In this document: piece after piece, positions 1 to 64,000 of the stretch
How positions within the stretch are numbered: position 1 is the stretch's first letter
How the letters are laid out: every line of letters begins with the position of its first letter
NCBI RefSeq assembly: GCF_018612875.1
Contig: NZ_JAGGRI010000002.1
Location: 62,001 to 126,000 of the forward strand
DNA: 64,000 bases
Direction: 5' to 3'
Source: Lysobacter sp. ISL-50
Lineage (GTDB): Bacteria > Pseudomonadota > Gammaproteobacteria > Xanthomonadales > Xanthomonadaceae
Notes under the pieces: model-generated
Database searches by the model: none
What the model was told of the DNA's origin: nothing
The model's input: the letters and a program-made list of their open reading frames with translations, nothing else
Translations under genes and position numbers: made by a program

Positions 1-981
1 GCCGGGCAAGTGGTGGCGTGGGAGCAGTTCGCCTTGTCGCCGCCGCCGGCGCTGCCCGCGCCGGCGGCATCGGGAGCGGCGGTGGCGGTCAGCGACAACG
101 CGCAGGCCGCGACCTTGCGCGCCGCCGGCGCCGAGCTCAGCGTCAGCCGCAGCAGCGGATTGATCGATCGCTACGCCTATCAAGGCCAGACCCTGCTGCA
201 AGGCGGCGCGCCGAATTTCTGGCGCGCGCCCACCGACAACGACATCGGCACCGGTCTGTATGCCACCCACCAGATCTGGAAATCGCTCTCGGAAAGCCGG
301 CGCGTGCGCAGCGTGCAGGTCGAACGCGGCGACGACGGCGGCGCGCGGGTGCGGGTGGAATTCGACATCGGCGGCGATACCACGCCGGACGTGCAATACA
401 CGGTCAGCTACGCGATGGCGCGCGACGGTTCGGTGGATGTCGGCGGCGAATTCAAACCGCTGTACGCCGGCCTGCCCGATCCGCTGCGCCTGGGCCTGAT
501 GTTCACCCTGCCCAGCCGCATCACCGATCTGAGCTGGTATGGCCGCGGCCCGCATGAGACCTACTCCGATCGCTACGGCAGCGGCGAGATCGGCGTGTAC
601 GCCGGCAAGATCGCCGAGCAGAACCACGACTACATCCGCCCGCAGGAAACCGGCAACAAGGTCGATGTGCGCTGGCTCAGCCTGACCGCCGCCGACGGCG
701 CCGGCCTGAAGGTGACCGGGGCCAAACCGCTGTCGGTGAACGCGCTGGCCTTTCCCTACGCCGACCTGGACCGCAAGCCGGTCGGGCAGGCCCACAGCAG
801 CGACATCCGCCCGCGCGAGCACGTATCGCTGATGATCGACGAGCGCCAGATCGGCCTGGGCGGCGATGATCAGTGGAGCAAGTTCGGCCAGCCGCATTCG
901 CAGTACCGTATCCCGGTGGCGCCTTCGCGCTACCAATTCCGCATAGCGCCGGCCGCGGCCGGCACCGAGGCGAGTCGATGA
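1..981 (+). CDS. Beta-galactosidase, C-terminal part (5' end outside window)
   Basis: The open frame enters from the left edge and encodes about 326 residues. It matches the C-terminal supersandwich domain (Bgal_small_N) of GH2 LacZ-type enzymes: FWRAPTDND near the start of the domain, then WYGRGPHETYSDR, and the closing NVDLRQ-like region replaced by DDQWSKFG. The domain completes the active site of LacZ-like enzymes that hydrolyse beta-galactosides to galactose. The catalytic TIM barrel lies outside the window. The stop overlaps the start of the next gene (ATGA), so it is part of the galactose operon. Whether it carries a signal peptide cannot be seen. Confidence 0.9.
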   Translation, partial: AGQVVAWEQFALSPPPALPAPAASGAAVAVSDNAQAATLRAAGAELSVSRSSGLIDRYAYQGQTLLQGGAPNFWRAPTDNDIGTGLYATHQIWKSLSESRRVRSVQVERGDDGGARVRVEFDIGGDTTPDVQYTVSYAMARDGSVDVGGEFKPLYAGLPDPLRLGLMFTLPSRITDLSWYGRGPHETYSDRYGSGEIGVYAGKIAEQNHDYIRPQETGNKVDVRWLSLTAADGAGLKVTGAKPLSVNALAFPYADLDRKPVGQAHSSDIRPREHVSLMIDERQIGLGGDDQWSKFGQPHSQYRIPVAPSRYQFRIAPAAAGTEASR

Positions 982-1763
982 GCGACAGCAATTCCCCCGC
1001 GGCGGCGCCCGGGCAACGTCTGGCCGGCAAATGCGTGCTGGTGTCGGGCTCCTCCAACGGCATCGGCGCGGCGATCGCGAAACTGTTCGTCGCCCACGGC
1101 GCGCGCGTGGCCGGTTACGACCGCGCGCCGCCGCCGGACGGACAACCGGCGCCGTGCGAGTTCTTCGCCGCCGGCGATGTCGCCGACGCCGACGCGGTCG
1201 CCGCGTTCGTGGGCGACGCGGCGCAGCGGTTGGGCAGCATCGACGCGGTGATCAACAACGCCGGCGTCGATGTGTTCAGCGATCCGCTGACCCTGGCGCA
1301 GGACGACTGGTGGCGCAATCTCGCCGTCAATCTCGGCGGCGCCTGGAATTTCAGCCGCGCCGCCTTGCCGGTGATGCTCGCGCAAGGGCGCGGCAGCGTG
1401 GTCAACATCGCCTCGGTGCACGGGCACAAGATCATTCCCGGCGCGTTTCCGTATCCGGTGGCCAAGCACGCCCTGATCGGGCTGACCAAGGCGCTGGGCC
1501 TGGAATACGCGGCGCAGGGCCTGCGTTTCAATTCGATCTCGCCCGGCCTGATCCTCACCGACCGCATCGAACGCTGGTTGTCCTCGCAACCCGATCCCGA
1601 AGCCGCGCGCCGCCGCCAGACCGAACTGCTGCCGCCGCGGCGGATCGGCGAGCCCGACGAAGTCGCCTACACCGCCTTGTTCCTCGCCAGCGACGAGGCC
1701 CGCTTCATCAACGCCACCGACATCGTCATCGATGGCGGCCGCACCCAGCTGTATCACGAATGA
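978..1763 (+). CDS. SDR-family oxidoreductase, probable D-galactose 1-dehydrogenase
   Basis: A 261-residue classical short-chain dehydrogenase. The Rossmann motif GSSNGIG lies at about 24-30, the NNAG motif at about 93-96, and the catalytic Ser146, Tyr159 and Lys163 triad is present. Its place among dgoA, dgoD, an SMP-30 lactonase and dgoK suggests oxidation of galactose to galactonolactone with NAD(P)+, the first step of the De Ley-Doudoroff route. The substrate is inferred from neighbours; SDRs of this type also act on fucose, arabinose and other aldoses. Start and stop overlap both neighbours by four bases, so translation is probably coupled. Confidence 0.8.
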
Positions 1764-2392
1764 TCGAGCCGTCTATGGATTGGAGAACCCAGCGCCCGTT
1801 GATCGCGATCCTGCGCGGCATCACGCCGGCGCAGATCGAGGCGCACGTCGAGGCATTGATCGACGCCGGCATCAGCCTGATCGAGATTCCCACCAACTCG
1901 CCGCAATGGCTGCGCAGCGTCGAGCTCGCGGTCGCCGCGGCCGGAACGCGCGCGCTGATCGGCGCCGGCACGGTGCTGAATCGCGACGACGTGGACGCGT
2001 TGGCCGCGACCGGCGCCAGCCTGATGGTCACGCCCAACACCGATGTCGCGGTGATCCGCCACGCGGTCGAGCGCGGCCTGATCTGCGCCGCCGGTTTTTC
2101 CACGCCCAGCGAAGCCTTCGCCGCGCTGTCCGCGGGCGCGCAGGCGCTCAAGCTGTTTCCGGCGGCCAGCTTCGGTCCCGGCTACGTGCGCGCGATCCGC
2201 GCGGTGCTGCCGCCGCAGGTGCCGGTGTTCGCGGTCGGCGGCGTCACCCCGGACAACCTGCCGGGCTATCTGCAATCGGGTTGCGCCGGCGCCGGCCTGG
2301 GCAGCGATCTGTACGCGCCCGGCCAGGCGCCTTCGGTCACCCGCGAACGCGGCGGTCTTTTCGTCGATGCCTACCAGAGCGCGCGCCCTTGA
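1760..2392 (+). CDS. dgoA: 2-dehydro-3-deoxy-6-phosphogalactonate aldolase
   Basis: A 210-residue class I KDPG/KDPGal aldolase. The fold signature is clear: RGITP at 19-23, the proton-transfer Glu42 in LIEIP, GAGTVL at 68-73, TPNTD at 91-95, and the Schiff-base Lys131 in LKLFPA. It would cleave 2-keto-3-deoxy-6-phosphogalactonate to pyruvate and glyceraldehyde 3-phosphate. The start ATG overlaps the stop of the SDR gene; a second ATG at 1775 is an alternative. Context with dgoD and dgoK favours the galactonate enzyme over the Entner-Doudoroff Eda paralog. Confidence 0.9.
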
Positions 2393-3537
2393 AAATCACC
2401 CGACTCACCACGTACCGCGTCGCCCCGCGCTGGATGTTCCTCAAGATCGAGACCGACGAGGGCCTCGTCGGCTGGGGCGAACCGGTCGTCGAAGGCCGCG
2501 CGCGCAGCGTCGAGGCGGCGGTCGCCGAAATCGGCGAACTGCTGATCGGCCAGGACCCCGCGCGCATCAACGATCATTGGCAGACCATGTACCGCGGCGG
2601 TTTCTATCGCGGCGGCGCGGTGTTCATGAGCGCCATCGCCGGCATCGATCAAGCCCTGTGGGACATCAAGGGCAAGGCCCTGGGCGTGCCGGTGTACCAG
2701 CTGCTGGGCGGACTGGTGCGCGATCGCATGAAGACCTATTGCTGGGTCGGCGGCGATCGCCCCGCGGACATCATCGAGCAGATCCGCAGCCGCGTCGCGC
2801 TGGGCTTCGACACGTTCAAGATGAACGCCTGCGAAGAACTGAGCCTGCTCGACAACAGCCGCGCCATCGACGCCGCCGTGGCCAAGGTCGCCGAGATCCG
2901 TTCGGTGTTCGGCAACAGCATCGAGTTCGGCCTGGACTTCCACGGCCGCGTCGGCTGGCCGATGGCGAAGACGCTGATCCGCGAACTGGAGCCGTACCGG
3001 CCGTTGTTCATCGAAGAACCGGTGCTGGCCGAACAGGCCGAATACTATCCGCGCCTGGCCGCGCACACCGCCATTCCGCTGGCCGCGGGCGAGCGCATGT
3101 ACTCGCGCTTCGAATTCAAGAACGTGCTGCATGCCGGCGGCCTGGCGATCGTGCAGCCGGATCTGTCGCATGCCGGCGGCATCAGCGAATGCATGAAGAT
3201 CGCGGCGATGGCCGAGGCCTACGACGTCGCCCTGGCGCCGCATTGCCCGCTGGGCCCGATCGCGCTGGCCTCGTGCCTGCACGTGGACTTCGTCAGCTGG
3301 AACGCGATGCTGCAGGAACAGAGCATCGGCATCCACTACAACGCCGACGGCGAACTGCTCGACTACGTGATCAACAAGGACGCCTTCGATCTGGAGAACG
3401 GCTGCGTGCGTCCGTTCACCCTGCCGGGACTGGGCGTGGAGATCGACGAAGCGCAAGTGATCGAACGCAGCAAGCAGGCCGGCGACTGGCGCAATCCGCT
3501 GTGGCGGCATCGCGACGGCAGCGTGGCGGAGTGGTGA
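2389..3537 (+). CDS. dgoD: D-galactonate dehydratase
   Basis: A 382-residue enolase-superfamily dehydratase, the same length as the E. coli enzyme. The key residues fall at the same numbers: Asp183 and His185 in LDFHGR, Glu209 and Glu235 as Mg ligands, and His285 in APHCPLGP. It dehydrates D-galactonate to 2-keto-3-deoxygalactonate. The best start is TTG at 2389, because it gives the conserved [10 protein letters not shown]-terminus and overlaps the dgoA stop (TTGA); no ATG fits. The gene ends with the conserved NPLWRH...SVAEW tail. Confidence 0.95.
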
Positions 3538-4460
3538 TGACCGCGGCCGTGGCGACCGATACCGCCCGGGCGAGGCTGGCCGTGGACAGCCGCTGCCGTC
3601 TGGGCGAAGGCGTGCTGTGGTGCGAACGCCGGCAGGCGCTGTGGTGGACCGACATTCAATCGGCGCGACTGTGGCGGCATACGCCCGGCGACCGCCGCAG
3701 CCGCTATTGGCGATTGCCAGATCGGCTCGGATCGTTCGCGCTGTGCGAATCGGGGCGGTTGCTGCTCGGTCTGGCCAAGGGCGTATACAGCGTCGATCCA
3801 AGCGCGGCCGAAGATCTGGACACGCTGGCGCCTACGCTGCTGGCGCCGGTGGAAGCCGATCAGCCGACGCTGCGCATCAACGACGGGCGCTGCGATCGCT
3901 CGGGTAATTTCGTCTTCGGCACCCTCAACGAAGATCCGCGGCGCGCGCCGATCGGGTGCTTCTACCAATACTCGCGCCGCCACGGCCTGCGGCCGCTGGC
4001 GCTGCCGGGCGTGGCGATCGCCAACAGCCTGTGTTTCGATCTTGACGGTCGCGGCCTGTACTACTGCGACTCGCGGCAGGGCCGCATCATGCATGCCGGC
4101 TACGACGCCGACAGCGGTCAGGTCGGCGCGCCGGAGGTCTTCGCCGAAGTGCAGGCGCCGGCCTCGCCCGATGGCGCGGCCGTGGACAGCGAAGGCCGGG
4201 TGTGGAGCGCGCAGTGGGGTGTCGGCCGCGTGGTCGGCTACGGCCGCGACGGCCGCGTCGAACGCGTGATCGCGGTGCCGACCTCCCACGTCAGCTGCCT
4301 GAGTTTCGCCGGCCCCGCGCTGGACGAGATCTACATCACCACCGCGCGCGAGGAACTCGACGATGCTCAGCGGCGGGCGCAGCCCGACGCCGGCGGCGTG
4401 TTTCGCGCCGGTGTCGCCGGCGTGCGTGGATTGGCCGAAGCGAGGTTCGACGACCGATGA
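3537..4460 (+). CDS. SMP-30/gluconolactonase family protein, probable galactonolactonase
   Basis: A 307-residue six-bladed beta-propeller of the SMP-30/gluconolaconase/LRE family. The metal site is recognisable: Glu24 in LGEGVLW, Asn/Asp in RINDGRCD, Asn in IANSLCFD, and Asp in SPDGAAVD. In this operon it most likely opens galactono-1,4- or 1,5-lactone made by the SDR enzyme, giving galactonate for DgoD. It overlaps the dgoD stop and dgoK start by single ATGA-type junctions. The substrate is inferred from context. Confidence 0.85.
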   Translation: MTAAVATDTARARLAVDSRCRLGEGVLWCERRQALWWTDIQSARLWRHTPGDRRSRYWRLPDRLGSFALCESGRLLLGLAKGVYSVDPSAAEDLDTLAPTLLAPVEADQPTLRINDGRCDRSGNFVFGTLNEDPRRAPIGCFYQYSRRHGLRPLALPGVAIANSLCFDLDGRGLYYCDSRQGRIMHAGYDADSGQVGAPEVFAEVQAPASPDGAAVDSEGRVWSAQWGVGRVVGYGRDGRVERVIAVPTSHVSCLSFAGPALDEIYITTAREELDDAQRRAQPDAGGVFRAGVAGVRGLAEARFDDR

Positions 4461-5341
4461 TCGCGATCGATTGGGGCAGCAGCAGCCTGCGTGCGTTCCG
4501 TCTGGACGGGCAGGGACAAATCACCGACTCGCGCCGCTCCGACCAGGGCGCGCTCGCCTGCGCCGGGCGTTTCGAAGAGGTTCTGCGCGACACGCTGCAG
4601 GGCTGGGACGAACGCGTGGTGGTGATGGCCGGCATGGTCGGCAGCCGTCAAGGCTGGCAGGAAGTGAATTACCTCGACTGCCCGGCCGGACTCGACGAGA
4701 TCGCCGCGCGCATGACCCGCGTGCAAGCGCCGGGCCTGGGCGATCGCGAGGTCTGGATCGTGCCGGGCCTGAGCGTGCGCCACGATCACGGCGTGCATGA
4801 CGTCATGCGCGGCGAGGAAACCCAGATCTGCGGCCTGATCGACCGGCTCGGGCCGGGTTCGCACCGCGCCTGTCTGGCCGGAACCCATTGCAAGCACGTG
4901 CTGATCGAGAACGGCCGCATCCAGGAATTCGCCACCGCCATGACCGGCGAGATGTTCCAGGTGTTGAGCGAGCACAGCATTCTCGGCCGGCTGATGCAGC
5001 CGGGCGCGCACGACGCCGCGGCCTTCCTGAAAGGCGTGGATCACGCCGCGCTGGACGGCGATCTGCTGGAGCACGTGTTCGCGGTGCGCACGCATGGTTT
5101 GTTCAACGTGTTGCCGGCGACGGCGCTGCGTTCGTTCCTGTCCGGCCTGCTGATCGGCCATGAGCTGCGCCGCTTGCCGGCGCGGCCGGAACCGGTGCAC
5201 CTGATCGCCGCGCCCGCGCTGGCCGAACCCTATACCGCCGCGCTGACCCGGCGCGGCCATCGCGTGCAAACGCATGGCGAAGACGTGTCCGCGCGCGGCC
5301 TGTACGCGCTGGCGCGAAGGCGTGGATTACCGGCGGCTTGA
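4457..5341 (+). CDS. dgoK: 2-dehydro-3-deoxygalactonokinase
   Basis: A 294-residue DgoK-family sugar kinase. The N-terminal phosphate-binding loop IDWGSSSLRAF is typical; MAGMVGSRQGW, RGEETQICG and CLAGTHCKHV follow in the family order. It phosphorylates 2-keto-3-deoxygalactonate at O6, between the DgoD and DgoA steps. The start overlaps the lactonase stop (ATGA). A 95-bp gap follows before the transporter, the first real gap in this operon, and no terminator is evident there. Confidence 0.92.
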   Translation: MIAIDWGSSSLRAFRLDGQGQITDSRRSDQGALACAGRFEEVLRDTLQGWDERVVVMAGMVGSRQGWQEVNYLDCPAGLDEIAARMTRVQAPGLGDREVWIVPGLSVRHDHGVHDVMRGEETQICGLIDRLGPGSHRACLAGTHCKHVLIENGRIQEFATAMTGEMFQVLSEHSILGRLMQPGAHDAAAFLKGVDHAALDGDLLEHVFAVRTHGLFNVLPATALRSFLSGLLIGHELRRLPARPEPVHLIAAPALAEPYTAALTRRGHRVQTHGEDVSARGLYALARRRGLPAA

Positions 5342-5436
5342 TCCACCGCGCCGCGTTCCAGGGCGCATCCGATGTTTCCGTGGTCTCGATGGTGGACGCC
5401 GGCATGCATCGCCGGCGCTGAAGAAGAGAGAGGCGA

Positions 5437-6999
5437 ATGATGTTGTCTGCATTGGATATCGTGATCGTACTGGCGTACCTGGTCGGCATCTTCGCCCTGG
5501 CGCAATGGGTGTCGCGCGAGAAGAGCGGGCACAAGAAGACCGCGCAGGATTATTTCCTGGCCGGCAAGGCCCTGCCGTGGTGGGCGATCGGCGCCTCGCT
5601 GATCGCGGCGAACATTTCCGCCGAACAGATCATCGGCATGTCCGGCTCGGGCTACGCGCTGGGATTGGCGATCGCCTCCTACGAATGGATGGCGGCGCTG
5701 ACCTTGCTGATCGTCGGCAAGTTCTTCCTGCCGGTGTTCCTGCGCAACGACATCTACACGATGCCGCAGTTCCTGGAGAACCGCTACGGCGGCAAGATCC
5801 GCCTGGTCATGGCGGTGTTCTGGCTGATCCTGTACGTGTTCGTCAACCTGACCTCGATCCTGTGGCTGGGTTCGATCGCGGTGAGCCAGGTGACCGGGAT
5901 CGAGCAGTCCTACGCCCTGCTGGTGCTGGGCGCGTTCGCGCTGGCGTATCAGTTCTACGGCGGGCTCAAGGCGGTGGCCTTGACCGACATCGTGCAGGTC
6001 TCGCTGCTGGTGCTGGGCGGGCTGATGATCACCGCGCTCACCTTGAACCGCATCGGCGACGGCGACGGCGTGATCGCCGGCTTCCAGCATCTGTTGCAGA
6101 CGCAGCCGGAGCGTTTCCACATGATCCTGAGCAAGGACAATCCTTACTACAAGGATCTGCCGGGCCTGGGCGTGCTGCTCGGCGGGCTGTGGATCATGAA
6201 TTTCAGTTACTGGGGTTTCAACCAGTACATCATCCAGCGCGGTCTGGCCGCCAAGAACATCGGCGAGGCGCAGAAGGGCGTGCTGTTCGCCGCGTTCCTG
6301 AAACTGCTGGTGCCGGTGATCGTGGTGATTCCGGGCATCGCCGCGGTGGTGCTGGCGCCGGGGCTGAGCAAGCCCGATCAGGCCTATCCGACCATGATGG
6401 GGCTGTTGCCGGCCGGCGTGCTGGGCCTGGTGTTCGCCGCCTTGATCGCCGCGATCATGGCGTCGCTGGCGTCGAAGATCAATTCGGTCGCGACCATCTT
6501 CACCCTGGATTTCTACACCAAGCTGCGTCCCGGCCAAGCCGAGGCGAAACTGGTGCGGATGGGACGCATCGCCTCGCTGGTCGCGGTCGCGCTGGGCATG
6601 CTGGCGGCCAAGCCCTTGCTCGGCAGCTTCGATCAGGCCTTCCAGTACATCCAGGATTTCACCGGTTATTTCACCCCGGGCATCACGGTGATCTTCCTGC
6701 TCGGCCTGTTCTGGAAGCGCGCCAACGAAGCCGGCGCGCTGGCCGCGGCGATCGGCTCGGTGCTGCTGTCGATCGCGATGCGGGTGATGTGGCCGGAGTA
6801 TCCGTTCATGAATCGCGTCGGCGTGGTGTTCCTGCTCGCGCTGGTGTTGGCGGTGGTGGTGTCGCTGATGAGCAAGACCCGCAGCGGCAGCGACCTGATC
6901 CGAACCGACGACGTGAGTTACCGCACGCCGGTCAGTTTCAACCTCGGCGCGATCGTGGTGATCGCGATTGTGGCCGTGCTTTACGCCGTGTTCTGGTGA
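5437..6999 (+). CDS. SSS-family Na+/sugar (SGLT-type) symporter
   Basis: A 520-residue, highly hydrophobic transporter of the solute:sodium symporter family, with about 14 membrane helices expected. It resembles the vSGLT/SglT galactose branch: YFLAGKALPWWAIGASLIAANISAEQIIGMSGSGY near residues 39-75, YGGLKAVALTDIVQ around 175, and WIMNFSYWGFNQYIIQR around 250. It would import galactose or a related hexose with Na+. GAGAGAGG nine bases before the ATG is a good ribosome binding site. Placement after dgoK supports a galactose role. Confidence 0.88.
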   Translation: MMLSALDIVIVLAYLVGIFALAQWVSREKSGHKKTAQDYFLAGKALPWWAIGASLIAANISAEQIIGMSGSGYALGLAIASYEWMAALTLLIVGKFFLPVFLRNDIYTMPQFLENRYGGKIRLVMAVFWLILYVFVNLTSILWLGSIAVSQVTGIEQSYALLVLGAFALAYQFYGGLKAVALTDIVQVSLLVLGGLMITALTLNRIGDGDGVIAGFQHLLQTQPERFHMILSKDNPYYKDLPGLGVLLGGLWIMNFSYWGFNQYIIQRGLAAKNIGEAQKGVLFAAFLKLLVPVIVVIPGIAAVVLAPGLSKPDQAYPTMMGLLPAGVLGLVFAALIAAIMASLASKINSVATIFTLDFYTKLRPGQAEAKLVRMGRIASLVAVALGMLAAKPLLGSFDQAFQYIQDFTGYFTPGITVIFLLGLFWKRANEAGALAAAIGSVLLSIAMRVMWPEYPFMNRVGVVFLLALVLAVVVSLMSKTRSGSDLIRTDDVSYRTPVSFNLGAIVVIAIVAVLYAVFW

Positions 7000-7028
7000 C
7001 GGCGGCTGATTTTCCACGGAGAACCCCC

Positions 7029-7232
7029 ATGAGCTTCAAGTCGTCCGGCTTCAACGAAACCGATGCGGCCAAGGACGCGACGGTCAGCGCCGCCGAACTC
7101 GGCCTGGGCAAGGGCCAGTACGCCGCGCGCGATCTGTGGCAGCACGATCAACGCGACGGCGACGGCGACGGCTCGGTGCGGGTGACGCTCGCGCCGCATG
7201 CGACCGCGCTGTACCGGATCAGCGCGCGCTGA
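7029..7232 (+). pseudogene. Remnant of a GH27 alpha-galactosidase C-terminal domain
   Basis: A 67-codon frame with its own ATG and an upstream GGAG. The sequence GFNETDAAKDATVSAAELGL, then RDLWQHD and a final VTLAPHATALYRI, is what the antiparallel beta-sandwich ending of GH27 alpha-galactosidases looks like. The catalytic barrel of about 330 residues is absent. It lies 29 bp after the symporter gene and 16 bp before the epimerase gene. Most likely it is a leftover from deletion of a cytoplasmic or exported alpha-galactosidase gene. Whether the fragment is translated is unknown. Confidence 0.6.
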
Positions 7233-7248
7233 GCCGCGGGCGGCACGG

Positions 7249-8145
7249 ATGATATTGGCCAGTGCCGCGTTGCGGGCGCGGATCGCGCCCGCCTGGGGCG
7301 GCGCCGTGTTGCGGCTGGACGCGCTCACGCCGTGGGGCGCGGTGCCGTTGTTGCGTGCGTGCGAGTTCGAACCGGGGCCGGCGCCGTCGGCGCCCGGCCC
7401 CGATCCCAATACGCTCGCCTGCTATCCGCTGGTGCCGTGGTCGAACCGGATTTCCGCGGACGGCTTCGAATTCGATGGCCGCCGCATCGCGCTGCCGCGC
7501 AATCGCGACGACGAGCCGTGGCCGATCCACGGCAGCGGTTGGCAGCGACCGTGGCGCGTCGCTCACGCCGATGCCGGCGAAGCGGTGCTCGTGCTCGACG
7601 AAGACGACGCCTCGCAGGCCTACCGCTACCGCGCCGAATTGCGTTACCGGTTGCACGAGGACTATTTCGAAGCGCGCCTGAGCGTCGTCAACACCGGCCC
7701 GGCGGCGATGCCGTTCGGCCTCGGCCTGCATCCGTTCTTCGTGCGCGATGCCGATACCCGTTTGCGCGCGCCGGCCCGGCAGGTATGGCTCAACGACGGC
7801 CACACGCCGCTGCCGACGCAGTTGGCAGCTATTCCCGAGCATTGGCGCTTCAGCGACGAACGCGCCTTGCCGCGCGACTGCGTCGATCACGCCTTCGTCG
7901 GTTGGTCGGGCGAGGCCAGTGTCCACTGGCCGCGGCGACGCCTGCGCCTGGACATCGCCGCCGATGCGGGACACTTCGTGCTGTTCACGCCGGTGGATGC
8001 GGACTTCTTTTGTTTCGAACCGGTCGATCACGCGATCGACGCGGTTCATCTGCCCGGCGGCGCCACCGCTCACGGCATGACCGTGCTCGCGCCGGGCGAG
8101 GGGATGCAGCGGCGCTATCGATTCACCCTGCGCGCCGACGGCTGA
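7249..8145 (+). CDS. Aldose 1-epimerase family protein (galactose mutarotase-like)
   Basis: A 298-residue galactose-mutarotase-like protein. The substrate-site pattern is visible: NRISADGFEFDGRR near 64-77, IHGSGW (first catalytic His) near 92-97, GLHPFF (second His) near 160, and a late FEPVDH with the acidic residue. It interconverts alpha and beta anomers, which would feed the beta-specific galactose dehydrogenase of this cluster. It is the last plus-strand gene of the block; 13 bp separate its stop from that of the convergent alpha-galactosidase gene. Confidence 0.85.
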   Translation: MILASAALRARIAPAWGGAVLRLDALTPWGAVPLLRACEFEPGPAPSAPGPDPNTLACYPLVPWSNRISADGFEFDGRRIALPRNRDDEPWPIHGSGWQRPWRVAHADAGEAVLVLDEDDASQAYRYRAELRYRLHEDYFEARLSVVNTGPAAMPFGLGLHPFFVRDADTRLRAPARQVWLNDGHTPLPTQLAAIPEHWRFSDERALPRDCVDHAFVGWSGEASVHWPRRRLRLDIAADAGHFVLFTPVDADFFCFEPVDHAIDAVHLPGGATAHGMTVLAPGEGMQRRYRFTLRADG

Positions 8146-8158
8146 ACCGACTCGCCGC

Positions 8159-10375
8159 TCACTTCGCCTCGAACACGAACCCGGCCGCCTGGAAATCCCC
8201 GCGCATGGCGACCGCGAGACCGTTCTGCATCCAGTAAGCGCCGCTGGCTTCGGCCGGCACCGACTCGGGCGCCGCGCCGCCGCCCAGACGCGAGATGCGA
8301 TAGCGCTTGGCCGGATCGAGCCCGCGCAGACGGATCGCTGGATCGGGCAAAGCCTTGGTGCCGCTGTGCAGGAACGCGAACAACACCGCCTGGCGCCGAT
8401 CGGCCGATACCGACAGCGTGGCCGAGCGACGGCCGCCGTCCCAGGGCGAGATCAACCGATACAGATCGCCCTGCTGGACCGTGCGGCGCACCTGCTTGTA
8501 AGCCTCGACCATGCGCTGGGCGGTGGCGAAGTCGGCGTCCTTCCAATGGTTGAGGTTGGCGCCGATGCCCAGCCCGCCCTGCATCGACGACAGGAAGCGA
8601 TAGTCGAGCGAGGTCTCGCGCTTGTTGACCCAATTGGGCGAATCGGTGACCCAGGCCATCATCACCGCCGGCGCGTAAGCGTGGCTGAAGCCGTCCTGCA
8701 TGCTCAGGCGGTCGTAGGGATCGGTGTTGTCCGACGGCCATACCTGATCGGTGAAGGCCATGATGCCCAGATCGACGCGGCCGCCGCCGCCGGAACACGA
8801 TTCGATTTCAAGCTTGGGATGCTTGCGGCGCAGCTCGGCGAGAATCCAGTACAGGTTGCGCACGTACTCGACATACAACTTGGGCTGATCCTCCGGCGCC
8901 ATCTGCGCCCAGCCCGGCTCGGACCAGTTGCGGTTGTAGTCCCATTTGAGGAACTGGATGTCGTTGCGGGTGACCAGTTCGTCGAGCATCTGGAACAAAT
9001 GATCGCGCACATCGCGGCGGGCGAGGTTGAGCACCAGCTGATTGCGCGCCTGGGTCAGCGGACGGCCGGGAAACTGGATCGCCCAGTCCGGATGGGCGCG
9101 ATACAGATCGCTGTCGGGATTGACCATTTCCGGCTCGACCCACAGGCCGAATTCCATGCCCAGGCCGTGCACCTTGTCGATCAGCGGCTTGAGGCCGTTG
9201 GGAAACTTGGCCGGGTTGACGGTCCAGTCGCCGAGTCCGGCCTTGTCGCTGTTGCGCGCGCCGAACCAGCCGTCGTCCATGACGAAGCGCTCCACGCCGA
9301 TGCGCGCGGCCTTCTCCGCCAGCGCCATCTGCCCGGCTTCATCGACGGCGAATTCGGTCGCTTCCCAACTGTTGTAGAGCACCGGCCGCAGGCGCGGCTT
9401 GCCGTGGCCGGGCAGGATCTGTTCGCGCTGGAAGCGATGGAACAGGCGCGATGCGCCGCCCATGCCGGCGTCGGAATACCCGGCGTAGAACACCGGCGTG
9501 TCGAGGCGTTCGCCGGGCGCGAGCCGATAGGCGAAATCGTACGGGTTGTAGCCGCCGACCACGCGCACCGCGCCGAGCTGGTCCTTGTCGATGCTGATCC
9601 GCCACGACCCCGACCAGGCCAGCGCGCCGAACCACACCGGGCCGCTTTCTTCCGTGGACACGCGGGTCCGGTCGATCGCGAACCACGGCGCGTTCTGCTG
9701 GCCGGTGGAGCCGCGCCGGCTTTCCAGCACGCTCGCGCCTTCGCTGACCGGGCGCTGTTGCAAGGTCCACTCGCCGGCCCAGCGGCCGCTGAGGTGGCGC
9801 AGCCGATAATCGTCCTCGGGCGCCAGGGTGTAGGACGCGGACGCGGCCTGGTCGATGCGCAGCGGCGTCGTGCCCAGGTTTTCGATCAGGGCCGAACGCC
9901 CGACCACACCGGTGCCGGGATCGATGCTGTAGCGCAGCGTCACCTGCAGCGGCGCGGCGATGTCTTTCATGACGACGGCGACGCCGTCGCCTTCGATCCG
10001 GTGCGAGACGTAGCGCAGGACGGTGTCGCGGTTGCCGTCGGCGTAGGCGACCTTGAGCGCGACTTCGCTGAAGATGCCGCCGCCCTGGGCCGGGAATTCC
10101 TGCGGCGTCACCGACGCCGACAGATCGAAGCTGGCATGGCCGGGCAGCGCCTTGACCGGGCCGAGGCGGTCGCCGTCGCCGAGCTGGCCGCCGAAGTAGA
10201 CCGCCTGCAACTGCTCGGCGTCGTTGATGCCGAAGGCGTAGGTGACGCGGCCGCCGTCGAGGCGGAACACCCGCGTCTGCGCGTCGTAGCGCACCGAGGC
10301 CAGGGCCGGGTCGGCGATCGACCAAAGCGCGATCAAAGCCGCGCCGGCGGCGGCGCGAAGCAGGAACGAACGCAT
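8159..10375 (-). CDS. Exported GH36 alpha-galactosidase
   Basis: A 738-residue GH36 enzyme with a signal peptide (basic MRSFLLR, hydrophobic stretch, cleavage near ALA-S at about 27). The nucleophile is Asp479 in KWDYNR and the acid/base Asp549 in SDNTD, matching the family pattern; CSGGGGRVD and the WVEPEMVNPDSDLY segment are also conserved. It would release galactose from raffinose-type sugars or galactomannan side chains in the periplasm or outside. The gene faces the galactose operon and has a candidate GntR operator 26 bp upstream of its start. Confidence 0.95.
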   Translation of the reverse strand: MRSFLLRAAAGAALIALWSIADPALASVRYDAQTRVFRLDGGRVTYAFGINDAEQLQAVYFGGQLGDGDRLGPVKALPGHASFDLSASVTPQEFPAQGGGIFSEVALKVAYADGNRDTVLRYVSHRIEGDGVAVVMKDIAAPLQVTLRYSIDPGTGVVGRSALIENLGTTPLRIDQAASASYTLAPEDDYRLRHLSGRWAGEWTLQQRPVSEGASVLESRRGSTGQQNAPWFAIDRTRVSTEESGPVWFGALAWSGSWRISIDKDQLGAVRVVGGYNPYDFAYRLAPGERLDTPVFYAGYSDAGMGGASRLFHRFQREQILPGHGKPRLRPVLYNSWEATEFAVDEAGQMALAEKAARIGVERFVMDDGWFGARNSDKAGLGDWTVNPAKFPNGLKPLIDKVHGLGMEFGLWVEPEMVNPDSDLYRAHPDWAIQFPGRPLTQARNQLVLNLARRDVRDHLFQMLDELVTRNDIQFLKWDYNRNWSEPGWAQMAPEDQPKLYVEYVRNLYWILAELRRKHPKLEIESCSGGGGRVDLGIMAFTDQVWPSDNTDPYDRLSMQDGFSHAYAPAVMMAWVTDSPNWVNKRETSLDYRFLSSMQGGLGIGANLNHWKDADFATAQRMVEAYKQVRRTVQQGDLYRLISPWDGGRRSATLSVSADRRQAVLFAFLHSGTKALPDPAIRLRGLDPAKRYRISRLGGGAAPESVPAEASGAYWMQNGLAVAMRGDFQAAGFVFEAK

Positions 10376-10401
10376 GCGGACCTCTCCCTCGGAATCTTGT
10401 C

Positions 10402-10414
10402 GTATTTATCATAC
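10402..10414. promoter_or_regulatory. Candidate GntR operator upstream of the alpha-galactosidase gene
   Basis: GTATTTATCATAC is a 4-bp perfect inverted repeat (GTAT/ATAC) with a 5-bp centre, in an AT-rich island between the divergent alpha-galactosidase and gntR genes. It shares GTAnnnATCnTAC with the sequence at 10593-10605. The spacing and GTA/TAC arms fit FadR-subfamily GntR sites. Function is inferred. Confidence 0.5.
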
Positions 10415-10592
10415 AAATAGAATCGTGTCGATCCGCCGCCGCGCGCCGATCCGCGCCGGCGCGACGCCACCACGATCGCACCGGCCGCATGAACGTACCG
10501 ACCGGCGCGCGGGCCGCTCCGGCCGCCGTTTAGGCCCGTGCTATGGTGGCCATGAAGGCGTCCGATGGTCCTTGCCGGAACCGCTGCGTGCC

Positions 10593-10609
10593 GTAAGAAT
10601 CGTACTTAC
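10593..10609. promoter_or_regulatory. Candidate GntR autoregulatory operator
   Basis: GTAAGAATCGTACTTAC is a perfect 5-bp inverted repeat with a 7-bp centre, 22 bp before the gntR start codon. Its first 13 bases match the 10402 site at 9 of 13 positions, including all of GTA, ATC and TAC. The position just before the coding region suggests autorepression. Confidence 0.5.
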
Positions 10610-10631
10610 CCAACATCGAGCAGCTTGGAAG

Positions 10632-11417
10632 ATGCCCCCTATCGAGTCCGCCGGACGATCTCAATTGAGCGGCCGCATGACGCTGACGGAACAGCTGCTC
10701 GACGCCTTGGGCCGCGAGATCGTGTTGGGACGTTTCGCCGAAACCGGCTTCCCCACCGAAGCGGAAATTTCCGAAGCCTATTCCACCAGCCGCAGCGTCA
10801 CCCGCGAAGCGATCAAGATGCTCACCTCCAAGGGCATGCTGTCGGCGCGGCCGCGCAGCGGCATCGTGGTGCAGCCCGAGCGCAGCTGGAGCCTGCTCGA
10901 CGCCGACGTGCTGCGCTGGATGCTGGAGCGCAAGTTTTCCTACAAGCTGCTGCGCTCGTTCACCGAGATGCGGCTGGGCATCGAGCCCACCGCCGCGGCG
11001 CTGGCCGCGCGCAATGCCGACGCGCAGGCCATCGACGGTATCGAGCGCGGGCTCAAGCGCATGATCGCCGCCGAGCGCGGCGAAGACGACCACCTGACCT
11101 CCGACGTGGCCTTCCACGTCGCCATCCTCGACGCCACCGGCAACCCGTTCTACGTGCAATTGCACGAACTGGTGAACACCGCGCTGCGGATTTCGATCCA
11201 GCTGACCAATCGCATCAAGGGCCACACCGCCAGCATCCCGGCGCACCGCCGGGTGTTCGACGCGATCAAGGCCGGCGACGCGGTGGCCGCGCACGCGTCG
11301 ATGTCGAGCATCATCGCCGACGTGCTGGTACTGATCGAAGACGCGCAATCGCGCGAAACCGATCAGGGCAAGGCGCGCAAGCGCGTGGAAAAAACGCCGG
11401 CGCGTTCGAAGAAATAA
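10632..11417 (+). CDS. GntR/FadR-subfamily transcriptional regulator (DgoR-like)
   Basis: A 261-residue regulator. An N-terminal winged helix (about 15-80, with LPTEAEIS-like FPTEAEISEAYSTSRSVTREAIKMLTSKGML) is followed by an all-helical FCD ligand domain (about 105-235) with the metal/ligand residues of that fold. It lies next to the galactonate pathway genes, so the natural inference is control of them by galactonate or a related acid, as DgoR does in E. coli. The chosen ATG has GGAA five bases upstream; the open frame continues further upstream but without protein-like sequence. The C-terminal tail is Lys/Arg rich. Confidence 0.85.
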   Translation: MPPIESAGRSQLSGRMTLTEQLLDALGREIVLGRFAETGFPTEAEISEAYSTSRSVTREAIKMLTSKGMLSARPRSGIVVQPERSWSLLDADVLRWMLERKFSYKLLRSFTEMRLGIEPTAAALAARNADAQAIDGIERGLKRMIAAERGEDDHLTSDVAFHVAILDATGNPFYVQLHELVNTALRISIQLTNRIKGHTASIPAHRRVFDAIKAGDAVAAHASMSSIIADVLVLIEDAQSRETDQGKARKRVEKTPARSKK

Positions 11418-11458
11418 GTACGCCGCGTTATGGCGCTGCGTGGATCGCGGACTGGCGA

Positions 11459-11896
11459 TCAGGGCACTTTTCTTTGCACGAGATTTTTGTAAATCCAAAC
11501 CGTGCGCAGGCAGTGCGGTCCGGCGTATGAAGCCGTCAGGTCGATGCGAACATCGCGGTTGTTGAAGGAATATTCGACGCTGCCTGCGTAGCCGCCGCTA
11601 TCGGCTACGGACTCGGCCATTTCCTTCGCCCCGGTCAAGGCGGCGGCGGGTTCGATCGGGAAACAAGGTTTGTCGGTTATTTCGATCGCAAGCTCGTTCC
11701 ATTTCAGTGTGCGTAATCTATGGTCGGTCAACGCCCGGGCGAGCACTATTCCATCCGCCAATCTCATCGATGATTTGACGTTGCCTGGCGGCGGCAACTG
11801 CGTGTCGGAGGTGAATGCTCGGCGCGTTGTGCACCAAAGCGTCGCAGCCTTTCCAAACCTGCCAACACAGTTGAGCCTCATGCGCTCCAGAGGCAA
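11459..11896 (-). CDS. Hypothetical protein (uncertain)
   Basis: A 145-residue frame directly after the stop of the PL1 lyase gene on the same strand. I do not recognise it. Base composition is clearly less GC-rich than its surroundings. The C-terminal half (from about residue 44, an internal ATG) reads like a small globular protein with beta-strand pattern, ending VWIYKNLVQRKVP; the first 40 residues look less protein-like, so the true start may be the internal Met. It could be a remnant of foreign DNA inserted between gntR and the pectin locus. Confidence 0.4.
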   Translation of the reverse strand: MPLERMRLNCVGRFGKAATLWCTTRRAFTSDTQLPPPGNVKSSMRLADGIVLARALTDHRLRTLKWNELAIEITDKPCFPIEPAAALTGAKEMAESVADSGGYAGSVEYSFNNRDVRIDLTASYAGPHCLRTVWIYKNLVQRKVP

Positions 11897-11897
11897 C

Positions 11898-13418
11898 CTA
11901 GTTGACGACCCGCATCCACTGCTGCGCGGTCATGCTTACCTTTCCTGCGCCCATCGACGCGCGCAGGTTGCCGAGTTCATCGACCCCATGCAGCGTCATC
12001 GGGTACGAGGGCACGCCGTTGCGCCAGACGAACGGGACCTGCGCGGCCTGGGCCGGGCCGAGCGTGCTGCCTGCCGCGCCGCTGTTTCCTTCCCAACTGG
12101 CCCACACGACGCCGCGATCGACAAACGTCGCCTGCTGCGACGACACCGGCATGTAATTGGTATCGCTCGCGAACAGCACATGACGAACGCCGAAGGCGCG
12201 GATCGCGCCGGTGTAGCGCGAATCGCCGGGATCGGTCTGATTGTTCCGCAATGGCGTGAATACGCCCCAGAACAAGCTGCGTTCGACCTGGACCGCGCCG
12301 CCTTCGGTGGACACCGAGCCGTTCAACACCACGTCGAACTTGTAGGCCGGCGAAATGCCTTCGATCTTGGACCGCAACGCCGGGTTGGCCTGGACGACGG
12401 CGTCGCGGGCGGCTTTCATGATCCGCGCATTGGAACTGTCGACGTACAGGTTATAGGCGTGCACGTCGCCGCCGCGCAGACGGGGCATGCGGTCCTGCAG
12501 ATCGCGATAATGGTTGTGATGCAAGGTCACGGTGTAGGACGAAATCCCTTCGAGGTCGTTCGAACCGATCAGGTGGCCTTTCTTCTGCGGCAGCGAGATA
12601 TCGGTGATCTGTTGCCTGCTGAAGAAGCCGCGCAGAAAGTCGTACATCGCATTGGCCGCGCGATTGGCCTCGAGGTAGTCGAACTGTCGCGCCACGAAGC
12701 TGCCGGGCCCGCTGGCCGGGGGCAGGGTTTCGATCCACGACACGGTGATGTTGTTCGCGCCCTTCTTGATGTCGAGGACACCGTCGTAGGCCTTGGTGAA
12801 GCTGCAGTGGTCGATCCAGATGCCCGAGGTCACGCCGCCGCCGTCGCCGAGCGTGACGAAATCCCAGTCGTTGCTGTCGTAGTCGCCGCGCGTGCCCTCG
12901 TCCCATTCCCACAGCTCGTCGAAACGCAGGTTGCGCAGGACCAGGTTGGTTCCGCTCTTTATGTTGAGTTCGACATGGCGCAGAACGGCGCCGTTCTTGG
13001 AGTAGATCGTCAGCCCGTTGAAGTTGGTGACATCGAGCAGGGACACGCCGCTGGCGATCAACGACGGATGCTTCTTGGGCGCCTTGTTCTGGCGCAGCAG
13101 GCCGTCGGCGCGGGCCGCGTCATCGACCTCGTTCCAGCCCATGTCGAGATCGTTCGCGATCTCGATGACCTTGACCGGAGTGGAACTCGAAATGCGCGCG
13201 GCGCGCAGCGCGGCGATGAAGCCCGCCGGCGTGGTCACGCGCCGGTACCTGGCATCGGACTCGGCGATGTACCCGCCTCCGGTGACGCTCGCCGCCGCAT
13301 AGCCTTCGATGTTGTACATCGAAACCCCGGCCGCGGCGGCCGGCATGAGGCTCGCGATGCCGAGGATCAGCACCGCGATCAGGGTAGGCGTTGCACGACG
13401 ACTGTCGAGGGTGTGCAT
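11898..13418 (-). CDS. Pectate lyase, polysaccharide lyase family 1
   Basis: A 506-residue secreted beta-helix lyase. The signal peptide occupies about residues 1-33 (Arg/Thr n-region, then LIAVLILGIASLMPAAAA). Family PL1 hallmarks are present: GIWIDHCSFTKAYDGVLDIKKG (the vWiDH calcium-site strand) near 195-215, and RMPRLRGGDVHAYNLYVD near 310, carrying the catalytic Arg region. It cleaves polygalacturonate by beta-elimination, needing Ca2+. The gene lies 83 bp downstream of the PL3 gene on the same strand, so the two are probably co-transcribed, with a hairpin between them. Confidence 0.9.
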   Translation of the reverse strand: MHTLDSRRATPTLIAVLILGIASLMPAAAAGVSMYNIEGYAAASVTGGGYIAESDARYRRVTTPAGFIAALRAARISSSTPVKVIEIANDLDMGWNEVDDAARADGLLRQNKAPKKHPSLIASGVSLLDVTNFNGLTIYSKNGAVLRHVELNIKSGTNLVLRNLRFDELWEWDEGTRGDYDSNDWDFVTLGDGGGVTSGIWIDHCSFTKAYDGVLDIKKGANNITVSWIETLPPASGPGSFVARQFDYLEANRAANAMYDFLRGFFSRQQITDISLPQKKGHLIGSNDLEGISSYTVTLHHNHYRDLQDRMPRLRGGDVHAYNLYVDSSNARIMKAARDAVVQANPALRSKIEGISPAYKFDVVLNGSVSTEGGAVQVERSLFWGVFTPLRNNQTDPGDSRYTGAIRAFGVRHVLFASDTNYMPVSSQQATFVDRGVVWASWEGNSGAAGSTLGPAQAAQVPFVWRNGVPSYPMTLHGVDELGNLRASMGAGKVSMTAQQWMRVVN

Positions 13419-13432
13419 GTGAACTCCAGTAA

Positions 13433-13451
13433 CCGCGCGCGATACGCGCGG
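13433..13451. other. Intercistronic hairpin between the two lyase genes
   Basis: CCGCGCG, a 5-base loop CGATA, and CGCGCGG form a 7-bp GC stem between the PL3 stop and the PL1 start. No T-run follows in the direction of transcription, so it is more likely an mRNA-stability or attenuation hairpin than a terminator. Confidence 0.4.
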
Positions 13452-13501
13452 TCGTAGGGTTGATCTTCGCGATCGAGGCGATCGGTGTCCGCCGCGCGGC
13501 C

Positions 13502-14296
13502 CTACCTGATCGTGCAGGCGCCCGGAACCGGCGAGATTTCGTTGGGCTCTCCGCTGGTCAGCCCGAGATACTCGATGCATTTGCGCCCGGAGGTCGAAAC
13601 GCTGGTGAGCACGGCCTTGTCGCCGGCCACGCCGTTGGCGTAGCGCGAGTTGATCCCGGCGATCGCGCCGGTGTCGGCGGCGACGACATGGGTGACCTGG
13701 ACGGTCCGGCTGTACTGCGTCGAGCAATTGCCGCACGAGCGATACAGCTTGCCGGCCTTCTCGATCTCGAAGTATTCGATCTTCATCGTGCCCGGGCCGT
13801 TGTGCTGGAAGACCTTGTCCTTCGCCAGCCGCGCGCCGCCGCCCTGGATGAGAAACACGTCGGAAGCCTTGTTGTTCTTGAAGGTCGCGGCGTCTTCGCC
13901 GACATCGTCCCAGTACACCTCCGACAGTGTGCAGGTGCCGTAGCAGTGAATGCCGTCGCCGCCGCGGCCGCGATAGTTCCGGTCGGTGCCGGATCTCGAA
14001 CCGTCGCCGATCACCACGTTCCTGAGCACCGCGTTGTTCCTCAGGATGAAGGTCGGTTTCTGCTTTTCGGTCTGGTCGCCGGGGTCGCCGACATAGCGCA
14101 CCGCGGTGCCGGCGGGGCAGTTGTTGCGCTGGGCCGCGTCGTAGGTTTCGCCGTCCACGGTGATGGTCTTGATGCCGCTGCCGCTGCCTATGTCGATGGT
14201 CTTGCATACGCTCGGAAGGTCCAGCGCGAAGCAGGAAGGAGAAACCAACAGCAGCGCCAGACAGATGCAGTGCCGGAAGCCTTGTGCCTTGTTCAT
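13502..14296 (-). CDS. Pectate lyase, polysaccharide lyase family 3
   Basis: A 264-residue small secreted pectate lyase of the PL3 fold. A signal peptide (MNKAQGFRHCICLALLLVSPSCFA) is followed by the parallel beta-helix with the conserved NVVIGDG, GDGIHCYGTCTLSEVYWDDVGEDAATFK and IQGGGARLAKDKVFQHNGPG segments holding the Ca2+ and catalytic sites. The start at 14296 is chosen over an upstream ATG at 14314 because AAGGAG lies seven bases before it. Multiple Cys residues suggest disulphides. It acts on polygalacturonate, complementing the PL1 enzyme next door. Confidence 0.9.
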   Translation of the reverse strand: MNKAQGFRHCICLALLLVSPSCFALDLPSVCKTIDIGSGSGIKTITVDGETYDAAQRNNCPAGTAVRYVGDPGDQTEKQKPTFILRNNAVLRNVVIGDGSRSGTDRNYRGRGGDGIHCYGTCTLSEVYWDDVGEDAATFKNNKASDVFLIQGGGARLAKDKVFQHNGPGTMKIEYFEIEKAGKLYRSCGNCSTQYSRTVQVTHVVAADTGAIAGINSRYANGVAGDKAVLTSVSTSGRKCIEYLGLTSGEPNEISPVPGACTIR

Positions 14297-14593
14297 GCCC
14301 AACTCCTTCAGCAAGTTGATAGGGATGCGATCCGCGCCGCGCCGACGTCGTCGTGCTGTCGCGGCGGGCGTCAGTTATAGGGAGCTCATGCGGCGCAGCA
14401 TGATGATGCGAGTCACAACGCCTGCATCGGATCGAGGTCCGTGCGATGTCTTCGGACAAGCGCGTTGTCCGGGGACAAGTCTTCCAGGCCGCATTGGTGT
14501 GTGAACGCCGCTGCTCGATCCGTGCCTGTCCGCAAGCGACGCCGGCGCTTTCCCGCATCGCAGCATGCGCCCGGCACCGGCCTCTGCTAGCGT

Positions 14594-14610
14594 ATGACCA
14601 CCGGTGTCAT
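14594..14610. promoter_or_regulatory. LacI-type operator of the pectin locus (lacI-1 promoter)
   Basis: ATGACCACCGGTGTCAT lies 18 bp before the first LacI-family gene. Its core CCGGTGTCAT recurs upstream of kduI (17944-17958) and at the TRAP/lyase divergent promoter (22521-22533). The reverse complement of 29351-29367 differs from it at only two of 17 positions. The site suggests autoregulation by lacI-1 or cross-regulation by its paralog. Confidence 0.65.
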
Positions 14611-14628
14611 CTTCTGTCGGTCAGGACG

Positions 14629-15765
14629 ATGCAAAACGACATGTCCAGGATGAAACGCGCGCGCGGGCTGCATGGCGGGACGCTGAGCGGATCGGCGCGC
14701 GCGGGCCGCACGGCGATCGCCGGAGCCTCGACGGTGGACGACATCGCGCGGATGGCCAATGTCTCGACCAAGACCGTCTCGCGGGTGATCAACAAATCGC
14801 CGCTGGTCAATGCGGACACCCGCGAGCGCATCCTCGCGCTCATGGGCGCGCTGCGCGACCCGCGCGGCAGTCAGGCGCCCGCGGCGGCGGCTTCGCGGCG
14901 GAAGTTGATCGGCCTGGTCTACGACAACCCCACCGCGCACTACGTCATCGAGATCCAGCGCAGCGTGCTCGATGCCTTGAAGGGCAGCGGCTTCGAACTG
15001 GTGGTGCATCCCTGCGACAGCAACCGCTCCGACTACGTCGACGGCGTGCGGCGTTTCACCCTGCAGCACAAATTGCATGGGCTCATCCTGATCCCGCGCG
15101 TCTCGGAGGACGAACTGCTGGCGACGGCGTTGCGCGAGACGGGATGCCGCTATGTGCGCGTGGCCTCGATTCCCCTGGACGACCCGATGCGGACCGTGCT
15201 CACGCGCGATCGCCAGGCCGGCGTGGAAGCGGCCCATCACTTGATGTCGCTGGGGCATCGGCAACTGGGCGTGATCACCGGGCCGCGCCGCTATCGTTCC
15301 TCGATCGAGCGCGCGGAAGGCTTCGCTCAGCATCTGGCCATGAACGACGTCGGGCTGTCGTCGAAATGCGTATACCTGGGCGGCTATACCTTCGAATCCG
15401 GCGTGGCCGGCGCGGAATACCTGTTGGCGCAGACGCCGCGGCCGACCGCGATCTTCGCCTGCAACGACGAGATGGCGGCGGGCATCTACAAAGTGGCGAT
15501 GCGCCTGGGGCTGTCGATTCCCGAAGACCTGTCGGTGGTCGGTTACGACGACAGCCCGCTGGCCTCGCAGCTTTCGCCCAGCCTGACCACGATCCATCTG
15601 CCGATTTCCGATGTCGGACGATTGGCGGTGCAGTCGCTGCTGGGGCGCCCGGTGGCCGAAAGAGCCGCAAGCGCGATGCCCGGTCCGCAGGCAGCGGTGA
15701 CGCCTCGCCTCACCATCCGCGACTCCACCGGGGTGCCGGCGGGGCGGCCGTTGGAGGTGTACTGA
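14629..15765 (+). CDS. LacI-family transcriptional regulator (pectin locus, paralog 1)
   Basis: A 378-residue LacI-type regulator. The helix-turn-helix (about 37-62, VDDIARMANVSTKTVSRVIN) and the periplasmic-binding-like core (from about 95, KLIGLVYDNPTAHYVIEIQ) are intact. It is closely related to the second LacI protein at 18103-19182. The linker where the hinge helix should be reads RDPRGSQAPAAAAS, unlike the usual NYTPDPFARGLA pattern, while keeping the same length. The start is the first of three nearby Met codons (14629, 14641, 14650); AGGA lies just upstream. It probably responds to a pectin breakdown intermediate such as 2-keto-3-deoxygluconate. Confidence 0.85.
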   Translation: MQNDMSRMKRARGLHGGTLSGSARAGRTAIAGASTVDDIARMANVSTKTVSRVINKSPLVNADTRERILALMGALRDPRGSQAPAAAASRRKLIGLVYDNPTAHYVIEIQRSVLDALKGSGFELVVHPCDSNRSDYVDGVRRFTLQHKLHGLILIPRVSEDELLATALRETGCRYVRVASIPLDDPMRTVLTRDRQAGVEAAHHLMSLGHRQLGVITGPRRYRSSIERAEGFAQHLAMNDVGLSSKCVYLGGYTFESGVAGAEYLLAQTPRPTAIFACNDEMAAGIYKVAMRLGLSIPEDLSVVGYDDSPLASQLSPSLTTIHLPISDVGRLAVQSLLGRPVAERAASAMPGPQAAVTPRLTIRDSTGVPAGRPLEVY

Positions 15766-15794
15766 TTCTGTCGACGCGCCGTTGCATGGACGCG

Positions 15795-16235
15795 TCAGCG
15801 TTTGCGCCTGTAGACGACGATGATGGTCAGCTCGCGCGGGCCGGTCTGGCGCAGGCCGTGGCGGCTGCCGGTTCGGGTCAGGACCGCATCGCCGCCCACC
15901 ACCTTGCTGCGTTTTCCATCCAGGGTCAGCTCGCCCTGTCCCGACACGATGTAGTAGATCTCGTCCTTGTCGTTCGTATGTTCGCCTATCGAAGCGCCGG
16001 GATGCAGCGCGCGTTGGCGGAACACGATGTCGAAGCCGGCCGCGCGTTCGAAAAACGGATACGCGGTGGTCGTGCCGTCGCCTTCGTGCGGCCCGGGCTG
16101 TTGCACCGCGATGTCGGCGGCTCGCTCGATGTAGGAATCCGAGCGCGGCGGCAGATCGCGTTCGGCGGCCGCGGCCGGGGACAGCGCCAGTGCCGATGCG
16201 ATGAAGAGGGCTTGCCTGAAAATCTTGAGTTTCAT
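15795..16235 (-). CDS. Exported cupin-domain protein
   Basis: A 146-residue protein: signal peptide to about residue 24 (MKLKIFRQALFIASALALSPAAAA), then one cupin barrel with GEHTNDKDEIYYIVSGQGELTLDG (metal-binding His and Glu) near 82-105 and GSRHGLRQTG (third His) near 123. It is the third gene of the kduI-kduD operon, 21 bp after kduD. Cupins such as KdgF linearise the unsaturated uronate in pectin catabolism, but KdgF is cytoplasmic, so this exported version would have to act in the periplasm or do something else. Confidence 0.75.
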   Translation of the reverse strand: MKLKIFRQALFIASALALSPAAAAERDLPPRSDSYIERAADIAVQQPGPHEGDGTTTAYPFFERAAGFDIVFRQRALHPGASIGEHTNDKDEIYYIVSGQGELTLDGKRSKVVGGDAVLTRTGSRHGLRQTGPRELTIIVVYRRKR

Positions 16236-16256
16236 AGCGGTCGCTCCGAATGCGGA

Positions 16257-17018
16257 TCAGCGCGCCAACCATCCCCCATCCACCGGCAGCACCGCGCCGT
16301 TGACGTAATCCGATGCGCGGCTGGCAAGAAACACCGCCGCCCCGCCCAGGTCCGACGGCTCGCCCCAGCGCCCGGCCGGAATGCGCGCCAGGATGTCGCG
16401 GTTGCGCGTTTCGTCCGCGCGCAGTTGCGCGGTGTTGTCCGTGCTCATGTAGCCCGGCGCGATCGCGTTGACGTTCACGCCCCGGCCGGCCCATTCGTTG
16501 GCCAGCAAGCGGGTGATGCCGGCCAGCCCGGATTTGCTCGCGGTGTAGGACGGCACCCGGATGCCGCCCTGGAACGACAGCATCGAGGCGATGTTGACGA
16601 TCTTGCCGCGCCCCTGCGCGAGCATGCGCCGGCCCGCGGCCTGGGCGAGAAAGAACGCGCTCTTGAGGTTGACGTTCATCACCGCGTCCCAATCGTCCTC
16701 GCTGAAGTCGATCGCGTCCGCGCGCCGGATCAGGCCGGCGTTGTTGACCAGGATGTCGATCGCGCCCAAGGCCTCGACCGTGTCGCCGACGATGCGCTCG
16801 ATCGGCTCCAGGCTCGACAGATCGGCCTGGATCGCATGCGCACGCCGGCCCAGGCCGCGTACCTGCTGCACGGTGTCGTGCGAAGAACCGCTGGCCACGC
16901 AGGCGATGTCCGCGCCCGCGCGCGCCAGCGCCAGCGCGATGCCCTGGCCCAGGCCGCGATTGGCGCCGGTGACCAGCGCGACTTTGCCGCTGAGGCTGAA
17001 AGGATCGTCGTGACTCAC
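16257..17018 (-). CDS. kduD: 2-dehydro-3-deoxy-D-gluconate 5-dehydrogenase
   Basis: A 253-residue SDR enzyme. The cofactor motif TGANRGLGQG is at 17-26, NNAG at 92-95, and the catalytic Ser145, Tyr158 and Lys162 are present, with APGYMSTDNTAQLRAD typical of the KduD branch. It reduces 3-deoxy-D-glycero-2,5-hexodiulosonate to 2-keto-3-deoxygluconate. It starts 10 bp after the kduI stop in the same operon, which supports the assignment over generic SDR alternatives. Confidence 0.92.
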   Translation of the reverse strand: MSHDDPFSLSGKVALVTGANRGLGQGIALALARAGADIACVASGSSHDTVQQVRGLGRRAHAIQADLSSLEPIERIVGDTVEALGAIDILVNNAGLIRRADAIDFSEDDWDAVMNVNLKSAFFLAQAAGRRMLAQGRGKIVNIASMLSFQGGIRVPSYTASKSGLAGITRLLANEWAGRGVNVNAIAPGYMSTDNTAQLRADETRNRDILARIPAGRWGEPSDLGGAAVFLASRASDYVNGAVLPVDGGWLAR

Positions 17019-17028
17019 GCGCGCGTCC

Positions 17029-17874
17029 TCACTTGAGCTGGCAGATATCGATCTGCTGCATGTCGGTGTAGTCGAGGTTCTCGCCGCCCATCGCCCAGAT
17101 GAAGCAATAGTTCTTCGTGCCCGAACCCATGTGGATCGACCACGGCGGCGACACCACGGCCTCGTCGTTGCGGATCACCAGATGGCGCATGTCGGCCGGC
17201 TCGCCCATGAAATGCATGACCTGCTGATCGCCCAGGTCGAAATAGAAATACACCTCCGAGCGGCGGTCGTGCAGGTGTGGCGGCATGGTGTTCCACACGC
17301 TGCCGGGCTTGAGCACGGTCAGGCCCAGCAGCAACTGGCACGAGCGGCAGGTGGCCGGCACGATGTACTGGTAGATCGTGCGTTCGTTGGAGGTTTCCAG
17401 CGCGCCGCGCACCAGCGGCACGGCCTGATCGATGGAGATGTGCACGGCCTCGTAGCGCGCATGCGCCGGCGTCGATGCCAGATAGAACTTGGCCGGTTGC
17501 GCGGCCTTATCGGACGCGAACACGACCTCGACGCTGCTCATCGGTACGTACAGGCCGTCCCTGGGCTGCAGCGCATAGCTATGGCCATCGACCACCACCG
17601 TGCCGGCGCCAGCGCCGACATTGACGATGCCCAGCTCTCGCCGCTCCAGGAACGGCTTGCCGGCCGCCGAGGCCGGTTCGGTCTGCGCCGGAAGACTCAG
17701 CGGCGCATTGGTCGGCGCGGCGCCGCCGATGACGAAGCGTTCGTTGTGCGAGTAGTTCAGGCGCACTTCGCCGTCGGCGAACAGGTCCGCGATCAGATAG
17801 CGGTCGCGCAATTGCTGATTGCTGGCGCCGGCCATCATGTCCGGATGGGTCGCGTGATAGGTCTTTTGGAACAT
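17029..17874 (-). CDS. kduI: 5-dehydro-4-deoxy-D-glucuronate isomerase
   Basis: A 281-residue KduI with a bicupin fold. The zinc site of the C-terminal cupin is visible: His200 and His202 in [17 protein letters not shown], Glu207, and His248 in [11 protein letters not shown]. It isomerises 5-keto-4-deoxyuronate from unsaturated galacturonate to the diulosonate reduced by KduD. First gene of the kduI-kduD-cupin operon; its promoter carries the shared LacI-type operator. Confidence 0.95.
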
Positions 17875-17928
17875 CGAAGAACTCCCGGGGTGGCGCTCGC
17901 GCGCGGCGTGGGCGAGGGGCTTCGGGCG

Positions 17929-17958
17929 ATTCTAGTCCTGAAAGGTAACCGGTGTCAT
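17929..17958 (-). promoter_or_regulatory. kduI promoter with overlapping LacI-type operator
   Basis: Read on the minus strand, ATGACA (17958-17953) and TAGAAT (17934-17929) form a plausible -35/-10 pair with an 18-bp spacer, about 55 bp before the kduI ATG. The operator core ATGACACCGGTTACC covers 17958-17944, so a bound repressor would sit on the -35 element. The same core recurs at three other promoters in this locus. Confidence 0.6.
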
Positions 17959-18102
17959 CAGGCGGAATAACGTTGCTGGGGCATGGTCGGAGGCGAGGAT
18001 CAGGCGGCCGGGCGGCGTAAGAACGCGGCGCCCGCACCGGGCCGTCGCACCTCGGGGAGCGGGTCGCGCGCGGCGGCCGAAGCCGTGGATTTCAGCGCGG
18101 CG

Positions 18103-19182
18103 TCAGTACGCCGGCGGCTGACACGAGTCGCGCACGACCAGATGCGGTCGCACGCTGGCCGAAGCCACCGAAGCGGCGCCGGGCTCGGATTGCAGCAGCA
18201 TCGACGCGGCGATGCGGCCCATGTCGCGCACCGGCAGGCGCACTGAACTGAGCGCCGGCCACAACCGCGACGCCAGCGGGCTGTCGTCGAAACCGACCAC
18301 CGACAACTGCTGCGGAATGCTGATGCCGGCGCGCAGCGCGACCTTGTACACGCCCGCGGCCATCTCGTCGTTGCCGGCGAAGATCGCGCTGGGCCGCTTA
18401 TTGCCGGCGAGCAGCAACTCCGCCGCGGCCACGCCCGATTCGAAGGTATAGCCGGCTTCGACGATGCGCGCGGCCGGCAGTTCGATGCCGCGCTTGCTCA
18501 GCGCCTCGAGAAAACCCGCGGTGCGTTCGTGCGCGGAGCGGTAGCTGGACGGTCCGGTGATCAGCGCGATGTCGCGATGGCCCAGCGATTGCAGGTAATC
18601 GGCCGCTTCCGCGGCGCCGTCGCGGTCGTGGGTGATGACCATGCGCGAGGCTTCGTCCAGCGACACCGAGGCGATGCGCGAGTAGCGGCAGCCGATGTCG
18701 GCGAGCATGTCGGCCAGGGCCTGGTCTTCCGACACGCGCGGCACCAGCATCACCCCGTGCAGCTTCTGCTGCTGGACGAAGCGGTGCACGCCGTCGATAT
18801 AGCCCGGGTTGCGGCTGTCGCAGGGGTGCACGACCAGTTCGAAGCCCGAGTCGCGGATCGCGTCGAGCGCGCCGTACTGCATGTTGACGATGTACTGCGC
18901 GGTCGGGTTGTCGTAGACCATGCCGATCAGGAACGAACGCCGGAACGCCAGCCCGCGCGCGAACGGATCGGGGGTGTAGTTGAACTGGCGCATCACCGCT
19001 TCGACCCGCTCGCGTGTTTCCTGGTGCACCAGCGGCGAATGGTTGATGACCCGCGAGACCGTCTTCTTGGACACCTCGGCCAGGCGCGCGATGTCGTTGA
19101 TCGTCTTCGCCTTGTCCGGCGCCCGGCGGGCCGGCGCCGCGGCCCGGGCCGGCGCCGGGGGTTCAGTTTTCTTGCGCGGCAT
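18103..19182 (-). CDS. LacI-family transcriptional regulator (pectin locus, paralog 2)
   Basis: A 359-residue LacI-type regulator. The N-terminal 25 residues are Pro/Ala/Lys rich; the helix-turn-helix (INDIARLAEVSKKTVSRVIN) spans about 28-47, a normal hinge NYTPDPFARGLA follows near 68-79, and the sugar-binding core begins at LIGMVYDNPTAQYIVNMQ. It is strongly similar to paralog 1 through the core (VVHPCDS, LHGVMLVPRVSEDQ, GYTFESGVAAAELL), so both may sense related ligands and bind the same ACCGGT-centred operator. It lies 117 bp downstream of dctM. Confidence 0.88.
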   Translation of the reverse strand: MPRKKTEPPAPARAAAPARRAPDKAKTINDIARLAEVSKKTVSRVINHSPLVHQETRERVEAVMRQFNYTPDPFARGLAFRRSFLIGMVYDNPTAQYIVNMQYGALDAIRDSGFELVVHPCDSRNPGYIDGVHRFVQQQKLHGVMLVPRVSEDQALADMLADIGCRYSRIASVSLDEASRMVITHDRDGAAEAADYLQSLGHRDIALITGPSSYRSAHERTAGFLEALSKRGIELPAARIVEAGYTFESGVAAAELLLAGNKRPSAIFAGNDEMAAGVYKVALRAGISIPQQLSVVGFDDSPLASRLWPALSSVRLPVRDMGRIAASMLLQSEPGAASVASASVRPHLVVRDSCQPPAY

Positions 19183-19299
19183 GGGCGGACAGGCCAGAAG
19201 AGCGTTGCGGGGATTCTAGCCCGCCGGCTCGGCCCCCTGCGCGGTCGCGGCCGCGCCAGCCGCGCCGAACGCCGGATCGCGCACGAACCGCCGCCGCCA

Positions 19300-20586
19300 T
19301 CAGTGCTTGAGCAACGACGGCAACCACAGCGACAGTGATGGAACGAACGTCACCACCAGCAGCACGCCCAGGGCCGACAGCCAGAACGGCCAGATCGTGC
19401 GCAGCGCCTCGCCGATGCTGATCTTGCCGATCGCGGTGCCGACGAACAGCACCGAGCCCAGCGGCGGCGAGATCAGGCTGATGCCGCCCTTCAGGATCAG
19501 GATGATGCCGAAATGCACCGGGTCCACGCCGATGGCCTTGGCCAGCGGCAGGAAGATCGGCGTGCAGATGATGATCATCGGCGCCAGATCCATGAACGTG
19601 CCCAGCACCAGCAGGATCAGGATCATCAGCAGCAACAGCAGGTTCTTGTCGGTGGTGATGGCGGTCAGCGCGTCCACCGCCGCGGTCGGCACCTGCAGAT
19701 AGGCCAGCAGCCAGCCGAACGAAGCGGCCGAGGCGATCACGAACAGGATCATGCCGGTGGTGCGCGCAGCGCCGGTCACGGTTTCGAGGAAATCGCGCCA
19801 GCGCAGGTTGCGATAGACCAGCGCGGTGACCAGCAGCGCGTACACCACCGCGATCGCCGCGCTTTCCACCGCGGTGAAGATGCCGGCGCGGATGCCGACG
19901 AAGATCAGCGCCACCAGCATCAATCCCGGCAATGCGGCGAGGAAGCGGCGCGCGACCACGGCCAGGCCCGGGAACGGCTCGACCACGTAGCCGCGGCGGC
20001 GGGCGATGATCCAGGTCGTGGTCATCAGCGTGACCGTCATCAGCAGCGCCGGCACGATGCCGGCGGCGAACAGGTCGGAGATCGAGATGCTGCCGCCGGC
20101 CGAGGCCGAGTACAGGATCAGATTGTGCGAAGGCGGCACCAGCAGGGCGACCATGGCCGCGGTCATGGTGACGTTGACGGCGAAATCGCGGTCGAATCCG
20201 CGCTTGGCCATCTGCGGAATCATCGCCCCGCCGATCGCCGACACGTCGGCGATGGCCGAGCCGGACACGCCGCCGAAGAACAGCGACGACAGCACGCTGA
20301 CCTGACCCAGGCCGCCGCGCAGGTGCCCGACCAGCGACGAGGCCAGGCCGATCAAGCGCTCGGAAATGCCGCCGCGCAGCATGATTTCGCCGGCGAAGAT
20401 AAACAACGGAATCGCGATCAGCGAGGCCGAACCGGCGCCGGCGGCGATCTGCTGCACCACCACGATCGGCGGCAATCCGATCCACAGCAAGGTCGCCAGC
20501 GCCGCCGAGCTGAGCGCGTACGCCACCGGCACGCCGATCATCAGCAAGAGCGCGAACACACCGAACAGGATCGCGACGTCCATCAT
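19300..20586 (-). CDS. TRAP transporter large permease (DctM-type)
   Basis: A 428-residue membrane protein with about 12 helices and the DctM signatures AIPLFIFAGEIMLRGGIS, SALFGAVSGSA-like SSLFFGGVSGSAIADVSAIG and PPSHNLILY. It is the large, substrate-translocating subunit of a TRAP uptake system driven by an ion gradient. Two adjacent Met codons overlap the dctQ stop (ATGATGA). Given the pectin context the substrate is probably galacturonate or an unsaturated oligogalacturonide; this is inferred. Confidence 0.92.
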   Translation of the reverse strand: MMDVAILFGVFALLLMIGVPVAYALSSAALATLLWIGLPPIVVVQQIAAGAGSASLIAIPLFIFAGEIMLRGGISERLIGLASSLVGHLRGGLGQVSVLSSLFFGGVSGSAIADVSAIGGAMIPQMAKRGFDRDFAVNVTMTAAMVALLVPPSHNLILYSASAGGSISISDLFAAGIVPALLMTVTLMTTTWIIARRRGYVVEPFPGLAVVARRFLAALPGLMLVALIFVGIRAGIFTAVESAAIAVVYALLVTALVYRNLRWRDFLETVTGAARTTGMILFVIASAASFGWLLAYLQVPTAAVDALTAITTDKNLLLLLMILILLVLGTFMDLAPMIIICTPIFLPLAKAIGVDPVHFGIILILKGGISLISPPLGSVLFVGTAIGKISIGEALRTIWPFWLSALGVLLVVTFVPSLSLWLPSLLKH

Positions 20587-21143
20587 TCGCTCCGCATCGT
20601 CGAGGTGGCGGGCGCCAGCACCGCGGCCAACCGCTGCAGCGCGAACACGGCCATCAGCGCGCCGCCGATCGCCATCGGCGCGTACACCGCGCTTTGCGGC
20701 AGCGGCGCGCCGGCCATGGGGATGTCGATTCCGTCCAGCAGCAGTTCGCCGCCCCACCACGCCAGCGCCGCGCCGATCAGCGCGATCACGCTGTTGGACA
20801 GCGCCAGCAGCACCCGCTGGATCGGCGGTGGGGCGGCGTGGACGAGCACGAAGAAGCCGAAGTGCGCGCCGTGATGCACGCCGGCGGCGGCGCCGAAGCT
20901 CATCGCGGTATTGAGCAGGATCAGCGCGACCGGCTCGGTCCAGCCCGGCGAATCGTTGAGCACGTAGCGCGCGAACACCTGCAGCGCCTGCACCGCGACC
21001 ATGCCGACCAGGGCCAGCCCGGCGATGGCGATGGCGGCGCCGGCGATGCGGTCGAGCAGGCCGAGGGTCGCCGGCGAAGCGGCGTGCTCATGCGTATCGA
21101 GAGTTTCTTCCACGATCGATGCCTCAAGCCAGGGAGCGGACAT
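20583..21143 (-). CDS. TRAP transporter small permease (DctQ-type)
   Basis: A 186-residue protein with four predicted membrane helices (from about residue 30) and the family residues QVFARYVLNDSPGWTEPVALILL and the GAAAGVHHGAHFGFFVL segment. An N-terminal cytoplasmic tail of about 28 residues precedes the first helix. It overlaps dctP by 20 bp and dctM by 4 bp, so the three subunits are co-translated. Confidence 0.9.
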   Translation of the reverse strand: MSAPWLEASIVEETLDTHEHAASPATLGLLDRIAGAAIAIAGLALVGMVAVQALQVFARYVLNDSPGWTEPVALILLNTAMSFGAAAGVHHGAHFGFFVLVHAAPPPIQRVLLALSNSVIALIGAALAWWGGELLLDGIDIPMAGAPLPQSAVYAPMAIGGALMAVFALQRLAAVLAPATSTMRSE

Positions 21144-22116
21144 CGCGGTACAGCGCTTCCAGCGCCGGCACGCGGTGGTAGTCGGACAGCAGCGGCGCGA
21201 CGGCGGCGCGGAACGCGGGCAGGTCGCAGTCGTTCATGCGCACGCCGGCCGCGATCAGGGCGGCGCGCGCGGCGGTGTCCGACTCGTCCCAGCGCTGGCG
21301 CATCACCGTCACCGACCTGCGCGCGAGGTCGAGCAGCAACTCGCGGTCGCCCACGCGCAGGGAATCGAAACTGCGCTGGGACATCAGCAGCACGTCCGGC
21401 GCGTAGGAGTGCGCGCTCTGCGACCAGTAGTGCGCGGCTTCGAACTGGCGGCTGGAATGGAAACTGCGCAGGTTGTTCTCGGCGCCGTCGATCAGATGCG
21501 TTTGCAGCGCGGAGAACACTTCGCCATAGGCCAGCGGCGTGGGGTTGCCGCCGAGCAGGCGGATCATGCGCATGAAGATGTCCGAGGACGGCACGCGGAA
21601 TTTCAATCCGTGCATGTCGGCCGGGGTGTGGATCGGTCTGCGCGTGTTGTAGAAACATCGCGCGCCGCAGTCGTAGATCGCCAGGCCGACCAGTTCGCGC
21701 GAAGCGAAGCCGCGCAGTACCTGCGCGCCGACCGTGCCGTCGAGGGCGCGGCGCAGATGCGCCACCGAATCGAACACATACGGCAGCGACAGCACCTGGG
21801 TCAGCGGAAACGCGTTGTTGAGCGCGCCGCTGTAGACGCGGGTGATGTCGATGGCGCCGAAGCGCGCCATGTCGATGGCTTCCGACTCGCGGCCCAGTTG
21901 CCCGGAGTGGTACATGCGCAAGCCCAGGCGGCCGCCGGTGGCCTGCTGCAATTGCTGGCCGATCCACTCGATCGCCGCGACCGTCGGATAGTCCTTGACG
22001 TGGACATCGGTGGCGGTGAGCAAGCGGCGTCCGTCGTCCGCCCACAGCGCCGACGGCGCCGCGGCGGCGATGCCGGCGGCGCCCAGGCCGCCGAGAAATG
22101 CGCGGCGTGTGCTCAT
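21124..22116 (-). CDS. TRAP transporter substrate-binding protein (DctP-type)
   Basis: A 330-residue periplasmic binding protein with a twin-arginine-like signal (MSTRRAFLGGLGAAGIAAAAPSALWA). The DctP family features are present: GGRLGLRMYHSGQLGRE, LPYVFDSVAHLRRALDG, the carboxylate-binding Arg in LKFRVPSSDIFMRMIRLLGGNPTPLAYGEVFSALQT and IDGAENN. It captures an organic acid for the DctQM permease. Its ATG overlaps the stop of the upstream hydratase pseudogene (ATGA). Confidence 0.92.
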   Translation of the reverse strand: MSTRRAFLGGLGAAGIAAAAPSALWADDGRRLLTATDVHVKDYPTVAAIEWIGQQLQQATGGRLGLRMYHSGQLGRESEAIDMARFGAIDITRVYSGALNNAFPLTQVLSLPYVFDSVAHLRRALDGTVGAQVLRGFASRELVGLAIYDCGARCFYNTRRPIHTPADMHGLKFRVPSSDIFMRMIRLLGGNPTPLAYGEVFSALQTHLIDGAENNLRSFHSSRQFEAAHYWSQSAHSYAPDVLLMSQRSFDSLRVGDRELLLDLARRSVTVMRQRWDESDTAARAALIAAGVRMNDCDLPAFRAAVAPLLSDYHRVPALEALYRDVRSLA

Positions 22117-22474
22117 GCGATCGTTCCCACGATGCCGCGGGCCGGCACCGTTTCGCAATGCAGACTGCCCCAGCGGCCGAAGGAAATGCGCGAACGCTGT
22201 CCAGCAAGAATGTCGTGGATGCCGGTCGCCGCGCCCGTGGTCACGTACATGCCGGCCTTGAGCGGATAGCCGCGCCGCGCGCAACGCGCCAGCGCGAAGC
22301 TCGCGGCCGATCCCACAAGGCGATCGCGCGATCCTGCACGCGGTAGCCCTCATCCAGGCGGTGCGGCTGCGGCCCCGGGGAGAGCGCGAGCGCCCAGGCG
22401 CCCTGGCGGGCCCCGACCAGCCGGGTCGCGAGAGCGAGCGCATCGATAGGGTCGTGGAAGGAGTGGTTCGCCAT
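22113..22474 (-). pseudogene. Internally deleted 2-keto-4-pentenoate hydratase/FAH-family gene
   Basis: From the ATG at 22474 the frame encodes a recognisable N-terminus (ALATRLVGARQGAWAL, PHRLDEGYRVQDRAIALW), then loses similarity near 22320. A second frame ending at 22113 encodes the usual C-terminus (GYPLKAGMYVTTGAATGIHDI, then FGRWGS). An intact MhpD-like protein has about 260 residues; here only about 120 codons remain and the middle with the metal site is gone, with a frame change at the junction. The ATGA overlap with dctP shows that the intact gene was once the first gene of the TRAP operon. Confidence 0.75.
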
Positions 22475-22512
22475 GCGTGAGCCGTTTCCGGGCAAATCCT
22501 GTCGCTGGCTGT

Positions 22513-22539
22513 TGTATAGGAAACCGGTGTCATTGACAA
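22513..22539. promoter_or_regulatory. Divergent promoter region with LacI-type operator (TRAP operon / pectate lyase)
   Basis: On the minus strand TTGTCA (22539-22534), a 15-bp spacer and TATACA (22518-22513) form a promoter-like pair toward the TRAP operon; the operator ATGACACCGGTTTCC (22533-22519) fills the spacer. On the plus strand TTGACA at 22533-22538 directly follows the operator, upstream of the lyase gene, though I see no good -10 for it. One repressor site could control both directions. Confidence 0.55.
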
Positions 22540-22577
22540 TCCGCTCGTATGCTTGGCTCACGACCTGGGAGGTTGGG

Positions 22578-23981
22578 ATGGGGATCGGACACGTTCTATG
22601 GGGCCTTCTCGGCGGTGCCGCGCACGCCGGCCCGACGCGTCATGGCAAAGGCGTCGCGCGAGGATTTCTGCTCGCCTTGCTGGTGGCCGCGCCGGCCGGC
22701 GTCATCGCAAAAGAGCATATTTCGCCGCAGAAAAATCCTGAGCTGGCGTTTCCAGGCGCGCAGGGATGGGCGGCGCATACGCCCGCTGGGCGCGGCGGAA
22801 AACTGCTGCGGGTGACCACGCTGGCGTCCACCGGGCCGGGCTCGTTCGCCGAGGCGATCGCCACGTCCGGGCCGCGCATCGTGGTGTTCGAGGTCGCCGG
22901 TGTGATCGATCTGGAACGCAAGGAACTGCGGATCAGCGAGCCGTATTTGACCATCGCTGGACAAACGGCCCCGCAACCCGGGATCACCTTCATCCGCGGC
23001 GGCCTGACCATCGCCACCCACGATGTCGTGATCCGCCATATCCGCGTGCGCCCCGGCGAAGCGGGGCTGGCCAAGCGCGCCGGCGTGGATTTCGACGCGA
23101 TCAACACGGTGCGTGGCGCCGCCGATGTGATCGTCGACCACTGCTCGCTGACTTGGGCCACCGATGAGAACCTGTCGGCGTCCAGCACGCGTTTCTTCGG
23201 CGAAAGCCAGGCCGACTGGATGCGCGCCGCGTCCAGGCGGATCACCTTCAGCAACAACCTGATCGCCGAGGGCCTGGCCAACGCCACCCACGGCAAGGGC
23301 GAGCACTCCAAGGGCTCGCTGATCCACGATCACGTCAACGACATCCTGATCGTCGGCAATCTGTACGCGCACAACTACGAGCGCAACCCGCTGTTCAAGG
23401 GCGGCGCGCGCGGACAGGTGATCAACAACCTGATCTACAACCCCGGCCAGCGCGCCGTGCACTACAACCTGATCGCCGAGGAATGGTTGGGCCATCCCTA
23501 CTCGGTCGGGCAGATGGCGGTGCGCGGCAACGTGATGCGCGTCGGCCCCTCGACGCAGACGCTGGCGTTCTTCAGCATCGGCGGGTCGGGCGATCTGGAC
23601 TACTACGCCGACGACAACCTGGCCGTCGATCGCATCGGCCAGCCGCTGCCGCAGACCGGGCGCTACACCACTGCGCCGGTTAAATTGCACGAACTCGCGC
23701 AGGCGCCGGAACTTCCGTTCGGAGTGAGGCTGCTGCCGTCGGCGCAGGTGCAGGATGCGGTGGTGGCCGACGCCGGTGCGCGGCCTTGGGATCGCGACGA
23801 CATCGATCGCCGCATCCTCGCCGACACCATCGAGGGCCGCGGCAAGATCATCGACAGCGAGAACGAGGTGGGCGGCTATCCGAAGGTCGAGCAAACCCGG
23901 CAGGCGTTCGTGCCCGCCGATTGGGACTTGGCGACGATGGAGCCGTTGAAGCCGCTGCCGCGCCGCGCGCCGTTGCGCTGA
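22578..23981 (+). CDS. Secreted pectate lyase, PL1-like (pectate trisaccharide-lyase type)
   Basis: A 467-residue right-handed beta-helix protein. A hydrophobic stretch near residues 29-44 (FLLALLVAAPAGVIA) is the likely signal peptide, with a long N-region before it. The mature part starts AFPGAQGWAAHTPAGRGGKLLRVT, as in PL1 subfamily enzymes such as bacterial pectate trisaccharide-lyases; IVDHCSLTWATDEN and NNLIAEGLANATHGKGEHSKG follow. GGAGG lies seven bases before the chosen ATG. It forms an operon with the esterase gene 7 bp downstream and is preceded by the shared operator. Confidence 0.82.
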   Translation: MGIGHVLWGLLGGAAHAGPTRHGKGVARGFLLALLVAAPAGVIAKEHISPQKNPELAFPGAQGWAAHTPAGRGGKLLRVTTLASTGPGSFAEAIATSGPRIVVFEVAGVIDLERKELRISEPYLTIAGQTAPQPGITFIRGGLTIATHDVVIRHIRVRPGEAGLAKRAGVDFDAINTVRGAADVIVDHCSLTWATDENLSASSTRFFGESQADWMRAASRRITFSNNLIAEGLANATHGKGEHSKGSLIHDHVNDILIVGNLYAHNYERNPLFKGGARGQVINNLIYNPGQRAVHYNLIAEEWLGHPYSVGQMAVRGNVMRVGPSTQTLAFFSIGGSGDLDYYADDNLAVDRIGQPLPQTGRYTTAPVKLHELAQAPELPFGVRLLPSAQVQDAVVADAGARPWDRDDIDRRILADTIEGRGKIIDSENEVGGYPKVEQTRQAFVPADWDLATMEPLKPLPRRAPLR

Positions 23982-23988
23982 GGCCCGC

Positions 23989-25575
23989 ATGCGCCGGCGC
24001 GATGTGCTCAAGGCGATAGCGGGCGGCGCCGCGGCCGCGGGCTGGATGCCGCAGGCCGCGCTCGCCGGCCGCGGCGACACCGCGCCGCTGGCCGACACGC
24101 GCAGCGGCCGTATCCGCGGCTATCGCGATCGCGGCATCCAGGTGTTCAAGGGCGTGCCCTACGGCGCCGACACCGCTACGCGCCGCTTCATGCCGGCGTT
24201 GCGCGAACTGCCGTGGCAGGGCGTGCGCGATACCGTCGAATACGCGGCGTCCGCGCCGCACAAGCGTGCCGACGGCCGCATCAGCGAAGACTGCCTGTAC
24301 TTGAACGTGTTCACGCCGGCGCTGCGAGACGATGCCCGCCGGCCGGTCCTGGTCTACCTGCATGGCGGCGGCTACGACAGCGGCTCGGGCAGCAGCCCGC
24401 TGTACGACGGCGTCAACCTGTGCCGGCGCGGCGATGCGGTGGTGATCACCCTCAATCATCGCCTCAACGCCTTCGGCTATCTGTATCTGGCGCAGTTCGG
24501 CGACGACCGCTTCGCCTGGTCCGGCAATGTCGGGCAACTGGATCTGATCCAGGCGCTGACCTGGGTGCGCGAGCACGCGGCCGAGTTCGGCGGCAATGCC
24601 GCGAACGTCACCGTGTTCGGCCAATCCGGCGGCGGCGCCAAGATCGCCAGCCTGATGGCGATGCCGGCCGCGCGCGGCCTGTTCCATCGCGCCATGACCA
24701 TGAGCGGGCAGCAGGTCACCGCGGCCGGGCCGCGCGCGGCGAGCCAGCGCGCGCAGCGTCTCCTCGATGCGCTGAGTATCGCGCCGAAGGATCTGCAAAC
24801 TCTTTGCACGCTGCCGTTCGAACGGCTGGTCGAGGCGAGCCGGGTGCGCGATCCTTCGCCGATCGAAGACATGTCGCTGTATTTCGGGCCGGTGCTCGAC
24901 GCGAAGTCGCTGCACCGTCATCCGTTCTATCCCGAGGCGCCCGCGCAGTCGGCGCACATCCCGATGCTGATCGGCAATACCCGCGACGAGACCCGCGCGT
25001 TCCTCGGTCACGAACCGGCCCACTTCAATTTGAGCTGGGAGCAGTTGCCGGACAAGTTGCGCGATCATCAGTACGTCGATCTGGACCCGCACACGGTGGT
25101 CGCGGAATATCGGCGGCTGTACCCCGACTACACGCCGTCGCAGGTGTTCTTCGCCGCGACCACGGCCGGGCGTTCGTGGCGCGCCGCGATCCTGGAAGCC
25201 GAAGCGCGCGCGCGTCAGGGCGCGCCGACCTGGGTCTATCAACTGGATTGGGGCTCGCCGCTGAACCAGGGCCGCTTCGGCGCCATGCACACGCTGGATA
25301 TCGCGCTGGTGTTCGACAACACCGCGCAGCCGGGTTCGAATACCGGCGACGGCGCGCAGGCGCGGACGATGGCCGGGTTGATGAGCGATGCGCTGCTGGC
25401 CCTGGCGCGCCATGGCGACCCCGGCCACACCGGGCTGCCAGCGTGGCCCCAGTATTCGCTGCAACGGCGCCAGACGTTGTTGTTCGATGTTCCGCCGCGG
25501 CTGGCGCACGACCCTCGCGGCGGCGAACGCCGGCTCTACGAGCGCGTGCCGTTCATCCAGCGCGGAACGTTCTAG
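23989..25575 (+). CDS. Carboxylesterase type B, exported
   Basis: A 528-residue alpha/beta hydrolase of the carboxylesterase/cholinesterase family. A twin-arginine-type signal (MRRRDVLKAIAGG) suggests Tat export. The family motif EDCLYLNVFTP is near 98-108, the oxyanion HGGGY near 122, the nucleophile Ser213 is in GQSGGG, and His434 is in MHTLDI. Placement after a pectate lyase suggests removal of acetyl, methyl or feruloyl groups from pectin; the ester is not identified by sequence. Its TAG stop overlaps the stop of the convergent SGNH hydrolase gene. Confidence 0.85.
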   Translation: MRRRDVLKAIAGGAAAAGWMPQAALAGRGDTAPLADTRSGRIRGYRDRGIQVFKGVPYGADTATRRFMPALRELPWQGVRDTVEYAASAPHKRADGRISEDCLYLNVFTPALRDDARRPVLVYLHGGGYDSGSGSSPLYDGVNLCRRGDAVVITLNHRLNAFGYLYLAQFGDDRFAWSGNVGQLDLIQALTWVREHAAEFGGNAANVTVFGQSGGGAKIASLMAMPAARGLFHRAMTMSGQQVTAAGPRAASQRAQRLLDALSIAPKDLQTLCTLPFERLVEASRVRDPSPIEDMSLYFGPVLDAKSLHRHPFYPEAPAQSAHIPMLIGNTRDETRAFLGHEPAHFNLSWEQLPDKLRDHQYVDLDPHTVVAEYRRLYPDYTPSQVFFAATTAGRSWRAAILEAEARARQGAPTWVYQLDWGSPLNQGRFGAMHTLDIALVFDNTAQPGSNTGDGAQARTMAGLMSDALLALARHGDPGHTGLPAWPQYSLQRRQTLLFDVPPRLAHDPRGGERRLYERVPFIQRGTF

Positions 25576-26471
25576 CGCGGCGACGGCGCGGCGGCGCCGC
25601 CCGTTCGCAGGCATCGCGCCGGCCGCGGCCGTTTCAGCATCCGACTCAACGGCAGGCGCAGCGAACTCAAGCCGTCGGCGACTTCGGCGGCCATGCAGCG
25701 CGCGCCCAGCGGCGAGAAATGGGTGTCGTCGCGCAGGCCGTCGGGGTAGTTGGCGCTGTCGCCGGGCCGCAGCCACAGGAACAGGCGCTTGGAATCCTCC
25801 GCGCCCTGCGAGGCCAGCACGGCCTCGCTGCGCTGTTCCAGATCGATCAAGGCCACCCCGCGTTCGGCCGCGACCGTGCGCACGATGTCCGGGTATTCGC
25901 CGTGGCTGTGCACCAACGCGCCGGCCGGGTCGAATCGCCGCCGCGCGACCGGGGTCAGCAAGATCGCGGTGGCGCCGCGGGCGCGGGTCTGATCGACGAA
26001 GCGCTCCAGATTGCTTCGATAGTCGGCCGGCGGCGTGTAGCGGTCGGGCTTGTTGCGGGATTGGTCGTTATGGCCGAACTGGATCAGGACGTAGTCGCCG
26101 GCGGCGACGGTATCGAGCAGCGCCTGCCATCGGCCTTCGTCGATGAAGGTGCGCGTGCTGCGCCCGTTCATGGCGCGATTGTCGATGCGAACGCGGCCGT
26201 CGGCGAACGCCTCGCCGATGGCTTCGCCCCAGCCGGTTTCCGGGCGTTTTTCCGCGCGCTTGATGGCGATCGTCGAGTCGCCGGCCAAGTGCAGCGTCGG
26301 CGCATCGGCGGCGATCGCTTGCATCGGCGAACCGCTCAGCCACAGGGCGAGCCACGCGATCGCGCGCACAGGCGCCAAGCCGGCGGGGTCGGCCGTTGCC
26401 CGCGCGATGGCTTGCGGCCATCGCGCGGAAAAGCCCGCGCGCGGGTTGCGGGTCGCGACGCGGCGCGTCAC
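25572..26471 (-). CDS. SGNH-family hydrolase, probable rhamnogalacturonan acetylesterase
   Basis: A 299-residue protein if translation starts at the GTG that overlaps the stop of the TonB receptor gene (GTGA). The four SGNH blocks are clear: nucleophile Ser in LAGDST, Gly in the following GRSTRTF segment, Asn in QFGHNDQ, and Asp/His in RDDTHFSPLG. A hydrophobic stretch (PVRAIAWLALWLSGSPMQAIAA) near residues 34-55 is the likely export signal, with an unusually long Arg-rich lead. It would deacetylate rhamnogalacturonan backbone residues. Operon with the TonB receptor. Confidence 0.82.
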   Translation of the reverse strand: MTRRVATRNPRAGFSARWPQAIARATADPAGLAPVRAIAWLALWLSGSPMQAIAADAPTLHLAGDSTIAIKRAEKRPETGWGEAIGEAFADGRVRIDNRAMNGRSTRTFIDEGRWQALLDTVAAGDYVLIQFGHNDQSRNKPDRYTPPADYRSNLERFVDQTRARGATAILLTPVARRRFDPAGALVHSHGEYPDIVRTVAAERGVALIDLEQRSEAVLASQGAEDSKRLFLWLRPGDSANYPDGLRDDTHFSPLGARCMAAEVADGLSSLRLPLSRMLKRPRPARCLRTGGAAAPSPR

Positions 26472-29266
26472 AACTTGAATCGCAAACCGAGGAAGTACTG
26501 GCGCCCGGTGTGGTGATAGACCGAGACCCGATCGGCGGCCGAATCGACCCACTGATCGTTGTACTCGTCGGTGAGGTTGAGCCCTTCCAGGGTCAGCTCC
26601 AACTGCTCGTTGATCTTCCACGAGGCCGACATGTCGATGGTGGTGGTGCCCTTGGTGCCTTCGACATCGGCGTTGTTGCGGCCGGGCACGGTGGTCAGGT
26701 AGTCGTCGCGATACGCGGCCGACACGCGCGCGCTGAAACGTTCGCCTTCGTAGTAGAGCGTCGCGTTGTAGGCGTTCTTGGACAGGCCCACCAGATCGGT
26801 CTTGAGCGAGGAGGCGCCGGCCGCGGTGACGTACTGGATCTTCGAATCGACGTAGGTGTAGTTGAACTGCACGCCGAAGTCGTGCCAGAAACTCGGCAGG
26901 AAGGTGAAGGGCTGCTGGTAGCTCAGTTCCAGGCCGCGCAGTTTTCCGCCCGGCGTGTTGACCGGAATGTTGAACTGGAATTCGTCGGTCGGCAGCGCGC
27001 CGGTTCCGGCCAGCAGTTCGTCGGGAAGGCCGGAGGAGTTGTAGGGCCGAATCTCGCGCGAGGTCTGCACGAAGGTGTCGATGTCCTTGTAGAACAAGCC
27101 CAGTCCCAGCAGGGATTCCTCCGCGAAGTACCACTCCAGGCCCAGGTCGTAGGTCTTGGCGCGGAACGGTTCGAGCAGCGGATTGCCGCCGGACACCACC
27201 CGATTGCCGCCGCTCACGCTCACCGTCACGCCCGGGGTGAGATTGCCCAGGCCCGGTCGCGACATCACCTTGGAGGCGCCGAAGCGGATCAGGAAATCCG
27301 GGGTGATGTCGGCGACCAGATTCAACGAGGGCAGGGTGTCGCTGTAGTCGCGATCCACCGTGGTCAGGACCGGCGTGCTGCCGGCCAGGGCGAAACCGGT
27401 GGAGGACTGCTTGGTCTTGACGTGGCGCACGCCGAAATTGCCGCTCAGCGGAATCCGCCCCACCTGGGTGGAGAAATCGGCCTGGAGGTAATAGCCCAGG
27501 TCTTTTTCCTCGACGCTGCGATTGTTGCCGCGCGCGCTGGCGACATCGGGCGAAACCGCGAAGATTCCGCTGTTGCTGTAGATGCCGAACAAGCGGTTGA
27601 ACGCGTCGATGTCCGGAATCAGCCAGCTCGAATCGTTGTTGCCGCCCACGCCGGTGCCCTGCAGGCCGATCTGCTGGGTCAGGTCGGCCAGGTTCGTGCC
27701 GGGCGGCAGCGCCGGCACCACCAGTTCCGATGCGCGCCGGCTCTCGCTGCTCTGGAACTGGTATTTCTTGGACTGCACGCCGCCCTTGATCTTGAAGCCC
27801 GGGGCCACGTTCCAGCGGAAATCCAGTTGGCGATTGTCGAAGGTGTTCTCGGAGGCCTGCGGACGCAGGCGGATTTCCGACACCCCGTTGGCGAAGCTCC
27901 AGGCGTTGGGATCGTTGACGTCGAAGCCGTTGTCGATCACCGGCAGGCGGCTGTTGCCGCGGTAGTCGTAGCTGTACCCCTGCACATTGTTGCGGTCCAG
28001 CGTGACCGTGGTCTGGATCGGATTGTCGAACTCGGACTTGGCCCGGCCGATCTGGCCGTTGAGCGCGAACGCGTCGCTGAACTTGTGTTCGCCGTAGAAG
28101 TTGGCCTGGGTGAACTTGGTGGTGAGTTCGTCGTAACGCGCTTCCGATCGCACGTCCACGTTGTTGAAACGGCCGTAGACCAGGTTGCCGTGCTCGTCGA
28201 TTTCGCCGTCGAGCACCACGGTCTGCGGCTTGCCGGTGCCGGTGCGGCTGAAGGAGATGCCGTTGAGGAAGTTCTCGGTGCGGGTCGCGTCGAACTTGGC
28301 GTACAGCAGGTCCAGGCCCAACTCGGTCTTGTCGCTGACCTTGAACTGCAGCGCGCTGGTGACGCCCAGCCGTTGTTGATCGTGTTCCATCACCCCGTAA
28401 CGCGGAATACGCGGGTGGAAGGTGGTCGCAAGACGCGCGGCCGCGAACGGCGAACCGGCGGCGAAACCGCCGCTGCTCGGCCCGTTGTCCCAGCGCACGG
28501 TGCTGTGTCCTTCCTCGGTCAGGCGGCGGTCGGTGTAGGCCACCGACAGCAGCGCGCCGAAGCGGCCGTCCATCCAGGTATTGCTGATCAGCGCGGTGGC
28601 GCGCGGATCGGTGTCCTTGGACAGATCGTTGTAACCCAGCTGGCCGCCGGCGACGAAGGTCAATCCGTCGTAGTCGAACGGCCGCGCGGTCTGCAGATCC
28701 ACGGTGGCGCCGAGCGAGCCTTCCTCGACGTCGGCCGATGCGGTCTTGCGCACCTTGAGGCTGTTGAACAACTCCGAGGCGAAGACATTGAAGTCGAAGC
28801 CGCGGCCGCGGTTGGCGCCGCCGGAACTGTCGGTGCCGCCGGCGGTGGTCAGCGCCTCCATGCCATTGATGCGAACCCGGGTGAAGTCGGGCCCGAGGCC
28901 GCGCACCGAGATCTGCCGGCCTTCGCCGGCATCGCGCGCGATCGATACGCCCGGGATGCGCTGCAGCGATTCGGCCAGATTGAGATCGGGAAAATCCGCG
29001 ATGTCCTCGGCGACGATCGCATCGACCACGCCGACTTCCTCGCGCTTGATGTCCAGCGCCTGCTGCAGGCTGGCGCGGAAGCCGGTAACGACCACCGCGT
29101 CCAGATTCTTGGCGTCCTGGGCCGGGGCCGCCTGCGCCTGCGCGGCCGGCGCCGGAGCGGCGGTCGTCTGCGCGCGACCGGTCGCGGGCGCGATCGACAG
29201 CGCCAGCGCGATCGCGCCGGCCAGCATGGTAACCGGTGTCTTTTCAATCACTGACTGCACTTGCAT
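26468..29266 (-). CDS. TonB-dependent receptor, oligosaccharide type (pectin locus)
   Basis: A 932-residue outer membrane receptor of the Xanthomonas/Caulobacter carbohydrate class. Signal peptide to about residue 33; a Pro/Ala/Gln linker; then the TonB-box-like DAVVVTGFRASLQQALDIKRE and the plug (VVDAIVAEDIADFPDLNLAESLQRIPGVSI, ISVRGLGPDFTRVRINGMEA). The remainder is a beta-barrel ending in the aromatic-rich TGRQYFLGLRFKL. It probably imports oligogalacturonides or rhamnogalacturonan fragments. GGAGGGGAG before the ATG gives a strong ribosome site. The candidate operators at 29351 and 29228 flank its start. Confidence 0.93.
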   Translation of the reverse strand: MQVQSVIEKTPVTMLAGAIALALSIAPATGRAQTTAAPAPAAQAQAAPAQDAKNLDAVVVTGFRASLQQALDIKREEVGVVDAIVAEDIADFPDLNLAESLQRIPGVSIARDAGEGRQISVRGLGPDFTRVRINGMEALTTAGGTDSSGGANRGRGFDFNVFASELFNSLKVRKTASADVEEGSLGATVDLQTARPFDYDGLTFVAGGQLGYNDLSKDTDPRATALISNTWMDGRFGALLSVAYTDRRLTEEGHSTVRWDNGPSSGGFAAGSPFAAARLATTFHPRIPRYGVMEHDQQRLGVTSALQFKVSDKTELGLDLLYAKFDATRTENFLNGISFSRTGTGKPQTVVLDGEIDEHGNLVYGRFNNVDVRSEARYDELTTKFTQANFYGEHKFSDAFALNGQIGRAKSEFDNPIQTTVTLDRNNVQGYSYDYRGNSRLPVIDNGFDVNDPNAWSFANGVSEIRLRPQASENTFDNRQLDFRWNVAPGFKIKGGVQSKKYQFQSSESRRASELVVPALPPGTNLADLTQQIGLQGTGVGGNNDSSWLIPDIDAFNRLFGIYSNSGIFAVSPDVASARGNNRSVEEKDLGYYLQADFSTQVGRIPLSGNFGVRHVKTKQSSTGFALAGSTPVLTTVDRDYSDTLPSLNLVADITPDFLIRFGASKVMSRPGLGNLTPGVTVSVSGGNRVVSGGNPLLEPFRAKTYDLGLEWYFAEESLLGLGLFYKDIDTFVQTSREIRPYNSSGLPDELLAGTGALPTDEFQFNIPVNTPGGKLRGLELSYQQPFTFLPSFWHDFGVQFNYTYVDSKIQYVTAAGASSLKTDLVGLSKNAYNATLYYEGERFSARVSAAYRDDYLTTVPGRNNADVEGTKGTTTIDMSASWKINEQLELTLEGLNLTDEYNDQWVDSAADRVSVYHHTGRQYFLGLRFKL
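29228..29240. promoter_or_regulatory. Possible auxiliary LacI-type operator inside the TonB receptor gene
   Basis: GGTAACCGGTGTC is identical over 13 bases to the kduI operator (17944-17956) but lies within codons 9-13 of the receptor gene, 111 bp from the main site at 29351. It may be a looping auxiliary operator, or coincidence in coding sequence. Confidence 0.35.
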
Positions 29267-29350
29267 TCCGCTCCCCTCCCAAAGGTGCCAGACCGCTTTT
29301 GCGCGGTCTTGGCGGGCTTTCTGCGCCGGTCATGGTGTCCCTGAACGAAA

Positions 29351-29367
29351 ATGACACCGCTGGTCAA
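29351..29367. promoter_or_regulatory. LacI-type operator upstream of the TonB receptor gene
   Basis: ATGACACCGCTGGTCAA is, as reverse complement, a 15-of-17 match to the lacI-1 operator at 14594. On the minus strand it includes TTGACC, a possible -35 element for the receptor gene 85 bp downstream. It extends the common operator set to the TonB/acetylesterase operon. Confidence 0.6.
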
Positions 29368-29668
29368 AACCCTAACAAAACCTGACGCGAACAGCATGCT
29401 GCGGTGCGCAAATGCTTCCGGGAGCGCGGTCACGTATGACCGCGCCGGCTGGCTTGGGAGGCCGAATGAGGCCAGACGCAGCGTGTTTCGGCGGGTAGTG
29501 GCCCAGGCTCGCGGCGCCGACGAACGAGTCGGTCTTGCCTGCGGCGGCGGGCACTTCGTCAGATAAGCCAGTCGTCGCGAATACGCCGGGCATGCGCGTC
29601 GCCGCCGGCGGACCGGCCGGAACGAGCCCGGCGCTTGCCGGGCGGCCGCGCTGTCATCAAGGGCTGTC
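29368..29668. other. Intergenic region between the TonB receptor and arsR genes
   Basis: Together with 29267-29350 this leaves about 400 bp without a convincing gene. Apart from the operator at 29351 I see no protein-like frame, strong terminator or repeat. Short frames here have no recognisable sequence or ribosome sites. Confidence 0.5.
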
Positions 29669-30013
29669 TTACGTGGCGTCGGCCGGTGTCGGCGCGCAAC
29701 TCCGCGCGCCGGGCGCGCAGACCTCGGTATCGCCGCCGCAGCAATTGCGGGTGAGGAATTCGATCAGGTCGTTCATCGCCGCGAAGTCGGCGCGGTAATT
29801 GACGTAGCGGCCCCGGGCCTCGCCCTGGATCAGGCCGGCGGCCGCCAGCTCCTTCAGATGAAAGGACAAGGTGGCGCCGGGCAGCGACAGCGCCTGCGCC
29901 AGTTCGCCGGCCATGCGGCCGCCGCGGCCGGCCTGGACCAGTTGCCGGAAGATCGCGAGTCGCGACGCGTGCCCAAGCGCGGCCAGGGAGTGGGTTGCTT
30001 CCATCATTTCCAT
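29669..30013 (-). CDS. arsR: ArsR-family transcriptional repressor
   Basis: A 114-residue winged-helix repressor: MMEATHSLAALGHASRLAIFRQLVQAG, then the recognition region LPGATLSFHLKELAAAGLI and wing GEARGRYVNYRAD. Cysteines near the C-terminus (LTRNCCGGD, EVC, SCAP) are candidate As(III) ligands, in the position used by proteobacterial ArsR with C-terminal Cys pairs. Divergent from arsH-arsC across 40 bp. The start chosen is the first ATG of the MEMMEA sequence; Met 3 or 4 is possible. Confidence 0.88.
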   Translation of the reverse strand: MEMMEATHSLAALGHASRLAIFRQLVQAGRGGRMAGELAQALSLPGATLSFHLKELAAAGLIQGEARGRYVNYRADFAAMNDLIEFLTRNCCGGDTEVCAPGARSCAPTPADAT

Positions 30014-30015
30014 TA

Positions 30016-30036
30016 ATCTAGAATAGTAGAACAGAT
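30016..30036. promoter_or_regulatory. Candidate ArsR operator
   Basis: An AT-rich interrupted palindrome with outer arms ATCT/AGAT and inner TCTA/TAGA lies in the 40-bp gap between the divergent arsR and arsH genes. This is the only AT-rich stretch there and the natural place for ArsR binding and both promoters. Confidence 0.45.
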
Positions 30037-30053
30037 AGCCACGAGCAACCGTC

Positions 30054-30830
30054 ATGACCGATCCGCAGCTACCCCATCTCGATCCGGACGCGCTGGAGTT
30101 GCCCGACCCGTTCCGGCTCAGCGCGGCCGCGCACCCGCCGCGCATCCTGATCCTGTACGGCTCGCTGCGTCCCCAGTCCTTCAGCCGCAAGCTTGCGCTG
30201 GAAGCCGAGCGATTGCTGCAGCGCTTCGGCGCGGAGACCCGCGTGTTCGATCCGCACGAGTTGCCGATGCTGGACAGCGTCGCCGCCACGCATCCGAAAG
30301 TGCAGGAACTGCGCGCGCTGTCGCTGTGGTCGGAAGGCCAGGTGTGGGTGAGCCCGGAGCGGCATGGCGGCGTGACCGCGGTGTTCAAGAACCAGATCGA
30401 TTGGTTGCCGCTGGAAGAAGGCAGCGTGCGCCCGACCCAGGGCCGCACCCTCGCGGTGATGCAGGTCTGCGGCGGTTCGCAGTCGTTCAACGTGGTCAAT
30501 GCCTTGCGCCTGCTGGGGCGCTGGATGCGCATGATCACCATCCCGAATCAATCGTCGGTGGCCAAGGCGTGGCAGGAATTCGATGAGCACGGCCGGATGA
30601 AACCGTCGGCGTACTACGACCGCGTGGTCGATGTCATGGAAGAGCTGGTCAAGTTCACCCTGCTTACGCGCGGCCGCGCCGATTACCTCACCAGCCGCTA
30701 CAGCGAACGCAAGGGCGATCTGGCGGCGCGACAGCTCGCCATCGCCGCGGCCGCCGTGGAAACCGCCGCCGCCGCGATCGCTCCGCCGACAACCCGCCCG
30801 ACGCCCTGCTGCGCCGGCGCTTGCAACTGA
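30054..30830 (+). CDS. arsH: ArsH NADPH-dependent FMN oxidoreductase
   Basis: A 258-residue ArsH flavoprotein. The flavodoxin-like fold shows [44 protein letters not shown] and the long family motif from [26 protein letters not shown] to PNQSSV. ArsH oxidises trivalent organoarsenicals and reduces quinones. An Ala-rich C-terminus ends in CCAGAC, a Cys cluster beyond the usual core. The stop is 7 bp before arsC. Confidence 0.95.
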
Positions 30831-30837
30831 GGCCGAC

Positions 30838-31257
30838 ATGCACGCCGTCATCTATCACAACGCGCAATGCGGAACCTCGCGCAACACGCTGGCGTTGATC
30901 CGCCATGCCGGCATCGAGCCGCAAGTGATCGACTACCTGCGCGATCCGCCCAGCCGCGAGCGTCTGCTCGAACTCATCGCCGGCGCCGGCCTGAGCGTGC
31001 GCGAGGCCATCCGCCAGAACGGCACGCCGTATCTGGATCTGGGGCTGGACGATCCGGGCCTGAGCGACGAGGCGTTGCTCGACGCGATGCTGCGCACGCC
31101 GATCCTGATCAATCGCCCGTTCGTGCAGACCGACCAGGGCATTCGCCTGTGTCGTCCGTCGGAAGCGGTCCTGGACCTCTTGCCGCCGCTGACCGCGCCG
31201 TTCGTGAAGGAAGACGGCGAAGTGGTCATCGACCGCCGTGGGGGACGCGTTCGCTAG
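30838..31257 (+). CDS. arsC: Arsenate reductase, glutaredoxin-dependent
   Basis: A 139-residue thioredoxin-fold ArsC of the E. coli plasmid R773 type. The catalytic Cys11 is in HNAQCGTSRNTL, and the arsenate-binding Arg residues are visible in LRTPILINRPFV and, following, IRLCRPSE. It reduces As(V) to As(III). No arsenite efflux gene (arsB or acr3) follows; the next gene is ntrB, 142 bp downstream. Confidence 0.93.
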   Translation: MHAVIYHNAQCGTSRNTLALIRHAGIEPQVIDYLRDPPSRERLLELIAGAGLSVREAIRQNGTPYLDLGLDDPGLSDEALLDAMLRTPILINRPFVQTDQGIRLCRPSEAVLDLLPPLTAPFVKEDGEVVIDRRGGRVR

Positions 31258-31382
31258 CCGCGTCGATCGGCAGCGCCGCTCGGCCGTACCGCGGATCGTT
31301 CCGCGAAGTGGGCGAAGCGCACCAACTTCAGCCGTTTTTGCCGCCACGCAAGCCCCGTCCCCGCCGCCACCAACAACCACTT

Positions 31383-31399
31383 TGCACTACTATGGTGCA
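31383..31399. promoter_or_regulatory. NtrC binding site
   Basis: TGCACTACTATGGTGCA matches the NtrC consensus TGCACC-N5-GGTGCA in all but one base and resembles the site at the E. coli glnL promoter. It ends one base before the ntrB start codon, so NtrC bound here would block transcription or initiation of its own operon: a negative autoregulation site. Confidence 0.75.
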
Positions 31400-32455
31400 A
31401 TGCCATCCGACCCCCAGCCCGCGACCGATCTGAGCCTGGACAGCCTGACCACGCCGCTGGCCTGGAGCGACGGCAACGGCGTGTTGAGCGGCTGCAATAC
31501 CGCGTTCTCGCGCTGGTTCGGGATCGGCGCGCGGCGCCTGCTGGGCTGGCCGCTGGCGGGGCTGGATGCGGGCGACGGCCGGCTGGCGCTGGCGCTGGCG
31601 CGCGAGGGCGGCGACGAAGCGCCGCTGCGCATGCGCCGGATGCGGCTGCGTTACGCCGACGGCGAGGACCGTTTCGCCGATCTGTGGCTGAGCCGGCGCG
31701 ACAACGGCGGCTGGCTGCTGGAAGCGCATCCGGTCGATGAATTTCCCGGCGACGATCCGGCGCTGCTGCTGCCGTCGGCGCTGTCTGCGTCGTTGAAGGG
31801 GCTCGCGCACGAATTGCGCAATCCGCTGGCCGGGCTCAAGGGCGCGTCGCAGTTGTTGGCGCGGCGGGTGGACGATGCGGATTCGCGCGAGTTGATCGGC
31901 TTGATCGACAGCGAAGTCGAACGCCTGACCGGGCTGGTCGATCGCCTGCTCACGCCGGCGCCGCCGCGGCCGCATGCGCCGCTCAATATCCACGCCGTGC
32001 TCGAACGCGTGCTGCGCCTGGCCGAAGCCGACGCTGGCTGGGCGGTGCGGCTGGTGCGCGATTACGACCCGAGCCTGCCCGAATTCGCCGGCGATGCCGA
32101 TCGGTTGATGCAGGCGGTGTGGAATCTGGTGCGCAACGCCATCGAGGCCGGCGCCACCCACGTGCATCTGCGCACGCGCATCGAACACGGCGTGCGCATC
32201 GCCGACGCGGCGCATCCGATCGCGTTGCGTCTGGAAATCATCGACGACGGCCGCGGCGTGCCGGAAGAACTGGCCGAGCAATTGTTCCTGCCGCTGGTGT
32301 CGGGCCGCGCCGAAGGCAGCGGGCTGGGATTGGCGCTGGCGCAGCAGGTCTCGCGCGAGCATCGCGGCTCGCTCGCGTATCGCTCGCGCCCCGGCCACAC
32401 CGTGTTCACTCTGTTGCTGCCGATGCATATCGAAAACGAAGGGGACAGCGCATGA
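31400..32455 (+). CDS. ntrB: Nitrogen regulation sensor histidine kinase NtrB
   Basis: A 351-residue cytosolic histidine kinase: PAS domain about 12-115, dimerisation domain with phospho-acceptor His137 in LAHELRNPLAG, and the HATPase domain with LMQAVWNLVRNAIEAGA, IDDGRGVPEEL and GSGLGLALAQQV. It controls phosphorylation of NtrC in response to PII and glutamine. No membrane segment. The ATG immediately follows the NtrC box, so the leader must be very short; no good ribosome site is visible. Overlaps ntrC by ATGA. Confidence 0.93.
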   Translation: MPSDPQPATDLSLDSLTTPLAWSDGNGVLSGCNTAFSRWFGIGARRLLGWPLAGLDAGDGRLALALAREGGDEAPLRMRRMRLRYADGEDRFADLWLSRRDNGGWLLEAHPVDEFPGDDPALLLPSALSASLKGLAHELRNPLAGLKGASQLLARRVDDADSRELIGLIDSEVERLTGLVDRLLTPAPPRPHAPLNIHAVLERVLRLAEADAGWAVRLVRDYDPSLPEFAGDADRLMQAVWNLVRNAIEAGATHVHLRTRIEHGVRIADAAHPIALRLEIIDDGRGVPEELAEQLFLPLVSGRAEGSGLGLALAQQVSREHRGSLAYRSRPGHTVFTLLLPMHIENEGDSA

Positions 32456-33855
32456 GCACGGCGCGGGTATGGGTCGTCGATGACGATCGTTCGGTGCGTT
32501 TCGTCCTGGCCACGGCCTTGCGCCAGGCCGGCTACAACGTGGACGGCTTCGAGAACGCGGCCGACGCCTTGTTCGCGCTGGAGCAGCGCGGCGCGCCGGA
32601 CCTGTTGTTCACCGACGTGCGCATGCCCGGCGACGGCGGCCTGGTGTTGCTGGAAAAACTCAAGGCGCGCGCGCCGTCGCTGCCGGTGGTGGTGATGAGC
32701 GCCTACACCGACGTGGCCAGCACCGCCGGCGCGTTCCGCGGCGGCGCGCAGGAGTTCTTGTCGAAACCCTTCGATCTGGATGACGCGGTCGCGCTGGCCG
32801 CGCGCACGCTGGCCTCGGCCGCGCCGGCCGAAGACGTCGCCGAAGCCGGCGAACTCGCCGCCGACGACAGCCTGATCGGCGACACCCCGGCGATGCTGAC
32901 CTTGTTCCGCGCCATCGGCCGCCTGGCCCAGGCGCCGCTGTCGGTGCTGATCACCGGCGAGACCGGCACCGGCAAGGAACTGGTCGCGCGCGCGCTGCAT
33001 CGCGAATCGCCGCGCGCGTCCCGGCCGTTCGTCGCGCTCAACACCGCTGCGATTCCGGCCGAACTGTTGGAAAGCGAGTTGTTCGGCCACGAAGCCGGCG
33101 CGTTCACCGGCGCGCAGCGGCGTCATATCGGCCGCTTCGAACAGGCCGACGGCGGCAGCCTGTTTCTCGACGAAATCGGCGACATGCCGCTGCCGCTGCA
33201 GACGCGCTTGCTGCGCGTGCTGGCCGAGGGCGAATTCTTCCGCGTCGGCGGACGCGAGCTGATCCGCGTGGATGTGCGGGTGATCGCGGCCACCCACCAG
33301 GATCTGGAAACCCTGGTCGCGCAGGGCCGCTTCCGCGCCGATTTGCTGCATCGCCTGGACGTGGTGCGCCTGCGCCTGCCGCCGCTGCGCGAGCGCCGCG
33401 CCGACGTGCCGCAGTTGGCCGAACGTTTTCTCGCCTCGGCCGCGGCGCGTTTCGCCGCGCCGGCCAAGCGCTTGTCGAAGCCGGCGCTGGAGCGGTTGAT
33501 GGCGCACGACTGGCCGGGCAACGTGCGCGAACTGGAGAACGTGTGCTGGCGCCTGGCCGCGCTGGCGCCGGGCGAAACGGTCACGCGCGAGGATCTGGAC
33601 GAAGTGCTCGACGTGGTGTCGCGGCCCGCCGCCGATGCCAGCGAATGGGAAGCGCAGTTGTCGGCGTGGGCGCGCGCGCAACTCGCCGACGGCCGCGCCA
33701 ACTTGCACGCCGATGCGCGCGAGCGTTTCGATCGCGCGTTGCTGGAAGCGGCGATGGCGCATACCGGCGGGCGGCGGACCGAGGCGGCGGCGCGGCTCGG
33801 GCTCGGACGCAATACGCTGACGCGCAAGCTCGGTCCCGGGCGTCGTCGCAGCTGA
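32452..33855 (+). CDS. ntrC: Nitrogen regulation response regulator NtrC (sigma-54 activator)
   Basis: A 467-residue NtrC. The receiver domain (1-120) has Asp55 in LLFTDVRMPG; the AAA+ domain (about 140-370) has Walker A GETGTGKE at 169-176, the sigma-54 contact loop GAFTGA at 216-221 and Walker B GSLFLDEIGDM; the Fis-type DNA-binding end has TEAAARLGLGRNTLTRKL. It activates sigma-54 promoters of nitrogen assimilation genes. glnA is not adjacent in this window. Confidence 0.95.
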   Translation: MSTARVWVVDDDRSVRFVLATALRQAGYNVDGFENAADALFALEQRGAPDLLFTDVRMPGDGGLVLLEKLKARAPSLPVVVMSAYTDVASTAGAFRGGAQEFLSKPFDLDDAVALAARTLASAAPAEDVAEAGELAADDSLIGDTPAMLTLFRAIGRLAQAPLSVLITGETGTGKELVARALHRESPRASRPFVALNTAAIPAELLESELFGHEAGAFTGAQRRHIGRFEQADGGSLFLDEIGDMPLPLQTRLLRVLAEGEFFRVGGRELIRVDVRVIAATHQDLETLVAQGRFRADLLHRLDVVRLRLPPLRERRADVPQLAERFLASAAARFAAPAKRLSKPALERLMAHDWPGNVRELENVCWRLAALAPGETVTREDLDEVLDVVSRPAADASEWEAQLSAWARAQLADGRANLHADARERFDRALLEAAMAHTGGRRTEAAARLGLGRNTLTRKLGPGRRRS

Positions 33856-34134
33856 GCGATCGCATCGGGCGGAAACAGTACGGGCGCGATCGCGAACGCC
33901 ATCAACGCCGCCGCCGGCCGATCGCGCCGCATCGCAACGATGCGCAGCTTGGCGAGTCGGCAGGGATACGCACGGATGCATCCGCTCGCCGCCATAATTC
34001 CCGCGTACGGCCACCACCGCGCCGGCTCCGGCGACGCACAGCGCGTTTCACCTGCGCTGAACCTGCGCAGGACTAGCGTCGGACCCCATGATTCCGGGCG
34101 TCGCTGGTCGACGCCGACGACAAGGAGCCTCCGC

Positions 34135-34710
34135 ATGAAGACGTTGCTTCGCACCGCCACGCTCGCCGCCGTCGCCGCGCTCGCCGCTTGCGGCGGACAG
34201 ACCGCCAAGCCCACGCCGCCGCCGCCGGCGGCCGGACCCAAGCCGGTCTCGACCGCGCAATCGGCGACGGTGGTGCTCGCGTCCGCGTCCGGCAGTCTGG
34301 TCAGCGGCAAACTGAGCTTGCGTCCGATGGGCGACGGCGTGCATCTGACCGGCGAAATCGGCGGCCTCGCGCCCAACAGCACCCACGCCATCCATATCCA
34401 CGAGAAAGGCGATTGCAGCGCCGCCGACGCCAGCAGCGCCGGCGGTCACTTCAATCCGGCCGGGCAGCCGCACGGACAGGTCGATCGCGGCCCGCATCAC
34501 GCCGGCGACATGGACAACCTGGTCGCCAACGCCGAGGGCGTGGCCCAGGTCAACGCGCATGCCAGCGGCGTCACCCTCGGCGGCGGCGCGCCGAACGACA
34601 TCGCCGGCCGCGGCGTGATCGTCCACGCCTCGGCCGACGACTACAAAACCCAGCCGACCGGCAACGCGGGCGGACGACTGGCTTGCGGCGTGATCAAGAT
34701 CGGTCGATAA
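34135..34710 (+). CDS. sodC: Cu-Zn superoxide dismutase, lipoprotein
   Basis: A 191-residue SodC. Lipobox LAAC with Cys19 predicts a lipid-anchored periplasmic protein; a Pro-rich linker follows. The metal ligands are visible in HAIHIHEKGDCS, GGHFNPAGQPHG and HHAGDMDNL; the second disulphide Cys lies in GGRLACGVI. It removes superoxide in the periplasm. AAGGAG lies seven bases before the ATG. Upstream, 33856-34134 holds no gene. Confidence 0.93.
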   Translation: MKTLLRTATLAAVAALAACGGQTAKPTPPPPAAGPKPVSTAQSATVVLASASGSLVSGKLSLRPMGDGVHLTGEIGGLAPNSTHAIHIHEKGDCSAADASSAGGHFNPAGQPHGQVDRGPHHAGDMDNLVANAEGVAQVNAHASGVTLGGGAPNDIAGRGVIVHASADDYKTQPTGNAGGRLACGVIKIGR

Positions 34711-34937
34711 CCCAGGCCGGCATCCCGCGATCGGGATAATCCGCACCGCCGATGCAAGCGTCTCATCGCCACGCAACGCGATGAGGCGCCGCCGGCGTCA
34801 GGCTTCGAGCCGGCGCCGGCGTATCGCGATGTCGCTCTCATCGCGCGCACGCGGCGCATCGCCCGCGGTCGCGCCAACTATCGCCGCCCGGGCGCGCGAC
34901 TTATGCTGAGCGCACATCCTGCGAGACGTACACCGCC

Positions 34938-35420
34938 ATGACCCGCCTGCGCATCCGCGACGCCGTCCCGACCGACCGCGATCTCATCGCCGAATGGATG
35001 ATCGCGATGGCCTGGGAAACCGAACACAAGCACCTGGACCCGCCGACCGTGCACGCCGGCGTCGAAGCCGGCCTGGCCGATCGCGCCAAGGCGCGCTATT
35101 TCGTCGCCATGCGCGAAGCCGATGTCGCCGGCGGCGAAACCATCGCGGTTCCCGCCGGCACCTTGATGTTCACCCACGAATGGAGCGACTGGCGCAACGG
35201 CGACTGGTGGTGGATTCAGAGCGTGTATGTAGCGCCGGAGCATCGGCGGCAGGGCATCTACAACGCGCTGCACAGCCACGTCGCCGCTTTGGCCCGGGCG
35301 ACGCCGGGCGTGGTGGGCTTGCGGCTGTATGTCGAACGGGCGAACATCGCCGCGCAACAAACCTATCGCACGCTGGCAATGGACGACAGCGGTTACCTGC
35401 TTTACGAGTCCGAATTCTGA
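34938..35420 (+). CDS. GNAT-family N-acetyltransferase
   Basis: A 160-residue single GNAT domain. IRDAVPTDRDLIAEWM at the N-terminus and the acetyl-CoA loop VYVAPEHRRQGIYNALHSHV near 97-116 identify the fold, with LYVERANIAAQQTYRTLAM as the last strand/helix. The acceptor substrate cannot be inferred. It is followed 17 bp later by a gene on the same strand, possibly co-transcribed. Confidence 0.85.
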   Translation: MTRLRIRDAVPTDRDLIAEWMIAMAWETEHKHLDPPTVHAGVEAGLADRAKARYFVAMREADVAGGETIAVPAGTLMFTHEWSDWRNGDWWWIQSVYVAPEHRRQGIYNALHSHVAALARATPGVVGLRLYVERANIAAQQTYRTLAMDDSGYLLYESEF

Positions 35421-35437
35421 CTAAGGGAATAGATGCC

Positions 35438-36727
35438 ATGGATGGAAAGCGTTCGGCCGCGGCCGGCCTGTTCGGTTTGTATCTGATCTTTTCGCCGCAC
35501 GCGCCGCTGCACGCCGCCGCGCCGCCAGCCGCCGTGCTACACGATGCGGCGACACCCGCGCCGGCGCTGCCGCCGCCACCGGCATCGGTGCTGCGCAAGC
35601 CCCAGGACAGCGACTCCGCCGAGCAGATTTTTCGCGCGGCGGAGGAAAAGCGTGTTTGGCTGGAAGCATTGCATCAGGCGATGAAACAGCAGGAGGCGGC
35701 GAGCAAAGCAGCGCAACTGGCCGCGCAACAGGAAGAGCAGCGCAAGCTTCTGGACCCTGCGCAGACTCGGGTGGCGCTTAGTGGCTCCGAGCAGCAAGTG
35801 CGCGATGCGCTCGACTTTCAAGGGCGCGCCTTCGTCAAACAAGGGCGGGTGCACGATGCGGCCCGGGCCTATGGCGACTACATCTCGCGCAGCCGGCGCA
35901 CGCCCAGCGGCCTGTGGATGAGTGGAGTGTTCTATACCGGCGTTCGTGCCGGCCTGCTCGCCGGCGTTCCCGAGGATGCGCAAGCGCGTCGATGGGAATG
36001 GTTGGAGGAGGAGACTCTGCGCTGGGCACGCGAGGAACCCGATTCGCCGCTGCCGCGCCTGATGCACGCCGAAGTTCTGTATGCGCACGCCTGGGAAATC
36101 CGGGGCACGCGCTATGCGCAAAACACCCCTCAGCACGTGTGGAAGCCCTTCCATGCGATGCTCGCGCGGGCGCTGAAGTATCTGGACGAAGAGCGCGCCA
36201 TCGCCGCGCGCGCGCCCGAGTACTACAGCCTGAGCCTGCGGGCGATGCGCGGCAGCGAAAACGGCGGCGATCCGGCAGCGAGCTTCAACCAGGGCCAACG
36301 CGCGTTCCCGGGGTACTACCCGATGTATTTCGAGATGCTGCAGACACTGCTGCCGAAATGGGGCGGCAGCGTCGAGCATATGGACGCTTTCGCCGAAGCC
36401 GCGGTGCACGCTACGCGCAAGACCGAAGGCGAAAGCATGTACGCGCGAATCTATTGGGTAGCGGCCCAAGGGCCTTACCGCTTCAATTTGTTCGACGCCA
36501 CTTCCGTGCGCTGGGGGCGGATGAAGCAGGGGTTCGAGGATGTAATGAAGCGCTATCCCGACCAGTGGAATCTGCAGAACTACGCGCGCTTCGCCTGCGA
36601 CGCGCGGGATCGCGACAAGTTGGCCGAGTTGCTGGCCAAGGTTCAGATGCCGCCGATCATGGAAGCCTGGAGCAATCCACAACTGTTCGAGAAGTGCGGC
36701 CAGATGGCTGGACGGGTCAGTCTGTAG
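35438..36727 (+). CDS. DUF4034-like exported protein
   Basis: A 429-residue protein with an N-terminal signal peptide (to about residue 27, AAGLFGLYLIFSPHAPLHA), a Pro-rich segment and a Gln/Lys-rich coiled-coil stretch near 80-105. The remainder is helical, with SGLWMSGVFYTGVRAG, WKPFHAMLARALKYLDEERA and FPGYYPMYFEMLQTLLPKWGGS, which resemble the DUF4034 family. Function unknown. AAGGGA upstream serves as ribosome site. Confidence 0.65.
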   Translation: MDGKRSAAAGLFGLYLIFSPHAPLHAAAPPAAVLHDAATPAPALPPPPASVLRKPQDSDSAEQIFRAAEEKRVWLEALHQAMKQQEAASKAAQLAAQQEEQRKLLDPAQTRVALSGSEQQVRDALDFQGRAFVKQGRVHDAARAYGDYISRSRRTPSGLWMSGVFYTGVRAGLLAGVPEDAQARRWEWLEEETLRWAREEPDSPLPRLMHAEVLYAHAWEIRGTRYAQNTPQHVWKPFHAMLARALKYLDEERAIAARAPEYYSLSLRAMRGSENGGDPAASFNQGQRAFPGYYPMYFEMLQTLLPKWGGSVEHMDAFAEAAVHATRKTEGESMYARIYWVAAQGPYRFNLFDATSVRWGRMKQGFEDVMKRYPDQWNLQNYARFACDARDRDKLAELLAKVQMPPIMEAWSNPQLFEKCGQMAGRVSL

Positions 36728-36799
36728 CCGGATTCGGGCGGAAGGTTTTCTCGCCCGACGCCCCTGGTTCGGCCTGCGGGGTGCGCAGACCCGCCGCAG

Positions 36800-37723
36800 T
36801 CAGAGCTGCCCCGGCTCCGGCGCCCCATCGCAATGCACGAACGTCACCGGCACGCCGTGCGCGCCCAGTACCGCGGCGATCTGCTTCAGGCGCGCTTCGA
36901 AGTGCTGATAGCGGCGGTTGAGTTTCTCGCGGCATTCCTCGGTGTCGCACGGGGCTTGCGGCGCGTAGCGCTCGTGCCAGGCGGCCGGCGAGAACAGGGC
37001 GATGCGGGCTTCGCCGTCGGCGTAGTGCACCAGCGGCTCGGGCGGGGCGTCGAGCCATTGTTCGCCTTCGGGCTGCAGCAGCGCGGTTTCCAGCAGCGGC
37101 CACAGCGGGCCCAGGCCGGCGTGGTCGTACTGCATGGCCATCATCGCGGCCAGGTCGTGCACGGTCAGATAGCGCGCGTGCTCGACCTGCAGGCCGAAGG
37201 CCTCCTGCGCGGCCAGGGCGGTGTCGGCGCCGGCCATGCCGCGTTCGAGCAGGCTGGATTCGAGAATCTCGCCGACCCGGGCGACCAGTTCGGGCGCGCC
37301 GCTGAGCGCGAACGGCACCAGCCGCAGCGGGCCGCCGGCGTAGTCGGGCGAGGGTGTCAGGGTGCCGGGCAAGCGTTCGTCGTGAGCGCCGAAGGCGATG
37401 ACCCGGCCGGCCTGTCCGGCCCCGCGTTCGCGCGGCGCGCGCGCGGCCAGATCGTCGAGTTCGCGGTGCAGCGGCCAGCCCGGGCGCAGCAGTTCGACCG
37501 GATCGTAGTGGGCGCCGACGGTGATCAGGTCCAGCGCCGCGGCGTCCTTGGCGAAGCCGGCCAGGTCGCGGGCGATCTTTTCCGACAGCGTGCCGGCGTC
37601 CTGGCGAGGCAGGGCGCTGCGGTTCACCGCGGCGTCGCCCTTGAGCTCAAGGGCGAGGGCGCCCAGGACGTGCAGGGGGGCGTCGGACGCGCTGTCGGAG
37701 GGGCTGGTGGAGGTCATGGTCAC
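36800..37723 (-). CDS. Conserved hypothetical protein
   Basis: A 307-residue soluble protein without signal peptide or membrane segment that I cannot assign to a family. It looks like a conserved cytoplasmic protein: internal motifs LITVGAHYDPVELLRPGWPLH, GAHDERLPGTL and LVPFALSG, and a C-terminal part with two close Cys in CDTEEC and the end VTFVHCDGAPEPGQL. It is divergent from the thiolase gene with about 110 bp between the starts. No function is proposed. Confidence 0.75.
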   Translation of the reverse strand: MTMTSTSPSDSASDAPLHVLGALALELKGDAAVNRSALPRQDAGTLSEKIARDLAGFAKDAAALDLITVGAHYDPVELLRPGWPLHRELDDLAARAPRERGAGQAGRVIAFGAHDERLPGTLTPSPDYAGGPLRLVPFALSGAPELVARVGEILESSLLERGMAGADTALAAQEAFGLQVEHARYLTVHDLAAMMAMQYDHAGLGPLWPLLETALLQPEGEQWLDAPPEPLVHYADGEARIALFSPAAWHERYAPQAPCDTEECREKLNRRYQHFEARLKQIAAVLGAHGVPVTFVHCDGAPEPGQL

Positions 37724-37832
37724 CGAGGATACGCTGGCGTTTGGTAGAGCGCGTGTGCGGCGCTACACTGAGCCCCATTATGCCCGCTCCGCCGCGACGG
37801 GCCCTGTGCGAGAACCTCAAGAGGGATTGCCG

Positions 37833-39110
37833 ATGCGCCAAAACCGTCCCGTCGCCGTGCTCGGTGGCGTGCGTATTCCCTTCTGCCGGCAGAACACCGC
37901 TTATGCGGACGTCGGCAATCTGGGCATGTCGGTGCGCACGCTGGGGGCGCTGGTCGAGAAGTTCGGCCTGCACGGCCAGCAGCTCGGCGAAGTGGCGATG
38001 GGCGCGGTGATCAAGCACAGCAGCGACTGGAACCTGGGCCGCGAAGCCGCGTTGTCCTCGGGCCTGTCGCCGCTGACGCCGGGCATCACCCTGCAGCGCG
38101 CCTGCGGCACCTCGCTGGATTCGATCATCACCATCGCGAACAAGATCGCGGTCGGCCAGATCGAGGCCGGCATCGGCGGCGGTTCGGACACCACCTCGGA
38201 CGTGCCGATCGTCTACGGACGCAGCCTGCGCCGACGCCTGCTGCAGGCCGCCCGCGCGCGCACGACCAAGGACAAGATCGCCGCGTTCAAGGGCTTTCAC
38301 TTGCGCGAGCTCAAGCCCGAGTTCCCCGGCGTGGCCGAGCCGCGCACCGGCAAGAGCATGGGCGATCACTGCGAGGACATGGCCAAGCAGTGGAACATCT
38401 CGCGCGATTCGCAGGACGAATGGGCGCTGTCCTCGCACCAGAAACTCGGCGCGGCTTACGAGCGCGGGTTCTTCGACGATCTGGTGGTGAGTTTCCGCGG
38501 CGTCGCGCGCGACAACATCCTGCGCACCGACAGCAGCCTGGAAAAACTGGCGACGCTGAAGCCGGCGTTCGACAAGACTTCCGGCCGCGGCACCCTGACC
38601 GCGGCCAACTCCACGCCGTTGACCGACGGCGCCGCGGCCTGCCTGCTGGCGTCGGAAGAATGGGCGCGGGCGCATAACCACGAAGTGCTGTGCTACCTGC
38701 GCGACGCGCAGGTGGCGGCGGTCGATTTCGTCCACGGCGAAGGCCTGCTGATGGCGCCGACCGTGGCGGTGCCGGAGATGCTCAAGCGCAACGGCCTGAC
38801 CTTGCAGGATTTCGACATCTACGAAATCCACGAAGCTTTCGCCGCGCAGGTGCTGTGCACGCTGCGCGCGTGGGAGAGCGAGGAATACTGCAAGACCCGC
38901 CTGGGCCTGGACGCGCCGCTGGGGCGCATCGATCCGGCCAAGATCAATCCGAACGGTTCCTCGCTGGCGGCGGGCCATCCCTTCGCCGCGACCGGCGCGC
39001 GCATCGTCGCCACCGCGGCGAAGGAATTGCAACAGCGCGGCGGCGGCCGCTGCCTGATCTCGATCTGCACCGCCGGCGGCATGGGCGTGGTGGCGATTCT
39101 GGAGCGTTGA
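37833..39110 (+). CDS. fadI: Acetyl-CoA C-acyltransferase (thiolase), FadI type
   Basis: A 425-residue thiolase. The nucleophilic Cys is in LQRACGTSLDS near 88-98, the His of HEAFAAQ near 332, GHPFAATGAR near 378 and the second Cys in SICTAGGMG near the end. The TAANSTPLTDGAAA segment and overall length fit the FadI branch of beta-oxidation thiolases. No fadJ partner is adjacent here, so the FadI label rests on similarity only; a PhaA/AtoB-like role is possible. AAGAGGGA precedes the ATG. Confidence 0.8.
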   Translation: MRQNRPVAVLGGVRIPFCRQNTAYADVGNLGMSVRTLGALVEKFGLHGQQLGEVAMGAVIKHSSDWNLGREAALSSGLSPLTPGITLQRACGTSLDSIITIANKIAVGQIEAGIGGGSDTTSDVPIVYGRSLRRRLLQAARARTTKDKIAAFKGFHLRELKPEFPGVAEPRTGKSMGDHCEDMAKQWNISRDSQDEWALSSHQKLGAAYERGFFDDLVVSFRGVARDNILRTDSSLEKLATLKPAFDKTSGRGTLTAANSTPLTDGAAACLLASEEWARAHNHEVLCYLRDAQVAAVDFVHGEGLLMAPTVAVPEMLKRNGLTLQDFDIYEIHEAFAAQVLCTLRAWESEEYCKTRLGLDAPLGRIDPAKINPNGSSLAAGHPFAATGARIVATAAKELQQRGGGRCLISICTAGGMGVVAILER

Positions 39111-39172
39111 TCTCGCAAGCCACCCAAGGTGACTTCCTTTGGGGCGTGGGAGAAGGTGTCCGCAGAGCCCGC

Positions 39173-39258
39173 CCCCGCGAAGGCGGGGATGAGGGAGGCG
39201 CCGTGAACGGCAATCTCGCGTGCCCTCACCCCAGCCCTCTCCCGCAAGCGGGAGAGGG
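39173..39258. repeat. Two GC-rich hairpin repeats between convergent genes
   Basis: CCCCGC...GCGGGG (39173-39188) belongs to the same CCCGCGAAGGCGGG repeat type seen in the MITE-like element at 41.6 kb. A second, stronger hairpin (39235-39258) has arms CCCTCTCCCG and CGGGAGAGGG around CAAG. They lie between the convergent thiolase and sulfatase genes and may act as bidirectional terminators; neither has a T-run. Confidence 0.55.
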
Positions 39259-39285
39259 AGTAGATGAGCTGAGGTCGTCGCAGCA

Positions 39286-40740
39286 TCAGCCCCCTGCCGG
39301 TCCTCCGCGGCTCTGCCCCGCGATGTACTCCGGCGGCCAGCCCGGCGGTGTGGTGCCTTTCTCCTTCATCTGTATCGCCAACTCGGCTTCCAGCATCCAC
39401 TGCTGCTCGGCGTAGCCCGGATTGCCGGCCAGATTGATGTTCTGCTGCGGATCGGCCGACAGGTCGTACATCTCCCAATCGCCGCCCTGGCTCTGCGCGC
39501 CGGTGGCGGGCACGTAGATCGCGTACAGCCATTGCGATGAGCGGATCGCGCGGATCACGCTCGGGCCGCCCTGGGTCATGTCGTCGTAGGTGTAGTGGAC
39601 GTAGTCCTGCACCGAATCGCTGCTGCCTTCCAGCACCGTGCTCAGATCGGCGCCGACCAGATCGGGAAATTGCGAACTCACGTTCAGCAGGCTCGCCAAG
39701 GTCGGCAGCAGATCCACCGAACTCGCCAGCGCCTGGGTCTGCGCGCCCTGCGGCCACGCGATCGGGTTGGAGAACAGCAGCGGCACGTGGATCGCTTCGT
39801 CGTAGGCGTTGACGAATTTCTCCACCATGCCGTGCGACAGGCCCAGTTCGCCGTGATCGGCGAAACGCACGATCAGCGTCTGGTTCGTTTGCTCGGTGCT
39901 CATCGCGTTGAGGATCTGCAGGATCTGCGAATCCACGTATTCGACCAGATACGCGTAGAAATCCACGAAGTCCTGCTCGCTGGCGCCGCTGCCGCCGCTC
40001 ATCTTGGCGAAAGTGTAGTTGGCCTGCGCGCGCGGCTTGCTCGACAGGTTTTCGTTTGAATTGGCCGGAATCGGTGCGCCGGTCGCGGTGTAGTCCAAGG
40101 CGTTGTAGAAGGTCGAGGCCTGATTCATGTAGCCCAGGTGCGAGTCGTGCGGGTTCACCAGCGACACCACCAGGCAATACGGCGAGGCCGGCGGATCGGC
40201 CAGGAACGCCAGCGCATCGGCGAGGTAGCGCTGATCGTTGCGATTGGTCGCGGCCGGCGCGGCGTCCAGGGTGCCGCCGCCCAGGTAGGTCGGGCCCAGG
40301 CTCAGTCCGGCGTCTTCCGGGTCCCAGGTCGAAAATCCCCACGGCTGCAGGTCGGCGCTGGTCGAGCCCGGCTCTTCGCCACCGAGCAGATGCCACTTGC
40401 CGATCCAGTAGCAACCGTAGCCGGCGGCGTTCAGCACGCTGGCCAGATTCGGGAACTTGGACGGCGCCGGCAGCGGTTGCCCGCCGGTCTGGGTGCAGCC
40501 GGTGACGATGGGGTATTGGCTGGTCAGGAAAGTCGCGCGGCTGGGCGAACACATGCACGCGCCGGTGAAGGCGTTGGCGAAGTCCAGGCCTTGCCCGGCC
40601 AGTTTCTGCATCGCCGGCATCGCCGCGGCCAGGGTCGGCTGGTAGGACGCCGGCCATTGCGCGAGGCTGCGCTGCTGGTCGGTGATGATCAGCAGCAGGT
40701 TGGGCCGGTTACCGTCGGCGAACAGATCGCTCAGGGCCAT
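39286..40740 (-). CDS. Sulfatase-family hydrolase
   Basis: A 484-residue type I sulfatase. PNLLLIITDQQ supplies metal-binding Asp residues near the N-terminus, Cys64 in CSPSR is the formylglycine precursor with the required C-x-P-x-R spacing, GKWHL follows near 115, and NPHDSH and FADHGELG complete the metal site. No signal peptide is present, so it appears cytoplasmic unless exported otherwise. The substrate is unknown. GGAG lies seven bases before the ATG. Confidence 0.85.
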   Translation of the reverse strand: MALSDLFADGNRPNLLLIITDQQRSLAQWPASYQPTLAAAMPAMQKLAGQGLDFANAFTGACMCSPSRATFLTSQYPIVTGCTQTGGQPLPAPSKFPNLASVLNAAGYGCYWIGKWHLLGGEEPGSTSADLQPWGFSTWDPEDAGLSLGPTYLGGGTLDAAPAATNRNDQRYLADALAFLADPPASPYCLVVSLVNPHDSHLGYMNQASTFYNALDYTATGAPIPANSNENLSSKPRAQANYTFAKMSGGSGASEQDFVDFYAYLVEYVDSQILQILNAMSTEQTNQTLIVRFADHGELGLSHGMVEKFVNAYDEAIHVPLLFSNPIAWPQGAQTQALASSVDLLPTLASLLNVSSQFPDLVGADLSTVLEGSSDSVQDYVHYTYDDMTQGGPSVIRAIRSSQWLYAIYVPATGAQSQGGDWEMYDLSADPQQNINLAGNPGYAEQQWMLEAELAIQMKEKGTTPPGWPPEYIAGQSRGGPAGG

Positions 40741-40861
40741 GATGTCGCTCCGTGGGAATGCAGTTACGAACGCGAAGCGGGCGACGGGGAGGACTGCGAT
40801 CGCATCGCGTCGGCGCCGGGCTTGAGGCAATATGTGCGCTCCGTCACGACAAGGATCTGTC

Positions 40862-41596
40862 ATGCGCCGCCTGACCGCGTTCGCCTTCACCCTCGCCCTG
40901 AGCCTGTCGCCGCTGGCGGCCCCGGCGATGACCTTCATGGATGTCCAGGTGACCTGCCCGATCGACGGCAAGCCCTTCCCCGCGCGGGTGATGGGTTCGG
41001 GCACCTCCTTCGGCATGTATTTCGACCACCAGCGCTTCGGCGCGATCGCCTCGCCGGCGCCGTTGCCGGCGTGTCCGGGCAGCGGTTTCATCGTCGACGA
41101 CAACGCGCGCAAGTACAGCCAGAGCGAACTGACCCGACTGCGCGCGTTCGTCGAATCGGCCGACTACCGCGGCTGGGTCGCCAACGACACGCCGTATTAC
41201 CGGCTGGCCAAGCAGATGGCGTTCCTGGGCGAGCCCGAGGATGAGATCGCCGGCGTGGTGCTGGCCGCGACCTGGGAAGCCGGCCCGCGTTATTCGCGCT
41301 ACGCCGCCGAAGCGCTGGCGCTGTGGCAGCGCCGCGCCTTGCGCGATGCCGGCCGGCAGGACGCCTACGCCGCGCGCATGCTGGTCGGCGAACTGCAGCG
41401 CCGGCTCGGCCGTTTCGACGAGGCCCGGGCGACCTTCGACGGTTTGCGCGCCGATCGCGCGTTTCCCGGCAAGCAGGACGATGCGGAAACTGCGGCGTAC
41501 ATGCGCAAGGTGGTCGATGCGCAGTTGCAGTTGATCCGGGCGCGCAGCACGGCGCATGCGCGTCTGGATGAGGATGGCGAGATCGTGGATTTCTGA
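40862..41596 (+). CDS. Hypothetical exported protein
   Basis: A 244-residue protein with a clear signal peptide (MRRLTAFAFTLALSLSPLAAPA). The mature start MTFMDVQVTCPIDGKPFPARV has a single-domain look with Cys residues (TCPIDG, PACPGSG) reminiscent of DUF2225-type proteins; the C-terminal half is helical (LWQRRALRDAG, MLVGELQRRLGRFDEARATFDGL) and TPR-like. Function unknown. Followed 6 bp later by the inverted-repeat element. Confidence 0.7.
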   Translation: MRRLTAFAFTLALSLSPLAAPAMTFMDVQVTCPIDGKPFPARVMGSGTSFGMYFDHQRFGAIASPAPLPACPGSGFIVDDNARKYSQSELTRLRAFVESADYRGWVANDTPYYRLAKQMAFLGEPEDEIAGVVLAATWEAGPRYSRYAAEALALWQRRALRDAGRQDAYAARMLVGELQRRLGRFDEARATFDGLRADRAFPGKQDDAETAAYMRKVVDAQLQLIRARSTAHARLDEDGEIVDF

Positions 41597-41602
41597 GGGC
41601 TC

Positions 41603-41804
41603 TTCAAAGTCTCTGGAAAACAGAGGTGTCATTCCCGCGAAGGCGGGCTCCGCTTTCTTCAGCGGAGCCGACATCCAGGGCCTTTCGTGCGAGAACGTTT
41701 GAAGTCGCTGGATGTTCAGCTCCGCTGAAGTAAAGCGGAGCCCGCCTTCGCGGGAATGACGAGCAAGAAGGCGGATGCTCGAAACCCGATGCAAAGACTT
41801 TGAA
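41603..41804. mobile_element. MITE-like inverted-repeat element, 202 bp
   Basis: The outer ends TTCAAAGTCT (41603-41612) and AGACTTTGAA (41795-41804) are perfect 10-bp inverted repeats. Inside, arms at 41628-41678 and 41708-41760 are nearly perfect inverse copies (GTCATTCCCGCGAAGGCGGG ... CCCGCCTTCGCGGGAATGAC, with nested GCTCCGCTTT/AAAGCGGAGC). The whole could fold into one long hairpin. No coding capacity and no clear target-site duplication. Confidence 0.7.
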
Positions 41805-42529
41805 TAAGCGTTGAGGCTCTGCGTCGTCGTCGCCACCGCGTTCAAGCCAGACCGTGCGCCGTCTGACGTTGCGGTTCGTGTATCGCCACATCCGGCAAGG
41901 TTTGCAGCGGCGCGTGATCGCCGCGGCGTCCACGCATCGGGATGGATGCCGGCGCGGTCGAAGGCGCGGTCGTGCGCCTGTTGGAGATCGCGCGCCGGCA
42001 GATTCAAGGCGCGTTCGGGGCGGCCGCGCGCCAGTGCGAACGTCGCAGCTGCAGATCGCGGCCGATCAGATCGACGCTGAAGCTCGTTCAATCCCATCAT
42101 GCGGTCGCCTTCCATGGTGTTGCGTCGTTGCCGGTGTCGCGTGAGTGCCGATCCAACCGGGCGCGAGTCCTGCGCGCGGATGCGGTGCCGGCCGTTGCGC
42201 GGCGTCTCGGCGCGTCGGCGCGGGTTTCGTGCGCTGCGCTCAGTGAGGAAACGGCTGCTTCCGGCACGATCGTCGCGGTGAGCGAAGGCCTTCGCCGCAT
42301 CGCGACGATCGACCCGATACCCGACCGCCATAGCGATCCATCGCATCGCACTCCCCCCGCATTCACAAAAACCGGGACGCCAATCTGTGACCCCCATTGC
42401 CCGGGTTCATCAACTAGCCGCGTCGGCACGGTTGTTGTGCCTCCATTCGCGGTGGTACGGTCGATTCGCTGCAAACCATACGCAAACGTATCCATTCGTG
42501 CGGGACAGTCCTTGGGAGGGGACGAACTC
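41805..42529. other. Intergenic region upstream of the alpha/beta hydrolase gene
   Basis: About 725 bp without a supported gene. Open frames on both strands give no recognisable protein sequence and lack ribosome sites. The last 80 bp probably contain the hydrolase promoter. The region may be a decayed gene; I could not identify one. Confidence 0.5.
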
Positions 42530-44110
42530 ATGCGCAAGATCAGTTCGTGGTCGATGTCGTGTCTGTTGTTGTGCGTGACCGCCGCGCCGGCGTTCGCGGG
42601 CGGATTCACCGGCAGTTACCAGCGCATTCCCGGCTGGGACGGCGCTGAAATGGGCGCCTTCGTGATGGTGCCCAAGGACCAGGGCGCCGGTCCGTTCCCG
42701 CTGCTGGTGATGCCGGCCAGTTGGGGCGCGCCGAATCTGGAATACGTCGGCCGCGGCACCGCGCTCGCCGGCAAGGGCTATGTGGTCGTCAGCTACACCT
42801 CGCGCGGGTTCTACGACTCGGCCGGGCAGATCGACATCGCCGGGCCGGGCACGGTCGAGGACGTCAGCTCGGTCATCGACTGGGCGCTGGCGCATACGCC
42901 GTCGGACCCGGGCAAGATCGGCGCCAGCGGCATTTCCTACGGCGCCGGCATCAGCCTGCTGGCGGCCGAGCGCGATCCGCGCATCAAGGCGGTCGCCGCG
43001 CTCAGCGGCTGGGCCGATCTGGAGGCTTCGCTGTACGCCAACCGCACCGTCAGCCAACAGGGCACGGCCCTGCTGGTGGTGGCCGGCGCGTTGACCGGGC
43101 GGCCGGGACCGGAGTTGGCCGGCGCGACCGCGCGCATCGCCCTCGGCGACTTCGACGGCGCCGTCGCCGGCCTGTTGCCGGTCGTGCCGCAGCGCAGCCC
43201 GGCCACCGAGGCGGCCGCGCTCAACCGCAACGGCACCGCGGTGCTGCTGGCCAACGCCTTCAACGACAGCCTGTTTCCGCCGGGCCAGTACATCGATTTC
43301 TACAACGGCCTCAGCGGTCCCAAGCAGCTGCTTTTCAGCCATGGCGATCACGCCACGGTCGAAGCGCCGGGCGCGCTGGGCCTGCCCAACGAGATCTACG
43401 ACGCGGCCGGACGCTGGTTCGATCGCTACCTCAAGGGCGCGGCCAACGGGGTCGAACGCGAACCGGCGGTGCGGCTGAAATCGCAGGACGGCGACTGGCG
43501 CGGCTACGCCGACTGGAACGCGGTCCAGCGCGGCGCGACGGTGTTCGCACTGAGCCGGCCCAGCGGCCTGCTCGCGCCGACCGGCGACCTGCAGAGCGCG
43601 CCGAGCACCGGTTGGAACCACACCATCCTGACCGGCCTGCCGACCCTGGCCGATTCCGGCCTGGCCTTCATCAGCGGCTTCCTGCAATCGGTGCAGGTCG
43701 CGCCGCAGGCATCGATTCCGCTGGTCGCGCGCGCCGGCGCCGGCGTCTGGCAGACGCCGATCTACTGGACCGGCAAACAGCTCAGCGGCATGCCGCAGCT
43801 GCATGTCACGGTCACCCCGAGCCAGAGCGAGGTCACCTTGTTTGCGTATCTGTACAGCGTGGACCTGCTCGGCAACGGCTCGCTGCTGAGCCACAAACCG
43901 TACTCGCTGCGCGGCGCCCGCCCCGGAGTCGCCCAGAGCGTGGATCTGCGCTTGGAAGCGACCAGTTGGGATATTCCGGCCGGACGCCGGTTGGTGCTGG
44001 TGGTCGATACCACCGATCCGCGTTACACCAGCGCCAGCACGATCGGCGGCACGGTGAGCTTCAGCTCGCCGGCGTCCAATCCTTCGACGTTGACGGTGCC
44101 GTTGCGTTGA
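42530..44110 (+). CDS. Exported alpha/beta hydrolase, CocE/X-Pro dipeptidyl-peptidase-like
   Basis: A 526-residue protein with a signal peptide (to about residue 23, CLLLCVTAAPAFA). The hydrolase core shows LVMPASWGAPN, SYTSRGFYDSAGQIDIAG, the nucleophile Ser in GASGISYGAG near 127, ANAFNDSLFPP and the His in FSHGDHATVEA. The C-terminal 180 residues form a jelly-roll-like domain as in PepX_C (VTLFAYLYSVD, GRRLVLVVDTTDPRY). It may be an exported peptidase or esterase. GGGAGGGG precedes the ATG. A hairpin terminator follows. Confidence 0.8.
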   Translation: MRKISSWSMSCLLLCVTAAPAFAGGFTGSYQRIPGWDGAEMGAFVMVPKDQGAGPFPLLVMPASWGAPNLEYVGRGTALAGKGYVVVSYTSRGFYDSAGQIDIAGPGTVEDVSSVIDWALAHTPSDPGKIGASGISYGAGISLLAAERDPRIKAVAALSGWADLEASLYANRTVSQQGTALLVVAGALTGRPGPELAGATARIALGDFDGAVAGLLPVVPQRSPATEAAALNRNGTAVLLANAFNDSLFPPGQYIDFYNGLSGPKQLLFSHGDHATVEAPGALGLPNEIYDAAGRWFDRYLKGAANGVEREPAVRLKSQDGDWRGYADWNAVQRGATVFALSRPSGLLAPTGDLQSAPSTGWNHTILTGLPTLADSGLAFISGFLQSVQVAPQASIPLVARAGAGVWQTPIYWTGKQLSGMPQLHVTVTPSQSEVTLFAYLYSVDLLGNGSLLSHKPYSLRGARPGVAQSVDLRLEATSWDIPAGRRLVLVVDTTDPRYTSASTIGGTVSFSSPASNPSTLTVPLR

Positions 44111-44136
44111 GTCCGGTTCTTCCGCGATGCGAATAA

Positions 44137-44487
44137 CGACGGCGCCCGAGGGGCGCCGTCTTCGTCGGCAGTCCCGATCCGCTGAGCGGGGCCGAATTCC
44201 GTTTCATCAGGACCGAGCTGGAGTTGTCGCAAAAGATGCTCGGCCAATTGCTGGGCTGCAACGAGCAAGCGGTGGCGCGTTGGGAAAAGGGGCGCTCCAA
44301 GGTGGATGCGCCGGCCGAGCGTTTGCTGCGCTTGTTCTACAAGCAGGCCAAGCTGGGCGAAAAGAAACTGGCGGTTGCGCTCGAGTCGCTGCAGGAACTC
44401 GAATCCACGCCGCCCGCGCCGAGAAAATTCGTGGCGAGCGAAAAAGACGCCAGCTGGAGCGCCCGTTCGGAACGGATACGGGCCTGA
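44137..44487 (+). pseudogene. 5'-truncated Xre/MqsA-type helix-turn-helix gene
   Basis: The frame from 44137 reads through GAEFRFIRTELELSQKMLGQLLGCNEQAVARWEKGRSK and on to a C-terminal tail of about 45 residues. This is the DNA-binding half of MqsA/YgiT-like regulators, which normally carry about 60 residues (often a zinc ribbon) in front. Here a stop codon lies at 44134 and the preceding sequence is the terminator hairpin. The only possible start after the conserved FRFIRTELE segment is TTG at 44224, which would remove the first helix. It is probably a headless remnant, though a TTG-initiated 87-residue protein cannot be excluded. Confidence 0.55.
44138..44160 (+). terminator. Hairpin terminator of the hydrolase gene
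   Basis: A perfect 10-bp stem GACGGCGCCC / GGGCGCCGTC with a GAG loop begins 28 bp after the hydrolase stop and is followed by TTCGTC. The T-run is weak but the stem is very stable. Confidence 0.7.
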
Positions 44488-44508
44488 TCCGGCGGTCTTC
44501 GAACGCAG

Positions 44509-44535
44509 GCCCCGTATCGCGACGGGGCTTTTCTT
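44509..44535 (+). terminator. Rho-independent terminator after the Xre-like gene
   Basis: GCCCCGT, a 6-base loop, ACGGGGC, then TTTTCTT: a classical intrinsic terminator in the plus direction, located between the Xre remnant and the convergent hemY gene. Confidence 0.85.
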
Positions 44536-44545
44536 GCGCGGTGGA

Positions 44546-45796
44546 TCAACCGCGCAAGCGCGGCATCCCGAACTCGTCGCGTTCTTCCGTCACCGCTTCG
44601 TCGAACAGCTTCTGCCGCAGATCGCGGCCCGGCAGTTCGGTGGTCGCTTCGCCGCGCGCGGCGCGCAGGGCGTTGAGGTAGCTCAGGCGCGCGCGGCTTT
44701 CGTCGCCGACCTGGGCGAAGCCGTGGCCGAGTTCTTCCCAGGCTTCGCTGTGGGCGCCCTGGGCCAGCGCGCGGTGCAGATAGGCTTCGGCCTGCGGCCA
44801 CTGGCCTTGCGCGCGGGCGATGCGCGCCAGGCTCAGCAACAAGCCGGGGCTGCCCGAATGAGTGGCCAGCCAGCGCTCGGCCTGGGTGCGGCGCGCGTCG
44901 AGGCGGCCGATCGGCAGGCGGCCGTACAACGCGGCCAGCGATTCGTCCCAGCGCGCGTCCAGGGCCTGTTCCAGGCTCTTGGCCGCGGCTTCTTCCCAAC
45001 GCAGCGCGGCGGCGCGTTCGGCGTAGGCGGCGACCGCGGCCGGATCGGTCTTCAACGGCTTGGGCAGCCGTTCCCAATGATCGGCCAGCACGTTGGCGTC
45101 GGCGGCTTCGCGCAGGGCGGCTTCGGCCCAGGCGGCTTCGAGACGGCTCAACTGATCGGCCGGCCATGCGTTTTGCTGGCGCAGCGAACCGAGCAGGCCG
45201 TAGGCCTCGCCGGCGCGGCCGAGCGCGGCCAGGGCCTGCGCGCGCAGCGCCAGTCCGCGCGGCGGCAGCGGTTGGGCGTTGGGCGCGTCGAGCGCGGCCA
45301 GCGCATCGGCGGGGCGTTGCTCCGACAGCGCCAACTCGGCGACGGTCAGCGCGCGCGCGACCGGATGATCGTCGGCCAGCGCATCCAGATGCTGCGCCTG
45401 GGCGGCGGCATCGCCGCGCGCGGCGGCGGCGCGGGCGGCGCCGATGCCGGCGATCGCGGCCACGTCGCGATTGCTCGCGGCCAGCGCCAGCGATTTCTCG
45501 GCGCGGCTCCAGTGGCCCTGGTGCAGCGCGTCCAGGCCGTCGATCAAACGCGCGCGCGCCTGCTTCTTGCGGCGCCGGCGCATCGCCACGAACGGCAGGC
45601 TCAGCACCTTCCACACCAGCCACAACGCCAGCAGGGCGCCGATCAGCATCAGCAGCGCCTTGGGCAGGTTGGTCAGATAGTTGACGCCGCCGTAGGTCAC
45701 CACGACCTTGCCCGGATCCTGCACCAACAGTTGCGCCGCCAGCGCGCCGACCAGCGCGAGCACGATCCAGAACAACAGATTGCGGAACAGATTCAT
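44546..45796 (-). CDS. hemY: HemY-like protein, heme biosynthesis operon
   Basis: A 416-residue inner-membrane protein: two N-terminal helices (about 5-25 and 43-63) with the HemY_N motif VVTYGGVNYLTNLPKAL between them, a basic RRRRKK cluster, then TPR-type helical repeats to the C-terminus. This is the proteobacterial HemY found with hemD/hemX, not the Bacillus oxidase of the same name; its exact role in heme assembly is unsettled. Last gene of hemD-hemX-hemY; 46 bp after hemX. Confidence 0.9.
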   Translation of the reverse strand: MNLFRNLLFWIVLALVGALAAQLLVQDPGKVVVTYGGVNYLTNLPKALLMLIGALLALWLVWKVLSLPFVAMRRRRKKQARARLIDGLDALHQGHWSRAEKSLALAASNRDVAAIAGIGAARAAAARGDAAAQAQHLDALADDHPVARALTVAELALSEQRPADALAALDAPNAQPLPPRGLALRAQALAALGRAGEAYGLLGSLRQQNAWPADQLSRLEAAWAEAALREAADANVLADHWERLPKPLKTDPAAVAAYAERAAALRWEEAAAKSLEQALDARWDESLAALYGRLPIGRLDARRTQAERWLATHSGSPGLLLSLARIARAQGQWPQAEAYLHRALAQGAHSEAWEELGHGFAQVGDESRARLSYLNALRAARGEATTELPGRDLRQKLFDEAVTEERDEFGMPRLRG

Positions 45797-45842
45797 CGCG
45801 GCGACTCCTTAAGCCCGATCAGCGCGCAGGGGGATAGCCCGA

Positions 45843-46841
45843 TCAATGGGCCGTGCGCAGCTGGCGCAACTGCTGCAGTGTGGTGCCGAGGGTCGGAACC
45901 GAGAGTGAAAGCGGCAGCACGGCCAGTTCTCGCAGCGCGGCGAGCTGGCGCTCTTGCGCCGGCGACGGCGCCGACAGGCGCTGCAGCCAGCGCTCGGCGC
46001 GCTTGAGCGCGACGCGGTAACCGGCGACGTCGCGGCGCTCGGCGGCGGCGCGCGCCAGCGAGATTTCCAGTTGCAGCCCGGCCAGCGCGGCGGCGCGGTC
46101 GCTGGGATGCGAGGCGACGGTGCGATCGACCGGCTGGGTTTCGATCAGGCTGCCGAACGCGCGCTGCCACCACGGCGCCGGCGCCGGCGCGGCCTGCCTG
46201 GTGGTTTCTTCCGGCAGCGTCAGGGTCTGCGCGAGCGCGTCGAGCTTGGCCATCGTCTGCATGCGCGGTTCGATGCCCAGTTCCTTGAGCGCGGCGGTTT
46301 CCTGCAGCAGGGTCTGGCGCAGGCTCAGATAGGCCGGATCGTCGATGCCGTCGAGCACGCCGCCGGCCAGCGCGTAGGCGCGGCGCGCGCCTTCCAGGTC
46401 GCCGGCGATCAGCAGGCGCTGCTGGCCCAGGGTCAGCAGCAGCTCGGTTTCGTCCAGGCGCATGGCCTGGGCGCCGTGGCGGTCGGGATCGGCGAGCTTG
46501 GACACGCTGTCCTCGATCAGCGCCGCGCGCTGGCCGATGCCGTGCAGTTCGTCGCGCAGCACGCGGTTGGTGCTGTCGGCCTGGACGATGCGGCGGTTCT
46601 GCGCTTCCTGGTTGGTGCGCAGGGTGTCCACGCGCTGGTCCAGTGCTTCCAGGCGCTGGTCGGCGCCGGCGGCGGCTTCGCGCTCGCGGATCTGGCGATG
46701 CTGCCATTCGCGCCAGCCGTACCAGCCGCCGCCGCCGGCGATCAGCAGCACGATCAACAGCCACAGCCAGGCGTTGGAGCCGCGGCGCGGGGCGGGGGAG
46801 GCGGACGGGGGAATGGACACGGTATCGAATGGTTCGCTCAT
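45843..46841 (-). CDS. hemX: HemX-like uroporphyrinogen-III C-methyltransferase-related protein
   Basis: A 332-residue protein: Pro/Ser-rich cytoplasmic start, one membrane helix about 24-40 (WLWLLIVLLIAGGGGW), a coiled coil about 50-110 and a helical periplasmic domain. It matches the HemX family (PF04375) by order and context, with LRLDETELLLTLGQQRLLIAGD as the most typical stretch. Despite the historic name it has no SAM-methyltransferase motifs. Between hemD and hemY on the same strand. Confidence 0.88.
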   Translation of the reverse strand: MSEPFDTVSIPPSASPAPRRGSNAWLWLLIVLLIAGGGGWYGWREWQHRQIREREAAAGADQRLEALDQRVDTLRTNQEAQNRRIVQADSTNRVLRDELHGIGQRAALIEDSVSKLADPDRHGAQAMRLDETELLLTLGQQRLLIAGDLEGARRAYALAGGVLDGIDDPAYLSLRQTLLQETAALKELGIEPRMQTMAKLDALAQTLTLPEETTRQAAPAPAPWWQRAFGSLIETQPVDRTVASHPSDRAAALAGLQLEISLARAAAERRDVAGYRVALKRAERWLQRLSAPSPAQERQLAALRELAVLPLSLSVPTLGTTLQQLRQLRTAH

Positions 46842-47008
46842 GACCCGGTCATGCTACCGGATGCAGGCATCAAGACAGTCTTGACGCGGTCCGCTTTCGC
46901 GCATCGATCGCCTGTGCGCCCGGGCCGCGCGTCGGCCCGGATCGGCGGTGGATGCGCGCGGGTCCGGTCGGGCGGGCGATCGAGCGGTTTCGGACCGAAC
47001 CCGCCGGC

Positions 47009-47818
47009 TCATCCCCCCAGCGCGTCGCCGTAGCCGGCCAGCAACTGCGCCGCGCCGGGACCGGCGGCGATGCCGATGTCGCTGAAGCCCATCTCGCGCG
47101 CCAGCCCGGCCAGGCGTTCGCTGGCCGCGCTCACGCGCACGCCGCGCAGGCGTTCGAGCGCTGGCGCCGGCAATTGCGCCAGCACGCGGCGCAAGGCCTC
47201 GGCGCTGGACAAGGCCAGCACCGCGGGCGCGTCGAGCGCGATCAGCCGCGCGACTTCGCCGCGCGCCAGCGTCGCCGGTTCGCGCACATAGATGTCGGCG
47301 CGCAACACGCGCGCGCCGCGCGCCTGCAACGCCGGCGCGAGCACGCCGCGTCCGCCGGGCGCGGTCAGCAGGCCGAGCGATGCGCCGTCGAAATTCTGCA
47401 ACTGCGGCAGCGCGAGCAGACCTTCGCTGTCCATGCGTTCGGGCGCGATCGCGTTGTCGATGCCGAACTCGGCCAACGCCGCCGCGGTCGCGGCGCCGAC
47501 CGCGTACCAGGCTTGTCCCGGCAACGGCAACGCGGGCCATGCATGCGCATCCGTATGCGCATGACGACGTTGGTGTGCGAACAGATCGCGCAAAGCGCGC
47601 ACCGCGTTTGGACTGGTCACCACCACGCGCGGCGCTTGCAACGCCGCGGCCAATGCATCGCGCGCGTCCTGAGTGTTCTGCGTGCGGATCGACCAAGGCG
47701 ACAAGGCAATCAATGCGCCGCCGTATTGCGAAACGATGTGGCGCAAGTCTTCGTGCTCGTCGCTAGGTCGCAACGAGATCACGTACCATCGCGGCGGTCG
47801 CAGCGGCTCGCGGCTCAT
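47009..47818 (-). CDS. hemD: Uroporphyrinogen-III synthase
   Basis: A 269-residue HemD. The two-domain fold shows VVTSPNAVRALRDLF near 75-89, GAATAAALAEFG, GLLTAPGGRGVLAPAL and the C-terminal VSAASERLAGLAREMGFSDIGIAAGPGAAQLL. It closes hydroxymethylbilane to uroporphyrinogen III. ATG at 47818 is chosen over 47845 because the protein-like sequence begins with PRWYVISLRP. A 167-bp gap separates it from hemX. Confidence 0.92.
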   Translation of the reverse strand: MSREPLRPPRWYVISLRPSDEHEDLRHIVSQYGGALIALSPWSIRTQNTQDARDALAAALQAPRVVVTSPNAVRALRDLFAHQRRHAHTDAHAWPALPLPGQAWYAVGAATAAALAEFGIDNAIAPERMDSEGLLALPQLQNFDGASLGLLTAPGGRGVLAPALQARGARVLRADIYVREPATLARGEVARLIALDAPAVLALSSAEALRRVLAQLPAPALERLRGVRVSAASERLAGLAREMGFSDIGIAAGPGAAQLLAGYGDALGG

Positions 47819-47890
47819 GCGATCAGCTTCGCACAGCGCCTGCATCGATGGCAGCTGCGAACGGTCGCGGTGTCATCCAGATTGCGTTAC

Positions 47891-48394
47891 ATGCCTTCGC
47901 CATCGAATTCCCCCACTGACAGTCAGCCGTTCCCGATGAGTCCACACGACGCCCTGCAACGCCTCCATCAACATTACCAATCCATGCCGCCGGTGGCGGC
48001 GATGCAAGTCAGCATCGCCGGCTACGACGGCAAGCGCCTGCAACTGCATGCGCCGCTGTCGCACCACATCAACGACAAGGGCTGCGCCTTCGGCGGCAGT
48101 CTGGCCTCGATGATGACCCTGGCCTCCTGGGGCGTGGTGTCGCTGGGGATCGAACAAGCCGATCTGCGCGCGGAAGTGTTCGTCGCCGACAGCCAGATCC
48201 GCTACCTGGCGCCGCTGTTCGCCGATCTGGACGTGCACGCCGAGCTGGCCCCCGACGCCGACTGGCGCAGCTTCCTGACCACCCTGCGCGAACGCGGCCG
48301 CGCCCGCACCGCGCTGATCGCGCGCGCGCTGCTGCCCGAAGGCGGGGTCGCGACCGAGTTCACGGCCCGCTACGTGGCCATCGCTAAGCCCTGA
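47891..48394 (+). CDS. YiiD-type thioesterase
   Basis: A 167-residue hotdog-fold protein of the YiiD C-terminal thioesterase family: LHAPLSHHINDKGCAFGGSLASMMTLASWGVV near 50-80 and FVADSQIRYLAPLFADLDVHAELA after. Substrate unknown. ATG at 47936 is an alternative start, giving 152 residues and a cleaner N-terminus. Divergent from hemD across 72 bp. Confidence 0.85.
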   Translation: MPSPSNSPTDSQPFPMSPHDALQRLHQHYQSMPPVAAMQVSIAGYDGKRLQLHAPLSHHINDKGCAFGGSLASMMTLASWGVVSLGIEQADLRAEVFVADSQIRYLAPLFADLDVHAELAPDADWRSFLTTLRERGRARTALIARALLPEGGVATEFTARYVAIAKP

Positions 48395-48442
48395 CGCGGC
48401 AGGTACGATGCACGCCGAACGTTCCCTCCGCCGGAGTCCGCG

Positions 48443-48865
48443 ATGCGTCTGCTGAAATTCGTGCTGCTGTCCTGCCTGTTCGCGCTCGCCCTGGCCGGTT
48501 GCCAGACCACCGGCACCCAGAACAACAAGATCACCGAGCAGCAATACGCCTACTCGGCGGCGATCCGCTGGGGCGATTTCGAGGGCGCTGTGAACATGAT
48601 CAAGCCCGAGTTGCGCGCCAAGCTGGCGCCAACGCCGATGCAACTGGAGCGTTACAAGCAGATCCAGGTCTCCGGCTACAACGACGTCGGCACCGAGATG
48701 GACAAGGCCAAGGGCACCGCGGTGCGCCTGATCAACATCGGCGTGATCAACCGCCACACCCTGGCCGAGCGCAGCGTGCGCTACACCGAGGCCTGGGAAT
48801 GGGACCCGGAGGTCAAGGTCTGGTGGCTGATCAGCGGTCTGCCGGATTTCTGGGAAGGGCAGTGA
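48443..48865 (+). CDS. Hypothetical lipoprotein
   Basis: A 140-residue protein with a lipobox (LALAGC, Cys20) and a small mature domain: TEQQYAYSAAIRWGDFEGAVNMI, then VSGYNDVGTEMDKAKGTAVRLINIGVINRHT and a Trp-rich end (WEWDPEVKVWWLISGLPDFWEGQ). It looks like a conserved periplasmic protein with a cystatin/NTF2-like alpha-beta pattern. Function unknown. Confidence 0.8.
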   Translation: MRLLKFVLLSCLFALALAGCQTTGTQNNKITEQQYAYSAAIRWGDFEGAVNMIKPELRAKLAPTPMQLERYKQIQVSGYNDVGTEMDKAKGTAVRLINIGVINRHTLAERSVRYTEAWEWDPEVKVWWLISGLPDFWEGQ

Positions 48866-48866
48866 A

Positions 48867-49019
48867 GGCTGAGGAGTGAGGAATGAGGGAAAGCCGAGCC
48901 CGGCTCAGGCCCCTACTCACTCCTCTTAACTCGATAAAGGCTCAGGAGTGAGGGCGCGGGAGTGAGAAACGAGGAAAAGCCGGACCCGGCTCTGGCTCTT
49001 ACTCACTCCTCTTAACTCG
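48867..49019. repeat. Tandem pair of palindromic intergenic repeats
   Basis: Two imperfect copies (48867-48933 and 48939-49019) share the order AGGAGTGAG ... GAAAAGCCGG/GAAAGCCGAG ... CCCGGCTC ... ACTCACTCCTCTTAACTCG. Each has outer arms AGGAGTGAG/CTCACTCCT and an inner AGCCGAGCCCGGCT hairpin. The unit looks like a dispersed REP-type element between two plus-strand genes. Confidence 0.65.
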
Positions 49020-49148
49020 TTTCTAGCTCCAGCCCCCCGGCCCGCCGGCCGCTCTTTTGCGCCGCAGCGCGCCCTGGGCGACAATCGCCGCCCCGCGTGG
49101 GCCGTGCCGGCCCCGCCCCGATTCGCCCTGTGCGTGAGTCCCGATCCC

Positions 49149-49586
49149 GTGAGCTTTGATGAACTGCTGGCATTCGCCGGCCGCCACATGTACCTGTCGC
49201 TGGGCCTCGTCGGCCTGACCGTGGCACTGATCTACACCGAAATCGCACGTCTGTTTCGCGGCTACAAGGCCCTGCGCCCGGCCGAACTGACGGCGCTGAT
49301 CAACCGCGACAACGCCCTGGTGATCGACCTGTCGGCCAGCGGCGAGTTCGAAAAAGGCCACATCGCCGGCAGCCGCTCGGTCCAGATCAGCCAGTTCGAT
49401 CCGGAGAGCAAGCTGCTGGCCAACGCCAAGCAACTGCCGGTGGTCGCGGTCTGCCGCACCGGCCAGGCCTCGGCCGATGCGGCCAAGCGCCTCAAGAAGG
49501 CCGGGTTCGAGCAGGTCTATTGGCTCGAAGGCGGCATCCAGGCCTGGCAGCAGGCCGAACTGCCGCTGGTGAAAGGCCGCAACTGA
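49149..49586 (+). CDS. Membrane-anchored rhodanese-like protein
   Basis: A 145-residue protein: one N-terminal membrane helix (about 15-34) and a rhodanese domain with the catalytic Cys102 in VCRTGQAS. It is the YibN-type sulfurtransferase gene often found upstream of secB, as here. The GTG at 49149 gives the expected MSFDELLAFAGRH start; an upstream ATG at 49104 would add 15 unconserved residues. Confidence 0.9.
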   Translation: MSFDELLAFAGRHMYLSLGLVGLTVALIYTEIARLFRGYKALRPAELTALINRDNALVIDLSASGEFEKGHIAGSRSVQISQFDPESKLLANAKQLPVVAVCRTGQASADAAKRLKKAGFEQVYWLEGGIQAWQQAELPLVKGRN

Positions 49587-49880
49587 GTCCGATCGTGTCG
49601 CGCCGCCGCCATCGCCGGCCGGTAGCGTGACCGCGGCCGCCGATCTCGTGCCTTGCGCCGGGTCTTGCTGAAACTGACTCGGCGCCACGGCGCGTCAGGC
49701 AACACCGTTTTGTGCGGCGGTCCGTCCCGGCCCTTGATTGGGCGCCGGCCCGCCTCAATCCAGATCGTTCGCGGCCGATCCACGCTGCAAGCGCTTAGGC
49801 CTGGCCGTTTGGTCCCGCCAAGCGCGAGCGGGCATAATCGGCCTCACTACCGAATTTCATTCCGCTGGGGGAGTTACCCG

Positions 49881-50393
49881 ATGTCCGAAGAAAACGTCAA
49901 CGGCGCCGCCGCGCCGGCCGAAGCCGCAACCGGCCCCGCGTTCACCGTCGAAAAGATTTACGTCAAGGACGTCTCCTTCGAGGTACCCAACGCCCCGGCG
50001 GTGTTCGCCGAAGCCGCGCAGCCGCAGCTGCAGCTCAACCTGTCGCAGAACGTGCAGCGCGTGGGCGACAACGCGTATGAAGTCGTGCTCGGCGTGACCC
50101 TGACCTGCACCGCCAACGACAAGCCGATGTACCTGGCCGAAGTGAAGCAGGCCGGCGTGTTCGGCCTGATCGGCTTCGACGGCCAGACCCTGGACGCGAT
50201 GCTCGGCACCCACTGCCCGAACGTGCTGTATCCCTACGCGCGCCAGCTCGTCAGCGACCTGATCCAGGCCGGCGGCTTCCCGCCGTTCTTCCTGCAGCCG
50301 ATCAACTTCGATGCGCTCTACGCCGAAGGCCTGCGCCAGCGCGGCCAGGGCGGCGAGAGCCTCGCCGACGCGGAAACCGCCGGCAACGCCTGA
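49881..50393 (+). CDS. secB: Protein-export chaperone SecB
   Basis: A 170-residue Sec[21 protein letters not shown] near 23-42, [22 protein letters not shown] and the [35 protein letters not shown] signature. It holds preproteins for SecA. GGGGGAG precedes the ATG. The Ala/Glu-rich tails are usual. The 294 bp upstream, after the rhodanese gene, show no gene. Confidence 0.97.
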
Positions 50394-50422
50394 GCTTTGA
50401 ACCCAAGGGCCGCACAGCGCGC

Positions 50423-51463
50423 ATGAGTTCGCAGACCACGACCCCGTCCAAGCCGCGCATCGCGGTATTGGGCGCTGGCTCCTGGGGCACCGCGCTTGCG
50501 GCCCTGATCGCCCGCCACGGTCATCCGACCGTGCTGTGGGGCCGCGACGCCGACGGCGCCGCGGCCATCGATACCCGACATGAAAACCCGCGTTATCTGC
50601 CGGGCATCGCCTTACCCGAATCGCTGCGCGCGACCACCGACCTGGCCACCGCGTTGAAAGACGCCGACCTGGTGCTGGTGGTCGTGCCCTCGCACGCCTT
50701 CGCCCAGACCTTGCGCATGCTCGCGCCGTACCGGCCCGCGCACGCCGGCGTGGCCTGGGCGACCAAGGGCTTCGAGCCCGGCAGCGGCCGCTTCCTGCAC
50801 GAAGTCGCGGAAGAAGTGCTCGGCGCCGACGTGCCGCTGGCCGTGGTCACCGGGCCGTCGTTCGCGAAGGAAGTCGCGCAAGGCCTGCCGACCGCGTTGA
50901 CCGTGCACTCCGATAACGCCGACTTCGCCCAGGCCGTGGCCGATGCGCTGCACGGTCCGGCGTTCCGCGCCTACACCGGCGACGACATGCTCGGCGCCGA
51001 ACTCGGCGGCGCGATGAAGAACGTACTCGCGGTCGCCACCGGCGTCGCCGACGGCATGCAGCTCGGCCTCAACGCGCGCGCCGGCCTCATCACCCGCGGC
51101 CTCAACGAAATGCTGCGCCTCAACCAGGCCATCGGCGGCCAGCCGGAAACCCTGATGGGACTGGCCGGGCTCGGCGATCTGGTGCTGACCTGCACCGGCG
51201 ATCTGTCGCGCAACCGCCGCCTGGGCCTGGCGCTCGGACGCGGCCAGTCGATCGAGGACGCGGTGCGCGAAATCGGCCAGGTGGTCGAATCGGTGCAGAC
51301 CGCCGACGAAGTCATGCGCCAGGCCGAACGCCACGGCATCGAACTGCCGATCTCCAACGCGGTGCGCGCCGTGCTGCACGGTGAAATCACGCCATCCGAC
51401 GGCTTGCGCAAGCTGCTTTCGCGCGAACAGAAACCCGAGTATCCGACCGACCTGTTCGGTTGA
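50423..51463 (+). CDS. gpsA: NAD(P)H-dependent glycerol-3-phosphate dehydrogenase
   Basis: A 346-residue GpsA. The Rossmann motif [10 protein letters not shown] is at 17-26; [14 protein letters not shown], the catalytic Lys in [13 protein letters not shown], and [11 protein letters not shown] follow. It makes sn-glycerol 3-phosphate for phospholipids. It starts 29 bp after secB, the usual proteobacterial order, so the two are probably co-transcribed. Confidence 0.97.
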
Positions 51464-51697
51464 GCCGCGCCGCCCAGCTCTTTTATTGCCGTGACCGGCC
51501 GCGCCGGCATCGCCGGCCATGCCTCGCCTGAACAGGCGCAAGCGCGCGTTTTTGCGCCGGTTTGTCTGGTTTGCCGCGGCGCTTTCGTTCAAGCTCAAAC
51601 ACACCGCCCGTCCGACCACGCTCCGCGCGGCCGCCGCGGGCCGGTCGCCGGCGCGCATCCCCGCCGCTGGCGGTCTCGCGCGTGGATGGAGCGTCTT

Positions 51698-52072
51698 ATG
51701 TGGAAGAGATCGATGGCGCTGCTCGCCTTGTTTCCTTTCGTCGCCGCATGCACAGGAGTGGACATGAAGCCCAGCTACACCAAGAAGAACGTCGAGCCGG
51801 TGGTCGTGCGCAAACTGGCCGACGACCAGATCAGCCTGCGCTACCACGTGTTCCCGGAAAGCTCGTACTACTCCGGCGGCGTCAACTACGAAGCCAGCGG
51901 CGACACCTTGAAGGTCGTCATCGACCGCTGCGGCATCAGCGACAAGTGCGCGCCGATGGCCAAGACGCTGATTCCGCTCGACGACAAGTGGGAAGCCGAA
52001 GTGCATTTGCCCTATCGCGGCGGCAAGGTCGTGCTGGTGCATGCCGACGCCGAGGAACAGGTTTTTCCCTGA
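51698..52072 (+). CDS. Small lipoprotein, candidate immunity protein for the adjacent effector
   Basis: A 124-residue protein with a lipobox (FVAAC, Cys18), predicting a lipid-anchored periplasmic location. The mature part is beta-rich with two Cys (Cys78, Cys84) that could pair. It sits 67 bp upstream of a gene for a probable type IV secretion effector with a cell-wall-hydrolase-like domain, the arrangement seen for X-Tfi immunity lipoproteins. GGAG eight bases before 51698 sets the start; an upstream ATG at 51686 is less likely. I do not recognise the family, so the role is inferred from context. Confidence 0.65.
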   Translation: MWKRSMALLALFPFVAACTGVDMKPSYTKKNVEPVVVRKLADDQISLRYHVFPESSYYSGGVNYEASGDTLKVVIDRCGISDKCAPMAKTLIPLDDKWEAEVHLPYRGGKVVLVHADAEEQVFP

Positions 52073-52139
52073 GGCCGGGCGCCGTCACGCCTGATCCGGA
52101 GTCCGCAATAGCCCGATCCGATCGATGGAGCGAACGAAC

Positions 52140-53003
52140 ATGGCCGGTCCCGACAAACCCATATTGGGCATCCACACCAACGCCGGCGAAGGCGCGGGCC
52201 TGACCGACGGTCACGCCTGGGTGTCGATCACCCGCAATGGCCAGACCGAGTACTACGGTCTGTGGCCCAACGAACACCCGCGCTTCGCCAACGAAAATCC
52301 GCACCCGGAAAGCAACATCCGCAAGGACATCGAAAAAGGCTTTCCGGCCGCGGCGAGCCGCTATTTCGAGCTCACCCCCGAGCAGGAAAAGAAGTTCGAT
52401 GCCGCGCTGAAGGAAAAGGTGGAGTGGGGCTACACCAACACCTGCGCCTCCTGGGCCAGCGACGTCACCGAGAAAACCACCGGCCAGCGCGTCAGCGCCA
52501 GCGAACTGCTCGGCGTGACCGGCACGCCGCGACAGTTGTACGAAAGCATCCAGGAACTGGAAAAGAAGCAGCCGACCGCGCCCGACAAGGGCGCGCCGCC
52601 GATCAAGCCCGGACAGGGATCGAGTTCGCTGTCGGCCAACGACACGCCCGCCGGTCCCCTGGGCAACGCGCAGGACAACGCCATCTATCAGGCGATCCGC
52701 GCCAAGGCGCCGGGCGACGTGCCCGATGCGGCGGTGGCCTATGCCGTGCTCAAGGCGCAGCAGGACGCCGGCGTGGCCAAGCCGGGCGACATCGGCGAGG
52801 TCGCGGTGCGCGACGGCAAGTTGTTCGTCGCCGGGCAAACCCCGGGCTTCGTCGCCGCGGTGGACATGAAGCAGCCGATTCCGGCGGCGGCCGAAGTCGA
52901 TACCCAACTGGCCGCGCATCGTCAGGCGCAGGCGCCGCAGCTTGCGCAGGAACAGCAGCAACAACAACAGCAGACCTCGCAGCCCTCCTTCTCCAGGGCC
53001 TGA
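52140..53003 (+). CDS. Candidate type IV secretion effector (XVIPCD-type, cell-wall hydrolase-like)
   Basis: A 287-residue protein with no signal peptide. Residues 1-145 resemble a papain-like cysteine hydrolase: His25 in DGHAWVSI and Cys102 in NTCASWASDV. Residues 170-287 have the features of the XVIPCD secretion signal recognised by VirD4 of the Xanthomonadales killing system: DNAIYQAIRAKAP, VAVRDGKLFVAGQTPG, HRQAQAP and a tail with seven consecutive Gln. It would be injected into rival bacteria and attack peptidoglycan. The start with GGAG spaced nine bases upstream is used. No secretion machinery lies in this window. Confidence 0.72.
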   Translation: MAGPDKPILGIHTNAGEGAGLTDGHAWVSITRNGQTEYYGLWPNEHPRFANENPHPESNIRKDIEKGFPAAASRYFELTPEQEKKFDAALKEKVEWGYTNTCASWASDVTEKTTGQRVSASELLGVTGTPRQLYESIQELEKKQPTAPDKGAPPIKPGQGSSSLSANDTPAGPLGNAQDNAIYQAIRAKAPGDVPDAAVAYAVLKAQQDAGVAKPGDIGEVAVRDGKLFVAGQTPGFVAAVDMKQPIPAAAEVDTQLAAHRQAQAPQLAQEQQQQQQQTSQPSFSRA

Positions 53004-53048
53004 GCGCGACCGGCGCGGCGATCCGCGCCGCCTTCGCGACCTTCGCGC

Positions 53049-53080
53049 AAAAAAAAGAGCCCGGCTTTTCAGCCGGGCTC
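53049..53080 (-). terminator. Rho-independent terminator of the Ax21-like gene
   Basis: Stem GAGCCCGGCT/AGCCGGGCTC (53057-53080) with a TTTC/GAAA loop, followed on the minus strand by eight T (the A-run at 53049-53056). It ends transcription from the minus-strand porin gene, and the stem may also slow readthrough from the effector gene. Confidence 0.9.
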
Positions 53081-53149
53081 GATCGCGACGTTTCGGGGGA
53101 GAGAGAGAATCAATCGCGAGTGTTGCCGGGTTCTGCCGGTAGCGCTTTC

Positions 53150-53764
53150 TTAGAAGCTGAAGCGCGGGCCGACGAAGAACTCCTTCTCGCCGCCGTCGAT
53201 GAACTTGGCGTCGGCGGTGATGCCCCAGTTCTGGTTGAACTTCACCAGGGTGCCGATGCGGCCGTAGAACTTGCCGTCGTAGTGCTTGTCGTAGTCCTGG
53301 TAACCGGCGAAGGCATAGCCTTCCCAGTTCGGGGTCAGCGAGCCGCGCACGCCGGCTTCGACGCTGCCGCCCTTGAGCTTGTCGCTGTAGCCGTAACCGA
53401 AGTCCGACTTGGCCTGCTCATAGGCGATGCGGGTGACCAGGTCCACGCGCTTGCTCAGTTCATGGTTGTAGCCCACGCCCACGCGCCAGGTGTCGACGTC
53501 GAAGCCCGGAACGCGAACCAGACCGCCGTTGAAGGGGTAGTTCCACGAATCGGTTTCCTGCTTGCTGTAGTTGCCGAAGACATGGAAGTTCGGCAGGAAC
53601 GCGTAGGAACCGCCGATCGCCCAGCCGTCGGAATCGGCCTGGCTGTACTTCGCATCGGTCTTGGCGTAACCGGCTTCGGCGTAGTTGTACGAGATGCCTT
53701 CCGCGGCCGAAGCAGTGAACGGCAGCGCGGCGGCGAGGGTGAGGGCAAGCAATGCACGCTTCAT
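53150..53764 (-). CDS. Ax21-like outer membrane beta-barrel protein
   Basis: A 204-residue protein: signal peptide (MKRALLALTLAAALPFTASA, cleavage at about 20-21), then an eight-strand-type barrel with alternating aromatic pattern and a C-terminal Phe (FVGPRFSF) for BAM insertion. The start AEGISYNYAEAGYAKTDAKYSQADSDGWAIGGSYAF is typical of the Xanthomonadaceae Ax21/small OMP family. Its promoter region is AT-rich and its terminator strong, consistent with high expression. Confidence 0.85.
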   Translation of the reverse strand: MKRALLALTLAAALPFTASAAEGISYNYAEAGYAKTDAKYSQADSDGWAIGGSYAFLPNFHVFGNYSKQETDSWNYPFNGGLVRVPGFDVDTWRVGVGYNHELSKRVDLVTRIAYEQAKSDFGYGYSDKLKGGSVEAGVRGSLTPNWEGYAFAGYQDYDKHYDGKFYGRIGTLVKFNQNWGITADAKFIDGGEKEFFVGPRFSF

Positions 53765-54121
53765 AAAATTATCAACCTCTTATTGGTTTTATTCCGGTTC
53801 CACGCGCCTCGGGGATAAGGCGTCCATGTGGATTCGGTGAGCGCAGTATCGTGATCGCGCTTCAATCGAACCTGAATTTCTCCGAGTTTTTTACAGGAAC
53901 TAAACGTTCTGTTTACGGTAGCTGGAGTTCGTTCTAGGCCGGAAGTCACGGGTTTTTTCCGCATTCGAAATCGAAGTGCGCGGCAGTCTTGCTCGCGGCT
54001 GAATATTCAAGCGAACACGATCGGCAAGATCGCATTGCGAAGGCCGATGCAGCGCAAGAAGCGGATAGTTGTCACTACCGCTTGCGCCGATGATGGCCCG
54101 ACTTTTCGCGCAGGGCTGTGT
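53765..54121. other. Divergent promoter region, Ax21-like gene / oxygenase gene
   Basis: 357 bp without a gene. The first 60 bp are AT-rich and contain the porin gene promoter and its ribosome site (AGAGG on the minus strand). No palindrome or known operator stands out in the remainder. Confidence 0.5.
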
Positions 54122-54886
54122 ATGAACGCAAACGCAACGAAACCGATCAGTACGCTCACGCCCGCGCAAACACCGTGCGATTCGGTCGTCGAGCGTATCG
54201 AAAATTTCGATTGGACCGAGGTCGCCGCGCAACTCGATGCGTCCGGCCGCGCGCTGTTGCCCGCATTGCTGAACGAAGATTCGTGCGCGGCGATCGCGCG
54301 GGCTTACCACGACGACGCGCGCTACCGCAGCCGCGTGGTGATGGCGCGGCACGGCTTCGGCCGCGGCGAATACCGTTACTTCCGTTATCCGCTGCCAGAT
54401 ACGGTGCAGACCTTGCGCGAAACCTTGTATCCGCGCCTGGCGCCGATCGCTTCGCGCTGGAATCGGCAGATGGGCGTGCCGGTGGAGTATCCGCGACGGC
54501 TGGACGAGTTCCTCGCGCGTTGCCATGACGCCGGCCAGGCCCGGCCGACGCCGCTGCTGTTGCGCTACGGCGAGGGCGACTACAACTGCCTGCACCAGGA
54601 TTTGTACGGCGAGCATGTGTTCCCGCTGCAGGTCGCGATCCTGCTGTCGCAGCCCGGCCGCGATTTCGACGGCGGCGAGTTCGTGCTGACCGAGCAGCGT
54701 CCGCGCATGCAATCGCGCGTGGACGTGGTGCCGCTGCATCAAGGCGACGCGGTGGTGTTCGCCGTGCATCAACGCCCGGTGAGCGGCGTGCGCGGGCATT
54801 ACCGCGTCAATCTGCGCCACGGCGTCAGCCGCCTGCATGCGGGCCAGCGGCATACGCTCGGCGTGATTTTCCACGACGCCACCTGA
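54122..54886 (+). CDS. 2OG-Fe(II) oxygenase family protein (DUF2086-like)
   Basis: A 254-residue dioxygenase-fold protein. The iron motif His-x-Asp is in NCLHQDLYGEHVFPLQVAILLSQPG near 156-180, and the distal His and Arg are in VSGVRGHYRVNLRHGVSRLHAG. This matches the prolyl-hydroxylase-like family once called DUF2086, whose substrate is unknown. The start is uncertain: the ribosome site at 54122 is weak, and an ATG at 54045 in another arrangement cannot be excluded. Confidence 0.8.
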   Translation: MNANATKPISTLTPAQTPCDSVVERIENFDWTEVAAQLDASGRALLPALLNEDSCAAIARAYHDDARYRSRVVMARHGFGRGEYRYFRYPLPDTVQTLRETLYPRLAPIASRWNRQMGVPVEYPRRLDEFLARCHDAGQARPTPLLLRYGEGDYNCLHQDLYGEHVFPLQVAILLSQPGRDFDGGEFVLTEQRPRMQSRVDVVPLHQGDAVVFAVHQRPVSGVRGHYRVNLRHGVSRLHAGQRHTLGVIFHDAT

Positions 54887-55146
54887 GCGCGCGCGCCGGC
54901 GCAACGTCGAAGCGCGCGCATCGCGGCCATGGGCTTCGCGCGGCTGGGTTTGATTCAATTTCGCATCGACACGGACTGACCGCCCGCGCGCCGTCGCGGC
55001 GTTGGCTATGGAGTCGCGGCCCGACTCGATGGAGTGCGAGCGCGCCGCGAATACCGCGACCGGAGTGCGTCGCGGCGCGCGCATGCCTGCGTCGCGCCGC
55101 CGCGTCCGCGCGCCCATGGATGCAAGGTTTATCAAGGAGCACGCAC

Positions 55147-55929
55147 ATGGCTTTGCAGGATCAGGCCTACATCCGCCGCGAACTGGATTTCCCCGGCGCG
55201 GTGACTCAGGGCGCCGGCGGCGCGGCGGTCAAACGGATCCAGGAATGGCTCGGCTATCACGGCAACGGCACGCCGATCGACAGCAAGTTCGGCCCGGCCA
55301 CCGATCGCGCGATCCAGGCTTTCGCCACGCGCAAGCAGCTCGCCTACGCCGGCAGCCTGACGCCGGCGGTGTGGGCGGCGCTGACCGAGCCGATGGCGCG
55401 CATCGTCGCCTTGCCCGGCGTCGCGCCGGGCAAACCGTATCCGCAATTGGTGCGCTGGTTCGCCGAGCAGCATCTGGCCGCGCATCCGGTCGAACTGGGC
55501 GGCGCCAATCGCGGGCCGTGGGTGCGGATGTACATGAAGGGCAGCGAAGGCGAGTCCATGCTGTGGTGCGCCGGCTTCGTCAGCTTCGTGCTGCAGCAGG
55601 CGGCGGAGAAGGCCGGACGCAGCGCGCCGATCGCGGGCAGCTTCGGCTGCGACGAACTCGCCCGCCAGGCCAAGGACGCCGGACGCTTCGTGTCCGGCAA
55701 GGCGGTGGCCAGCGGCGATCCGGGCTTCGCCGCGCTCGGCGCCTGCGGCATCTTCCTGGTGCGCAAGACCGCCAGCGACTGGGTCCACACCGGCTTCGCC
55801 TTCGAGGGCGATACGGAGAGTTTCCTGAGCATCGAAGGCAATACCGACCACAAGGGTTCGGCCAACGGCTTCGAGGTCGCGCGCCGCACCCGCCGCTGTG
55901 GCGCCAACGACTTCATCCGTCTGGGCTGA
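55147..55929 (+). CDS. Peptidoglycan-binding protein with a C-terminal cysteine-hydrolase-like domain
   Basis: A 260-residue protein: a PG_binding_1 domain at about 18-82 (AVKRIQEWLGYHG, DSKFGPATDRAIQAFA, LTPAVWAAL), then a domain with Cys141 in SMLWCAGFVSFVLQQA, His214 in DWVHTGFAFEG and Asn232 in IEGNT, the order of CHAP/NlpC-type amidases. There is no signal peptide. AAGGAG lies ten bases before the ATG. It may be released by lysis or a dedicated secretion route, or act from inside as an endolysin-like enzyme. Upstream, 54887-55146 has no gene. Confidence 0.75.
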   Translation: MALQDQAYIRRELDFPGAVTQGAGGAAVKRIQEWLGYHGNGTPIDSKFGPATDRAIQAFATRKQLAYAGSLTPAVWAALTEPMARIVALPGVAPGKPYPQLVRWFAEQHLAAHPVELGGANRGPWVRMYMKGSEGESMLWCAGFVSFVLQQAAEKAGRSAPIAGSFGCDELARQAKDAGRFVSGKAVASGDPGFAALGACGIFLVRKTASDWVHTGFAFEGDTESFLSIEGNTDHKGSANGFEVARRTRRCGANDFIRLG

Positions 55930-55953
55930 GCCGCGTCGCCGTCTTCCAGCAAT

Positions 55954-55985
55954 GCCCGCTACCGGTGCAAGGCCGGTAGGCGGGC
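55954..55985. terminator. Hairpin after the peptidoglycan-binding protein gene
   Basis: Arms GCCCGC-TACCGG and CCGGTA-GGCGGGC form a strong interrupted stem 24 bp after the stop. No T-run follows, so it is a weak candidate terminator. Confidence 0.45.
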
Positions 55986-56113
55986 CGTGCGCATTGGTTG
56001 AGCCTTGAGATCGCAGCAGGGACGCGCGAGGCGTGCCGCTGGCTGCCCCAGACGAAATCTTGTCTGCGCGTATTGACGCGCCTGAGCACTGGGCCTTACA
56101 TTGCCAATTCAAT

Positions 56114-56136
56114 GAAATGATATATCGTTACATTTC
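56114..56136. promoter_or_regulatory. Zur box
   Basis: A 23-bp palindrome with perfect arms GAAATG and CATTTC around 11 bp, and TATA at positions 8-11. It matches the gammaproteobacterial Zur consensus (GAAATG-TTATA-n-TATAA-CATTTC) in both complete arms and most of the first inner half. It lies 26 bp before the TonB receptor start, in the only AT-rich stretch there, where the -10 element must be. Zinc-bound Zur would repress the whole operon. Confidence 0.72.
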
Positions 56137-56162
56137 TCATTTCGGCCGGGGCAAGGATCACA

Positions 56163-58532
56163 GTGGACACACGCAGTCAGGGGCGCCGCGCACGCGCGGC
56201 CGGAACGGAAGCCAGTCAGGACGCGCGGTCGTGCGACGGCGCGTTGCTTCACGGGCGCGAGTCGTCCGGGCGGAATCGGCCCGATCGCGGCTCGCCCTGC
56301 GCGGCTCCCTCCGGCAGCCGGCACGGCCTCGCTCTGAGCCGCCTCGGCATGGCCCTGCTGATCGCGCTGTGCGCGGCACCGGCCGCCCACGCCCAACAAA
56401 CTTCCGCCGAAAGCGCCGGCGGCGCGCCCCTGCCCAAGCTGCTCGACAAGGTCATCGTCGAAGGCGTGGCAACCCAGGAAGCGCCGCTGGACCGGCCCAA
56501 CGCCACCGCCTCGCGCCTGGGCCTGAGCCCGCGCGAGACCCCGGCGGCGATCGAGGTGCTGAGCCAGGACCAGATCCAGGCGCGCGGCCTGCGCGGCAGC
56601 GTCGAGGCGCTCAACGCCGCGCCCGGCGTCCTCGCCGGGCAACTGCCGTCCTCGCCGGGCATGACCTCGATGCGCGGCTTCACCGGCGGCGCCATCGCGC
56701 TGCTCTACGACGGCGTGCGCCAGACCGCCGCGCCCTTGATCACGCGCGACTTCGACAGCTGGAGCTTCGAGCGCATCGAAGTGCTCAAGGGCCCGGCCTC
56801 GGTGCTGTACGGCGAAGGCGCGCTGGCCGGCGCGATCAATCTGGTGCCCAAGCGGCCGAACTTCGACGGCCGCGCCTTCGAAGCCCTGGCCGGCTGGGGC
56901 AGCTTCGGCAGCCAGCGCTACGCGATCGACGCCAACGTGCCGCTCAGCGACGACTTCGCCGTGCGCGCGGTGGTCAGCCGGCGCAGCAGCGACGGTTACG
57001 TGGACGGCACCGGCAGCGATTCGACCTCGGCCACGCTGGCCGCGCGCTGGCGTCCCAGCGATACCCTGGACGTCGATATCGCCCTGGATCATTACCAGGA
57101 CGACTACGACACCGCGTATTGGGGCACGCCGCTCATCCCGGCATCGATCGCGCGCGATCCCAGCGATCTGGTGCGCACCGGCAACGGCCTGGTGCTCGAC
57201 CGCGCCATCGCCCGGCGCAACTACAACGTCGACAACGGCGTGCAGGATTCGCACAGCGACTGGCTGCGCACACGGGTCAACTGGCAGATCAGCGACGGGC
57301 TGCGTTTCGGCAACGAGTTCAGTTACTACGACGCGCATCGACGTTGGTTGAATTCGGAAACGTATACCTACAACGCGCGCAGCGGGCTGCTCGATCGCGG
57401 CACTACGCGGATCGAGCACGATCATCAGTTCTGGGTCGAGCGGGCTACGTTATTTTCGGACAGTTCCATCGGGGCTCGGCGTAACCGGGCTTCGGTTGGC
57501 GTGGAAATCAGCGACGGCGATTTCATGGTGATGCGCCGCTTCGGCACGACCACGCCGGTCGATCCGTTCGCGCCGCGCCGCGGCAGCGTGTCCTTCGCCG
57601 ATACCGCGCTGAACTTTCCCGGCGCCGGCAACCGCGTGGATTTCGATTCGAACACGCGAGTGGTGTCGGTGTTCGCCGAAGACGCGCTCAACCTGACCCC
57701 GCGCTGGCTGCTGCTGGCGGGCCTGCGCTACGACCGCATCGAGCTTGAGCGCAGCATCCGCGACTACAACACCGGCAGCCGGACCCGGTTCGAACGCAGC
57801 TATGAGCCGCTGTCGTGGCGCCTGGGCACGGTGTTCGACCTGGCGCAGAAAACCCAGTTGTACGCGCAGTACAGCGTCGCCGTCGCGCCGGTCGGCAGCC
57901 TGCCGCTGCTGTCGCTGGCGAACTCGCGCTTCGAACTGACCCGCGGCCACGCGGCCGATGCCGGCATCAAGAGCAGTGTGTGGAACGACCGCATCGATCT
58001 GAGCGCCAGCGCCTACTGGATCGAGCAGGACGACATCGTCACCCGCGATCCGCGCAACGCCAATCTGTCGATCCAGGGCGGCACGCAGTCCTCGCGCGGC
58101 ATCGAGTTGTCCGCCTCGGCCGCGCTGACCCGCGCGCTGCGCCTGGACGCGAGCGTGGCCGCGCTGGACGCGCGCTTCGACCGTCTGCGCGAAGCCGGCG
58201 GCGTCGACCGCGCCGGCAACGTACCGCCGAACGTGCCCGAGCGCATCGCCAACCTCTACGCCAGTTATCGCTTCGACCCGGTGCCGGTCACCGTCGGCGC
58301 CGGCGCGCGCTACGTCGGCGCGTACTACACCAACAACGCCAACAGCATCCGCGTGGACAGCCACACGGTGTGGGACGCGTCGATCGCCTACCGGCTGCCG
58401 TTCGGCGAGATCGCGTTGTACGGACGCAACCTGGGCGATGCGTTCTACGCCGACTGGTCCGGCGGCGCGGCCGATCAACTGGTGATCGGCGCGCCGCGCA
58501 GCGTCGAGCTGACTTTCAAGGTGAACCTATGA
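56163..58532 (+). CDS. TonB-dependent receptor, first gene of the Zur-box operon
   Basis: A 789-residue outer membrane receptor. The start is GTG with AAGGA five bases upstream; the signal-peptide-like segment (MALLIALCAAPAAHA) only appears at about 63-77, so there is a long Arg/Ser-rich lead. The plug follows (IEVLSQDQIQARGLRGSVEALNAAPGV, MRGFTGGAIALLYDGVRQ, VLKGPASVLYGEGALAGAINLVPKRP), then a barrel ending VELTFKVNL. It resembles siderophore/metallophore receptors. The stop overlaps the ABC ATPase start (ATGA). Probable role: uptake of a zinc complex under zinc starvation. Confidence 0.85.
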   Translation: MDTRSQGRRARAAGTEASQDARSCDGALLHGRESSGRNRPDRGSPCAAPSGSRHGLALSRLGMALLIALCAAPAAHAQQTSAESAGGAPLPKLLDKVIVEGVATQEAPLDRPNATASRLGLSPRETPAAIEVLSQDQIQARGLRGSVEALNAAPGVLAGQLPSSPGMTSMRGFTGGAIALLYDGVRQTAAPLITRDFDSWSFERIEVLKGPASVLYGEGALAGAINLVPKRPNFDGRAFEALAGWGSFGSQRYAIDANVPLSDDFAVRAVVSRRSSDGYVDGTGSDSTSATLAARWRPSDTLDVDIALDHYQDDYDTAYWGTPLIPASIARDPSDLVRTGNGLVLDRAIARRNYNVDNGVQDSHSDWLRTRVNWQISDGLRFGNEFSYYDAHRRWLNSETYTYNARSGLLDRGTTRIEHDHQFWVERATLFSDSSIGARRNRASVGVEISDGDFMVMRRFGTTTPVDPFAPRRGSVSFADTALNFPGAGNRVDFDSNTRVVSVFAEDALNLTPRWLLLAGLRYDRIELERSIRDYNTGSRTRFERSYEPLSWRLGTVFDLAQKTQLYAQYSVAVAPVGSLPLLSLANSRFELTRGHAADAGIKSSVWNDRIDLSASAYWIEQDDIVTRDPRNANLSIQGGTQSSRGIELSASAALTRALRLDASVAALDARFDRLREAGGVDRAGNVPPNVPERIANLYASYRFDPVPVTVGAGARYVGAYYTNNANSIRVDSHTVWDASIAYRLPFGEIALYGRNLGDAFYADWSGGAADQLVIGAPRSVELTFKVNL

Positions 58533-59275
58533 GCTTGTTGCAGACCCGCACCGACGCGCTGCGCCTGGACGCCGTGCGCAAGGATTTCGGCGACCGCCAT
58601 GCGCTGGACGAACTGTCGATCGCGATCGCGCCCGGCGAGGTCTACGCGTTGCTCGGCCCGAACGGCGCCGGCAAGACCACGACCTTGAACCTGATCCTGG
58701 GATTCCTGCAGCCCGAGGCCGGCCGCATCGAAGTCGCCGGGATCGACGTGGGCCGCGATCCCCTGGCCGCGCGCGCCAAGATCGCCTATCTGCCGGAAAC
58801 GGTGATGCTGCATCCCAGCCTGAGCGCGATCGAGAACCTCACCTACTTCGCCTTGCTCGGCGGGCGCCGGATCGACGCGGCGCAGGCGCGCGATCTGCTC
58901 GCCGAGGCCGGCTTGCAGCCCGAAGCGCATGCGCGCCGCGCCGCCGGCTTCTCCAAGGGCATGCGGCAGAAAGTCGGGCTGGCGATCGCGCTGGCCAAGA
59001 ACGCGCAACTGCTGCTGCTCGACGAACCGACCTCGGGGCTGGATGCCAGCGCGGCCAACGATCTCTCGCAAGGCGTGCGCGCCGCCGCCCAGCGCGGCAT
59101 CGCGGTGTTGATGGCGACGCACGATCTGTACCGGGTCAAGGACGTGGCCCATCGCCTCGGCATTCTGCGCGCGGGGCGATTGCTCGCGCAGCGCCGCACC
59201 GCGGAACTGTCCGCGGCGCAGATCGAGGCGCTGTATCTGGAATTGCTCGCCAGCCAAGACACGGCCGCGGCATGA
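58529..59275 (+). CDS. ABC transporter ATP-binding protein
   Basis: A 248-residue ABC ATPase: Walker A GPNGAGKTT near 44-52, Q-loop region AYLPETVMLHPSLSAIENL, signature variant FSKGMRQKVGLA near 140, Walker B LLLLDEPTSGLD and switch His in MATHDLYRV. It groups with NosF-type ATPases that serve ABC-2 permeases. It overlaps both neighbours by ATGA, so it is translationally coupled to the receptor and to the first permease. Confidence 0.92.
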   Translation: MSLLQTRTDALRLDAVRKDFGDRHALDELSIAIAPGEVYALLGPNGAGKTTTLNLILGFLQPEAGRIEVAGIDVGRDPLAARAKIAYLPETVMLHPSLSAIENLTYFALLGGRRIDAAQARDLLAEAGLQPEAHARRAAGFSKGMRQKVGLAIALAKNAQLLLLDEPTSGLDASAANDLSQGVRAAAQRGIAVLMATHDLYRVKDVAHRLGILRAGRLLAQRRTAELSAAQIEALYLELLASQDTAAA

Positions 59276-60675
59276 GCGCATCGCTGACCGGTTTCGAATG
59301 GACCTTGCTGCGCCGCGACCGCCGCGCGTGGTGGGCGCTGCTGTGCCTGGGCGCGCTGGTGTTGATCGCCTTCGCGGTGGATCTGGCGACGATCGTCGAT
59401 GCCAACGCGGCCAAGGCCGACATCGCCCGCGCCGAACGCGCGCGCTGGCTGGGGCAGGGCGAGAAAGATCCGCATTCGGCCGCGCACTACAGCATTTTCG
59501 CCTTCAAGCCGACTTCGCCGCTGGCGGCGCTGGACCTGGGCGTGGAGCCCTTCGTCGGCCAGACCGTGTGGCTGGAAGCGCACGTGCAGAACGACATGCT
59601 GTACCGGCCGCAGGGCGAGGCTTCGGCGCTGCAGCGCGCCGGCTTGAGCAGCCCGGCCAGTGTGTTGATCGGCTTCGCGCCGCTGGTGGCGTTCCTGCTG
59701 GCGTTCACCGCGGTGGCGATGGACCGCGAACGCGGCACCTTGCGATTGGCTTTGGGCGCGGCGCTGCGACCGCGCGCGATCGTCGCCAGCAAGGCGGCCG
59801 CGATCTGGATGGCCTTGGTCTGGGTGTTGGTGGTGCCGGTGACCGCGTGTGCTGCGATCGCCACCGCCGCGCTCGGCGCGCTGGACGCGACCGCGGCCTT
59901 GCGCCTGGTGCTGTGGGCGGCGGCGATGGCGGTGTACCTGGGCGTGCTGACCGCGCTCGGCCTGGCCGTATCGATGCTCGCCGGCAGCGTGCGCGGCGCG
60001 CTGGCGGTTTTGTTCGGCCTGTGGATCGCCTTCGGCCTGGCGCTGCCGCGCTGGGCCAACAGCGCGGTGGAAAGCGCGCAGCCGCTGCCGTCCACGCAGA
60101 CGGTCAAGCAGCAGTTGCTGGACGAGGCGCCGTCGTACTGGACCGCCGAGGACGCGAAGAAACATCAGGCCGTGCTGCTGGCCAAATACGGCGCCAAGGA
60201 CCCGGCGGATCTGCGCGTGGACCTGCGTGGCGCCGAGCTGGATCTGAGCGAACGCCATTCGCACGAAGTGTTCGACCGCGTGCTCGGTGGTTTCTACGAC
60301 CGCGTCGTCGCGCAGGATCGCGCCTACGCCATGCTCGGCTGGTTGTCGCCGACCGCGGCCATGCAGAGCCTGTCGCCGATGCTGGCCGGCAGCGACTTCG
60401 TCCATCACCGCCGCTTCATCGACGGCGCCGAGCGCTACCGGCGCGCGCTGGTCAATCGCATGAATCAGGACGTGATGGCGCACCCGACCGGCGAGGGCGG
60501 CGCCAAGCACACCAACGATGCGTCGCTGTGGGCGCAGATTCCCGAATTCCACCACCCCGCGCCGTCGCTGAGCGCGAACTGGCGCCACGCCGCGCCGGCC
60601 GCGGCCGCGCTGCTGGCCTGGTCGCTGGCGGCCCTGGCCTTGCTGGCGTTGGCGGCACGGAGGCTGCGTCCATGA
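59272..60675 (+). CDS. ABC-2/DUF3526-type permease 1
   Basis: A 467-residue membrane protein: one N-terminal helix (about 17-38), a large periplasmic loop, then helices at about 125-290 and a last one at the C-terminus (PAAAALLAWSLAALALLALAA). The plan and the MDRERGTLRLALGAALRPR segment fit DUF3526 ABC permeases. The loop region of about 150 residues after the fifth helix is unusual for simple exporters. ATGA overlap with the next permease. Confidence 0.82.
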   Translation: MSASLTGFEWTLLRRDRRAWWALLCLGALVLIAFAVDLATIVDANAAKADIARAERARWLGQGEKDPHSAAHYSIFAFKPTSPLAALDLGVEPFVGQTVWLEAHVQNDMLYRPQGEASALQRAGLSSPASVLIGFAPLVAFLLAFTAVAMDRERGTLRLALGAALRPRAIVASKAAAIWMALVWVLVVPVTACAAIATAALGALDATAALRLVLWAAAMAVYLGVLTALGLAVSMLAGSVRGALAVLFGLWIAFGLALPRWANSAVESAQPLPSTQTVKQQLLDEAPSYWTAEDAKKHQAVLLAKYGAKDPADLRVDLRGAELDLSERHSHEVFDRVLGGFYDRVVAQDRAYAMLGWLSPTAAMQSLSPMLAGSDFVHHRRFIDGAERYRRALVNRMNQDVMAHPTGEGGAKHTNDASLWAQIPEFHHPAPSLSANWRHAAPAAAALLAWSLAALALLALAARRLRP

Positions 60676-62198
60676 GCGCGATCGCATTGGAAACACCGCA
60701 AATCGCCGCGCCCGCGCGCGTCGGCTTCGCCACCCTGCTGGCCTGGGAGCTGCGTCACGTCGGCCGCAGCCGGCTGTTGTGGACGGTGATCGGCCTGCTG
60801 GCCGCGGCGATGCTGTGGGGCGCGCACAGCGGCGCGGCGCTGCATCGCGCCCAGGACGCGGCGATCGAACGCAGCCGCGCCAGCGAGGCGCAGTGGATGC
60901 GGCAGATCCGCGAACGCGCGCAGCGCTACGCCGAGCCGGCGCCGGCTTCGGTGCCGTACTGGCAGGACCCGACCGACATCGCCGGCTTCAGTCGCTATTT
61001 TCTGCGCGCGCACAGCTACAAGCCGAACCTGCCGCTGTCGCCGCTGGCGGTGGGCGGCAGCGACCTGATGCCGAGTCGTCTGCCGGTGAAACTGGAAACG
61101 CCGTTCGGCGTCGAGCCGGCCTACGATTTCGAGAATCCGCGCGGGCTCGGCCTGGGCCGGTTCGACCTGGGTTTCGTGCTGGTGTATCTGCTGCCGATCG
61201 CGGTGATCGTGTTGATCGGCCTGCTGTCCACCTTCGAACGCGATCACGGCATGTTGCGCCTGATCGCCGCGCAGCGGGTCGGCCCGCGCGCGTGGCTGGG
61301 CGCGCGCGTGGCGGCGATCACCGCCTGGCTGATGCCGGCGACGCTGGCGCTGCTGTGCCTGTCGTTGTCGATCGCCGGCGCGAATCTGTCCGCGGCGATA
61401 CCCGAACTGTTCGCGTCGGCGGCTCTGGTGGTGGCCTACCTGTCGTTCTGGGCCGCGCTGGGCTTCGTCGTGGTGTCCGCGTGGCCCGGCGCCGCCGGCG
61501 CGATCAGTCTGATGAGCGCGTTGTGGGCCTTGCTCGCGATCGGCCTGCCCTTGCTCGGCAGCGCGCTGTCGCAGCGGGTCGGCGATGCGCCCACGTCGGT
61601 GGCCTACGTCGACGCGCAGCGCCGCACCAACGACGCCATCGCCGCCGAGCGCGATGCGATCGTCGGCGCGATGTTCCGCGCCCGCGCCGATCTGGCGCCG
61701 GCCATCGGCAAGGTCGCCAGCATCGACTACGCCACCCGCATGAGTTTCCTCGCGCCGGAAACCGAGCGGCGACTGCAACCCTTGCAGCGTCGCCAGGAGC
61801 GCGCGCGCGATCTGCGCGAAACGGTATCGGAGTGGGCCGGCTATCTGTCGCCGCCGCTGGGCATGGAGCAGGCGCTGTCGCTGCTGGCCGGCACCGACGC
61901 GCCGCGCCAGCGCCGATTCGAGCATCAGACCCGGGTCTATCAGCTGCGTTTGCGCGAATGGTTCTATCCACGCATCCAGCGCCAGATCGCCGCGCCGACA
62001 CCGCGGCCGGTCGCGAACAGCTACGGGCGGATGAACTTCGACGAATACGCGGACATCCCCGTGTACACCGGCGCCGAGCTGCCGCCGCTGGCGCGCGCGG
62101 CCGGTGTCGCGCCGATGACGGCATGGCTGTTGCTGTTGGCCGCCGGCTTGTGCGCGTTCGCGCTGCACCGCCTGCGCCGCTGGCCGACGGAGCTTTGA
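60672..62198 (+). CDS. ABC-2/DUF3526-type permease 2
   Basis: A 508-residue paralog of the preceding permease with the same plan: N-terminal helix (LLWTVIGLLAAAMLWGAHSG), periplasmic loop with FSRYFLRAHSYKPNLPLSPLAVGG, helix cluster beginning VLVYLLPIAVIVLIGLLSTFERDHGMLRLIAAQRVG, a long charged loop, and a C-terminal helix (MTAWLLLLAAGLCAFALHRL). The two permeases probably form a heterodimer with the ATPase. The stop is 3 bp before the next gene. Confidence 0.82.
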   Translation: MSAIALETPQIAAPARVGFATLLAWELRHVGRSRLLWTVIGLLAAAMLWGAHSGAALHRAQDAAIERSRASEAQWMRQIRERAQRYAEPAPASVPYWQDPTDIAGFSRYFLRAHSYKPNLPLSPLAVGGSDLMPSRLPVKLETPFGVEPAYDFENPRGLGLGRFDLGFVLVYLLPIAVIVLIGLLSTFERDHGMLRLIAAQRVGPRAWLGARVAAITAWLMPATLALLCLSLSIAGANLSAAIPELFASAALVVAYLSFWAALGFVVVSAWPGAAGAISLMSALWALLAIGLPLLGSALSQRVGDAPTSVAYVDAQRRTNDAIAAERDAIVGAMFRARADLAPAIGKVASIDYATRMSFLAPETERRLQPLQRRQERARDLRETVSEWAGYLSPPLGMEQALSLLAGTDAPRQRRFEHQTRVYQLRLREWFYPRIQRQIAAPTPRPVANSYGRMNFDEYADIPVYTGAELPPLARAAGVAPMTAWLLLLAAGLCAFALHRLRRWPTEL

Positions 62199-62201
62199 GC
62201 G

Positions 62202-64000
62202 ATGAAACGCGCGAGCCTCGCATGGACCCTGGGCTGCGGCCTGGCCGCCTTCGCCGCCGCCGCCGATGCGCAGCGCGCCGGCGACAACGCCGTGACCGCG
62301 GCCGAGGACGCGTTCGGCGCGACCTTGGGCAATGAAACCATCGGCCTGTACAGCAGCAAGCAAGTACGCGGCTTCTCGCCGGTGGACGCCGGCAATGTGC
62401 GCATGGACGGCATCTACTTCGATCGCCAGGGCACGGTGCCGCCGGCCCTGGTCGAAGGCTCGACCATCCGCGTCGGCCTGTCGGCGCTGAATTATCCGTT
62501 CCCGGCGCCGACCGGCATCGTCGATTACCGCCTGAAGAAAGCCGGCGACGAGCGCGTGCTGAGCCTGCTCGGCGCGATCAACGCCTACGGCGCGCCGGCC
62601 TTGGAGTTCGACGCCAAGCTGCCGATCGTGGACGGCCGCTTCGGCATCGCCGCCAACATCGCCGTGGCGCGCGAGGAGTATTACGACGGCGCCGACGCGC
62701 GCTATGTCCGCGCCGGATTCGTGCCGCGCTGGCGGCCGACGGAGAACATCGAGATCCTGCCGTTCTGGAGCATCTCGCGCGGCCGCGACGAAGAAGTCGC
62801 GCCGACCATCATCACCGCCGGGCCGTACCGGCCGCCCCGAATCCAGCGTCGCCGTCATTTCGGCCAGGCGTGGTCGGACAACGAATACGACAGCCGCAAC
62901 TACGGCGTGCTCGGCAAGGCCCGGCTGGGCGGCGACTGGGCGCTGGCCGGCGGCGTGTTCCGTTCGATCAACAACCAGCCCAGCGGTTTCGCCGAGTTGT
63001 TCACCGACACCCGCGCGGACGGCATGACGCGGGAGAAAGTCATCGCCGATCCGCGCCAGCGCTACGCCTCCACCAGCGGCGAGCTGCGGCTGAGCCGCAG
63101 CTTCCGCGAAGGCCCGCGCCTGCATGTGCTGCAAGTGGCCGTGCGCGGACGCGGGCTGGACAGCGAGTACGGCGGTTCGGCGGCGGCGATCGATTACGGC
63201 TGGCGGCCTCTGGGCGAACCGCGGCCGGTGCCGCCGCCGTCGTCGTTCGACTTCGGCCCGCGCACCCGCGATCACGTCGAGCAATGGACCGGCGGCCTGG
63301 CGTATGAAGGGCGCTGGCGCGATGTCGGCGAGCTGAGCCTGGGCATCCAGCGCAGCCGCTATCGCAAGCACGTGGACCAACCGGGCCTGGCGCGCACGAG
63401 CAGTCGCGACGATCCGTGGCTGCCCAACGCCACCGCCTCGGTGTATCTGAGCAAGACGCTGGCGCTGTACGCCGGCCACACCCGCGGGCTGGAGGAAACC
63501 GGGATCGCGCCGGACGATGCCGCCAACCGCAATCAGGCGCTGCCGGCGATCCGCACCCGCCAGACCGATGCCGGCGTGCGCTGGTCGCTGAGCCAGGACC
63601 TGAAACTGGTCGCCGGCGCTTTCGACGTGCGCAAGCCGTACTTCACCACCGACGAGCGCAACGTCTATGGCGCGATCGGCGAAGTGCGCCATCGCGGCGT
63701 CGAACTGAGCCTGAGCGGCAAGCCGGCCGAGCACTGGAGCCTGGTCGCCGGCGCGGTGCTGATGCATCCGCGGGTCAGCGGCGAAGCGGTGCAGCTGGGC
63801 CGCGTCGGCGATCGCCCGATCGGCCAGACCGAGCGCGTATTGCGCAGCGATGTCGAATACCGGCCGCCGCTGCTGCCGGGCTGGTCGTTCGATGTGTCGA
63901 TGAGCCATTACGGCGAACGCGTCGCCTCGCGCGACGGCTTCAACCGCGTTCCGGCCTACACGCTGGTGGATGTCGGCGCGCGCTATCGCTTCAAGCTCGG
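62202..64000 (+). CDS. TonB-dependent receptor, second in the operon (3' end outside window)
   Basis: The frame stays open to the window edge, about 600 codons. The signal peptide ends near residue 23 (LGCGLAAFAAAADA). The plug-like start LGNETIGLYSSKQVRGFSPVDAGNVRMDGIYFDRQG and later barrel strands with alternating aromatic and charged residues identify a TonB-type receptor. It differs greatly in sequence from the first receptor in this operon. Together the five genes form a complete outer-to-inner membrane route. Confidence 0.8.
   Translation, partial: MKRASLAWTLGCGLAAFAAAADAQRAGDNAVTAAEDAFGATLGNETIGLYSSKQVRGFSPVDAGNVRMDGIYFDRQGTVPPALVEGSTIRVGLSALNYPFPAPTGIVDYRLKKAGDERVLSLLGAINAYGAPALEFDAKLPIVDGRFGIAANIAVAREEYYDGADARYVRAGFVPRWRPTENIEILPFWSISRGRDEEVAPTIITAGPYRPPRIQRRRHFGQAWSDNEYDSRNYGVLGKARLGGDWALAGGVFRSINNQPSGFAELFTDTRADGMTREKVIADPRQRYASTSGELRLSRSFREGPRLHVLQVAVRGRGLDSEYGGSAAAIDYGWRPLGEPRPVPPPSSFDFGPRTRDHVEQWTGGLAYEGRWRDVGELSLGIQRSRYRKHVDQPGLARTSSRDDPWLPNATASVYLSKTLALYAGHTRGLEETGIAPDDAANRNQALPAIRTRQTDAGVRWSLSQDLKLVAGAFDVRKPYFTTDERNVYGAIGEVRHRGVELSLSGKPAEHWSLVAGAVLMHPRVSGEAVQLGRVGDRPIGQTERVLRSDVEYRPPLLPGWSFDVSMSHYGERVASRDGFNRVPAYTLVDVGARYRFKL

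Follow-up and report, generated by a model that had tools for sequence, protein, structure and literature searches.

A run of ten genes in Lysobacter sp. ISL-50, which begins near the end of the analysed stretch of DNA (64,000 nucleotides, hereafter the window) and continues beyond it, probably constitutes a Zur-controlled zincophore operon (rough probability 0.7). Its genes would provide for the synthesis of a small zinc carrier, its export by an MFS protein and its recapture by TonB receptors, with a NosY-like ABC-2 transporter working on the uptake side. The observations that carry this reading are the gene content and order, their conservation, operator-like sites, the scarcity of ZnuA beside the system and a histidine cluster in the sequence of one permease. 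Zur control of a TonB receptor together with an ABC-2 transporter is already established, as described for Caulobacter (PMC4176598); what is new is the second half of the operon, which connects it with a metallophore pathway, the breadth of the system's distribution, and the statistical association between the permeases and zinc.

Gene content and operator

Five genes of the run, all on the forward strand, lie within the window. The first encodes a siderophore-type TonB-dependent receptor (TBDR1, 56349–58532) with Pfam TonB barrel and Plug domains, scoring 254.7 bits against TIGR01783 (cut-off 223.5). It is followed by a NosF-like ABC transporter ATPase (58529–59275; Pfam ABC_tran, with drrA as the best NCBIfam match, under its cut-off), permease 1 (59272–60675; Pfam ABC2_membrane_2 and DUF3526, with a NosY-like fold), permease 2 (60672–62198; Pfam DUF3526, without the conserved histidine cluster of permease 1) and a divergent TonB receptor with a Pfam TonB barrel (TBDR2, from 62202), which the window's end cuts at 64000; in the genome, TBDR2 is whole, with 645 residues, and ends at position 126139 of contig C22. 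Three 4-base overlaps join the first four genes, and a 3-base gap leads to TBDR2. The first-pass annotation had read the identities and the 4-base or near-zero gaps in the same way, and the Pfam domains agree with it; its five-gene operon, however, is only half of the run. Permease 1 is 81% identical to its counterpart in Lysobacter sp. Root690, among the best 80 of at least 568 relatives. An antisense open frame of 1147 codons also crosses the permeases and TBDR2 (60465–63998, reverse strand); it is most likely a GC-rich shadow frame. Genes in all loci were called with a codon-based caller using the codon usage of known genes.

The window cuts the operon midway, and five more genes follow TBDR2 in the contig (locus L007, 9187–14681), separated by gaps of -1 to 65 bases. 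They encode a GHMP kinase (PF00288), a PLP enzyme nearest to SbnA, an ATP-grasp ligase with a LAL_C2 domain, a DUF364 protein lying between the ligase and the next gene and, last in the run, an MdtH-like MFS protein, after which a gene on the opposite strand, LysR-like by eye, ends the run. The PLP enzyme belongs to the same family as SbnA of staphyloferrin B, which is among its best solved matches, but its 130.2 bits against TIGR03945 do not reach the cut-off of 349.95. Its Lys36, kept in 11 of 11 aligned sequences, occupies what we take to be the site of the PLP lysine. The best solved match of the ATP-grasp ligase is the L-amino-acid ligase BL00235. Assembly enzymes, an exporter-type MFS gene and TonB receptors are thus all found in one gene run. 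Among the Lysobacter operon proteins, no nicotianamine synthase (PF03059) was detected, nor does the operon contain a periplasmic binding protein, including one of the ZnuA type (PF01297).

Upstream of TBDR1 lies a Zur-type operator, GAAATGATATATCGTTACATTTC (56114–56136, a palindrome assigned to neither strand), overlapped by promoter-like hexamers at 56101–56128. It differs at 4 of 22 positions, mainly in the centre, from the gamma-proteobacterial Zur consensus GAAATGTTATANTATAACATTTC, which served as the yardstick for scoring; this departure is shared by the window's genus, and clearer Zur boxes precede related operons outside it (L115, L066). A first degenerate motif gave no match in the window, and the full 23-base palindrome was needed to match the site. 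The box had been described earlier as standing directly before TBDR1. The palindrome is there, but its distance is greater than this wording implies. The open frame of TBDR1 runs from GTG 56163, whereas the gene caller picks ATG 56349, and in most of 15 genus relatives the homology starts at residues 38–93 of the long frame (at residue 23 in one). On both grounds, ATG 56349 is very likely the start, which places the box 213 bases upstream.

Scanning the own genome with a pattern tailored to the window's box gave three further sites with 2, 2 and 3 mismatches, one Zur-like site being at the C72 locus; the perfect match at the box itself follows from the tailoring. Among promoters of DUF3526 operons, 29 of 289 carry a site within five mismatches of the Zur consensus (three of the 29 being duplicates of other loci, L111, L112 and L117), against 12 of 841 other promoters from the same loci, and the mean over 60 permuted palindromes was 0.13, with a maximum of 2. 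Four duplicate loci (L111, L112, L113 and L117, taken as genomes G090, G273, G116 and G115, respectively) were excluded from the 137-locus and TonB-adjacency counts given below, and are still included in the promoter counts. Where a biosynthetic block adjoins the transporter (20 loci), an operator-like site is found at six or fewer mismatches in 16 and at seven in three, so that 19 of these 20 orthologous operons have a Zur-like palindrome; none was found at seven or fewer mismatches in the Massilia, Sphingosinicella and Polymorphobacter loci. As far as sequence matches can tell, Zur-type control of the operon is supported.

A NosY-like permease and the link to zinc

Permease 1 carries a conserved cluster of polar residues. 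In 61 proteins, H68 and H104 are invariant (61/61 each), H72 is kept in 60 and E102 in 58; these proteins came from genomes found by Pfam family rather than by motif, and 16 of them are close relatives from one genus. A further set of 54 rows, retrieved by a pattern that includes H68 and H72, was left out of this comparison. Permease 2 has no comparable conserved histidine. The AlphaFold2 model of permease 1 (mean pLDDT 90.5) has NosFY or NosDFY(L) chains as its eleven best Foldseek matches in the PDB, with probability 1.00, target TM scores of 0.46–0.67 and E-values between 3.2e-3 and 4.1e-2, so that none reaches 0.001. A profile comparison with the PDB likewise has NosY as its best match (7.1e-7). 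Thus, by profile and by the modelled fold, NosDFY appears to be the nearest solved relative. Permease 1 differs from the matched chains in its length (467 versus 246–275 residues), its DUF3526 part and the adjoining TonB receptors. The protein has two large non-membrane parts, and the histidine cluster is predicted to face the periplasm.

This likeness raises the question of whether the complex imports anything. NosDFY is a copper-delivery machine, not an importer. By analogy, the ABC-2 complex could be a periplasmic machine whose ATP-driven motion strips zinc from the metallophore or hands it over, with the zinc entering by another way. The structural matches, the two large non-membrane parts and the conserved histidines are all compatible with such a machine. 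Nevertheless, we consider it rather unlikely. No NosD-like family occurs among the operon proteins. Moreover, a delivery machine leaves the entry of zinc to another importer, and the own genome has neither a ZnuA (PF01297) nor a ZIP match, these being the importers sought.

The distribution of ZnuA is what an importer would predict. Across 397 Pseudomonadota genomes, ZnuA is missing in 18 of the 23 with DUF3526 versus 86 of the 374 without (odds ratio 12, p = 1e-7), and the association persists when the window's family is removed (odds ratio 10.7, p = 1.6e-6); in the family sample, ZnuA occurs in 1 of 57 DUF3526 genomes versus 29 of 240 others (p = 0.015), all of these statistics ignoring the relatedness of the genomes. 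ZnuA does occur in five of the 23 DUF3526 genomes, and most family genomes (211 of 297) contain neither DUF3526 nor ZnuA. The absence of both also holds for two genomes of the genus, G190 and G229, and the genus must therefore own another zinc route.

Several neighbourhoods place the permeases among zinc-related genes. In one locus (L105, 4411–17801, genome G478), the DUF3526 ABC genes and a TonB receptor are accompanied by AztC (above its cut-off), an AztD-like gene (just below), a FUR-family gene, two COG0523-type GTPases and, by eye, a PepSY-type gene, with Zur-like boxes before three units. In permease 1 of this locus, which does contain a binding protein, Glu replaces H72 and Gln replaces E102. 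Of the 137 loci, 11 have COG0523-type genes no more than six genes away, and at least four have a FUR-family gene nearby (three of these four were checked). Three runs, from the window's family and from Fibrisoma (Bacteroidota), combine a COG0523-type GTPase, a TonB receptor and DUF3526 permeases (L065, 6574–13489; L070; L134). The own genome has two FUR-family genes. The second, likely the zur gene, is on contig C71 (L008, 2979–8736), where a Zur-like site about 5 kb away is flanked by a divergent TonB receptor and a MerC gene. Taken together, a zinc role of the system is supported.

Distribution of the transporter and the enzymes

DUF3526 was found in 57 of 297 genomes of the family sample, including 16 of 18 from the genus. 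Neighbourhoods were fetched for 40 of these 57 and for 23 of 23 in the phylum sample, together with 80 loci of permease relatives, the best of at least 568. The co-occurrence with TonB receptors, which the first-pass annotation had singled out along with the Zur-like sites counted above (29 of 289 promoters), held: a receptor lies within three genes in 120 of the 137 loci, namely all 20 with the biosynthetic block, a Pyxidicoccus locus, and 99 of 116 in which the fetched stretch has no relative of the five downstream genes (other biosynthetic genes are possible there). Counted by gene, TonB receptors make up 163 of 644 near genes versus 3 of 244 far genes.

The block of GHMP kinase, PLP enzyme and ATP-grasp ligase is far more restricted, adjoining the transporter in 20 of 137 loci: those of the own genome, of all 15 other DUF3526 genomes of the genus, two from another genus (L066 and L082), a Rhodanobacteraceae MAG (L115) and Massilia frigida (L118). 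The edge of the locus cuts off the MFS gene in L052 and L054, and in L048 (6807–8299, genome G062) permease 2 is broken into two frames. In Massilia, the ATP-grasp ligase is fused to DUF364, a FUR-family gene lies within the cluster, the TBDR1 relative is divergent and a TBDR2 relative was not called. A separate search detected the PLP enzyme in all but two of the 20 genus genomes; these two, G190 and G229, also lack DUF3526 (G686 and G687, which are among the 18 with the enzyme, fall outside the DUF3526 test). In the phylum sample, it matched at E 1e-45 only in the own genome (1 of 397), so the block is rare there. In Sphingosinicella and Polymorphobacter, the stretch that was fetched contains the five transporter genes but not the enzymes, and their permeases fall inside the same permease-1 clade in a quick tree (SH-aLRT 99). 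Thus, the two halves of the operon can part.

Related enzyme sets exist in Actinobacteria. A tblastn search with the PLP enzyme returned nine plasmid records (eight Streptomyces, one Tsukamurella) and one with the ATP-grasp ligase five; nine neighbourhoods were examined from the 13 records in all. A FecCD-type importer accompanies DUF364, GHMP kinase and PLP enzyme in SGAir0924, melanogenes and Tsukamurella, and the PLP enzyme and ATP-grasp ligase in NBC_00648; FecCD was confirmed in all four, Peripla_BP_2 in one, and the kinase in Tsukamurella. In Streptomyces angustmyceticus and Rhodococcus, an ATP-grasp ligase, a cysteine-synthase-like enzyme and a dipeptide epimerase occur with a peptide-type importer (SBP_bac_5 and BPD_transp_1 in the former, BPD_transp_1 in the latter), with DUF364 annotated in the former and just below cut-off in the latter; this variant pathway, on plasmids (L198, L199), also has a methyltransferase. 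In clavifer, globosus and xanthii, no importer lies within the stretch. The nine neighbourhoods thus comprise four with FecCD-type and two with peptide-type importers, and an MFS protein is annotated in eight. Four of the nine promoters have a Zur box at three or fewer mismatches to the actinobacterial consensus and five do not, 300 permuted motifs giving a mean of 0.12 and a maximum that is also 4 of 9.

Another combination was found in Pyxidicoccus fallax (L166, 7025–17108), where the DUF3526 ABC genes and a TonB receptor stand with a nicotianamine synthase (E 2.8e-62), PhyH, an ATP-grasp ligase and an MFS gene, perhaps for another type of zincophore. Its permease lies in a distant clade of the quick tree, which suggests that the DUF3526 machine came together with metallophore-type enzymes on at least two occasions. 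In these clusters, the DUF3526 machine sits where others have FecCD-type or peptide-type importers.

This distribution bears on which protein exports the carrier. ABC-2 permeases usually act as exporters. The operon's ABC-2 complex might therefore export the metallophore, the MFS protein having another job and import proceeding through, for example, a FecCD-type cluster elsewhere in the genome. A candidate stands on contig C9 (L010, 2429–8372), with a TonB receptor, Peripla_BP_2, a FecCD permease and an ATPase, and a Zur-like site nearby. That site (three mismatches), however, precedes a MerC gene and not the FecCD genes, and the cluster itself is possibly a second zinc or siderophore route. 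An exporting ABC-2 complex is improbable, and we rank it low because most loci (116 of 137) keep the permeases without relatives of the five downstream genes in the fetched stretch, where other biosynthetic genes are possible, 99 of them with an adjoining TonB receptor; in addition, an MFS protein accompanies the enzymes in eight of the nine actinobacterial neighbourhoods. A role of the operon in handling a different metal (iron, copper, nickel or cobalt), under a Fur-type palindrome, is likewise improbable: TBDR1 does score as a siderophore receptor and the genus's own operator is off the canonical Zur box, but clearer boxes exist outside the genus, L105 has its zinc-related company, the best iron-box matches in the nine actinobacterial promoters have 8–10 mismatches in 18, and the Caulobacter counterpart is described as responding to zinc and Zur (PMC4176598).

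Proposed mechanism and relation to known systems

We infer co-transcription of the ten genes and each regulatory, chemical and transport step, including the substrate, the product and the direction of transport, from the evidence above. When zinc is plentiful, Zn-Zur would sit on the operator and all ten genes would be silent. When zinc is short, the GHMP kinase would phosphorylate a hydroxy amino acid, the SbnA-like enzyme would swap this phosphate for the amine of another amino acid to give an aminopolycarboxylate, and the ATP-grasp ligase would add an amino acid through amide formation, with DUF364 acting at some step. The product would then be exported by the MFS protein, and its zinc complex would re-enter through TBDR1 and TBDR2. 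Finally, the NosY-like ABC-2 heterodimer with its ATPase would take zinc, or the complex, at the histidine cluster of permease 1 and carry it across the inner membrane. The predicted enzyme set suggests a small aminopolycarboxylate peptide, and its kinase-plus-PLP logic, as we see it, recalls diaminobutyrate pathways.

We place the ABC-2 complex on the uptake side for two reasons: in most loci it accompanies receptors but not these enzymes, and the genomes that have it tend to be without ZnuA. YbtPQ and IrtAB are exporter-fold ABC importers of metallophores; the fold, therefore, does not fix the direction. Of the two options offered originally, zinc or metallophore import by an unusual permease class, or export of a carrier and its re-import, the genes beyond the window favour a mixture: a carrier is probably synthesised, secreted and taken back up, with the MFS protein as the evident exporter and the ABC-2 complex apparently part of the uptake machinery.

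Several facts count against the zincophore reading. Operators are missing from the Massilia, Sphingosinicella and Polymorphobacter loci, and five of the nine actinobacterial promoters are boxless. ZnuA is present in 5 of 23 DUF3526 genomes, the PLP enzyme is far under the SbnA cut-off (130 versus 350 bits), and a binding protein is lacking. In addition, G190 and G229 need another zinc route, and NosDFY serves copper delivery, not import.

Both Zur control with a zinc role and a likeness to a Caulobacter operon had been proposed from the window alone, and they are supported by the promoter counts and by that precedent. In Caulobacter crescentus, znuK and znuGHI (CC1517–CC1520) encode a TonB receptor and an ABC-2 transporter repressed by Zur (PMC4176598), and a review lists ZnuGHI as a zinc uptake system (PMC6103462). 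Common to both organisms are a TonB receptor adjoining an ABC-2 ATPase and two ABC-2 permeases, and a Zur operator, which in Lysobacter is a sequence match. The znuK and znuG sites given for Caulobacter are reverse complements, so receptor and transporter appear to diverge around one operator, and the table there lists no biosynthetic genes, in contrast to the single run, second receptor and biosynthetic block of Lysobacter (PMC4176598). PF12040 (DUF3526) was detected in the control genome of Caulobacter vibrioides, which does not figure among the ZnuA matches.

The staphylopine and pseudopaline clusters likewise keep biosynthesis, exporter and re-import genes together, with MFS exporters there too, and the survey of such opine-like zincophores describes two importer types, peptide-type and FecCD-type (PMC7438024). 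Unlike the clusters of that survey, the Lysobacter operon has no nicotianamine synthase and has the ABC-2/DUF3526 transporter in place of either importer (PMC7438024). The [S,S]-EDDS of Amycolatopsis japonicum is described as a Zur-regulated zincophore, with a structure that pointed to neither NRPS nor NIS. Our literature search found no paper on DUF3526, nor on this enzyme set with a metallophore; among papers on DUF364, judged by titles and the opening lines of abstracts, only a structure paper touches on metal chelation.

A broader proposal, which we hold tentatively and at somewhat less than even odds, treats the NosY-like ABC-2 (type V) complex, with a zinc site of its own and without a binding protein, as a widespread route by which zinc or zinc-metallophores cross the inner membrane into the cell. 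It would replace ZnuABC in many Pseudomonadota and perhaps Bacteroidota, and in Lysobacter it would be hard-wired to a zincophore pathway using neither an NRPS nor nicotianamine. If so, a third, structurally unrelated importer class would take zinc in, beyond the peptide-type and FecCD-type, and many bacteria without ZnuABC would turn out to be capable of high-affinity zinc uptake. The operon also suggests a possible purpose for the little-studied ZnuGHI of Caulobacter. For Lysobacter itself, it points to a zincophore pathway whose product could be sought in zinc-starved cells, and the ABC-2 complex may take the place of the zinc importer that bacteria commonly use.
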